DNA of 38,724 nt from positions 1-38,724 of the forward strand of contig JAFGFM010000237.1 of assembly GCA_016931115.1 (NCBI GenBank). Direction: 5' to 3'. This document shows, piece after piece, positions 1 through 38,724 of this stretch. The first letter of the stretch is position 1. Every line of letters starts with the position of its first letter. A program made the translations under genes and the position numbers. The notes beneath the pieces are model-generated. The model saw only the letters and a list, made by a program, of their open reading frames with translations, was not told the origin of the DNA and made no database searches. This DNA comes from Deltaproteobacteria bacterium (lineage in GTDB: Bacteria > Desulfobacterota > DSM-4660 > Desulfatiglandales > HGW-15).

Positions 1-345
1 AAGGTTCATATCGTGGTTAAGGCCCAAATATGGAAAAATAATCAGGGCGAATGTAGGCAGAATAGCAATAAGGTCCAGTATGCTGTAGATATCAATTAGT
101 TGCCTTACCCTGTTGTCAGAGCCATAAAGCCTTGCCAGATATTCAATGATAAAGAGAAACACTATCACCTTTTCTATTTGCCAGAGCAGTGATAGTGTTT
201 CCTGATCTACTACATAGGTTTCTATGACCAGAATGGCGCAGACAAAAAGATTAATTAGTATAATAAAAATATCTATTATCTTTCCGAGTGGGGTCTTGCA
301 ATCAACCAGATAAAACTGGATTGTCTCCCTGAAACCATTCTGCAT
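1..345 (-). CDS. Voltage-sensor type ion channel, N-terminal part (cut by window edge)
   Basis: An open frame starts at an ATG ending at 345 and runs off the left edge (115 codons visible). It reads as the first part of a voltage-gated cation (Kv-like) channel sensor. There is a cytoplasmic start (MQNGFRETIQFYLVD), an S1-like hydrophobic segment at about residues 23-42, an S2-like segment with the acidic FIIEYLARLYG signature at about 62-72, and an S3-like segment with DLIAILP. These acidic residues in S2 and S3 are the counter-charges known from voltage sensors. The S4 arginines, pore and selectivity filter lie outside the window, so ion selectivity cannot be judged. It lies 24 bases downstream of uxaC on the same strand and may be read through from the uronate operon. 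No strong ribosome-binding site is visible. Confidence 0.7.
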   Translation of the reverse strand, partial: MQNGFRETIQFYLVDCKTPLGKIIDIFIILINLFVCAILVIETYVVDQETLSLLWQIEKVIVFLFIIEYLARLYGSDNRVRQLIDIYSILDLIAILPTFALIIFPYLGLNHDMNL

Positions 346-369
346 GATCAATAATACCTTTATAATTAT

Positions 370-1761
370 TTAAAGATTATAGCTCTCTTTGGGTAAATTA
401 TAGGCAAGATCAATTGCCACCCTCTCTGCCTGTTTCATGCTTAACCTGTGTTCGGCTACAAGCCTTGCAAGGTATGATGCATCCACACGTCTTGCCATGT
501 CATGCCTGGCCGGGATGGATAAAAAGGCCCTTGTGTCATCATTAAACCCCACAGTGTTATAAAAGCCTGCTGTCTCTGTGACAGATTCCCTGAACCGCAT
601 CATGCCCTCGGGGCTGTCATTAAACCACCATGCAGGGCCAAGCCTTAAGACAGGATAATAACCTGCCAATGGAGCAAGCTCTCGTGTATACCTTGTATCA
701 TCAAGGGTAAACAGGATTATCTTCAGATCTTTTTCATGGCCATAACGTTCCAGCAGAGGCCTTAACGCCTTTACATATTCTGTTTCCACAGGTATATCAA
801 CCCCTTTGTCCCGCCCAAAGCGTTTAAAAACAAAGCTGCTGTGGTTTCGGTATACACCAGGGTGAATCTGCATAACAAGCCCATCTTCAATACTCATCCG
901 GGCCATCTCCATAAGCATATGGCCCTGGAATTCCCTTGCCTCACCATGATTGATTTGACCTTTCATGGCCTTATCAAAAAGCCCCTGCATCTGTTTATTT
1001 GAAAGCTCAGCTGTATAAGGCTCAAGGCAGCCATGATCTGTAGAAACAGCGCCCATCTCCTTAAAAAAGAGTCTGCGTTCCTGAATCGCATCAAGGTAAT
1101 TGGTGTATGTTGTATTATTCCTGCACAGTTTATCTACCTCGTTTATAAATGATTCATGCAGGGGGTCTATGATTGAATCAGGTCTGAAGCAAGGGATAAC
1201 CCTTCCATCCCATTCATCCCTGATCTTCTTATGATGAGTAAGTGCGCTGTTTGGCTCATCTGTGGTGCTTATCACCTCAATCCCAAATCTCTTGTAGAGA
1301 TTTCGTATCCTGAATTCTTTTGTTTTGAGTTTACTATCGATTATATTATATATGGATTCAGCAGACCCTTCATCAAGCTCCTCTTCTATCTCAAATATCT
1401 CACTCAATACATAATCTATCCACAGTCTGGTCGGGGTGCCTAAAAAAAGATGATAATTTTTCGCAAAGATATCCCAAATCTTCCTGGGGTCTTTTTCATA
1501 GGGGGTGTTGTCAAGGGGTTTAACACCTAAGCTTGCATGGGTATACCCCTGTGAGCAGAGCATCCTTACAAGGTAATGATCCGGGATGATAAATAGCGCA
1601 GCAGGGTCCTCAAAATTGATGTTTTCCGCATACCATGCCGGGTCTGTATGTCCATGGGGGCTTATTATAGGCAGCGACTTTATCTGATTATATAGTGAAC
1701 GTGCAATTTCCCGTGTCCGCTCTTCTGCAGGAAACAGCCTGTTGTCATTCAGGATTGCCAT
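370..1761 (-). CDS. uxaC: Glucuronate (uronate) isomerase
   Basis: This 463-residue protein has the usual length of UxaC, a cytoplasmic TIM-barrel amidohydrolase relative. The enzyme converts D-glucuronate to D-fructuronate and D-galacturonate to D-tagaturonate, the first step of hexuronate breakdown. The N-terminal metal-site motif is present (LPIISPHGHTDP, about residues 29-40), as are the family's conserved HPGVYRNHS-like strand and the C-terminal GPAWWFNDSPEGM and GFNDDTRAFLSIPARHD blocks. The start is an ATG two bases after the kdgK stop, with an AGGT-like site inside the end of kdgK, which suggests translational coupling. It is the last enzyme gene of the eda-kdgK-uxaC operon. Family assignment is firm; preference between glucuronate and galacturonate cannot be read from sequence. 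Confidence 0.95.
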   Translation of the reverse strand: MAILNDNRLFPAEERTREIARSLYNQIKSLPIISPHGHTDPAWYAENINFEDPAALFIIPDHYLVRMLCSQGYTHASLGVKPLDNTPYEKDPRKIWDIFAKNYHLFLGTPTRLWIDYVLSEIFEIEEELDEGSAESIYNIIDSKLKTKEFRIRNLYKRFGIEVISTTDEPNSALTHHKKIRDEWDGRVIPCFRPDSIIDPLHESFINEVDKLCRNNTTYTNYLDAIQERRLFFKEMGAVSTDHGCLEPYTAELSNKQMQGLFDKAMKGQINHGEAREFQGHMLMEMARMSIEDGLVMQIHPGVYRNHSSFVFKRFGRDKGVDIPVETEYVKALRPLLERYGHEKDLKIILFTLDDTRYTRELAPLAGYYPVLRLGPAWWFNDSPEGMMRFRESVTETAGFYNTVGFNDDTRAFLSIPARHDMARRVDASYLARLVAEHRLSMKQAERVAIDLAYNLPKESYNL

Positions 1762-1763
1762 AC

Positions 1764-2864
1764 CTATCTCTCTATCCTTGCATTAGCGCCATTTACAAGG
1801 TTTTCCACATCAGAAAGCCTTGCCATGGATGTATCTCCAGGTGTTGTCATTGTGAGTGCGCCATGGGCAGACCCATAGTCTATTGCCCTCTGGGGATCAT
1901 CATATCTCATCATCCCGTATATGAAACCAGATGCAAAACTGTCGCCCCCGCCTACACGGTCAAGTATCTCAAGGTTTTCCCTTGTGGCAGCCTGATAGCT
2001 GTTATCCTTTACCCTGCATATTGCGCCCCAGTCATTTACCGAGGCAGACTTTGAATTGCGCAGGGTAGCAGCAATTATTTTTATTCCCGGATAATCAACC
2101 AGTATACTATCGGTTATCTCACCAAACCTTACTATATTGATATTTACCGGATTATCATCCACAGAAGGGGCTTCATACCCGAGCCTTGCTGTAAAGTCCT
2201 CTATGTTACCAAACAGGACATCTACATATTTAAGGACATGCCTGTTTATCTCCTGTGCCCTCTTTTCTCCGCCTGCCTTCTTCCACAGGCTGGGTCTGTA
2301 ATTCAGATCATAGGAGATGATGGTTTTATATTTTCTGGCAATATCTATTGCCTCTTCTATAACATCCGGTGTTGTTGCTGAAAGGGCGGCAAATATGCCC
2401 CCTGTATGGAACCACCTGACCCCGCATTTACCAAATATATATTCCCAGTCAATATCACCCTTTTTGAGCTGGGACGCTGCTGTATTCCCCCTGTCTGAGA
2501 CACCGACTGGGCCGCGTATGCCAAAACCCCTTTCAGTAAAATTGAGCCCGTTTCTCACATCCCTGCCGCAACCGTCATACTCACGCCATTTAATAAAGGA
2601 GGTATCAACACCACCTTGAAGTATAAGCTCTTCAATAAGCCTGCCTATTGCATTATCTGCAAATGCGGTTATAACGGCTGCCCGCATGTTGAAGCACCTT
2701 CTTAAGCCCCTGGCAACATTGTATTCACCGCCACCTTCCCATACCTGAAAATTCCTTGCTGTATGTATCCTGCCATCACCCGGATCAAGGCGAAGCATCA
2801 CCTCGCCCAGAGAGACAAGATCATACCTGCATTCCTCTATTTTCTTAACCTCAAGAACAGGCAT
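1764..2864 (-). CDS. kdgK: 2-keto-3-deoxygluconate kinase (PfkB family)
   Basis: This is a cytoplasmic PfkB/ribokinase-family sugar kinase, predicted to phosphorylate 2-keto-3-deoxygluconate to KDPG. The PfkB signature with its anion hole and catalytic aspartate is near the C-terminus (DRVGGGDSFASGFIYG), and the N-terminal glycine-rich substrate loop reads GGGEYNVARGL. At 366 residues it is slightly longer than typical bacterial KdgK proteins (about 310-340). The start ATG is preceded by AGAGGTGAA, which overlaps the end of eda (stop 12 bases upstream). Its place between eda, which uses its product, and uxaC supports the substrate call; PfkB kinases are otherwise hard to tell apart by motif alone. 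Confidence 0.9.
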   Translation of the reverse strand: MPVLEVKKIEECRYDLVSLGEVMLRLDPGDGRIHTARNFQVWEGGGEYNVARGLRRCFNMRAAVITAFADNAIGRLIEELILQGGVDTSFIKWREYDGCGRDVRNGLNFTERGFGIRGPVGVSDRGNTAASQLKKGDIDWEYIFGKCGVRWFHTGGIFAALSATTPDVIEEAIDIARKYKTIISYDLNYRPSLWKKAGGEKRAQEINRHVLKYVDVLFGNIEDFTARLGYEAPSVDDNPVNINIVRFGEITDSILVDYPGIKIIAATLRNSKSASVNDWGAICRVKDNSYQAATRENLEILDRVGGGDSFASGFIYGMMRYDDPQRAIDYGSAHGALTMTTPGDTSMARLSDVENLVNGANARIER

Positions 2865-2875
2865 TATTTCACCTC

Positions 2876-3511
2876 TTAATCTTTAACAAGGCCGACAGCC
2901 TCTTTTGTGAGTCGTGTTATCTCCCTGAAATTTCCTTTATTAATGAGCCCCTTTTCCACCATCCAGCTTCCTCCTACCGCTATCACACTGGATATTGTCA
3001 GGTAATCCATCATGTTTCCCTTATTTATCCCGCCTGTGGGTATAAACCTCATCATGGGATATGGTGCGCTCATTGCCCTGAGGGTGCCTGCACCACCGAA
3101 ACTCTCGGCAGGAAAGAATTTGACCACTGTCAGATTATAATCAAGGGCCATCCCAATATCAGTAGGATTGCTTGTACCGGGTATAACAGTAATACTGTTT
3201 TTAATACAATATTCAACAACCTTCTGGTTGAATCCCGGTGTAACAATAAACCCTGCGCCCATGTCACAGGCCTCTTTTACATGATCCACCTTTAAGACTG
3301 TACCAGCCCCTAAAAGCACCTCTTTCCTGTTATGGGCGATTTGTTTAATGGCAGTAAAGGCATCATTTGTACGAAGGGTAACCTCAGCACAGGGAAGCCC
3401 TGCCTTGATAAGTGCATCAGCGAGCTCCAGCGAATAAAGGGCATTCTCGATTGTAATAACCGGGATGATCTTCAGTTCAGTAAACCGTTTAAAAATAGTG
3501 AGTGAATCCAT
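2876..3511 (-). CDS. eda: KDPG aldolase (2-dehydro-3-deoxyphosphogluconate aldolase)
   Basis: Eda is a class I aldolase that splits KDPG into pyruvate and glyceraldehyde-3-phosphate. Family blocks are clear: AEVTLRT with the catalytic glutamate, VLLGAGTVLK, the PGTSNPTDIG phosphate-site region, and VVKFFPAES with the Schiff-base lysine. It encodes 211 residues from the chosen start. A GTG codon lies nine bases further upstream in frame (ending 3520), but it falls inside the ribosome-binding site AGGTGG, which sits five bases before the ATG ending at 3511; the ATG is therefore preferred. It is the first gene of the eda-kdgK-uxaC operon. The promoter should lie in 3512-3685, shared with the divergent SEC-C gene. 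Confidence 0.94.
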   Translation of the reverse strand: MDSLTIFKRFTELKIIPVITIENALYSLELADALIKAGLPCAEVTLRTNDAFTAIKQIAHNRKEVLLGAGTVLKVDHVKEACDMGAGFIVTPGFNQKVVEYCIKNSITVIPGTSNPTDIGMALDYNLTVVKFFPAESFGGAGTLRAMSAPYPMMRFIPTGGINKGNMMDYLTISSVIAVGGSWMVEKGLINKGNFREITRLTKEAVGLVKD

Positions 3512-3685
3512 AGATTCCACCTGTTATGTTAATATTAGAAAGGAATTCGGGGAGGATACAACAATCCTTTTTTTTCATCAATATTTTTGATTGATATTGA
3601 ACTTATTCTTGACATAAAACAGGGATAATTATTATAGATACCTCCACTTTTATAAAAATGATCTTCATTTTAAAGGAGAAGAGAT

Positions 3686-4174
3686 ATGGAAAAATGTCCA
3701 TGCGCAAGCGGAAAATCCTATGATGAGTGTTGCGGGCCTTTTTTACAGGGTGCAAAGGAGGCCGATACTGCTGAAGAACTTATGAGGGCAAGGTACAGCG
3801 CCTTTGTAAGGGCAGATATAGATTATCTCTATAAAACAGTATCCCCTGACCAGCAGAAGGATTTTAATATAGAAGAGACAAAGGACTGGGCTCAAAATTC
3901 AGAATGGAAAGGGCTTGAAATCATAGAAACAGTTGACGGAGGCCCTGATGATGAAAAAGGCACTGTTGAATTTGTCGCAAGTTTCAGGCAGAACAAGAAA
4001 GATACAATCCACCACGAACTGGCCTCCTTTGAAAAGATAGATGGAAAATGGATATTCATGGATGGTGTTGTACCAAAACCAAAACAGGTAATACGTGAAA
4101 CACCCAAGGTTGGCAGGAATGACCCCTGCCCATGCGGGAGCGGCCTCAAATACAAGAAATGCTGCGGGAAATAG
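3686..4174 (+). CDS. YchJ-family SEC-C zinc-binding protein
   Basis: This 162-residue protein has a Cys-rich N-terminal knuckle ([17 protein letters not shown]), the YchJ middle region ([24 protein letters not shown], an NTF2-like fold), and a second C-terminal SEC-C motif ([20 protein letters not shown]). SEC-C motifs bind zinc and are best known from the end of SecA, but in YchJ proteins their role is not established. A good AAAGGAG site precedes the ATG. It is transcribed divergently from eda. It converges on the hybrid histidine kinase with only three bases between the stop codons, so no terminator fits between them. Family call is firm; function unknown. Confidence 0.88.
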
Positions 4175-4177
4175 ATA

Positions 4178-6208
4178 TTAGAGATACTGATCTATAACGC
4201 TATACAGTTCATTTGGGTTAATAGGTTTTGAGAGGTAATTATCCATACCTGCCTCAAGGCATTTTTCCCTGTCACCCTTCATTGCATGTGCGGTCAAGGC
4301 GATTATCTTAACCTCATGGTTAATCACCTTTGATTCAGGGCTCCTGATTACACTGGTAGCCCTGTACCCGTCCATGACAGGCATCTGGATATCCATCAGG
4401 ACAATATCATAATTGATAAGCTCAAGGGCCTTTACAGCCTCCTCCCCGTTTGCCACGGCATCAGCCTGAAACCCGAATTTTTCAAGGAGCCTCAAGGCAA
4501 GCTTCTGGTTTATTATATTATCCTCAGCCAGCAGGATTTTGACCTTCTTAACCCTGTCATCAGAGAGTGTATGACGGGTTACAAGAGGCTGTTCATGTTG
4601 GCTTACCATGGATGTATCTCTGGAAAGCACGGTAACAATACAGTCAAAGAGGTGGTTTCTGCCTATAGGCTTAATAAGGTAGCCGTCAAAACCGATCCTC
4701 TTCATTGCTGTATAATCGCCTCTGATGCCTCTTGATGTGAGCATGATCATCCTGGTATTCTTGAGGAGAGGTTCTGCCTTGACCTTTCTTCCCAGTTCAA
4801 TCCCGTCTGTACCCGGCATCTGCATATCTGTGATAATCAGGTCATAGGGAGCGCCCACCTTTGATACTGCATTAAGTAATTTGATAGCCACTTCAGCGCT
4901 CTGCGCCTCATCATAGGCAAATCCCCATTTTCCGAGATAACCCCCAAGTATCTTGAGATTTGTATTACTGTCATCAACGATAAGCACCCTTTTGGTTTTT
5001 ATTCCATCAGGTATGAGAGGCTCATCATCTTTAATGTTTATCTGCTTTTCAAACACCGCAGTAAACCAGAAGTTAGACCCCTTGCCCGGTTCGCTCTCAA
5101 GCCCGATTTCACCGCCCATCATCTCTGCAAGTTTTTTCGAGATGCTTAACCCCAGGCCTGTACCCCCGTATCTTCTGGTGGTTGATGCATCCACCTGCTG
5201 GAAAGACTGGAAGAGCTTCCGGGTATCTGCCTGAGATATACCTATACCTGTATCTTTTACCTCAAACCTGATTTTCACATGGGTATCAGTCTCATTTACA
5301 AGGGCCAGACTGATGGCAATCTCACCCTCTTTTGTAAATTTCACTGCATTATTAATAATATTGATAAGTATCTGTCTGAGTCTGCCAGGGTCACCCTTTA
5401 ACATTGAAGGTATGTCATGATCTATAAAATATGAAAACTCAAGACCCTTTTCATGGGCATTTACAGAGGGTATCTCCATTGCCTCACCTATGGCATTTCT
5501 CAGGTTGAATTCAAGTATCTCTATATCGAGCTTACCTGCCTCTATCTTTGAAAAATCAAGTATGTCATTAATTATTGAAAGGAGTGCATCTGCGCTCTTT
5601 CGTATGGTATGCACATATTCCTGCTGTTCACCGTTTAAAGGTGTATCAAGAAGCAGGCTGGTCATGCCTATTACACCGTTCATGGGGGTCCTTATTTCAT
5701 GGCTCATATTGGCCAGGAATTCGCTCTTGTACTGACTGGCCTCCTCTGCTGTCTTGATTGCCTCCCTAAATCTTTTTTCTACCTCCTTCTGTTTTGTAAT
5801 ATCTATATGAACAGACTGGATCAATCTTCTGCCATCTGCATACATCGGGACATAACTTATAAGCATATTCCTGAGATCACCATTTTTTGTCCTGTGGAGG
5901 GCCTCAAAGACATATGAACCACTTTCATTTTTCTCACTTCTTCTGGAGATGGTGCTCTCATTAACACTGCTGTCAATATTGTGGATAAAAAGTACTTTGA
6001 ACTCTTCGCGGGTATAACCCAGCATGTTGTGGGCTGCATCATTAAACTCAATTATCTTGCCTGTCAGGGAATCTATCATACAGATGCCAATCCCGGCATG
6101 ATTAAAAAAGGACTGGAATTTCTTTTCATTTGAAACAAGCTTACTGTTTATAGCCTCAAGCTCTTCAACCCTTTTTTCCAATTCATCATATGCAGGTTTT
6201 TGCGGCAT
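4178..6208 (-). CDS. Hybrid sensor histidine kinase, PAS-HisKA-HATPase-REC-REC
   Basis: This is a soluble 676-residue hybrid kinase without membrane segments. Domains in order: a short coiled coil (1-28); a PAS domain (about 30-140) ending in the usual HIDITKQKE linker; HisKA with the phospho-acceptor H170 in EFLANMSHEIRTPMNGVIG; an HATPase with N box (INIINNAVKF), G1 (DTGIGIS) and G2 (GTGLGLSI) all intact; REC1 with VDDS and phospho-acceptor D461 (ITDMQMPG); and REC2 with AEDN and D606 (LMDIQMPVMDGY). It resembles BarA/ArcB-like phosphorelay kinases but has no C-terminal HPt domain. Phosphate must therefore pass to an HPt protein elsewhere or be used by the receivers directly. No response regulator gene is adjacent, so the output is unknown. 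Confidence 0.95.
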   Translation of the reverse strand: MPQKPAYDELEKRVEELEAINSKLVSNEKKFQSFFNHAGIGICMIDSLTGKIIEFNDAAHNMLGYTREEFKVLFIHNIDSSVNESTISRRSEKNESGSYVFEALHRTKNGDLRNMLISYVPMYADGRRLIQSVHIDITKQKEVEKRFREAIKTAEEASQYKSEFLANMSHEIRTPMNGVIGMTSLLLDTPLNGEQQEYVHTIRKSADALLSIINDILDFSKIEAGKLDIEILEFNLRNAIGEAMEIPSVNAHEKGLEFSYFIDHDIPSMLKGDPGRLRQILINIINNAVKFTKEGEIAISLALVNETDTHVKIRFEVKDTGIGISQADTRKLFQSFQQVDASTTRRYGGTGLGLSISKKLAEMMGGEIGLESEPGKGSNFWFTAVFEKQINIKDDEPLIPDGIKTKRVLIVDDSNTNLKILGGYLGKWGFAYDEAQSAEVAIKLLNAVSKVGAPYDLIITDMQMPGTDGIELGRKVKAEPLLKNTRMIMLTSRGIRGDYTAMKRIGFDGYLIKPIGRNHLFDCIVTVLSRDTSMVSQHEQPLVTRHTLSDDRVKKVKILLAEDNIINQKLALRLLEKFGFQADAVANGEEAVKALELINYDIVLMDIQMPVMDGYRATSVIRSPESKVINHEVKIIALTAHAMKGDREKCLEAGMDNYLSKPINPNELYSVIDQYL

Positions 6209-6357
6209 CTAAGCCCCTCTCTTAAGTTGAATATTAAAAATAATATACTATACCACATGTATGAATTTGTACCATCTTATAGGCGACTCAACTTATGCTC
6301 TGTAATAATTATATTTATTTACTGTAATATAGAATATTTCAAGTCTATTTTGAAATA

Positions 6358-6993
6358 TTAAAAGAGTGGATTATTTACAAAGTGCATTTCTTCATTACTG
6401 TCAGGGTGTTTAAATGTAAGGCTGTTTGCGTGCAGCAGCAGGCGTTCTCCTTTGTTTACATGGCCGTAGAGCCTGTCACCTACAATGGGGCAGTCAAGCC
6501 CCATCGGGTGAGATGCATGTACCCTGAGCTGGTGTGTACGTCCTGTTAAAGGTGTAAAGAGCACCCTTGTGCGGTTATCTTTTACCTCTATCTTTTCCCA
6601 AATGGTTATGCCGCTTCTCCCGTGGACCGGGTCATATATCTGAAAGGGCCTGTTTGTCACATCCACGCGAAGGGGCAGATTGATCTCCCCGCGCTCTTTG
6701 TTAATAATTCCATCAAGTATGGCGATGTATTGCTTTTTGATCTTTCTATCCTGAAACTGAATAGAGAGATTTCTGTGTGCCTCCTTTGTAAGTGCAAATA
6801 CCATGAGGCCAGATGTATCCATATCCAGGCGATGGACAGCCGGCTGTGTGATGCATCCTGGATGCATATCTCTTATTCGGTTAGCAAGGCAATCCTGTTT
6901 GTCAGCCCCTTTACCCGGCACAGATAAAAGCCCCTCAGGTTTATTTACCACTACAATGGATGAATCCTTGTAGATTATATCAGGTTTATACAT
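6358..6993 (-). CDS. RluA-family RNA pseudouridine synthase
   Basis: This 211-residue catalytic domain of the RluA/RluC/RluD family isomerises uridine to pseudouridine in rRNA or tRNA. The active-site motif with the catalytic aspartate is HRLDMDTSGLMVFALTKEAH. Other family blocks are VVNKPEGLLSVPGKG at the N-terminus and LTGRTHQLRVHASHPMG. There is no S4 domain, as in RluA itself. A TTG ending at 7035 would extend the frame, but the ATG ending at 6993 fits the family N-terminus (MYKPDIIYKDSSIVVVNKPEG) and overlaps the upstream gene's stop by eight bases. The upstream gene encodes a domain that I recall as fused in front of this enzyme in other bacteria (see findings). Confidence 0.92.
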   Translation of the reverse strand: MYKPDIIYKDSSIVVVNKPEGLLSVPGKGADKQDCLANRIRDMHPGCITQPAVHRLDMDTSGLMVFALTKEAHRNLSIQFQDRKIKKQYIAILDGIINKERGEINLPLRVDVTNRPFQIYDPVHGRSGITIWEKIEVKDNRTRVLFTPLTGRTHQLRVHASHPMGLDCPIVGDRLYGHVNKGERLLLHANSLTFKHPDSNEEMHFVNNPLF

Positions 6994-7771
6994 TATCAGA
7001 CCCGTCTGCTCTGGCCCCGCAAAGCATAAAGCCAATTAATGGCAGACACTTTTCCCTGCAGGGGCCATAAAAATTACCCTGAATGCGTGTGCCTGAAAGA
7101 TTTGTTTGACCCCAGAATATCTCTGATAAAGATTCAGGCATAAGATTCATTTTAGCTGCTGCATTCAAAAGCTTGGGGCCGCAGCAGTCACCTGCGCCTG
7201 CGGGTATGCCATTTTCAAAGAAATCGGTAAGGGGCCTCACCTCTGACCTGAAATTACGCACACGGTAGAGACTGTGTATCTCTTTCATAAGTTCCTGTGA
7301 AAGCCTTTTCCGTTTATATATCAATGACTGCATGTCATCACCCGGCTGGGGATTATTGATAATGGTACCCAGCTGCTTTATCTCTTTATCAACGCTGCCA
7401 ACAATCAAATCAAACTCTTTGGGATCAAACAGGGGAGGCGCCCACCCCTTTACATCCCATACCCCATTATACTGTCCTGAAAATGCCTTTAAGATATGAG
7501 ATTTTCCATCAGCATCCAGACACTCAAGCACACCGAACATTTGCCCCCTTGCCTCACCTTTTATATAGTCAAGGGTCAGCCTCGGGTCAGCCTCACCGGC
7601 TGGGGTATGAATATCTATAGTGCCCCTTTCTTCAAGGGTATTCATCAGATCAAGACAGTATTCCTTTGCACCTTTTTGTTTCAGATAATGGATAGTGCGA
7701 CATGAATGACAGTATCCGTAAGAAGAGGATTCTATATCCTCATCACATATTTTATTTATACTATTTAACAC
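6986..7771 (-). CDS. Accessory domain protein of RluA-type pseudouridine synthase (split form)
   Basis: This 261-residue soluble protein starts at a GTG three bases after the upstream lipoprotein stop and overlaps the pseudouridine synthase gene by eight bases. Visible features are an N-terminal CHSC pair, a GQMFGVLECLDADGKSHILKAFSGQ segment, a charged helical stretch (about 130-190) and a Cys-rich C-terminus (AGAGDCCGPKLLNAAAKM, then IFWGQTNLSG, FYGPCREKCLPLIGFML). From memory, long (about 550-residue) RluA-family proteins of gamma-proteobacteria carry this kind of region ahead of the catalytic domain. Gene order and overlap here match a split version. The role is unknown: substrate recognition or metal binding by the CC and CxxxC cysteines is possible. 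Confidence 0.75.
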   Translation of the reverse strand: MLNSINKICDEDIESSSYGYCHSCRTIHYLKQKGAKEYCLDLMNTLEERGTIDIHTPAGEADPRLTLDYIKGEARGQMFGVLECLDADGKSHILKAFSGQYNGVWDVKGWAPPLFDPKEFDLIVGSVDKEIKQLGTIINNPQPGDDMQSLIYKRKRLSQELMKEIHSLYRVRNFRSEVRPLTDFFENGIPAGAGDCCGPKLLNAAAKMNLMPESLSEIFWGQTNLSGTRIQGNFYGPCREKCLPLIGFMLCGARADGSDNV

Positions 7772-7774
7772 CTG

Positions 7775-8722
7775 CTAATTTCCATCCCAGCCTGCGAGCC
7801 TCGCCCAGAGCCACCATGCTGCATAGGCCTTTTGATTTGCATTCAAGGGCTCACTGTGGGCAGATGAACAGTTATACCAGTCTACCCCTTCAGTATGACT
7901 CTCCTGCCACTCCTGTGCCCAGTTGCCGCCATTATAATCACAACTGTCTGTTACATCCAGATCCCCATAATATTCGCCATCAGGGTCATAACTCTCTATA
8001 TCTTCAAAATCAAACAGTATTTTACCGTTTGCCTCACAAAATTCCCTGATCTGGGTGTTCCGCTGATGTAGATTTCCATCAAGACCTGTTCCGTTTGTGT
8101 GCCCTGTCATGTAGACAAACATCACATCAGGGTAGTCTGCCTCAAGATCGTTCATTAAATCAAGATACTGGTCTATCTGCTCTTCAGAGCCATCTGCCTG
8201 ACCGCACCAAGACCACATAATCACATTTATCTCCGGGTGGGCAGAGAGGTAGCCGCGTGTAGCATCTGCCCAGGCTGTACGATTGGGATTTCCAAGATCA
8301 CTTGCCCCGGAAAATGGTGAATCACGCAGATCAAGGGCATTGTTAGTTCCGCCGCTGTTCCACCTGTATGTAGCCCCTCCATAAGGTGCATTTGCAAAGG
8401 TTGTGAGTCCGCTCATGCCTGTTGTAATCTGACTTCCATGTGAGGTGTGGCCATAGGCAATGTGAAGTTCATCCTTTGCCTCATCTATCCATTCCAGTGG
8501 TACCATCGCCAGATCCGTGCTCTCATGATCTATTATAATAGCACCAGTATTCAGCGGATCAGAGGGATCATTATTGTTACCTGACGGTAACACATTATTA
8601 TTTCCGGGTGTGACCGGAGTAGCATCTTTAGTGTCTGAGTCTCCAGAATTGCATGACATATTAATACAGAGGCTCATCATTAATAGCATAAAAAGGGAAG
8701 TTCTAAATATTGCCGCTCTCAT
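7775..8722 (-). CDS. Probable lipoprotein with SGNH-hydrolase-like features
   Basis: This 315-residue exported protein starts at the ATG ending at 8722, chosen because AGGAGA lies eight bases upstream; an in-frame extension to 8773 has no such site. The N-terminus is a signal peptide (MRAAIFRTSLFMLLMMSLC) with a candidate lipid cysteine in INMSC, an imperfect lipobox. An Asn/Pro-rich linker follows, then the main domain with blocks IAYGHTSHGSQITTGM, VIMWSWCGQADG, FVYMTGHTNG, ILFDFEDIESYDPDG and a Trp-rich end (AAWWLWARLAGWDG). The strand-loop pattern and conserved Ser/His residues recall SGNH hydrolases, but I cannot assign a substrate. It is first in an operon with the two pseudouridine-synthase-related genes. 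Confidence 0.7.
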   Translation of the reverse strand: MRAAIFRTSLFMLLMMSLCINMSCNSGDSDTKDATPVTPGNNNVLPSGNNNDPSDPLNTGAIIIDHESTDLAMVPLEWIDEAKDELHIAYGHTSHGSQITTGMSGLTTFANAPYGGATYRWNSGGTNNALDLRDSPFSGASDLGNPNRTAWADATRGYLSAHPEINVIMWSWCGQADGSEEQIDQYLDLMNDLEADYPDVMFVYMTGHTNGTGLDGNLHQRNTQIREFCEANGKILFDFEDIESYDPDGEYYGDLDVTDSCDYNGGNWAQEWQESHTEGVDWYNCSSAHSEPLNANQKAYAAWWLWARLAGWDGN

Positions 8723-9250
8723 TTTTATAATCTCCTGTCTGATAGTTATACTGATTAATCTTTCCGGCATCAAGACCCTGTTTCAGGGTTAATAACCGGA
8801 CATGCCTATATATTCTCATGATAAAGCAAATACAGATATTATATCTTCTGGCATTTTTCATGCCATCAACAATAAAAAAGATACAAATCACATATGGTTA
8901 CACCCCATATAACCTCTTGAGTGTGATAAGACCCTTAACAGTATGGGATCTTGCTGATTAAGTGAAGGCAGGGTTATTATTCAGCCAAATGAAAATATAG
9001 GATTCTCTAATTACTTATTATTGGAAAAATGGTAAATTGTATGGATTTATAGACAATATACTTACCTGAAAGTGTACAAAAATAGCTAGTTTTCTGGTAA
9101 ATTCAGCCTGTTTTCATCCTTAAACCCATTCATGTGACTCAGCGAATTCAAAGTTAAACCTATTTTTTGTCTCCAAAAGATATAAAAAGATTAATTTTTA
9201 TAAAAATTGTGATATAAGCAGATTAATATCTAAATTAAGGAGGAATATCC
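8723..9250. other. Intergenic region between divergent genes (no gene seen)
   Basis: About 530 bases with no supported coding frame lie between the divergent lipoprotein and methyltransferase genes, so both promoters should be here. It is A+T-rich. A perfect 16-base palindrome (AATTTTTATAAAAATT, 9193-9208) lies about 40 bases before the methyltransferase start and could be an operator or simply low-complexity sequence. No riboswitch or tRNA fold was recognised. Confidence 0.5.
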
Positions 9251-10237
9251 GTGTTAACATTAAAAGAAAATTTATATGAAACTTTGAAAAACGGCAAACC
9301 GGATGCATTTGTAAATGAGTGGGAACCCTTTCCACAGGTCTGGGACCCGGCTTTTTTCTACCTGTTTCCGGTAGCAAAAGGCCAGACCGCCATCAACCCC
9401 TGGGGGGTAACCATTTACTGGGGAGAACATGAACCAGGGATCATGCCAATAGTTAATGAAAAGACCAAGGTCTGCCCTGATATCACCGAATGGCGCAAGA
9501 CCTGCAAGGCCCCTGATCTTGACAAGGTGCCGATGGACTGGAAAGCCGCTAAGGCTGATACAGCAAGGATCAAGGCAGAGGGTAAATTTGCCATGGTCTG
9601 GGTCCCAACCGGGGTATTTGAGCAGCTCCATTTTCTCATGGGCTTTGAAGACACGCTCATGAATTTTCTGGCAGAGCCCGACGCCATGCATGAACTGATC
9701 GACTATGTTAAAAAGGCAAAGATGCAGCAGGTAAGGCTCCTTATAGAAAACCTGCGTCCTGATGTTATCATGTTCCATGATGACTGGGGCTCAAAATACA
9801 GCACCTTCATGAGCCCTGATACATGGCGTGAATTTCTGAAAGAGCCCTATAGAGAAATCTATGGTGCCATGAAAAAGGAAGGTGTCATTACCATGCACCA
9901 TGCTGACAGCTTCTGCGAACCCCTTGCAAAAGACATGGTTGATGTTGGTATTGATATATGGGAAGGTATCCTCCCCTCCAACAATATCCAGAAGATCAAG
10001 AAGGATACTGATTACAAGCTGACCCTCATGGGCGGCATTGATGCTTCCATTGTTGACCGCGCTGACTGGAAAGAGGAGATAGTCCGTGCAGAAACAGCAC
10101 GTGCATGTAAAGATTATCATGAAGGCGGCATGTTTATCCCATGCCTGACCTATGGAGGTGAAGGGAGTATCTTCCCTGGTGTTAATGACTGCATCATGGA
10201 CGAAGTAAGAAAACAGAACAAGATTTACTTCAAATAG
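9251..10237 (+). CDS. UROD-like (MtaA/CmuA-type) corrinoid methyltransferase family protein
   Basis: This 328-residue TIM-barrel protein belongs to the uroporphyrinogen decarboxylase superfamily, in the branch that includes corrinoid-protein methyltransferases rather than haem synthesis. It starts at GTG, seven bases after AAGGAGG. Family blocks include LRPDVIMFHDDWGSKYSTFMSP, the MHHADSFCEPLAKDMVDVGIDIWEG strand where MtaA-type enzymes place their HxC zinc ligands, GGIDASIVDRADW and a late cysteine in FIPCLTYGG. The canonical HxC is not exact here (HHADSFC), so metal binding is uncertain. No corrinoid protein or activating enzyme is adjacent. The next gene is an MFS carrier, suggesting uptake of a methylated or methoxylated substrate. 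A true HemE is less likely. Confidence 0.8.
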   Translation: MLTLKENLYETLKNGKPDAFVNEWEPFPQVWDPAFFYLFPVAKGQTAINPWGVTIYWGEHEPGIMPIVNEKTKVCPDITEWRKTCKAPDLDKVPMDWKAAKADTARIKAEGKFAMVWVPTGVFEQLHFLMGFEDTLMNFLAEPDAMHELIDYVKKAKMQQVRLLIENLRPDVIMFHDDWGSKYSTFMSPDTWREFLKEPYREIYGAMKKEGVITMHHADSFCEPLAKDMVDVGIDIWEGILPSNNIQKIKKDTDYKLTLMGGIDASIVDRADWKEEIVRAETARACKDYHEGGMFIPCLTYGGEGSIFPGVNDCIMDEVRKQNKIYFK

Positions 10238-10250
10238 ATAACCGTATCAA

Positions 10251-10283
10251 AAGGGTATTATACATTTTATGTATAATACCCTT
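10251..10283 (+). terminator. Perfect intercistronic hairpin
   Basis: AAGGGTATTATACAT, three T residues, then the exact reverse complement make a 15-bp stem with a 3-base loop. It starts 13 bases after the methyltransferase stop, and its right arm ends nine bases before the MFS start. There is no T-run, because the ribosome-binding site of the next gene follows directly. A partial terminator, an mRNA stability element or a structure limiting MFS translation are all possible. Confidence 0.6.
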
Positions 10284-10292
10284 GAGGTATCC

Positions 10293-11555
10293 ATGCCTGA
10301 CAGAAGTTTCTATGGTTGGAAGCTACTCACCGCCTTGTGGGCAATCGTCTGTATCAACCTTGCCTTCCCTATCTATGGCGCACGGGTGCTTGATGCGGTT
10401 ATGGTTGTTGACCTTAACCTCAACCGTCAGTCACTTGGCGGCATCTTTTCTATATATACTATCATGTCAGGGCTCCCCGGGCCTCTCGTTGCCATGTGTG
10501 TAGGCAGATTTGGCGTCAGGATTACCATGGTTTCTGGAAGCCTTCTTGTAGGTATCGGCTCCATTCTCATGGCGACTGTTGTAAAGAGCGCTCCATCTGC
10601 GGCCCTTGCCTTTGGCATACTTGTCGGGGCAGGTGTATGTATGGGAGGTGTGATTGCTGCACAGGCAGGCATAGCAAAATGGTTTGTAAAAAAACGGGCG
10701 CTTGCACTTGCCCTTTTCAGTTCAGCATCAGGTATAGGCGGATTTATAGCCTCCCCGCTTCTGAACCAGGTACTGGTTTTAACTGATAAAGACTGGCGCA
10801 TGGGTTGGTTCATTATCACTGCCCTTACTATTTTAGCACTGTTGATCTCAATCATTTTTATAAAAGAAGAGCCAAAGGATCTGGGGCAGCTGCCCGATGG
10901 AGAGGTATCCCTTTCACAAGATATGAACATGCCCGGTTCTGGCAAAAATAAAAAAAGGGTGTATCAGACAGAGGTAAACTGGAGCTATTCAGAGGTATTG
11001 TCCGGCAGCTCCTTCTGGATCATGATGATCTGCCACATGGGTATGGGCTGCGGCTATTCCCTGTTTTTAGGTCATGGTGTGGTACATTTAATGGATATTG
11101 GCCATACACGTGATGCAGCTTCATGGGCCATAAGCCTTATTGCGCTCACAAGCCTTTTTGGAAAGGCGATTATTGCCACACTTGGTGACAGGATTGAACC
11201 CAGGAAGATATGGGCCGGGTTTGTAGCCCTGTTCAGCATCGGTATGATACTCTCAGTTAAAGCAATATCACCCTTTATGCTTGTATGTGTGGCATCATGT
11301 ATAGGAATCGGTTTTGGTGGTGGTGTTGTCTGTGTTGCCACGGTGTTAAGCAATTATTTTGGTGTAAAGGCGTTTGCATCCCTGATCGGGCTCTCTCTGG
11401 CCATCAATACCACCTTTGGGGCAGTAATACCCTATGTCGCTGGGAGGCTGTATGACAGCGGTCATGGATATCAGGGGGTATTTTATGCCCTTTCCCTGTG
11501 GTGTATCGTTGGCGCAATTACCCTCTATTTATTAAAAATCCCTGTAAAAAGGTGA
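10293..11555 (+). CDS. MFS transporter, oxalate/formate antiporter-like
   Basis: This 420-residue inner-membrane carrier has about 12 hydrophobic helices in two halves separated by a charged loop (about residues 195-235, containing EEPKDLGQLPDGE). It starts with FYGWKLLTALW, and the cytoplasmic loop between helices 2 and 3 (GRFGVRITM) fits MFS motif A loosely. The WFVKKRALALALFSSASGIGGF stretch is typical of OFA-like and monocarboxylate carriers. The ATG at 10293 is chosen because GAGG lies five bases upstream; an earlier in-frame ATG at 10269 lies inside the hairpin and adds eight unlikely residues. It is probably co-transcribed with the methyltransferase gene and may carry its substrate or product. 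The substrate cannot be read from sequence. Confidence 0.85.
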   Translation: MPDRSFYGWKLLTALWAIVCINLAFPIYGARVLDAVMVVDLNLNRQSLGGIFSIYTIMSGLPGPLVAMCVGRFGVRITMVSGSLLVGIGSILMATVVKSAPSAALAFGILVGAGVCMGGVIAAQAGIAKWFVKKRALALALFSSASGIGGFIASPLLNQVLVLTDKDWRMGWFIITALTILALLISIIFIKEEPKDLGQLPDGEVSLSQDMNMPGSGKNKKRVYQTEVNWSYSEVLSGSSFWIMMICHMGMGCGYSLFLGHGVVHLMDIGHTRDAASWAISLIALTSLFGKAIIATLGDRIEPRKIWAGFVALFSIGMILSVKAISPFMLVCVASCIGIGFGGGVVCVATVLSNYFGVKAFASLIGLSLAINTTFGAVIPYVAGRLYDSGHGYQGVFYALSLWCIVGAITLYLLKIPVKR

Positions 11556-11751
11556 TATTTTTACATTTAAATCAATTAGTTATCTATAATATGAATATTA
11601 ATAGCTTGATCCTTATTTCTCTCCTTTCAGGGAAAAACAATAGCCCCATTTTCCCTATACAATTTACTTTCAGGATAAAAATAACACCTTTACAACTCTA
11701 AAAAGCTTGATTTATTTTGCAGGTTGAATTAATATTATGTCTATTTGCAAA

Positions 11752-11770
11752 TTTGACTGTTTTAGTCAAA
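11752..11770 (+). promoter_or_regulatory. Inverted repeat in the promoter region of the small lipoprotein gene
   Basis: TTTGACT, a 5-base spacer and AGTCAAA form a perfect 7-bp inverted repeat 34 bases before the lipoprotein start. The left arm also contains TTGACT, which resembles a -35 box. It could be an operator overlapping a promoter. No -10 box is convincing. Confidence 0.3.
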
Positions 11771-11804
11771 TAGTTTTATTGTATTAACTGAAAGGAGATT
11801 TAAT

Positions 11805-12224
11805 ATGAAAATGATGATGAAATTGTTCACTATTGTTGCACTTCTCGCTATGACAGCATCATGTGTTACAACCACAACAGCACCGTCTGCCCTGCCTGAA
11901 AAATATAACCTCGGTAATGAGGTTAAAGAGGTAAAGAGGATAAACGCAATCAATGTATCAAATTGGGATCAGGTTGATAATCAGGCGCTTATTTTTACGG
12001 CCAATGGAAGCGATTTTTTCCTGGCTGTACTGGACAGGCCCCTTGAGGCATCTATTGCCAATCAGGTGATAGGTATTGTTGACCAGAAAGCTACCATTGT
12101 TGCAGGGTTTGACAAGTTTTTTATAAGGACTGCCAAAGGCAGACAGTATTACCTTATAGAAAAGATTTATGAACTTGCCGGTCGTGATCAGGCAAAGCAA
12201 ATGAAAGAGAAGCTCAGCAAATAA
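11805..12224 (+). CDS. Small lipoprotein, DUF6491-like
   Basis: This 139-residue exported protein has a signal peptide (MKMMMKLFTIVALLAMTASC) with lipobox MTASC; the mature protein would start at C20 and be lipid-anchored. A short Thr-rich linker (VTTTTAPS) is followed by one compact domain with the pattern INAINVSNWDQVDNQALIF, FFLAVLDRPLEAS and a basic amphipathic C-terminus. The 'I..V..W..VD...L' opening and length resemble the DUF6491 family of proteobacterial lipoproteins, a resemblance from memory that needs a profile search. AAAGGAG lies eight bases before the ATG, and a strong hairpin follows, so it is likely a single-gene unit. Function unknown. Confidence 0.75.
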   Translation: MKMMMKLFTIVALLAMTASCVTTTTAPSALPEKYNLGNEVKEVKRINAINVSNWDQVDNQALIFTANGSDFFLAVLDRPLEASIANQVIGIVDQKATIVAGFDKFFIRTAKGRQYYLIEKIYELAGRDQAKQMKEKLSK

Positions 12225-12240
12225 ATTGTAGTAATCAATC

Positions 12241-12278
12241 TGTTACATGGCCCTTTTAAATAACAGGGCCATGTAACA
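12241..12278 (+). terminator. Hairpin after the small lipoprotein gene
   Basis: TGTTACATGGCCC and its exact reverse complement make a 13-bp stem around a 12-base loop that contains TTTTAAA. It begins 17 bases after the stop codon. There is no T-run behind it, so termination may be rho-assisted. The symmetric position also lets it act on minus-strand transcripts from rpiB. Confidence 0.6.
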
Positions 12279-12345
12279 ACCACCTTTCCCGATATCTTCC
12301 TAAACCTTCGATTTCCCTCATCTATAGTGATAAAATAACGAACTA

Positions 12346-12504
12346 TTATTTATACTTTCCACATGCGGAACAATAACCTCTATGCACACAAATAACACCG
12401 CCACATTCTGAACAGGCCCACCTCTTCTTTTCATTTCTTATAAACGCCCTGACACCCCATTGTTCAATGTTGACAAGACATGTGCAATCATCCCGTTTTT
12501 TATT
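12346..12504 (-). pseudogene. C-terminal zinc-ribbon remnant (DUF3795-like)
   Basis: Reading 12504 down to the stop at 12346-12348 gives about 52 residues ending in LVNIEQWGVRAFIRNEKK, then W-A-C-SEC-GG-VICVHRGYCSACGKYK. Two CxxC pairs (CSEC, CSAC) separated by a CVH segment make a clear zinc ribbon. This looks like the last part of a cysteine-rich protein of the DUF3795 kind. There is no start codon in the frame, which is closed by TAA at 12505-12507, and rpiB ends 19 bases further on. The N-terminal part appears to have been lost. It follows rpiB on the same strand and might be read through, but no ribosome-binding site or start is visible. Confidence 0.6.
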
Positions 12505-12525
12505 TTAATATCCATACATGCAACC

Positions 12526-12954
12526 TTATTCGAGCTTTTCAATTCTACGAACATGCCGACCATATTCAAAATCAGACTGTAGCCATGTATCGACTATCTT
12601 AATGGCTTCTTGCTCACTAACCATACAGGCGCCTATGGAGATCATATTTGCATTGTTGTGTTCTTTGGCAAGGCGGGCGCTTTGCTCATTCCAGCAAAGG
12701 GCACAACGTATACCGCGCACCTTGTTTGCCGCCATAGCCTCCCCATTTCCACTCCCACCAAGAACAATCCCTATGTCATTTTCTCCATTCGCTACACTGA
12801 TTGTGGCTGGGCGTATGTAATCAGGATAGTCTACCGGCATATCACTATCTGTCCCAAAGTCATTTACGCTATAGCCTGCCTCTGTAAGGTGGGCGATAAG
12901 AACCTCCTTTAAATGATAACCTGCATGATCAGATGCTATGGCGATTTTCATCAT
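12526..12954 (-). CDS. rpiB: Ribose-5-phosphate isomerase B
   Basis: RpiB (142 residues) interconverts ribose-5-phosphate and ribulose-5-phosphate in the pentose phosphate pathway. The family start MKIAIASDHAGYHLKE, the DYPDYI block and GGSGNGEAMAANKVRGIRCALCW are present. The active-site loop is GGSGNGE, as in the mycobacterial type, where a glutamate (here about E72) acts as base. In the E. coli type the loop is CGTGIG with a catalytic cysteine. Two adjacent ATG codons are possible starts (ending 12954 and 12951); AGGA lies just upstream. A LacAB-like sugar-phosphate isomerase is a less likely reading given the length and lack of a partner gene. Confidence 0.92.
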   Translation of the reverse strand: MMKIAIASDHAGYHLKEVLIAHLTEAGYSVNDFGTDSDMPVDYPDYIRPATISVANGENDIGIVLGGSGNGEAMAANKVRGIRCALCWNEQSARLAKEHNNANMISIGACMVSEQEAIKIVDTWLQSDFEYGRHVRRIEKLE

Positions 12955-13074
12955 TTTTTCCTATACACATGGTGGCTGCAAATGCTTTTAAGGTATGAAT
13001 CTATGCGGTTTCAATCATAACCTCTATTTTTTGTCAAAAGGATTAAGGGGATTCAGGTAATAAGCTTTTATTTA

Positions 13075-13686
13075 TCACCCCTTTTTATTAATATTAGACC
13101 TGAGCGCCTCTGCCTTGTCCCTGAGTTCCAGGTAGTCCATCCTTAACCTGGAATTAGCAACCCAGGCATCTTCCATGTATCTTCTTTCCTCATCTGTAAC
13201 CAGCCTGAGCCCAAGTGTTTCAGGCCTTTCAAGGATAACCGCACCAGTAGGAACCATAGTAAATGAATGCAATGTAACCTTTTGCACAATTGCGCCATGG
13301 CCAATCCATACATGTTCTTCCAGAGTTACCTTGTACAGAGATGCCCTTATAGCAATAAAACACTCATGAGCGATATTACATGGACCATGAATGGTAACAC
13401 CATGGGCTATAGAGGTCTTAGGGCCGATAACAAATGGAGCACCCGGATCAGTGTGTATAATAACACCATCCTGAATATTAACCTCTTCGCCAATATGAAT
13501 AGGCGACACCTTCTCGTCCGGTCCCCTCTGATCCGCCCTGATTACAGTTAAAGGCCCGACAAAAACCCCTTTATCGATCTTCACATTACCAATTATCTGG
13601 GCTGAAGGGTCAATTAATGCGGTCGGATCAATTTGCGGAAAATCGCCTGCCAGGTTAGGCCTTATGTTGTTGTAGTATGATGGCAT
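13075..13686 (-). CDS. Gamma-class carbonic anhydrase (left-handed beta-helix)
   Basis: This 203-residue hexapeptide-repeat protein is predicted to be a trimeric left-handed beta-helix with a C-terminal helix. The residues needed by gamma carbonic anhydrases are in place: R50 and D52 in VIRADQRG, Q72 and D73 in NIQDGVIIH, and zinc-ligand histidines H78, H95 and H100 (IIHT, IAHGVTIHG). The spacing between H95 and H100 is five as in Cam. The protein lacks Cam's long acidic loop, which places it near the CamH subclass. GGAGG lies seven bases before the ATG. It would hydrate CO2 to bicarbonate in the cytoplasm. An acyltransferase of the same fold is the alternative, but the intact zinc triad argues against it. 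Confidence 0.85.
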   Translation of the reverse strand: MPSYYNNIRPNLAGDFPQIDPTALIDPSAQIIGNVKIDKGVFVGPLTVIRADQRGPDEKVSPIHIGEEVNIQDGVIIHTDPGAPFVIGPKTSIAHGVTIHGPCNIAHECFIAIRASLYKVTLEEHVWIGHGAIVQKVTLHSFTMVPTGAVILERPETLGLRLVTDEERRYMEDAWVANSRLRMDYLELRDKAEALRSNINKKG

Positions 13687-13890
13687 TCTTTATCCTCCAT
13701 TTTAAATGTTAACGAACGGGTAAAGCAGCCTTGAGACTTTTTACTTTTATACCTGAGACAGTTTCTGTTGTAATGTTATGTTATCAAGAAGGATAAAAAG
13801 ATTAGCCTGTTGTGTCAAGATAAAAGTAGAAACCCAAAATCTTGTCAATTCAAAATCTAATTTTTATTAACAAGATTTTACTAAAACAGG

Positions 13891-14190
13891 CTAAACCCTT
13901 TCCCCTTCAAAACATGATTCACCATAAGATGTTATAATTCTCCCTGATATCCTGTCACCCTCTACCCTGCCATGCCCTGAAATATCTATCTTTTTAAAAA
14001 ACTTCTTTACTGTAAGCGCAAATGAAAAGCAGCTGCCCTCCACCTTTCCGCCATTAAAATCTACCTGCCCTATAAACCCTGCTGACATGGTGCCTGTCAA
14101 CTCATCACCTGCTGTTTTAAGGATAAGGGTGCTCTCCATGACCCCCATTGGGGTATCCGCAGAAATTTTGTATGTCCCTTCAACACTCAT
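13891..14190 (-). CDS. Small beta-rich protein of unknown function
   Basis: This 99-residue soluble protein starts MSVEGTYKISADTPMG. The ATG ending at 14190 is chosen because GCGGAGG lies seven bases before it; eight extra in-frame residues upstream lack such a site. It has no signal peptide or membrane segment. The sequence alternates short beta strands with Gly/Asp turns and contains a rough internal repeat: STLILKTAGDELTGTMSAGFIG against SGHGRVEGDRISGRII. This suggests a small beta-barrel. I recall similar unannotated proteins in sulfate reducers but cannot name the family. It stands alone, divergent from the histidine kinase gene downstream. Confidence 0.65.
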   Translation of the reverse strand: MSVEGTYKISADTPMGVMESTLILKTAGDELTGTMSAGFIGQVDFNGGKVEGSCFSFALTVKKFFKKIDISGHGRVEGDRISGRIITSYGESCFEGERV

Positions 14191-14361
14191 AAAACGCCTC
14201 CGCTGTACAATCAAAATCAGGGTAGAAAAGATACCGTTTGGCCTTAATAATACTAAAAAGGATAATCGGCAATTTTTTTATTTAGGAAACAAAAAAATAT
14301 TCGTTTTATGTTAGAAAAAGTATATAACTATAATGATTGTAATAAATGGCTATGACAGTAT

Positions 14362-16578
14362 ATGAAAAACCTGCATAATATCATTCATGGGATAGGCGGA
14401 ATCAGCCTGAAACTGAAGCTGCTTATCCCTTTTCTGTTTTTTGCCTTTGCCAGCACCACAATCCTGACCATAATCAGTTTAACCTCACAGCAAAACCTGA
14501 TCAAAAAAGAAGAAAGGAACCTTTTACTTCAGCATTACAGGCTCTTTCTGGACAGGCTTGATCAGAAACAGGCACAGGCCATCTCTATAGCATCTTCGTT
14601 TGCAGATATACCGGATACAGGAAGGCTTCTTGCAGAAGATGACAGAGTCGCCCTGCAGAACTACATAACCCCTATATACCAGAATCTTAAAAACAACCAG
14701 GGGGTTTCACAACTTTACTTTCACAGGCCTCCAGGCATATCCTTTTTAAGGCTTTTAAATTCTGAAGAGCATGGAAAGACCGCCGGTCTGGATAAAAAGA
14801 GTGTATCAGAGATCTTTTCAGGGGCAGAAAATTCTGTCTGTCTTGAGATGGGGAAAGCAGGTCTTGTCACAGGGGGGGCAGAACCTGTCTATTATAATGG
14901 AAAGATCGCCGGAAGCGTTGGCGTCCTTTTTACCCTGGGAAAGCCATTTATAGATGACTATTCCAGTAGATGGAAGATCAATGCGGCCATTTACACTATA
15001 GCGGGTGGGAAACCAGAGAGAATAACAGCAGCCGGTGGCCATTCGCTTGAAAACATTTCAGGGATATACAAAGAAAATGGGAATATACGCGAACCCGATA
15101 TAATGATATCCCCTGAAAAACACCCGGACATGTCTGTATTAATCGGCCCTGTAGAAAATTGCTTTGGTGAGGTTGTTGCACTGATAGTATTAAACTCTGA
15201 CAGGACACCAACGCTTAAAAGACTGGCAGGTAACAGGAACCTGATGGTTTCAGCTGGAATTGCAGTCATCCTTATATCCTTTCTATTTATCTATCTTGTT
15301 ATTGATCTGTTTATTAAACCTATAAAGGAGATAGTGGCAGAGGCCCGCGAGATTGCATCAGGGAAAAGGGAGAATGGACTTGATGTCAAGAGCTCAGATG
15401 AGGTCGGGTCTCTCACAACAACCCTTAACACAATGATCGAGGCGCTTAAAAACAGGCGCATTGAGATAGAAGATTATGCCAGGACCCTTGAAAGGAGTGT
15501 TGATGAGAGGACATCAGAGCTTCTTGAATCTGAAGAAAAATACCGGACAATGGTGGAAAATGTCCCGCTTGTTGTTTACAGGATATTAAAGGACGGGACA
15601 ACCGAGTTTGTGAACTCATACCTTACAGAAAATATCGGTTACACAGTCGAAGAGGCGCTTGATAACAAGAGATTCTGGAGGGATAAGATAGCAGGTGAGG
15701 CGCCTGAGGCATTTAAAACCGTGTGGAATACCTGTTTTATAAAAGGTGAAGAGTGCAGGCTTGATCACAAGGTAAGGGCAAAGGACGGAAGGCTCCTCCG
15801 TTTTATCACCCATTCAATACCAACAACCGATGAAAATGGTGAGGTGAAATGGGTTGATGGCTTTATGCTTGACATAACAGAGCTCAAAAGACTTGAAGAG
15901 CGGGCAATCCAGACAGAGGAGGTGCGGACACTGGGCGAGATATCCGCCAGGATGGCTCATGAGATAAGAAATCCACTCAGCATTGCCGGTGGATTTGCCA
16001 GAAGGCTCAGGGATGCCATGAAGGATGATGACCCCAATAAGCGCCTTTCTATAATAATAGTTGAAGAGGTTGCAAAACTTGAGATATTTGTGACAGGCCT
16101 TTTATCCACCATAACCCCGTTTGAACTCACACTCTCAAAGGTAAGTATAAACGAGCTTATACTGGAGTCTATCGCGGAGCTTGACAGGCTTCTCGAATCA
16201 CGAAACCTTGAAATAGTCTCAGACCTTGAGTCGAATATCCCTGATATAGAGGCGGATCACAAGATCCTCTGCCAGGCAGTAATCAATATTATAAAGCACT
16301 CAATAATATCATCCCCGCAGAATGAGAACATATCTGTTTCAACCGCATTCAGGGATGATGATGTGGTTATAACAATCACCAATGCCTTTAAGCACATGTC
16401 AAATGCCGATATAGAGCAGTTCTTTTTCCCTCATATTGAGCAGAAGCTGGAGGAAAGCGTTCTGGATCTACCACTTTCAAAGATCATAATTCACAGGCAT
16501 GGAGGGAAGATAAACCTTATTAAAATCGGCGAAAATATCCTGAAAATAATTATATCCTTCCCGGTTAGACCAGCCTGA
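14362..16578 (+). CDS. Membrane sensor histidine kinase with Cache and PAS domains and degenerate ATPase
   Basis: This 738-residue inner-membrane sensor has TM1 at about 17-41, a periplasmic sensor at about 43-290 whose QLYFHRPPGISFLRLL block recalls double-Cache (dCACHE_3-like) domains, and TM2 at about 293-315. A HAMP-like linker (316-370), coiled coil and PAS domain (about 392-510) follow, then HisKA with phospho-acceptor H533 in RMAHEIRNPLSIAGGF. The C-terminal HATPase region (about 620-736) is poorly conserved. The N box reads INIIKHSI, and no DxGxG (G1) or GTGLGL (G2) motif is visible, although PLSKIIIHRHGGKI keeps the end of the fold. It ends seven bases before the convergent molybdopterin-binding gene. 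The start is uncertain because no good ribosome-binding site precedes the ATG. Confidence 0.85.
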   Translation: MKNLHNIIHGIGGISLKLKLLIPFLFFAFASTTILTIISLTSQQNLIKKEERNLLLQHYRLFLDRLDQKQAQAISIASSFADIPDTGRLLAEDDRVALQNYITPIYQNLKNNQGVSQLYFHRPPGISFLRLLNSEEHGKTAGLDKKSVSEIFSGAENSVCLEMGKAGLVTGGAEPVYYNGKIAGSVGVLFTLGKPFIDDYSSRWKINAAIYTIAGGKPERITAAGGHSLENISGIYKENGNIREPDIMISPEKHPDMSVLIGPVENCFGEVVALIVLNSDRTPTLKRLAGNRNLMVSAGIAVILISFLFIYLVIDLFIKPIKEIVAEAREIASGKRENGLDVKSSDEVGSLTTTLNTMIEALKNRRIEIEDYARTLERSVDERTSELLESEEKYRTMVENVPLVVYRILKDGTTEFVNSYLTENIGYTVEEALDNKRFWRDKIAGEAPEAFKTVWNTCFIKGEECRLDHKVRAKDGRLLRFITHSIPTTDENGEVKWVDGFMLDITELKRLEERAIQTEEVRTLGEISARMAHEIRNPLSIAGGFARRLRDAMKDDDPNKRLSIIIVEEVAKLEIFVTGLLSTITPFELTLSKVSINELILESIAELDRLLESRNLEIVSDLESNIPDIEADHKILCQAVINIIKHSIISSPQNENISVSTAFRDDDVVITITNAFKHMSNADIEQFFFPHIEQKLEESVLDLPLSKIIIHRHGGKINLIKIGENILKIIISFPVRPA

Positions 16579-16585
16579 CCTCTTT

Positions 16586-17623
16586 TTACTGTTTTCCGAA
16601 TCCGCATACAGGGTACCTGCACTCTTTGCAGCTTGAACAGAATCCCCCATGCCCCAGGGATGAAATATATTCCTTTGTTACCGGTTCATCTGCAATAACA
16701 AGTGGCAGTATAAGTTCAAATATGCTTGCCCTGTAATACATAACGCACCCCGGGAGCCCCACAACAGGGATGTTCCCGATATAGGCGAGCATAAACATGG
16801 CACCGGGGTATACGGGCGCGCCATAGGTAATTACCCTTGCGCCTGATTTTCTTATGCTTAAAGGGGTCTGGTCATCAGGGTCAACAGACATACCGCCAGT
16901 AAGGGCAATCAGTTCCGCACCCTCTTCTATCAGCTCATGTATTGAGGCAACTGTCTTTTCCACATCATCAGAGACAAATACCTGTTTTATTACCTCGCAC
17001 TCCATCTTTTTAAATTTGTCTTTGAGCACAGGCCCGAATTTATCCTTTATCCTGCCTGAAAAAACCTCGCTCCCGGTTGTAATAACACCTACCTTGAGAT
17101 GCCTGAAGGGTTTAACCTCAATTACAGGATAATGCTCCCTGCATATGGTCTCAACCGCTTCTATATTCTTTTCATGTGTGGCAATAGGGATTATCCTTGT
17201 GCCTGCCATTGCAGTATCCTGTTTTACTATCTGGTTCCCGTGGATGGTGGCAAAGGTAATATCTTCCACCAAATTTATCTTTAGGAGTGCCTCCTTATTA
17301 ACTTTTAAAAGCCCTGTACCGGTTGACATGAAATTGATCCTGCCCTCTACCGGCTCAGTATGCCTGATGCCCCTTCCTGATGCGGCCTTTGCAATGCGCC
17401 CGGCAGCCTCGTTTTCATGTATAAAACCATCCCTGGGATCAAGGACATAGATATTCATCTTACCCATATCAAGAAGCCTTGCAACATCCTCTTCTTTTAT
17501 AATATGGCCTTTTTTAAAGGCCGGGCCCTTAAACTCTCCAGGGATAATCTGTGTCATATCATGACCCAGCATCATACCAACCGCCTCATTGAGTGGTACA
17601 CTTTTATATTTAATATCAGCCAT
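16586..17623 (-). CDS. MoeA-like molybdopterin-binding domain protein
   Basis: This 345-residue protein contains a MoaB/Mog-type molybdopterin-binding domain (about 175-315): VGVITTGSEVFSGRI, ALTGGMSVDPDDQTP and GLPGCVMYY. An N-terminal region (1-110) begins VPLNEAVGMMLGHDMTQIIPGEFKGPAFKKGH, like the start of MoeA. The remaining MoeA domains are shortened. The C-terminus has a cysteine cluster (CSSCKECRYPVC) absent from MoeA, possibly a metal site. Proteins of this shape occur in anaerobes with molybdenum or tungsten hydroxylases or AORs. A role in inserting metal or moving the cofactor is likely; it is not a full MoeA. It is monocistronic here. Confidence 0.85.
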   Translation of the reverse strand: MADIKYKSVPLNEAVGMMLGHDMTQIIPGEFKGPAFKKGHIIKEEDVARLLDMGKMNIYVLDPRDGFIHENEAAGRIAKAASGRGIRHTEPVEGRINFMSTGTGLLKVNKEALLKINLVEDITFATIHGNQIVKQDTAMAGTRIIPIATHEKNIEAVETICREHYPVIEVKPFRHLKVGVITTGSEVFSGRIKDKFGPVLKDKFKKMECEVIKQVFVSDDVEKTVASIHELIEEGAELIALTGGMSVDPDDQTPLSIRKSGARVITYGAPVYPGAMFMLAYIGNIPVVGLPGCVMYYRASIFELILPLVIADEPVTKEYISSLGHGGFCSSCKECRYPVCGFGKQ

Positions 17624-17926
17624 TTACATCTCCTACAAATTTATTTCCTCTAAAACAAGCGGTGAACAATAACATAGATATGTTAAATATGAAAGAAGGA
17701 AATTAAAAAAAATAAAAGAGAAAAAAGGGTTCAAGGAGTCAGGGGTTCCAGGGTTCAAGTGAAAATCATTAAATATCTAGAATCTTGAATTTTGAATTTT
17801 GAATTTTGAACCTTGAAACCATATTCAAAGCTTGCTTTCGCGCCCTGTTTTATGGCAGATTATCCGCTCATATTTCAGGTTCATGCAGGATCTCAATTTT
17901 AAAAAAGAAGGTATTTCTATCGGAAA
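17624..17926. other. Intergenic region with degenerate repeats (no gene seen)
   Basis: About 300 bases lie between the divergent MoeA-like and HD-domain genes. Most is A-rich low-complexity sequence plus the repeat described for 17739-17822. The HD gene's promoter must lie within or after it. Nothing else is recognisable. Confidence 0.45.
17739..17822. repeat. Imperfect inverted repeat with octamer tandem repeat
   Basis: Three copies of TTGAATTT in tandem (about 17786-17810) are followed by TTGAACCTTGAAACC. Upstream, GGGTTCAAGG and GGTTCAAGTG are near reverse complements of that end. The element is of the same general kind as the TTNANCT heptamer array at 26344-26413, and both lie in gaps beside minus-strand genes. 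Confidence 0.55.
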
Positions 17927-18721
17927 ATGGATTTAAAAACAGCATTACTTAATTTGACCACATGGTTTGAAGAATATGTAAAGGGATTTATAACCGGCTA
18001 CCCGGAATCAGACATGAATGTAGAACTGAAGAAAAATCATACCATCCGCGTAAGGGATGCAATCATCGATGTCGGGAAAAGCATTGCCCTTAACCATGAA
18101 GATATCTCTATAGCCGAGGCATGCGCCATTCTCCATGATATCGGAAGATTTGAACAGCATAAAAAATATGGCACCTTTTCAGACTCACAATCTGAAAACC
18201 ATGCTGCCCTTGGTGTGAAGATTATCAGGGAACATGACGCGCTCAGAGATTTTCCTCCTGAATGCAGGGAGATAATAATCCGTTCTGTAGGGTGTCACAA
18301 CATGCCGGCGATCCCTTCCGGATTTAACCCGGACAGTATAGAGTTTTTAAAACTAATACGGGATGCAGACAAGATTGATATCCTGTATGTTGTAACCGAC
18401 TATTACATGACATCAGCGAGCGGCACCAACAAAGTATTAGAATTGCATCTGCCTGATACTGAGACTATTTCGGATGAGATCTTTAAACCACTTGCATCAG
18501 GGCAAATAGCCCAGGTAAATAATCTCAGGTCATTAAATGACTTTAAACTCTACCAGATGGGTTGGATCTATGACCTTAATTACATAAGGAGCCTCCAGAT
18601 TATAAGGGAGAGGCAATACCTTGAAAGGCTGCGTGAAGCCCTTCCTGTAGTATCTGACAGGGCTGATCAGATATACAGGATTGCATGTAGCTATCTTGAT
18701 AATAAACTTGGAGGTAAATAA
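17927..18721 (+). CDS. HD-domain phosphohydrolase
   Basis: This 264-residue soluble protein has the full HD metal-site pattern: H in NHTIRVRDA, the HD pair in AILHDIGRFEQHKKYG, a later HAALGVKII and CHN, and the closing aspartate in LIRDADKIDILY. HD hydrolases act on nucleotides or other phosphate esters; the substrate cannot be read from sequence. TAATG joins its stop to the next gene's start, so it is translationally coupled to the B3/B4 protein. Upstream the ribosome-binding site is weak (GAAGG about 15 bases before the ATG), so the exact start is less certain. Confidence 0.85.
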   Translation: MDLKTALLNLTTWFEEYVKGFITGYPESDMNVELKKNHTIRVRDAIIDVGKSIALNHEDISIAEACAILHDIGRFEQHKKYGTFSDSQSENHAALGVKIIREHDALRDFPPECREIIIRSVGCHNMPAIPSGFNPDSIEFLKLIRDADKIDILYVVTDYYMTSASGTNKVLELHLPDTETISDEIFKPLASGQIAQVNNLRSLNDFKLYQMGWIYDLNYIRSLQIIRERQYLERLREALPVVSDRADQIYRIACSYLDNKLGGK

Positions 18722-19437
18722 TGGGTAATCCTTTTTATTCAATCGATAAAGCAATCTTTGAGATGTTTCCCGGATACTGCCGCGGTGTAGTTCTGGCATT
18801 TGATATCAAGGCAGGTGATTCACCCGAAGAACTATTATCCATGCTGAGAGATGCTGAAAAGACCCTTCATAATAAGGTAAACGCTGATGACCCGGTTTCT
18901 CACCCCAGGATCAACTCCTGGAGAGAGGCATACAGGCTGTTCGGCGCCAAGCCTGCCAAGTTCAGGTCATCCATTGAGGGAATGGTGAGAAGGGTCTTAA
19001 ACGGGAATGAACTGCCAGGCATTAACACTGTTGTTGATATCGGCAACATCTTATCACTCAGGCATATTATTACCGCAGGTGCACATGCAATAGATGTTGT
19101 GAAGGGTGATATCTCACTCAGAAGAGCAGGAGGCGAAGAGTCTTTTACCCCGTTTGGTACTGATATCACGGAACAGACAGAGCCGGGGGAGATTATCTTT
19201 ACTGAGGGGAATAATTGTCTTGTAAGGCGGTGGAGCTGGAGACAGGCAGAACATACATCTATTAAAAACTCTACAACCGCCTTTGAGATGAACATTGATG
19301 GCCTGCCCCCTGTTACAAGGGATGAAACAGAGAAGATATGCATTGAGGCTATTGATTTGATAAAAAGATTCTGCGGGGGAAAGGTGAGTTATAAAATCCT
19401 TGACATGGATAATCCAAAAATGGAATTGATAAAATAA
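18721..19437 (+). CDS. B3/B4 tRNA-binding domain protein (PheT editing-domain-like)
   Basis: This 238-residue protein is built from the B3/B4 domain that in phenylalanyl-tRNA synthetase beta chains hydrolyses mischarged Tyr-tRNA(Phe). Family blocks are HPRINSWREAYRLFGAKPAKFRSSIEGMVRRVL, LPGINTVVDIGNILSLRH, and a later FTEGNNCLVRRWSWRQAEHT. Freestanding versions are thought to be trans-editing or tRNA-related proteins, but few have been studied. It overlaps the HD gene by one base and so is made from the same message. A strong bidirectional terminator lies 70 bases downstream. Confidence 0.85.
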   Translation: MGNPFYSIDKAIFEMFPGYCRGVVLAFDIKAGDSPEELLSMLRDAEKTLHNKVNADDPVSHPRINSWREAYRLFGAKPAKFRSSIEGMVRRVLNGNELPGINTVVDIGNILSLRHIITAGAHAIDVVKGDISLRRAGGEESFTPFGTDITEQTEPGEIIFTEGNNCLVRRWSWRQAEHTSIKNSTTAFEMNIDGLPPVTRDETEKICIEAIDLIKRFCGGKVSYKILDMDNPKMELIK

Positions 19438-19506
19438 CCTCAGTAGCAGTGCTACTTGCGGGCAAGCGGTCAGCCGTTAGCGTTCAGCTTTCAGCAAAAG
19501 GCATTC

Positions 19507-19555
19507 AAACAAAAGACCCTCTGTCAAAGACTGTCTGGCAGAGGGTCTTTTGTTT
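19507..19555. terminator. Bidirectional terminator between convergent operons
   Basis: A perfect 17-bp stem (AAACAAAAGACCCTCTG, 19507-19523, and its complement at 19539-19555) surrounds a 15-base loop. TTTTGTTT on the right side serves the plus-strand HD/B3-B4 operon, and the mirrored AAACAAAA serves the minus-strand operon ending at 19566. This is the clearest intrinsic terminator in the window. Confidence 0.9.
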
Positions 19556-19565
19556 AGTAGTAAGC

Positions 19566-20576
19566 CTATAATGCCCTGTAGACGATGGGTAGACCAGGCC
19601 CTTTTACTTCAACCTTATTTTCTGATTCAAGCAGCTCAAGATGTGAGAATATCTCTGAAAGAGCAATAAAGACATCTGCCTTTTCAACACTCGGAAACAC
19701 GTTTCTGACCAGATTATAGACAGGCACCTCATTTTTTCTGACTTCATTTAATACCTGCTCCATCCGCTCTGCATACAGCCTCCTGTACATACCTATAACA
19801 GGCTGCATATCATCAATATATTCACCATGACCGGGGAACAGGTACCTCACATCCAATTTGGATACCCGGTCAAGGGATTTCAGATAGGCAATCAAGCCCC
19901 TGTAATTTTTATCTCGCATCCTTTCACGACTCATGGCAAGTATGGGTTTTGGTGTGAGATTTTTGATAATATGGTCACTGCTGAACAGTATCTGCTGTTC
20001 AGGCTCATACAGGCAGCACAGGCCAGGGTCATGGCCGGGGGTAAAAACCACCCTTAGAGAGTATCCTTCACCTTTAAATATATGGCCATCTTCCATCGCC
20101 TTCGGGTCATCAATGGGCTTTGCTATGCTGTAATATTTTCTGATGCCCCTCTTCATCGCATTAAGGACATCATCAGGGATACCTGCCATTCGCTTAAGCT
20201 GGTCAAGCTCATCTGCCCAAATCTCATTTTTTAAAAATTCGCTGGATATCTTCCATATCCCTTCAGGGTGGATATATATCTCAACAGGATGATCAAGCTG
20301 CTTTATAATTTCAGATGCAAGCCCGAAATGGTCCATATGTCCGTGTGTCAGTATTATCCTGTTTATGTTGTTAAATATAAGCCCCTCCCTTTTAAAGGTA
20401 TCCAATATGAATTGAAGGGCGCCCGGGATGTCAGGGCCTGCATCAATAAGCGTTATCTCCTCTTTACCAAGGGCATAAATATTTGCTGTAAGGAGATAAG
20501 GCACCTCATTAAAGGGTATTGGGATTGGTGTTATATTTCTTATTTTTGGAAATGGTCTGATTAATTCTTTTATCAC
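19566..20576 (-). CDS. MBL-fold metallohydrolase
   Basis: This 336-residue soluble metallo-beta-lactamase-fold enzyme has the metal motif ILTHGHMDHFGLA (HxHxDH), a later FTPGHDPGLCCL histidine, SSDHIIKN with the bridging aspartate, and LFPGHGEYIDD with the last histidine. The C-terminal approximately 70 residues are helical and charged, like the winged-helix tail of LACTB2-type proteins. The substrate is unknown: RNA, thioesters and lactones are all known in the superfamily. It is the last gene of the ubiE-moeB-moaD operon, 35 bases after moaD. The terminator follows directly. Confidence 0.88.
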   Translation of the reverse strand: MIKELIRPFPKIRNITPIPIPFNEVPYLLTANIYALGKEEITLIDAGPDIPGALQFILDTFKREGLIFNNINRIILTHGHMDHFGLASEIIKQLDHPVEIYIHPEGIWKISSEFLKNEIWADELDQLKRMAGIPDDVLNAMKRGIRKYYSIAKPIDDPKAMEDGHIFKGEGYSLRVVFTPGHDPGLCCLYEPEQQILFSSDHIIKNLTPKPILAMSRERMRDKNYRGLIAYLKSLDRVSKLDVRYLFPGHGEYIDDMQPVIGMYRRLYAERMEQVLNEVRKNEVPVYNLVRNVFPSVEKADVFIALSEIFSHLELLESENKVEVKGPGLPIVYRAL

Positions 20577-20611
20577 TTATAAAACCTTCAACTTTCTCAT
20601 AACACCCCGGC

Positions 20612-20884
20612 TTAGCCGCCTGCGAGTGTATGTATAATATGTATTTTGTCACCATCATTAACCTCTTTTTTCAAGGCATCAGGATATGCGCTTGATGAAT
20701 TCACATATACCTCAATAAGGGGGTGCAGTTTTCCTTCTGCGAAAAAGATTGCCTTCTCAAGCTCAGGATACAATATCAGTATATTGCGAAGGCATTCCTG
20801 GACAGTAGAGCCTTTTGCCTCTATTGTTTCGAGGTTGCCGCAATACTTCTGAAAGACCCTGTGAAGGTGAACTGAGATGCCCAT
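20612..20884 (-). CDS. MoaD/ThiS-family sulfur-carrier protein
   Basis: This 90-residue ubiquitin-like protein ends in the Gly-Gly tail (IIHTLAGG) that is adenylated and thiocarboxylated in MoaD, ThiS and related sulfur carriers. Other hallmarks are the ECLRNIL helix and VNDGDKIHIIHTLAGG. Its partner E1-like enzyme lies five bases upstream in the same operon. The ending and length resemble the molybdopterin/tungstopterin type more than ThiS (about 66 residues). A paralogue sits beside the aldehyde:ferredoxin oxidoreductase at 29831-30103; the two share the opening pattern of a short strand followed by HVFR/HRVFQ and the VGECL/VQECL helix. Confidence 0.88.
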   Translation of the reverse strand: MGISVHLHRVFQKYCGNLETIEAKGSTVQECLRNILILYPELEKAIFFAEGKLHPLIEVYVNSSSAYPDALKKEVNDGDKIHIIHTLAGG

Positions 20885-20889
20885 ATTTT

Positions 20890-21627
20890 TTAACCCTTCC
20901 CTGTATTACATTCCATGCACTCAGGGTTTCTGCTTAATTTAAATTCCCTGAACCTGAGATCCATACCATCATAAATTAATAGCCTGTTTGTGAGCAGTCT
21001 CCCCATTCCGGTGAGATATTTAATTACCTCTGTGGCCTGGATTATACCTATTACCCCAGGTGTAACACCAAGAACAGGAAATTTTCCAGGCTTGGTGTAA
21101 TCCCTGTACATGCATCCTATACATGCGGTTTCACCAGGGATTATGGTGGTCACCCTTCCCTCCATACCGCTTACAGCACCGTGAATAAAGGGGATGCCCC
21201 TTTTTATCGCTGCCCTGTTCAGTACAAATCTTGCAGCGATGTTATCCATTGCATCGATAATAACATCACAGCCGTTAGTTAAACCTAATATATTATCATC
21301 ATTAATGGTTTCATCAATAATCTCAACCTTTGTATTAGCGTTTAAGGATTCGATCTTTTCCCTGGCCGATTCTACCTTTTTGGCGCCGACATCCTTTGAC
21401 CAGTGCAGTATCTGCCTGTTGAGATTGGTTATATCAACACGATCATAATCAGCAATAACAAGTGTCCCCACACCCGCAGCAGCAAGATACAGGGATACAG
21501 GAGAACCAAGCCCGCCAGCGCCAGCTATAAAGACCCTTGATTTTTTTAACCTCTCCTGACCAGGTAAACCAATCTCAGGTATCATTATTTGCCTGTCATA
21601 CCTTGCCAGTTCATCCTGTGAAAGCAT
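20890..21627 (-). CDS. MoeB/ThiF-family E1-like adenylyltransferase
   Basis: This 245-residue enzyme would adenylate the C-terminal glycine of the adjacent MoaD-like protein. Signature blocks: YDRQIMIPEIGLPGQERL, the nucleotide loop GAGGLGSPVSLYLAAAGVG, DYDRVDITNLNRQ with the conserved Arg/Asn, the DAMDNIAARFVLN acidic site, and two CxxC pairs (CIGC, CMEC) for structural zinc. There is no C-terminal rhodanese domain, so another sulfurtransferase must supply sulfur. GAGGAGG precedes the ATG. It starts 18 bases after ubiE. MoeB and ThiF cannot be told apart by sequence alone; the neighbouring MoaD favours the MoeB reading. Confidence 0.9.
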   Translation of the reverse strand: MLSQDELARYDRQIMIPEIGLPGQERLKKSRVFIAGAGGLGSPVSLYLAAAGVGTLVIADYDRVDITNLNRQILHWSKDVGAKKVESAREKIESLNANTKVEIIDETINDDNILGLTNGCDVIIDAMDNIAARFVLNRAAIKRGIPFIHGAVSGMEGRVTTIIPGETACIGCMYRDYTKPGKFPVLGVTPGVIGIIQATEVIKYLTGMGRLLTNRLLIYDGMDLRFREFKLSRNPECMECNTGKG

Positions 21628-21645
21628 AGACCCCTCCTCTCAAAT

Positions 21646-22359
21646 TTAATCCGGTTTAATACCCCAGTGAACTGCAATATTTCCAAACATGAATCTCCTG
21701 TATTTTACATCAATGAGCCCTGCCTCTTTCAGTTTAATAGCCATGGCCTCAGGCCTGATAAACCTTAGGGTAGTTTCAGGGAGGTATCTGTAGGCATCCC
21801 TTTCCCCAGAAATCAGAGACCCGATAATGGGGATTATCAGTCTGTAATAAACAAGCACCAGCGGTTTAAAAATATTATCAGGCACAGGGCTTGTGTCAAG
21901 ACATACAAGCCTTCCCCCGGGTTTAAGCACTCGTATCTGTTCCCTGAACATCATATCCATATCAGCGACATTTCTGGCAAGGAACCCTGACGTCACGGCA
22001 TCAAAGAGGGCATCAGAAAAAGGCAGCTCCATAGCATCTGCCTGACACCACCCTACTTCAGCTCCGAATCTCCTTTTCCTTCCAACAGCAATCATTTCAG
22101 ATGTCAAATCAGCGGCAATAACCTTTACTGATGGTTTCTCTTTTTTCATCTCAATGGCAATATCACCTGTCCCTGCGCCTGCATCAAGCACTGTGCCCAT
22201 GTCAGGGAGCTGTGCCACCTTTATTAGAAAGCTCCGCCACCTGGTGTCAAGGCCAAGGGAGATGAGCCTGTTCAGGAGATCATATCTTTTTGAGATGCGG
22301 CCAAACATAACCCTGATTTTTTGTGGCTGCTTTTCCGGTTTTTTAAAAACATCCTTCAT
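21646..22359 (-). CDS. ubiE: Demethylmenaquinone/ubiquinone C-methyltransferase
   Basis: This 237-residue class I SAM methyltransferase is of the UbiE/MenG type. Family blocks are MFGRISKRYDLLNRLISLGLDTRWR, the SAM loop VLDAGAGTGDIA, SDALFDAVTSGFLARNVADM and the LKPGGRLVCLDTS strand. In an anaerobe the likely substrate is demethylmenaquinone, the last step of menaquinone synthesis, making membrane electron carriers. It is first in a four-gene operon with moeB, moaD and an MBL hydrolase, with no obvious pathway link beyond redox cofactors. The ribosome-binding site is weak (AGATAAA). Confidence 0.9.
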   Translation of the reverse strand: MKDVFKKPEKQPQKIRVMFGRISKRYDLLNRLISLGLDTRWRSFLIKVAQLPDMGTVLDAGAGTGDIAIEMKKEKPSVKVIAADLTSEMIAVGRKRRFGAEVGWCQADAMELPFSDALFDAVTSGFLARNVADMDMMFREQIRVLKPGGRLVCLDTSPVPDNIFKPLVLVYYRLIIPIIGSLISGERDAYRYLPETTLRFIRPEAMAIKLKEAGLIDVKYRRFMFGNIAVHWGIKPD

Positions 22360-22467
22360 TTTATCTGCTTATTAATACATAAAAAAGATTGTACCCATTT
22401 TAAAAATAGACCTTGAAGATTATGTAAAAAATAGAAATTTATCAAGATAAAGGATTTATAAATTAAA

Positions 22468-22497
22468 AACCCCTTCCTGAAAATTCAGGAAAGGGTT
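22468..22497 (-). terminator. Terminator of the TorF-like porin gene
   Basis: AACCCCTTCCTGA and TCAGGAAAGGGTT pair as a stem with one mismatch. On the minus strand it is followed by a T-rich tail (TTTTTAATTT), a typical intrinsic terminator 30 bases after the stop at 22528. Confidence 0.8.
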
Positions 22498-22527
22498 AGA
22501 TAAAAACTTACTGTTAACCTGCTTTAA

Positions 22528-23253
22528 TTAAAAAGCAATGGCACAGGTTATTCCGCCGAAAAGATGAGCAGAGTCACCATCACCATCTTCTATTTCATCT
22601 TTGGCCTCACTTGAAAGTCCAAATGTATATGATACCTTTGGTGTAATGCTGATATAGTCATTTACGGGAAAGGTCATTGATGCTGTAATAGATCCATCAT
22701 GAAGTTCACTGTAATCAGTATCATCATAATCAAGGTAACCTACTGCTGCGGCCAGATCCAGTGCAAGGGTATCTGAAAATGCAAAAGAATGACATACGCC
22801 GAGGCTTATATACCAGCCATCAAATTCATCAAAATCCCTGTAGATTTTCAGGCTTGGAGTAAGAATAGTATCTAATCCAAATGACAGATATATTTCCTGT
22901 GAATCCGCACCTTCAAGGGCGTAGTAAATATAGCCCAGTCCCATACTGACCTTATCAAATGACCAGTCATAGGATAATGTCATATCAGTTTCATTAAAGG
23001 CATTGTCATTAGAATCTGTATCAATGTTTCCCCATAGGTTAAAACTGAAACCTTTGTATGATAAAGTGGCAGTTGGTTGTATCACGATGCTGTCATCACT
23101 AAGAAAATAACCACGCCACACATAATCTGTAAGAGCTGTAACATCAGCATAAGCAGATACCGGTGATTCATCCTCTGCCATAACAGGTATTGAACAAAAT
23201 GTTAATAATACAAAAACAATCATAACAATAATTTTTAAAGCTCTTTTTCTCAT
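22528..23253 (-). CDS. TorF-family (TIGR02001-like) putative outer-membrane porin
   Basis: This 241-residue outer-membrane beta-barrel begins with a signal peptide (cut after about A26, PVMA). It then has the family opening SAYADVTALTDYVWRGYFLSDDS...QPTATLSY and a series of amphipathic strands (GFSFNLWGNIDTD, MTLSYDWSFDKVSMGLGYIYY, SPSLKIYRDFDEFDGWYISLGV). It ends in an aromatic strand with a terminal phenylalanine (CAIAF), the signal for barrel assembly. Members of this family often sit near ammonium transport or metabolite genes; none is here. GGAGGG precedes the ATG, and a terminator follows. The transported solute is unknown. Confidence 0.85.
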   Translation of the reverse strand: MRKRALKIIVMIVFVLLTFCSIPVMAEDESPVSAYADVTALTDYVWRGYFLSDDSIVIQPTATLSYKGFSFNLWGNIDTDSNDNAFNETDMTLSYDWSFDKVSMGLGYIYYALEGADSQEIYLSFGLDTILTPSLKIYRDFDEFDGWYISLGVCHSFAFSDTLALDLAAAVGYLDYDDTDYSELHDGSITASMTFPVNDYISITPKVSYTFGLSSEAKDEIEDGDGDSAHLFGGITCAIAF

Positions 23254-23836
23254 TTTTCCCTCCTGTGGAATATAAAAAGATCACGTTGTTTTTCAAACAA
23301 TATTTAACTTATCAAGTATGTTTTACCTAAGCCCGACAGTAACAAAATTACAGAACAGGTTACTGCTCTATAAAAATATCATGGGTCAGGGATGAAATTG
23401 CCCTTTACCTGATTAAGTTTAAAGGGTCAGATAATCGTTTTGGATTCTTCATTTTTTCCTCCTTTATTGATATAAGGCCACAGCCTTTTGTTCGTTGATC
23501 TGGTTAAGATCAAAAGCAAGGGATATGCCACTTTTTTTCAGGCGGGTGTGCAGGCATTATCCTATTGATATTGTTTTCCTTTTACTTTTTTCATTAAAAC
23601 TGGATAAAATCATTCTCATACATTTTTGTCTATGTTCAGTCTTTTCAAAACATTTTTGTAACAGATATTAGCCCTTTAAAAGAAAATACAGCATATTCAG
23701 AATCATCCATATTTTCCTTTGCTGAATGAAAAAAGTGAAGAATGAATATTCATATAGAAATCCGGATAGATATCTGATAATCAAAAAAATTATATTAATT
23801 AACCCTTCTCATGATTTCATCAACAGGAGGCTTCAG
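23254..23836. other. Long intergenic region between divergent genes
   Basis: Nearly 600 bases lie between the TorF-like gene and nupC. It holds the promoters of both and one very short frame with a strong ribosome-binding site (23405-23452). The A+T-rich plus-strand stretch 23726-23836 is in frame with nupC but lacks a ribosome-binding site at its ATG, so I treat it as leader sequence. No riboswitch fold was recognised. Confidence 0.5.
23405..23452 (-). CDS. Possible 15-residue leader peptide
   Basis: An ATG preceded by AAAGGAGG at five to six bases opens MKNPKRLSDPLNLIR and stops. It is upstream of, and co-oriented with, the TorF-like porin gene (about 150 bases away). The ribosome-binding site is stronger than most in the window. 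It may be a leader peptide, the truncated 5' end of a lost gene, or chance. No regulatory hairpin after it is obvious. Confidence 0.3.
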   Translation of the reverse strand: MKNPKRLSDPLNLIR

Positions 23837-25081
23837 ATGTTGAGATTACAGAGTCTTGCAGGGCTGTTTGTACTTGCATTAATTGCATGGTCGATTTCAG
23901 AGCACAGAGGCAGGGTAAAATACAGGACTGTCGGCGCAGGTATTGCCATTCAACTCATAGTAGCAATTATCCTGGTAAAACTCCCCCTCAGCCAGTCCTT
24001 TTTCATGTGGCTTAATAATATTGTAAGCGCACTTCAGGCATCCATAGCAGAGGGCACAGGTTTTGTATTTGGATACCTTGCCGGAGGTGATACGCCCTTT
24101 GCAGTAACCAACCCCGGTTCAACCTTTATACTGGCCTTTCAGAGCCTTCCCCTTGTGCTTTTGATAAGCGCCCTTTCTGCCCTCCTTTTTTACTGGAGGA
24201 TAATACCTGTAATCGTAAAAGGTTTTTCATGGGTACTTACAAGGATCATGGGTATCGGTGGAGTAGAGGGTTTTGGTGTCTCGGCAAACATATTTGTAGG
24301 GATGGTTGAGGCGCCATTACTTGTGAAGCCCTATATCCCGCTGGTATCGAGAAGCGAGCTTTTTTCTATTATGACATCAGGGATGGCAACAATAGCAGGC
24401 ACTGTCATGGTGCTTTATGCAACAATACTCAACAGTGTTATCCCCGGTGTAGTGGGTCACCTTTTGATTGCATCCCTGATAAGCGCACCGGCTGCCATAA
24501 CTGTTGCGAAGCTTCTGATACCTGAGACAGGAGCACTATCGAACGGAGAGATAACCCTTTCCGGCCATGCAGAGAGTTCAATGGATGCAATAACAAAGGG
24601 CACGGTTGATGGAATGAGCCTGCTTATCAATATCATAGCAATGCTTGTTGTGCTTGTATCCCTTGTTCATCTTTTAAATATGATCCTTGGAATATTACCC
24701 CAGATTGGTGGTGAACCAGTCACAATACAGAGGCTTCTGGGGATTATTATGGCTCCTGTTACATGGGCCATGGGCATACCCTGGGCCGAGGCAAAGGTAT
24801 GCGGGAGCCTTATGGGGGTAAAAACCGTGCTCAATGAACTGATCGCATATCAGAACCTGGCCTCCCTTGGTGAAGGGGTAATATCGGAAAGAAGCCGCAT
24901 TATTATGACATATGCCATGTGCGGTTTTGCAAACCTTGGCTCACTTGGAATCATGATAGGCGGCATGGGCGCAATGGCACCTGAACGGCGAAATGAGATC
25001 GTTAATCTGGGGATGAAATCGATTATTGCCGGAACACTGGCGACCTGCATGACAGGCGCTGTTATAGGCATCATTTACTGA
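23837..25081 (+). CDS. nupC: Concentrative nucleoside transporter NupC (CNT family)
   Basis: This 414-residue inner-membrane protein couples nucleoside uptake to H+ or Na+. Hallmarks: an N-terminal helix (LAGLFVLALIAWSISEHRGRVKYR), FVFGYLAGG, the substrate/cation site region GVEGFGVSANIFVGMVEAPLLVKPY, SGMATIAGTVMVLYA, and GLGSLGIMIGG-like AMCGFANLGSLGIMIGGMGAMAPERR near the end, as in the Vibrio CNT. The ATG at 23837 is used because AGGAGG lies six bases upstream. An upstream in-frame ATG at 23726 would add 37 charged residues with no ribosome-binding site. It is a single gene with hairpins after the stop. Confidence 0.93.
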   Translation: MLRLQSLAGLFVLALIAWSISEHRGRVKYRTVGAGIAIQLIVAIILVKLPLSQSFFMWLNNIVSALQASIAEGTGFVFGYLAGGDTPFAVTNPGSTFILAFQSLPLVLLISALSALLFYWRIIPVIVKGFSWVLTRIMGIGGVEGFGVSANIFVGMVEAPLLVKPYIPLVSRSELFSIMTSGMATIAGTVMVLYATILNSVIPGVVGHLLIASLISAPAAITVAKLLIPETGALSNGEITLSGHAESSMDAITKGTVDGMSLLINIIAMLVVLVSLVHLLNMILGILPQIGGEPVTIQRLLGIIMAPVTWAMGIPWAEAKVCGSLMGVKTVLNELIAYQNLASLGEGVISERSRIIMTYAMCGFANLGSLGIMIGGMGAMAPERRNEIVNLGMKSIIAGTLATCMTGAVIGIIY

Positions 25082-25125
25082 ATTGTATGATAATACTCAT
25101 CCTTGACAGTTGAAGGATGTTCCCT

Positions 25126-25165
25126 TCTGCATGCGGGATAAGTATTAATCGATCCCGCAAGCAGA
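25126..25165. terminator. Hairpin between convergent nupC and lipoprotein genes
   Basis: TCTGCATGCGGGAT pairs with ATCCCGCAAGCAGA (one mismatch, 12-base loop). A smaller 7-bp hairpin (CATCCTT/AAGGATG, about 25098-25119) sits just before it. Together they can end transcription from both sides. T-runs are weak. Confidence 0.6.
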
Positions 25166-25177
25166 TGGGTATAAAAA

Positions 25178-26206
25178 TTATTTTGCTACAGGATATATCT
25201 TTTCTTCAGCCTCATAACCGGATTTTACGCCATAGGGCAGCATGGCCCCTGGGGCCTCTATTTCATAGATCTTGCCGTTTCTGATCTTGTAGATATGCAT
25301 TGCAGCAAGGTTGAATTGCCCGTAGGTGGTTTTATTATCGGTTCCAGGTGCAGCATCTTTAGGCAGCCTCTTTGTGCCGTCATGCCTGAACATTGAAAAG
25401 CCGACAGATAAACCCTTCTGCACATCTGCAACAACCATGTGCGGTCTGATCTCTGTGATATAGGAGAAGACACCGGCGCTGATCTGGCCTTCGCAGTCCA
25501 TTGGAATGCCTCCAAACCCTCCAGTGGGCATGGCAGCCCCGGGGGGTAAATCTTCTGCCTTGGGCGGTTTGCCGCCGGCTGTTGTCATGCCGTTTTCATG
25601 ACGTTCACACTCCTTTGCAAATGGAGAACGTTTGCCATCTTCTGAAGTGAGTGTGTCATAGTATGATTCCCCTATTTTCAGGAGATCTTCTCTTGTCATC
25701 TGTTCTGCCGCAGGTATATCCTCTGCAAAGCCTGGGCGGGCCTTCTGCAAAGATGGCATGGAGCTGTAGGGCTGTTTACTCATTGATTCGCCGCGCACTA
25801 CAAGATGCTCTGCCTCTGTGATCTTGCCATTCTCAAGTTTAATGCGGGCACCGAGTATGATGTCTTTATTATTCTCTTTCATAACAACAAGAGTGGCTGC
25901 TGCCTGTGCCACCGGATCAGCAGCATAAATCTCAAAACCCTTTGGGCCTTCAGTTGCAGTTTCCCATAGTCCTTTACCTACCGCCAGAAATTCGATTCCC
26001 TTATCCGAGTTCTCGGTATACTTCACCTGATCTGCAAATGGCAGATCACCGGGTGTATGCTTAACAAGCGAACCGATATATTTCTGCATAAGATCAACCA
26101 GCCCCTGCCTGTCATACTCCTGGGCCTTCTTTCCCGAACAAGCCATACCCATAATGGCAAGAGAAACAATTAACAATAAAGTAATACACAACCGTTGCAT
26201 TTTCAT
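25178..26206 (-). CDS. Lipoprotein of unknown function
   Basis: This 342-residue exported protein has the signal peptide MKMQRLCITLLLIVSLAIMGMAC with a candidate lipid cysteine at 23 followed by SGKK. The mature part begins with a helix (DRQGLVDLMQKYIGSLVKHTPGDLP) and has two similar halves. Each ends with a strand of the type 'ARIKLENGKITEAEHLVVRG' or 'MHIYKIRNGKIYEIEAPGAM'. This pattern recalls SnoaL/NTF2-like cone folds, so two such folds in tandem are possible. Conserved-looking CE and DCEGQ segments may form a disulfide. AGGAGGC precedes the ATG. No enzymatic motif is visible. Confidence 0.7.
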   Translation of the reverse strand: MKMQRLCITLLLIVSLAIMGMACSGKKAQEYDRQGLVDLMQKYIGSLVKHTPGDLPFADQVKYTENSDKGIEFLAVGKGLWETATEGPKGFEIYAADPVAQAAATLVVMKENNKDIILGARIKLENGKITEAEHLVVRGESMSKQPYSSMPSLQKARPGFAEDIPAAEQMTREDLLKIGESYYDTLTSEDGKRSPFAKECERHENGMTTAGGKPPKAEDLPPGAAMPTGGFGGIPMDCEGQISAGVFSYITEIRPHMVVADVQKGLSVGFSMFRHDGTKRLPKDAAPGTDNKTTYGQFNLAAMHIYKIRNGKIYEIEAPGAMLPYGVKSGYEAEEKIYPVAK

Positions 26207-26343
26207 TTCAGCCTCCTTTCATTAAAACCAGTAGATATGATTAAATAAGAACACCCTCTTTGAGAGGATGAAGTATATGGAGTCAGTCGAATCATGTCAA
26301 TGAGTAATTTCGCTATATAAAACTAAAAACCTGCCTTTTGCCT

Positions 26344-26413
26344 TTGAGCTTTGAACTTTGAACTTTGAGCTTTCAGCTTTCAGCTTTGAGCTTTGACCTT
26401 TCAGCTTTCAGCT
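26344..26413. repeat. Heptanucleotide tandem array, 10 units of TTNANCT
   Basis: Ten contiguous seven-base units (TTGAGCT, TTGAACT, TTGAACT, TTGAGCT, TTCAGCT, TTCAGCT, TTGAGCT, TTGACCT, TTCAGCT, TTCAGCT) fill 70 bases exactly. The array ends three bases before the stop codon of the SPOR-domain gene on the minus strand. Two units of the same kind (TTCAGCT TTCAGC) occur near 19484-19496. Confidence 0.85.
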
Positions 26414-26416
26414 CTT

Positions 26417-27682
26417 TTAACGTTCTACAACAATACTCTTAATGCCATTTGATTCCAGATCGGTTTTCTGTGCTTCAGCCTGTTCCTGTTGATAAAAGGC
26501 ACCTGTATAGAGCAGGAATCCATCTTTAGCATAACTTATGATATAGGCGCTATGCCCCTTTTCTTCCAGATATGCCTTCTGTTTTTCTGCATCCCCTTTT
26601 GATATATATGTCCCTATCAAATTGGCATATTTTGTATTTTTGGACTCAGCATCAGGCAATTTCCAGGTTTTAATATATTCATCAGCCTGTTCTCTTTTCT
26701 GGAAGCAACCGGCATAAAGCCTGTACCATACCCCCTTTTGTCCCAGGTCCATTTTTATCCAGTAAGATGTAATGCCCATCTTCATATATTTTGATGATAA
26801 TTCTTTAACGCTTGTAACAGAGTTGTAAGATCCCAGATATATAGAGTATGGATATGATGCACTATTCGCCGTGATATCGTTAGAGGGCACACCAGATCTT
26901 TTCTCTAAAACAGTGTTTAAAGTTTTTTCCGGATCTGCCTGTTCCGGCTTTATCATACCCGAACCTTGAATCTCGTTTGATTCTGCATGGCTTTCTTTCA
27001 AATGATCTGTTTTATCATCCTTTAAAATTTTAATACTCTTTTTATATATATTATTATTGATGGAAGCAGGCTCAGGAATAGAGGTGGATGAGGTTTTAAT
27101 ACTCAATGATTCAAACATGCCATCATAATCCACTATTTTCCCAATAAACATGGATAATATGACAAGCAGGATTATTAAAGTTATAAATATAATTAGAGGT
27201 AAATATTTCTTAAAAACCTCCCGGAATTTTATTTTAGTAATCTTGGGCTCTCTCTTGACGGAGATGTTTTTACCCGGTTTTTCAATTAAATCTTTTTTAG
27301 GCGACCCTTTTTCTTTTAAGGAAATATCCTGTTTCAGAGCAGATTTATTTATGCCTGGCTGTACAGGTGATATTATCTTCTTTGTTACTACTGGCTTTTC
27401 AGATGAAATTTTTTGCTGCACTGATTTCACAGGAGGAACAACCGGTGAAATAATTTTCTTTTTTATATCAGAGCTCTTATCCGGGCTTATCCTTTTAGGT
27501 AATGGTTTGTCAGCGACAATTTTTTCTTGCACCTTTTCAGACGAGGCAGTACCCGGCTCTCTTTTTTTGGCATCATGGGATTCATCAGGTTTTTTAGGCG
27601 CAAAGAAATCATCAAACAAATCTTCTACTGTGTCTGTGATAGATTTATCGTTAGAAGTTGGATTGTTTTTTTTATCGTCCAT
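26417..27682 (-). CDS. SPOR-domain membrane protein
   Basis: This 421-residue bitopic protein has a long, Lys/Pro-rich disordered cytoplasmic N-terminus (1-159, with the heptad KKIISPV used twice), one transmembrane helix (about 160-181) and a periplasmic linker. A C-terminal region from about 280 contains at least two SPOR repeats (YPYSIYLGSYNSV...YRLYAGCFQKREQADEYI and HSAYIISYAKDGFLLYTGAFYQQEQAEAQ). SPOR domains bind denuded peptidoglycan at division sites, so a role in septation or envelope maintenance is likely. It starts 12 bases after the dehydrogenase/hydratase fusion gene, an odd partner in the same transcript. Confidence 0.88.
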   Translation of the reverse strand: MDDKKNNPTSNDKSITDTVEDLFDDFFAPKKPDESHDAKKREPGTASSEKVQEKIVADKPLPKRISPDKSSDIKKKIISPVVPPVKSVQQKISSEKPVVTKKIISPVQPGINKSALKQDISLKEKGSPKKDLIEKPGKNISVKREPKITKIKFREVFKKYLPLIIFITLIILLVILSMFIGKIVDYDGMFESLSIKTSSTSIPEPASINNNIYKKSIKILKDDKTDHLKESHAESNEIQGSGMIKPEQADPEKTLNTVLEKRSGVPSNDITANSASYPYSIYLGSYNSVTSVKELSSKYMKMGITSYWIKMDLGQKGVWYRLYAGCFQKREQADEYIKTWKLPDAESKNTKYANLIGTYISKGDAEKQKAYLEEKGHSAYIISYAKDGFLLYTGAFYQQEQAEAQKTDLESNGIKSIVVER

Positions 27683-27694
27683 TTCAAGTTAACT

Positions 27695-29716
27695 CTACTT
27701 TGTAAAGACCGGTTTACGCTTTGACAAAAATGCAGTTACCCCTTCTTGGATGGCATCCATACAGGATATCCTGCCTGAATAGCTGTATGATATCTCCATT
27801 GCATCCTTAAAACTCTCTGCCTTTGCAGCGTCTCTGACAACATCAACTGCCAGTGTTACAGCCTCTTTACTCAAAGGCATATCCCCTGATTTTGGTTCAG
27901 CAGGGGGAATAAACTGAGGCATCTCAACAGGTTTTGCAGAAATTTTAGGTACCCTTCCAATAAGCCTGTTTACCTCGTCAATAGCTGCACTGATCATATT
28001 CATATAGCCGCCAGTTAACTTTGTAACAATACCAAGTTTTTCAGCATCAACACCGGTAAGTCGTTCTGCCTGTGACACCATTGTATTAAACTTGTTATGC
28101 GCATGGGGCCATTTTCTATATGGAATAACAACCCCGCCCATGCCAGGGAATATACCAAGTGTAATCTCCGGAAACTGGAAAAAGGCCCTTTTGTCCGCAA
28201 CAATAGAGTGGCAGCCAAGGGCAAGCTCACACCCTCCACCCACTGCAAAACCATTTACAGCAGCTACAACAGGCTTATTCATCTGGTTGATATACTCTGT
28301 AATACTTCCATATTTTCTGCTTAATGCTGACCCTGCATCAGAGTTACCAATGGTTGGCACAAGAACGCTGATGTCAGCCCCTGCACAGAATGCCTTTGTG
28401 CCGTACCCTGTAATAATAAAGCCTTTGACTGATGGATCATTCTCACCCCTTTTCAACTCTGACAGGATCTCATCACAGGTACTTATGTTTAAGGTATTTG
28501 CAGCCTGGGGCCTTCTGATAGTGATGACCCTGACACCATTCATATCATCCACAAGGATATCCCGCGGGAATTTTATGTAGCTATCAATATCATGCTCAGG
28601 AATTGGAAATCCTGGCCGTTCCGCTGTAAAGCCTTCCATAATATCTTTAACTCTTTGACTTCCCATATCAGCCATTACCTCAAAAACACCCTTTTTAAAT
28701 CCAAGGCCGATAACAGTACCGAGATTCAAATCAGGGCGTGTGCCAATAGACCTGTCGGCAATATCAAAACACTGCGAGAATATGGCGCCCAGAAGCCTGC
28801 GCTTTATCCAATCTTTAAGATCGTTATCAACATCAACCTTTGTTCCGGGTTTGTTAACCTTCCAGGTATCAACAGATAGAAGAGCCAGAGATGGCTTATA
28901 ACAGGCCGATTCGCTGATCCTGCGGTTCTGAGAAATATAGATCAGGGGATTTCCGCCTGTAAAGTTCATAACAAAGAAAGGTCCTGAGGCAACAAACTCC
29001 TGAGCCACATGATCAACCTGCTGGCTCGTTGCCCTGCCAATAAGAAATGCCGCCTCACTGCACCATGTTTCAAATATCCTGTTCAGCAGAAATGAGTAGA
29101 CATTTGCTGTCATCATTGGAACCTTGCCGGTATTGGCAAAAAACCATAACAGATAATTAAGGGTATCAGAAGAGGCGCCCTCCCAGTTGATAATCTCAAC
29201 AGGAAGGCTTCTCCAGGCAGGGGCAAAGAAATGGGTGATGGTGGCACGTTCAGGGTGTTTCATCCCTCCAAATATCTCATTTGCAGGTATGCCGCTGGTA
29301 TTACTTGTCAGTATAGTATCTTTAGCTGTGATATTCTCCAGTATATTAAATATCTTCTGCTTGAGGTCCAGATTTTCTGTGGCTGCCTCAATTACTAGCC
29401 CGCAATTTTTTATGTCATTATAATCAGTGGTATAAATGATATTTCCGAGCATCTTTTCGGCTGTTCCAGGGGCAATCTTTTTCTTCTGCACAGCCTTTTC
29501 AGCATATCCTTTGAAGCGCTCTTTAGCCTTTTCAAGCTGGGCTTCAGCAACATCAACAATATACAATTTATTTTCAGGAAGACCGGTACGCAGGTAATAG
29601 GCAATATCAGGGCCAATATGCCCGGCGCCTATTACAGCAATTTCATCAGGAACAGGCAGGTCAGGTTCAATAAGATAAGGATTATGAAACGATGGGTAAA
29701 GCGCTTTTTTTGCCAT
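27695..29716 (-). CDS. 3-hydroxyacyl-CoA dehydrogenase / enoyl-CoA hydratase fusion (dehydrogenase first)
   Basis: This 673-residue beta-oxidation fusion has two halves. The N-terminal half is a 3-hydroxyacyl-CoA dehydrogenase: NAD loop AVIGAGHIGPDIAYYL (G30, G32, G35), LTSNTSGIPANEIF, catalytic histidine in THFFAPAW and the asparagine in LLNRIF. The C-terminal half (from about 385) is a crotonase: CAGADISVL oxyanion strand, VNGFAVGGGCELALGCH with the first catalytic glutamate, and FQFPEITLGIFPGMGG with the second. It would hydrate an enoyl-CoA and oxidise the 3-hydroxyacyl-CoA. The domain order is opposite to FadB/FadJ and like some archaeal hydratase/dehydrogenases. AAGGAG precedes the ATG. 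Fatty acid or aromatic-ring-derived substrates are possible. Confidence 0.9.
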   Translation of the reverse strand: MAKKALYPSFHNPYLIEPDLPVPDEIAVIGAGHIGPDIAYYLRTGLPENKLYIVDVAEAQLEKAKERFKGYAEKAVQKKKIAPGTAEKMLGNIIYTTDYNDIKNCGLVIEAATENLDLKQKIFNILENITAKDTILTSNTSGIPANEIFGGMKHPERATITHFFAPAWRSLPVEIINWEGASSDTLNYLLWFFANTGKVPMMTANVYSFLLNRIFETWCSEAAFLIGRATSQQVDHVAQEFVASGPFFVMNFTGGNPLIYISQNRRISESACYKPSLALLSVDTWKVNKPGTKVDVDNDLKDWIKRRLLGAIFSQCFDIADRSIGTRPDLNLGTVIGLGFKKGVFEVMADMGSQRVKDIMEGFTAERPGFPIPEHDIDSYIKFPRDILVDDMNGVRVITIRRPQAANTLNISTCDEILSELKRGENDPSVKGFIITGYGTKAFCAGADISVLVPTIGNSDAGSALSRKYGSITEYINQMNKPVVAAVNGFAVGGGCELALGCHSIVADKRAFFQFPEITLGIFPGMGGVVIPYRKWPHAHNKFNTMVSQAERLTGVDAEKLGIVTKLTGGYMNMISAAIDEVNRLIGRVPKISAKPVEMPQFIPPAEPKSGDMPLSKEAVTLAVDVVRDAAKAESFKDAMEISYSYSGRISCMDAIQEGVTAFLSKRKPVFTK

Positions 29717-29830
29717 AAATAATACTCCTTGATTTCAGATTTATAACCACTCCGGCATCTTCGTCTCTGTTGCTCACTCAGCAGGATTATTATGTAAAAA
29801 AGTACTGCAAATCAAAAATAGAAAAATAAA

Positions 29831-30103
29831 TTAACCCCCATGTATAATGTAGACAAGGTCTATTTTGTCACCCTCTTTCACCGGGGTGAAGAGCCCTGTT
29901 CCATAGGTGCTTTGGCCATTCAGATATATCTCAAATCGGTTAGTTAGGTTTCCATTGCTGTCAACAATCATATTTTTTGTCATTGGGTATTTACTGGAAA
30001 GATCATTCAGGCATTCGCCCACCGTCTTTCCCTCTGCTTTGACTGATTTCTGCCCGTTAAAGTAAGACCTGAAAACATGTGCTATTTCCACTTCAATGCT
30101 CAT
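29831..30103 (-). CDS. MoaD/ThiS-family protein next to AOR
   Basis: This is a second 90-residue ubiquitin-like sulfur carrier with the terminal Gly-Gly (VYIIHGG). Family features are the VGECLNDLSSKYP helix and VKEGDKIDLVYIIHGG. GGAGC lies seven bases before the ATG. It follows the aldehyde:ferredoxin oxidoreductase gene on the same strand by about 100 bases, with a hairpin between. MoaD-like genes beside AOR genes are common in anaerobes and are thought to help make the tungsten-bispterin cofactor. Its E1 partner would have to be the MoeB-like enzyme at 20890-21627 or one elsewhere. Confidence 0.87.
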   Translation of the reverse strand: MSIEVEIAHVFRSYFNGQKSVKAEGKTVGECLNDLSSKYPMTKNMIVDSNGNLTNRFEIYLNGQSTYGTGLFTPVKEGDKIDLVYIIHGG

Positions 30104-30143
30104 ATTTTTGCTCCGGAGAAAAACCCCTTTTTGAAATCAAATA

Positions 30144-30179
30144 AAAAGGCCGCATTATTACTACCCAATGCGGCCTTTT
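30144..30179 (-). terminator. Hairpin between AOR and MoaD-like genes
   Basis: AAAAGGCCGCATT and AATGCGGCCTTTT form a perfect 13-bp stem with a 10-base loop, followed on the minus strand by TTTATT. It lies 23 bases after the AOR stop and before the MoaD-like gene. It could end most AOR transcripts and so set the ratio of the two products. Confidence 0.75.
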
Positions 30180-30201
30180 AAGTCAATATTAAGGAATTAA
30201 T

Positions 30202-32049
30202 TTATTTATAAAGTTCCTTTGCTACAAAATCCATTCCCAGGTCAAGCAGGGTTTCCTTTTTGGGTTTTCCTGTCTCTGTATCCCAGCCCATTGCCTCGTA
30301 ATATTCTGTATAGATATCTTCAAGCTTCCATGTAATGCCTGCCCTTGGGCCAACTGTCTTGGGCGGTTTTCCAAGCATCCTTTCAGGGAATTTCCATGGT
30401 GTTATTATACCTTCACGGATATTGAATGCCTGCCGCATGGCGTTTATGCGCATACCGGTCTTGATTATCTCTTCACGGGTCACATCCCATCCTGTGATGG
30501 TTTGAATTGCCTCTATAAAATATTCTGCCTTACCATAGCCGTCACCGTAACATATCATGCATAATCCTGCTGCATTGTAATAGTTAGAAAAGGCTGAACC
30601 TATCATGTGAGGTTTTCCACGCCCCTTGAATGTAGTGGGATCATACTCAGGCATTGTTCCCGGAGGATGAGGCATTTCACCGCTCATTGTGTGACGTCCC
30701 GGTGTAGGTTCTGAACAGTATGCGATAGCAAATCCATGACCTCCCCTTGAATCGTGCGCTGGAATTTCCTGCCCTCCAATTTGCATGGCATATTTGTCTG
30801 AGCCTTTGCCTAATTTTTGAGCTGCCACCTTCGTACCATCAGCAAGTATATCGCCGATCCCTTCGCGCCTTACGATCTTTTCCAGGAGTGCAATACTGGC
30901 CCTGTGATCTCCCCACTTCATTTCAATACCATCTGTATCCTTTGCGGTAATAATACCCTTTTCATAACATTCCATTGCAAAGGCCACAACTGCACCGGCC
31001 CCTATTGTATCAATACCATACCGGTTACAGATATCACTGGCCATTATTATAGAATCAACATTATTAACAAGCAGATTTGTACCAAACATGGCCTGGGTTT
31101 CATACTCTGGTTTGTGGGCATGTTCACCCCATTTATACTCCCCGGTTGAAGGCTTCATTATGCCGCCGCATGCAATGGGGCAGCGGTAGCAGCCGTATCT
31201 TTTTTCCTGCTGGGCAATTATATGAGGGCCGCCAATATCAGAATAATTGGGCATATCGCCCTCTCCTGTACCTGACCAGTTCTTGAATGGGGCATCATCC
31301 ACCTTGGCACACATCTCAAGCATACCGCAGGTGCCAAACTCCTGCATGAATTTTACCATTGGCCCCATGTCACTCAGGTGTCTTTTTCGCATTGCCTTTG
31401 CAGCCTCTTTGTCAGCAACCGGGATCTCCATACTACCATTAATAGCAATGGCCTTGAGTTTCTTGGAACCCATTACAGCGCCAAGGCCTGAACGCCCTGC
31501 TGCACGTCCCTTATTATTCATGACAGCAGCCATAAGAGATAATTTTTCACCGGAAGGCCCTATACAGGCAACTTCAAGCTTTTTGCCATGCCTCTCTCTC
31601 AATATATCTTCTGTGTCAAAGGTGTCTTTGCCCCAGAGGTCAGATGCATCCCTGATTTCTGCCTTGCCATTATCTATATAGAGGTATACTGGTTTTTCCG
31701 ATATCCCTGAAAAAAACACTGCATCAAATCCACCGAACTTCAGGAATGGGCCTATATTGCCGCCTGAATTGGCATCACCCCACCCGCCTGTTAGGGGCGA
31801 TTTCCCGACCATTACGTAACGTGAACCCCCTATAGCATCAGTACCGGTAAGCATACCTGTAACAATTCCAAGCATTGCATCAGGGCCAAGTGGATCAACC
31901 CCTGGTTTCTGTCTTTCAAAAATAATCTTTGCACCCAGACCATATCCACCAATATATTCCCTGACTGTCTTTGGATCGAGTGTCTCTTCCTTTAGCTGTT
32001 TTTTGCCGAGATCAACAAACAGCATTTTACCCATAACTCCATGTGCCAT
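30202..32049 (-). CDS. Tungsten-dependent aldehyde:ferredoxin oxidoreductase
   Basis: This 615-residue enzyme oxidises aldehydes to acids (or reduces acids) with ferredoxin, using a tungsten- or molybdenum-bispterin and one 4Fe-4S cluster. The cluster cysteines are C287, C290 and C294 (YGCYRCPIACGG) plus a distal cysteine, C497 in GLCMIC, matching the family pattern C-x2-C-x3-C...C. Pterin-binding blocks include GRAAGRSGLGAVMGSKKLKA and IPAHDSRGGHGFAIAYC. The N-terminus starts MLFVDLGKKQLKEE as usual after nine residues. GGAGGC precedes the ATG. The length is normal for the family. Substrate range (AOR, FOR, GAPOR or others) is not readable; it is the single-subunit type with no electron-transfer subunit gene beside it. 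Confidence 0.93.
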   Translation of the reverse strand: MAHGVMGKMLFVDLGKKQLKEETLDPKTVREYIGGYGLGAKIIFERQKPGVDPLGPDAMLGIVTGMLTGTDAIGGSRYVMVGKSPLTGGWGDANSGGNIGPFLKFGGFDAVFFSGISEKPVYLYIDNGKAEIRDASDLWGKDTFDTEDILRERHGKKLEVACIGPSGEKLSLMAAVMNNKGRAAGRSGLGAVMGSKKLKAIAINGSMEIPVADKEAAKAMRKRHLSDMGPMVKFMQEFGTCGMLEMCAKVDDAPFKNWSGTGEGDMPNYSDIGGPHIIAQQEKRYGCYRCPIACGGIMKPSTGEYKWGEHAHKPEYETQAMFGTNLLVNNVDSIIMASDICNRYGIDTIGAGAVVAFAMECYEKGIITAKDTDGIEMKWGDHRASIALLEKIVRREGIGDILADGTKVAAQKLGKGSDKYAMQIGGQEIPAHDSRGGHGFAIAYCSEPTPGRHTMSGEMPHPPGTMPEYDPTTFKGRGKPHMIGSAFSNYYNAAGLCMICYGDGYGKAEYFIEAIQTITGWDVTREEIIKTGMRINAMRQAFNIREGIITPWKFPERMLGKPPKTVGPRAGITWKLEDIYTEYYEAMGWDTETGKPKKETLLDLGMDFVAKELYK

Positions 32050-32177
32050 ATTAAAGCCTCCCTGAAATTTTATTAAACTGTTTAAAGCCCGGATATATGC
32101 TAATGATATTAATGCATTTCAGGCTTAGTACTCTTTGATATAAATTCGGTGACGTATTCAATACATCTTTAGAACTA

Positions 32178-32248
32178 ACCACGGAGGACACAGAGGTCAC
32201 GGAGACTTTTTTTAAGTTTTGCTCTGTGATCTCCGTGCTCTCCGTGGT
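32178..32248. repeat. Dispersed inverted repeat of the ACCACGGAGGACACAGAG type
   Basis: A 28-base arm (ACCACGGAGGACACAGAG...) at 32178-32205 pairs with 32221-32248 (reading toward CTCTCCGTGGT) with five mismatches and a T-rich 15-base loop. This sequence type is a well-known dispersed repeat in many bacterial genomes. A fragment (CACGGAGACC) recurs at 33941-33950. Confidence 0.75.
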
Positions 32249-32440
32249 AAAAATTATGCATTTTATTTATACCAATGTATACTTAGTTAACTGCAATATC
32301 CCATCACCAGACCTTGCGTTTTTTTCAATATAACAGGGTCAGTATACACATCTTAGAATACGAGATAAAGCTTTTTTTAATTTTTCATTAATGTCAATTC
32401 AGATATAACAGATTGATAACCGTGGATAATTTGGACACTC

Positions 32441-32484
32441 TCAAGGTACAGGGTCAGACTTGACAAGCCAGCCCTGCACCTTGA
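32441..32484. repeat. REP-like hairpin with GGGTCAGACTTGAC
   Basis: TCAAGGTACAGGG (32441-32453) and CCCTGCACCTTGA (32472-32484) pair with one mismatch around a loop containing TCAGACTTGACAA. The hairpin lies seven bases after the GST-like gene's stop. It may act as a terminator or be a dispersed palindrome; GGGTCAGACTTGAC resembles sequences I associate with REP-associated transposases. Confidence 0.5.
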
Positions 32485-32491
32485 CACTTCA

Positions 32492-33106
32492 TTATTTTTT
32501 AGGTGGAAATGGTATCTGGGCAAAACTCGGACGTTTATTCAGATTTGCTATCCAGTTTGAAACATTTTTATAGGCGGAGTAATCATACTTTGCAAAATCA
32601 GCAGCCATAACACAGCTTGCCACATTAATATCCGCAAGGGTAAACCTGGTACCCAGGATATACTCCTTTCCTTCAAGCTGGTTATCCAGTATCTTTAAGA
32701 CCTTTGGAAGCTCATCCATTGCCTTTTTAATGGCCTTTTCATCCCTGTCAGCCTCTTGTACCCAGAATTTCTGGAAGGCTATTGCATATAGGTTCGCCTG
32801 CACTTCAAGTATAGCCCAGTAACTCCACTGATCAATAAGGGCATTCTCTTCCAGGGTTTTACCCAGGAGCTCTGAATTGTATTTTGTGGCAATATATTTG
32901 TTTATTGCCATGGATTCCCAAAGCACAAAATCACCATCAACAATGCACGGGATCTTGCCGTTCGGGTTCAGCTTAAGGTATTCAGGTTTAAACTGATCAC
33001 CCTTTTCAAAATCCACCTTTACCTCTTCATACTTTATACCCATCTCAATCATGAGCACATGGCACCTGAAGGCGCTTCCCATCTTTGTACCATAGATCTT
33101 TATCAT
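32492..33106 (-). CDS. Glutathione S-transferase-like protein
   Basis: This 204-residue protein has a thioredoxin-like N-terminal domain (MIKIYGTKMGSAFRCHVLMIEMGI, LNPNGKIPCIVDGDFVLWESMAINKYIA with the cis-proline and the Glu-Ser glutathione site). An all-helical C-terminal domain with the LADINVASCV N-capping motif follows. A candidate catalytic Ser or Cys lies in GSAFRCH. GGAGG precedes the ATG. Many anaerobes lack glutathione, so the thiol substrate may differ. It lies upstream of the AOR gene on the same strand but is separated by 440 bases, so co-transcription is doubtful. Confidence 0.85.
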   Translation of the reverse strand: MIKIYGTKMGSAFRCHVLMIEMGIKYEEVKVDFEKGDQFKPEYLKLNPNGKIPCIVDGDFVLWESMAINKYIATKYNSELLGKTLEENALIDQWSYWAILEVQANLYAIAFQKFWVQEADRDEKAIKKAMDELPKVLKILDNQLEGKEYILGTRFTLADINVASCVMAADFAKYDYSAYKNVSNWIANLNKRPSFAQIPFPPKK

Positions 33107-33460
33107 GATTATCCTCCATGAAAATGTTTTAAAATGTTACTGATCTTCTGCGGTTTTTTTTGTATTATACAGATAAATTAGAAAATTGCTAATTCTTTAG
33201 TGCCATTCATAATTCGCCTCTCTCTGAATTAAACACTGTTTAAAATTTAAACTCTGCTTTACACCCCATCTGACACTTAATAAAAGGCAAGGCGGTCAAA
33301 GACAATAACCTTAAACCGCTTTCATAATATTGCTTCTCCATTCTCAATTGATATTTTGAGGTATGTCACCCATTTTACGCATATCATCCAAAAACCTATT
33401 GAATTAAAATTAAAATGGCCTTATCATCACTATTACTAATTATGTGAAAGGATATTTAAA
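33107..33460. other. Intergenic region with left copy of a direct repeat
   Basis: About 350 bases between the divergent GST-like gene and the antitoxin-like gene. It contains the left copy of the imperfect repeat described at 33262-34126 and no supported coding frame. Confidence 0.45.
33289..33338 (+). repeat. Left copy of an imperfect direct repeat flanking the toxin-antitoxin remnant
   Basis: AAGGCGGTCAAAGACAATAA...TGCTTCTC aligns without gaps over 50 bases with 34077-34126. Both copies carry CACCCCAT a short way upstream (33262 and 34061). Within the copy GCGGT and ACCGC can pair. Confidence 0.7.
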
Positions 33461-33706
33461 ATGTCCCAGACTGAAATAATGGACGAATACAATAAATTAC
33501 CACCTATAGAACAGAAACAAGTAAAGGAATATATACTTTTTCTTAGATCACGTTATCAGAAACCCCTTTTAACAAATATAAAAAAATCCGGGGATGTAAA
33601 GGACGAACCGTTTATTGGTATTTGGAAAGACCGTGATGATATGGTAGACAGCCGGACATGGCTCAGAACTGCACGCAAATCAGAATGGAGAATTCCTAGT
33701 GCCTGA
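33461..33706 (+). CDS. Antitoxin-like protein (DUF2281/VapB type)
   Basis: This 81-residue protein starts SQTEIMDEYNKLPPIEQKQVKEYILFLRSRYQ, a helical pattern (LP...Q..V..YI.FL) seen in DUF2281-type antitoxins that partner PIN toxins. The second half ends in a region with WKDRDDMVDSRTWLR, which typically docks into the toxin. GAAAGG lies about ten bases before the ATG. Its stop overlaps the PIN gene start by eight bases (GTGCCTGA), the usual TA layout. The antitoxin looks intact, while the toxin partner is internally deleted. Confidence 0.75.
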   Translation: MSQTEIMDEYNKLPPIEQKQVKEYILFLRSRYQKPLLTNIKKSGDVKDEPFIGIWKDRDDMVDSRTWLRTARKSEWRIPSA

Positions 33707-33902
33707 TATTGTTATTATTGATACTGATATTTTGATAGATTCCGCTAATAAATACAGGTCAAGTCATGGTTTGCTTATAGCTGATGCTCTTATTGCATCT
33801 ACTGCTTTAGTGCACAACCAACCGCTGATAACCAAAAATAGAAACGATTACAAATTTATGAAAGACCTTAACCTGCTTCCTTATCCAAATCCATTTATTT
33901 GA
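33699..33902 (+). pseudogene. PIN-domain toxin (VapC-like) with internal deletion
   Basis: Only 67 residues remain of a PIN ribonuclease that is normally about 130. The start is intact (MPDIVIIDTDILIDSA, with the first catalytic aspartates). The sequence then passes directly to the C-terminal part (NKYRSSHGLLIADALIASTAL, then LITKNRNDYKFMKDLNLLPYPN), which carries the later acidic residue and the final strand. The central helices with the conserved glutamate are missing, with the frame preserved. The protein is unlikely to be an active nuclease. It starts at GTG overlapping the antitoxin gene. Confidence 0.75.
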
Positions 33903-33959
33903 TCATTTCATTTTATATCTCGCAAATATAGTTGAACAAACACGGAGACCTTTTTTTCT

Positions 33960-33980
33960 TTCCCACGATCATCGTGGGAA
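33960..33980. repeat. REP-like palindrome TTCCCACGAT-C-ATCGTGGGAA
   Basis: A perfect 10-bp stem with a single-base centre follows a T-run. Sequences of the form TTCCCACG...CGTGGGAA are familiar as dispersed palindromes in many bacteria. It may also end transcription of the TA remnant. Confidence 0.6.
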
Positions 33981-34076
33981 CATCTGATTTGAGGCTCCGC
34001 ATCTTGTACCAAAAAATAATGACCACTGGTAATAAATTGCTATCTGATTATTCTTTCAATCACCCCATAAAAATAC

Positions 34077-34126
34077 AAGGCAGTCAAAGATATTAACCTT
34101 CAACCGCCCTGATATTACTGCTTCTC
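34077..34126 (+). repeat. Right copy of the imperfect direct repeat
   Basis: AAGGCAGTCAAAGATATTAA...TGCTTCTC, the ungapped partner of 33289-33338, lies about 790 bases away on the other side of the toxin-antitoxin remnant. Confidence 0.7.
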
Positions 34127-34206
34127 AGAAGTAATTTGATTTTTCACGATCGTTCCTTACTCATTTTTACCCGACGATCTTCCGCGCGCCCAAGTACATG
34201 TGCTGT

Positions 34207-34620
34207 TTAGCAAAAATATGATTTCCATAAGAATCTGGCCATAGCAAGACCAAACGCAAACAATGCACCATAAATAAAAGAATCAATTCTTAGGAGGTCT
34301 TGATCCTTTTTACTCCGCCAAGAGCCAACTAATGACATAAATACTCCAGCTATAACCGGTGTTATGAATAAATTAACAATGCGTAATATTGGATTCTTTA
34401 TCATTAGGGATGGAAAAATAAACAATGTAACTGCTCCAATAATAGCGCCCCACAATAAATAACTGATGGCGGCTAATATTGGATTGCGCCGACGCTTTCT
34501 ATTAAATGCCTCAGCGAGACTATGAAAACCAAGTTCAAATAATGCCTCTGCGAATAATTGAAGAAATATTTCTGCAATAAACTGAAATATTATTTCAAAA
34601 ATAATATCCAAATAATACAC
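34207..34620 (-). CDS. Small membrane protein of unknown function
   Basis: This 137-residue protein starts at GTG (ending 34620), 20 bases after the chimeric pseudogene's stop. It has an unusual Phe/Leu/Glu-rich N-terminal amphipathic helix (IIFEIIFQFIAEIFLQLFAEALFELGF), a basic cluster (NRKRRRN), then three hydrophobic helices: about 48-70, 78-100 and 113-132. By the positive-inside rule the RKRRR loop is cytoplasmic. No family is recognised. It may have been co-transcribed with the former signal peptidase gene. Confidence 0.65.
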   Translation of the reverse strand: MYYLDIIFEIIFQFIAEIFLQLFAEALFELGFHSLAEAFNRKRRRNPILAAISYLLWGAIIGAVTLFIFPSLMIKNPILRIVNLFITPVIAGVFMSLVGSWRSKKDQDLLRIDSFIYGALFAFGLAMARFLWKSYFC

Positions 34621-34639
34621 CCAGCAGACCCCATTGGTT

Positions 34640-35842
34640 TCATAATATTTCCCCTAGTCTTGAAAATCTTATTGAAGCAATCCTGCCAAAAACATTCCAA
34701 ACAGGAATCTTCGTGTCCCATGAAAAATATATAAAAACAGGCCTTCCAAATATCTGATCACGCCTTACCATCCCAAAATACCGGCTGTCGGATGAGTTGT
34801 CCCTGTTATCACCAAGTACGAAGTATTCACCATTCGGGATTGTAACAGGACCATAATTCCTGTTAGCCCAGTTGTAATTGCTGTTTCCCAGATATAATAT
34901 CTGATAACTCGATTTTCCAAGGGTTTCCCGGTATTCATCCGCTTCTCCTCCCTGTTCAAGCGTGACCTTTTTAATAAAATTTTAGTTTCAACCCCCACAG
35001 ATTTAAATATTATAAGATCGCCTCTTTCAGGATTATGGTTATTGTAATAACCAAGATCATAAACGAAACTATCCCCGACAAGCAGGGTCGGCATTATGCT
35101 CCAGGTGGGTATCGTACTTGTCTGGAATACATTACGTTTTGTTACTGTCTTATCAACACTGAAAGCCACCAGATTTATAACCAGAATTACTAATAAATAG
35201 ATGTGCCACCGGTTATAGCCCTTTAAACTGTAATCTCCTGATATTTTCTTTGCAGAACGTATGGCATCGAAGATAATAAACAGCCGTAGAGCAATGGAAA
35301 TTAAAAAAACAGCCAGGAAAAAAGCTAGAATAATAATCCAGTAAAAAGGCCGGGCCGGAGTTTTTAATAAAAAATGCATCAGGCTTATAAGAAATCCGCC
35401 CCAGACTGACAGGATAACATAGAGTAATAAACCTTTTGTCTCCTGACCATTATAGACTTGCCCCAGACCAGGCACTAAAAAACTTAATAACCCGGCCAGC
35501 CACCATCTTCTGCGTTTCTTGACGGACAGCCTTTTCTTATTTATAAAATTCAGGCAATGATTCCGGGCAATTGAATAAATCCATGTATTAAAGGAATATA
35601 AGGGATTATATTTATCGAGATTCCGGTACACCTTGAGCATTACATCCTGGAAAAGGTCTTCGGCATTATCCTTAACCATATTACGGATAAAGTAAACGAT
35701 TCACTGCTGATATTGGTTCCAGATCAGATTGAAAAGTTCCCTTCTGCAACCCTCGCCTCTTCTGCACTGAATAAATATCTGCCAGTTCTTGATCGGTATT
35801 TTCAAAAAAGAGTCCTTGTCCCTGTTCTATTAAATAATCACA
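34640..35842 (-). pseudogene. ECF sigma factor - signal peptidase I chimeric pseudogene
   Basis: Reading down from 35842, a sigma-70 region 2 is recognisable (TDQELADIY, CRRGEGCRRELFNLIWNQYQQ, then VYFIRNMVKDNAEDLFQDV...SFNTWIYSIARNH). It is broken by a one-base shift near 35770 and a TGA at 35701-35703. Instead of region 4 it runs in frame at NKKRLSVKKRRRWW into a signal peptidase I: GLLSFLVPGLGQVYNGQ, several membrane helices, IPTWSIMPTLLVGD, HNPERGDLIIFK. A further one-base shift near 34977-34983 separates the Ser region from FIKKV, YGPVTIPNGEYFVLGDNRDNSSDSRYFGMV and the stop at 34640. The IP[ST]GSM active-site motif has changed to IPTWSIM. It is almost certainly not functional as read. 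Confidence 0.8.
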
Positions 35843-36110
35843 TTAAATGGATTTGGATAATTCCTTATGCCTGTATATACAGATAATATATAAATTGGTT
35901 CATAAAAAGATAATATTATTTAATAAACAGTATCGAGGATCGAGAGAAAGGATTCATATCTCCGATTAGCTCTTCTTATTTTTATATCACACTTACTTTT
36001 TATTTTCATGATCTATTCGGAGATTTGACCCATCTAAAGGGCGAAATATTTTTCGCCCCTGCAAATTCCCGTCGAACAGGAGGGCCTTCGTACAGAGCGT
36101 GCACAGATGT
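35843..36110. other. Intergenic stretch between minus-strand genes
   Basis: About 270 bases of A+T-rich sequence upstream of the pseudogene contain only the terminator at 36039-36058. No intact start codon for the sigma-factor part is visible here, so its 5' end may also be lost. Confidence 0.4.
36039..36058 (-). terminator. Terminator of the FGE-like lipoprotein gene
   Basis: GGGCGAAA and TTTCGCCC form an 8-bp stem with a 4-base loop, about 50 bases after the stop at 36111. On the minus strand it is followed by a short T-run (CCCTTTAG). Confidence 0.65.
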
Positions 36111-37823
36111 CTAGTCGCAACCCTCCGCCGGACACGGTGCCGGTTCATAGGTCGATTCGCCTCCGCCTATGTAGAAATAAATCGAAGCATTTTCACCCTT
36201 TGGAATCTCTTCATCGCAGTGGCTGCCGCAGCTTACTGGGAAAACGTCGCTGTTGGACTTTTTCTGGAACAACCTGAAGTCAGCGCGCTCATACGCCTGG
36301 TATGAGTTGTGAAAGAAAAATCCATCCGGGGATAATGCATACAGGTAATCGGTTGTATATCCGCCTGGGTGCGTTATTCGCAGGAATGTGTTGTTGACTG
36401 TAAACCAGCTGCCGTTGGCGAGCATGGTCATTTGCCCCTGATTAACAGTGAACCGGAATTCGTCAGCGTCTATGTCCTTTCTGTAGTGGTGTAAACCGCC
36501 GACGCTGCTGTTGTCCTGGAACCAGCACTGGCCCGGCCCGTCGATCAGCCTCTGATCCTGTTCCTTAGCCCACTCCGGGATGTTCTCCATGTCGACCATC
36601 TTATAGTCATCCCCCGCCTCCGCGGCTAATTCCGCACCGCTCTTTAAGCCGGATATGACAGGTTTGCTTCCGCTCGCCGACTCCTTCTCTATCCTCCCAA
36701 TGTAGCCGCTGCTGAAACCAGCGTCGGAAATAAGCGTCCCTTGCGTTTTATCGAGCCAGATATAGGCAAATTTTGTGATAGAACCTGAACTTGGAACAAA
36801 CACGAAGGCGATGTTATTTGAAGTGAACCACTGACCGCTGGTGCCATTTAATACTGCAGTACCGTCCTCCCAGACCCTGAGATCAAAATTGCCAATCTTT
36901 ATAGCCCCCTCCTTCCAATGCGCATCGCTGCCTGTGATCCACCGCAGGTCACGGTAAGAATTCTCAGGCTCTTCAGGCGGGACCGGGGGGCAGAGTTCAC
37001 ACGGCGGAACATAGTCCGGCGGGAACTCCATCTCATTTGAGACGACCAGGCGCAACTGGGGGCCTATGCCGTCGATTGAACGAATGAGGCGCCCTGTTAT
37101 GTTGTCGGCACTTCCCATAATATCGCGCCGCGTTTTCTGAGTGTGTTTTCCGCTATTGGGCCCTACAGGATCAGTACCACCCGTATGCGAAAGTTCCCAG
37201 GAGTTATAGGCCCATTCTTCTCCGCTCATTGAGTTTTCACCTATGTCTTCCAGACTGCTCGAGTAATTTTTTGCCGCATACTCAAACTCAGCCTCGGTCA
37301 TCATACGATATGCCCTGCCTGTCTGATGGCTTAACTCGCAGGCGAATCTCATGGCGTCATACCAGGTCATGCTGACCATGCCACCCAAACTCTCGCCCAT
37401 AACGGCCTCCCATAAAGCTGCCGTCACCTGGTTTTTTGCAATATGATAGCTGCTGACTGTCACGCCCGGCACAGGGTTTGTATCAGGCGGGCAGCTATTA
37501 CCTTCGCACCCTAAAGTAAATGTGCCGCCAGGTATGTATATCATATCAAAGGAGACCCCGCCGACCTCTTCTGTGTAGTCCTCAGCAGGCGGTGGCTGGT
37601 TATCCAGAACAGGGGTACCGGAATTGCAAGAATTATCGAAATCACTGTCGGAATCGGCATCACCATCGGTATCATTATCGGTATCACCATCTGTGTCGCT
37701 GTCCACATTGCTTTGCCCGTTGGGGTCTTCTATATCGGAAATCTGCCCGCCACTGTCGCCGGAACATCCACATATGGCAATCGCTAACATTCCGGCAACC
37801 AAAAACAGTAATATTTTCTTCAT
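36111..37823 (-). CDS. Secreted FGE/sulfatase-modifying-factor-like lipoprotein
   Basis: This 570-residue exported protein has a signal peptide ending in the lipobox ICGC (C20). An acidic Asp/Ser/Thr linker (about 41-64, SDTDGDTDNDTDGD type) follows, then a formylglycine-generating-enzyme-like domain (about 88-280). FGE blocks are MIYIPGGTFTLGC, SSYHIAKNQVTAALWEAVMG, MVSMTWYDAMRFACELS and YRMMTEAEFEYAA. Its last block (GIGPQLRLV) is close to the family's closing GFR. The rest is two copies of a beta-rich module around GQWFTSNN (about 335) and GSWFTVNN (about 480). AGGAGG precedes the ATG. It is probably surface-anchored; enzymatic FGE activity is unproven, as most bacterial relatives are binding or structural proteins. 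Confidence 0.82.
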   Translation of the reverse strand: MKKILLFLVAGMLAIAICGCSGDSGGQISDIEDPNGQSNVDSDTDGDTDNDTDGDADSDSDFDNSCNSGTPVLDNQPPPAEDYTEEVGGVSFDMIYIPGGTFTLGCEGNSCPPDTNPVPGVTVSSYHIAKNQVTAALWEAVMGESLGGMVSMTWYDAMRFACELSHQTGRAYRMMTEAEFEYAAKNYSSSLEDIGENSMSGEEWAYNSWELSHTGGTDPVGPNSGKHTQKTRRDIMGSADNITGRLIRSIDGIGPQLRLVVSNEMEFPPDYVPPCELCPPVPPEEPENSYRDLRWITGSDAHWKEGAIKIGNFDLRVWEDGTAVLNGTSGQWFTSNNIAFVFVPSSGSITKFAYIWLDKTQGTLISDAGFSSGYIGRIEKESASGSKPVISGLKSGAELAAEAGDDYKMVDMENIPEWAKEQDQRLIDGPGQCWFQDNSSVGGLHHYRKDIDADEFRFTVNQGQMTMLANGSWFTVNNTFLRITHPGGYTTDYLYALSPDGFFFHNSYQAYERADFRLFQKKSNSDVFPVSCGSHCDEEIPKGENASIYFYIGGGESTYEPAPCPAEGCD

Positions 37824-38083
37824 TGGCTGTACCTCCTGCTATCCTGACAAAGTGAAATATTTTTGCATAATTATAGCGAAAAGGATGAAGGATGTCGAGC
37901 AACACCTTGCTCAAGAGATCCTTACTAAAGCAAATTTGTTGCTTAGCCCTGTAAAGGTTTTAAGTATAAACCTGAATATCTCTTTCTTCTTTCAACAGTG
38001 GCAAATTACATCAATCCAATATTGGCTTTTAGTTACTTTTATGGTAGTTGACATTGACCTATAACCCTAACTGAGGAGGATTT
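37824..38083. promoter_or_regulatory. Divergent promoter region of two secreted-protein genes
   Basis: These 260 bases separate the divergent FGE-like lipoprotein gene and the Cys/Asp-repeat gene, so they should hold both promoters. No clear -35/-10 pair was recognised; a shared regulator is possible. Confidence 0.35.
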
Positions 38084-38724
38084 ATGAGAATTTCTGCTCT
38101 GATATTGCTAATAATTGCGGCAGCCGGTTTCTCTTTTGCGCAGGACAGCGGAGGCAACCAAGAAAAAAAGCCCTATAACGGGGCAGCAATCATGCTTTTA
38201 CTCGAAGAGCAACCAGAAGAAAACACCGATGCTGCATGCGCTGATGGCATTGATAATGACACAGATGGTTACACTGATTGTAATGACTTTGATTGCAATG
38301 GAACTACAATATGCAATCTGGGTCCTGAAAACACTGAAGCATATTGTTCAGATGGGCTGGACAATGATCAGGACAGTTATATTGACTGTCATGATTTCGA
38401 CTGTGACGGGACCTCTGTTTGCATGGAAAATACCGAGGCTGCCTGTTCGGATGGGATTGATAATGACGTGGACGGGTTAACGGACTGTAATGACTCTGAT
38501 TGTGAAGCTACTTCCATTTGCGGACCGAAACCCGAAAATACCAATGAAGCATGTTCAGATGGGCTGGATAACGACCAGGACGGTCACACGGATTGTGCGG
38601 ATTGGGATTGTGATGCTACTGATATTTGCCCTAAACCTGAAAATACCAATAAAGCATGTTCGGATGGGCTGGACAATGATCAGGACAGTTATATTGACTG
38701 TCATGATTTCGACTGTGACGGGAC
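38084..38724 (+). CDS. Secreted Cys/Asp-rich tandem-repeat protein (cut by window edge)
   Basis: An open frame starts at ATG 38084 (GAGGAGGA seven bases upstream) and runs off the right edge, with 213 codons visible. It has a signal peptide (MRISALILLIIAAAGFSFA, cleaved before QDSGG). A short linker leads into at least five tandem units starting at 38237, 38345, 38444, 38552 and 38657 (33-36 residues apart). Each unit reads like CSDGxDNDxDGxxDCxDxDC followed by xxTxIC and a PENTxxA spacer. Four regularly spaced cysteines and clustered aspartates per unit suggest disulfide-bonded, calcium-binding modules of the DNDGDG type known from myxobacterial surface proteins. The C-terminus and any anchor lie outside the window. 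Confidence 0.8.
   Translation, partial: MRISALILLIIAAAGFSFAQDSGGNQEKKPYNGAAIMLLLEEQPEENTDAACADGIDNDTDGYTDCNDFDCNGTTICNLGPENTEAYCSDGLDNDQDSYIDCHDFDCDGTSVCMENTEAACSDGIDNDVDGLTDCNDSDCEATSICGPKPENTNEACSDGLDNDQDGHTDCADWDCDATDICPKPENTNKACSDGLDNDQDSYIDCHDFDCDG

Follow-up and report, generated by a model that had tools for sequence, protein, structure and literature searches.

The window analysed here is an entire contig (C69, positions 1 to 38724; 38,724 nucleotides) of a draft assembly that comprises 240 contigs and is 98.53% complete and 2.79% contaminated. At its right-hand end lies a gene for a tandem-repeat protein, the frame of which is preceded directly 5' by an AGGAGG ribosome-binding site and carries a putative N-terminal Sec-type signal peptide, both recognized by eye. 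The features on which the analysis turns are as follows.

36111-37823, minus strand: FGE-sulfatase-like gene
38084-38724, plus strand: repeat-protein open reading frame of 213 codons, running off the window end without a stop
38219-38314, plus strand: unit 1 (NF033662, 41.5 bits)
38327-38422, plus strand: unit 2 (43.3 bits), putative source of the 62-base tract
38351-38412, plus strand: first copy of the 62-base segment, equal to 38663-38724
38351-38374, plus strand: 24-base tract, proposed crossover site, also present at 38663-38686 (unit 5) and at C121:94-117
38351-38662, plus strand: proposed duplicated three-unit block of 312 bp, suggested by the 62/62 and 91/93 matches at register 312
38426-38521, plus strand: unit 3 (46.6 bits)
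38534-38629, plus strand: unit 4 (40.5 bits)
38639-38724, plus strand: unit 5 (39.6 bits over 27 of 32 positions), a mosaic truncated by the contig end
38663-38724, plus strand: second copy of the 62-base segment, stopping at the contig end

The repeat-protein frame belongs to the NCBIfam family NF033662 (acid_disulf_rpt, acidic double-disulfide repeat), which it matches in five stretches with an E-value of 2.1e-49 and a score of 164.9 bits, against a cut-off of 41. A further piece of the same kind of array is found at the start of a second contig, C121, which begins within a partial unit, continues with a full unit and reaches a stop directly 3' of it; this piece scores 56.5 bits over two stretches. 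Four cysteines at relative positions 0, +14, +19 and +25, together with an acidic core, are present in all five complete units (the first four of the window and the last one, on C121); unit 5 ends before its fourth cysteine, and the counts leave out the partial unit with which C121 begins. No Pfam family exceeded its cut-off in the window frame and none was listed for the C121 piece, and neither an anchor nor a further domain was found in the sequenced parts. As far as it is sequenced, the protein is little but units, and its relatives include, at one extreme, a protein of 34 units (L021) and, at the other, long-frame proteins with single units; as repeats, nothing sets the window units apart from these relatives. 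Foreign origin was considered on the basis of base composition and set aside, the G+C content of the frame (45.1%) being nothing striking next to that of the window (42.5%).

A profile of 24 units, built from the five complete units of our own array, 14 of the 34 units of L021 and 5 units from an eight-unit relative (L022), gave 21 matches at E ≤ 10 against PDB sequences. The top 13 were all teneurins, led by the C-rich domain of human Teneurin-4 (7PLP, 5.2e-9); no other solved structures were significant relatives of the repeat. The window protein alone also had 7PLP as the best of its 3 matches (3.2e-4), and a 34-residue stretch of teneurin in turn scores 44.3 bits on NF033662, above the family cut-off. 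A match driven by composition was rejected as an explanation for the window protein, since its reversed sequence gave 2 matches at E ≤ 10, neither of them a teneurin. On the other hand, L021 also matched EF-hand proteins, which rank behind its best teneurin match (9.4e-6) and begin with troponin C at E 0.0016; this indicates that composition does contribute for long arrays.

The teneurin C-rich domain is described as binding three Ca2+ ions through E835, D840, D843, N844, D845, D847, D851, D854 and D856 along with backbone and water ligands, and as carrying the disulfides C838-C857, C852-C863 and C858-C869 (PMC9058538). At the spacing of 7PLP, the positions of D840, D843, N844, D845, D847, D851, D854 and D856 are occupied by D or N in 6/6 of our own units, and the cysteines equivalent to C838, C852, C857 and C863 fall at identical spacing to those of teneurin, with Cys at +14 and +19 in 6/6 units and at +25 in 5/5 complete units. 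Among 52 pattern matches in five sequences (our two pieces and three relatives, with one out-of-register match in L022 kept), seven of these eight ligand positions hold the teneurin residue in 49-52 of the matches and the position of D856 does so in 35; Cys occurs at +25 in 44 of the 52. The position equivalent to E835 reads D, E, E, N, N and N across the six units (D/E in 3/6, N in 3/6), and the three asparagines count against a Ca2+-binding reading. Unlike teneurin, our units have no Cys at +20 and thus no equivalent of C858 and no third disulfide, so we do not file them as teneurin C-rich domains, but only as units that would work like one. As far as it is sequenced, the protein likewise is a tandem array without other teneurin domains by Pfam: no family exceeded its cut-off in the window frame and none was listed for the C121 piece, the TTR, NHL and YD-shell domains included.

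An AlphaFold2 model (mean pLDDT 77.6, with the blocks of the repeats at 78-92; pTM 0.44) returned only teneurins in a Foldseek search of the PDB (all 5 matches at E ≤ 10, weak, with a best E-value of 0.76), and alignment of the model with teneurin by VIA-align gave a Z of 4.5 and an rmsd of 3.6 over 42 aligned positions. The motif correspondence suggests that the fold of each unit is probably built around Ca2+ and held by two disulfides, in the manner of the teneurin C-rich domain. Export and Ca2+ binding are predicted, and the product is most likely a secreted Ca2+-binding string of beads, a prediction made from sequence. We infer that it most likely serves as a Ca2+-dependent spacer, matrix or adhesive protein, the length of which would vary with unit number. 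A likeness between the teneurin motif and bacterial and algal metal-binding motifs has already been published (PMC6425310, citing Tucker 2012). The C-rich Ca2+ sites I and II are said to be coordinated much as in thrombospondin type 3 repeats (PMC9058538); that repeat was not among the Pfam families listed at E ≤ 10 for our protein.

A sequence-only reading of the window had called attention to two identical 62-base segments lying 312 bases apart within this gene, and the identity holds in full (38351-38412 against 38663-38724, 62/62 bases at an offset of 312). The left edge of the match is sharp, with no further equal base (G at 38662, A at 38350). As that reading also stated, the match runs to the window end, and since the contig itself ends there, 62 is a lower bound in the rightward direction. 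At any other offset within the frame the longest exact repeat is 17 bases (offsets 20-619), and the best ungapped identity over 62 bases elsewhere is 53/62 (offsets 60-559). Over 89 nt, identity to unit 2 is 63% for unit 1, 65% for unit 3, 70% for unit 4 and 89% for unit 5.

The same pair stands out at the level of codons. Comparison of six units (the five in the window and the last on C121) yields 15 pairs, of which the pair 2/5 agrees at all 60 core bases and all 20 third positions; the remaining 14 agree at 39-52 of 60 core bases and at 6-14 of 20 third positions, in line with the earlier remark that the other units differ at many codons. Given the same residues, the chance of 20 equal codons is about 10^-6.5 under the codon usage of 12 window frames. 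Over a common 78-nt frame, the third-position identity of units 2 and 5 is 0.808, compared with maxima of 0.654 in L021 (among the listed separations of 1-15) and 0.731 in L022. Third positions and the codon calculation together rule out protein constraint as the cause of the 62-base identity; codon choice being equal too, recent copying explains it.

The window cannot be extended directly, as the contig ends at 38724, and the array was found again at the start of C121. No contig bridging the two was found by DNA, protein or family searches of the genome, and beyond C69 and C121 the family search returned just two places, with E-values of 1.06 and 7.98. The suspicion, raised from the sequence, that short-read assembly had broken at this point is thus borne out, one contig ending in an array and the other starting in one. 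Contig ends in this assembly also fall in repeats more often than contig interiors do: for 60 contigs, drawn by number, 8 of 95 ends recur exactly over 20 bases at another place in the sequence compared (63 of the 240 contigs, about 0.91 Mb), against 436 of 121,443 interior 20-mers. With C69, C121 and C124, the other three contigs of this set, added, 10 of 101 ends match, two of these being the right end of C69 and the left end of C121. The duplicated repeat probably accounts for the assembly break here. We were unable to derive an assembler word length from end overlaps, as the exact end matches varied from 20 to 86 bases and did not settle on one length. In addition, C121 and another contig, C142, abut when compared with a genome of the same genus (G001), with one base unaccounted for, which means that contigs have no fixed overlap and that the gap between C69 and C121 cannot be deduced from overlap rules. 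Nor does G001 offer synteny support for joining the two contigs: there the FGE-like gene is on one contig and the lhr gene on another, and no copy of the repeat was detected.

Comparison of the two pieces of array shows unit 5 to be a mosaic, the left part of which resembles the last unit on C121 and the right part unit 2 (62/62). Positions 1-93 of C121 match 38570-38662 at 91/93 bases, at register 312, and the match continues to C121:117 (115/117 against 38570-38686) before the sequences diverge. Unit 2 and the last unit have 30 exact bases in common (38345-38374 and C121:88-117), 24 of which are also present in unit 5, and the switch in unit 5 from last-unit to unit 2 sequence falls in this 24-base tract common to all three.

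These observations lend themselves to a model in which unit 2 and the last unit would have undergone unequal crossing-over (or slippage) within their common tract of 24-30 bp, an event that would have copied in frame the 312 bp between the two seams, equal to three units. An array ordered 1-2-3-4-last would thereby become 1-2-3-4-(last/2 mosaic)-3'-4'-last. An expansion product, the putative outcome here, would keep unit 2 upstream, which matches the observed order. A single 312-bp event accounts for both the 62/62 and the 91/93 matches. If C69 and C121 are parts of one gene, as these matches suggest, the model predicts a gap of 157 bases between them and a total of 8 units in a frame of 969 nt (322 residues); the computed joined frame stays open, whereas direct abutment of the two contigs breaks it. 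The claim of a recent unit duplication stands as to recent copying, but a three-unit block with a mosaic junction is more economical than the copying of a single unit. Against this account, the junction and the 157 missing bases are absent from the assembly, and two differences in C121:1-93, compared with none in the 62-base tract, make a single very recent event not perfectly uniform. Taken jointly, a secreted array of NF033662 Ca2+ units of about 35 residues that underwent one recent 312-bp duplication of three units is the account we favour, with somewhat better than even confidence. In L021, units four apart are the most alike (mean 0.668, against 0.605-0.643 at other separations up to 15), which suggests that block duplication may be an old habit of such arrays.

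It is possible, if rather unlikely, that the two contigs represent two alleles, a five-unit array in the strain that gave C121 and a longer array in the strain that gave C69, so that the contigs overlap rather than follow one another. The five-unit array would then consist of units 1-4 plus the last (218 residues), a frame that holds at 657 nt, and the two differences between C121:1-93 and 38570-38662 are as expected of allelic copies. The bin also contains second copies of both neighbouring genes. The lhr-like helicase gene on C121 (1006-5004) has an 88% identical copy on C124 (874-4770), and the FGE-sulfatase-like gene of the window has a 90% identical copy at C133:28696-30180; these could be paralogues or possibly the sign of a mixed bin, and with them C121 could derive from another strain or species. 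However, neither another array start nor another flank on the FGE side bearing a repeat gene was found in the bin, where the repeat occurs convincingly only at the end of C69 and the start of C121. Even with two alleles the duplication would still be real.

We regard it as less probable again that the second copy does not exist, the assembler having passed from last-unit to unit 2 sequence by way of their short common tract. Such a jump would explain why the match extends exactly to the contig end, a common tract of 24-30 bases is available for it, and the excess of 20-base copies at contig ends (8/95) is in keeping with it. It would nevertheless have required acceptance of a 24-base overlap, and the contig ends gave no assembler word length. 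Moreover, two bases depart from C121 (T at 38623 and G at 38662), and unit 2 does not have this G either, so that neither source by itself accounts for the sequence leading into the second copy. Gene conversion, in which a tract of at least 62 bases was copied from unit 2 to unit 5 or the reverse at constant unit number, had also been proposed from the sequence and would suit an identity that covers less than a full unit and breaks off abruptly on the left, but it is less economical alone, leaving the 91/93 match at register 312 to a second event, and we consider it improbable.

The proposed process has precedent in the Periscope Proteins (SasG, Rib and Sgo_0707), in which repeat number is described as changing by intragenic recombination (PMC8201768). 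As far as that account goes, they and our gene are alike in having tandem units with a near-identical stretch that allows intragenic recombination and length change. Unlike them, our protein has near-identity in one unit pair only, and neither an N-terminal binding domain nor a C-terminal wall anchor was found in it by Pfam or in the C121 frame. With a single genome available per species, no difference in array length between strains was seen, so that the variation which the sequence-only reading thought likely is a conjecture. The family is thus already catalogued and the recombination process known, and the array described here is an added instance with a clear but unfinished recombination record. 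The exact intragenic repeat both records recent recombination and conceals it, the assembly breaking exactly there, and unit counts from draft assemblies of such genes are lower bounds. By analogy with the solved animal domain, NF033662 gains a concrete prediction of up to three Ca2+ ions and two disulfides per unit. More speculatively, and with considerable doubt, a secreted bead protein resembling the teneurin C-rich domain might be tuned in length by in-frame, multi-unit recombination at short tracts, with lengths differing within the population; if so, the array would parallel the stalks of Periscope Proteins, but with disulfides and calcium as its basis.

At E ≤ 0.001 the NF033662 family was found in 8 of 61 genomes (our own and 60 relatives), exceeding the cut-off in 4, and in a sample of the phylum, our own genome included, in 18 of 198, exceeding it in 5. 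The lone genome of the same genus examined (G001) had no match at E ≤ 0.001, nor had any of 14 control genomes, four of which matched at E ≤ 10 with none over the cut-off. Three Myxococcota relatives were found by query, and their genomes carry 72, 94 and 30 matches, in two cases meaning at least that many. In the open-access literature we found no paper on the acidic double-disulfide repeat family, and none linking teneurin cysteine-rich, Myxococcota and calcium-binding. Four relatives of the same order (L006, L007, L008 and L010) have just one unit, in which two cysteines stand side by side and two more follow (DCC...C..C), a form nearer to the six-Cys teneurin domain than the tandem units described here. 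Elsewhere in the phylum, a 211-residue frame (L111, 4972-5607) contains several double-disulfide units and adjoins a cytochrome-like gene.

Several other elements were observed around the array. The FGE-like gene has a third-position G+C content of 58.5%, compared with 40-46% in six other window genes. The single frame at 34765-35679 on the minus strand matches both Sigma70_r2 and Peptidase_S26, an unusual combination that may reflect a frameshift or a chimera. On C121, positions 493-908 of the minus strand encode a ParE-type toxin (PF05016, E 5.4e-10), and upstream of it lies a 62-residue frame without a Pfam match, perhaps the antitoxin. An element of about 100 bp is present in the same orientation in the window (35940-36040) and on C121 (433-523), the two copies being 92% identical; each carries an inverted repeat of 19 nt, with complementarity of 84% and 89%, and there are three more partial copies in the genome. 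The element is possibly a REP-like or small mobile repeat.
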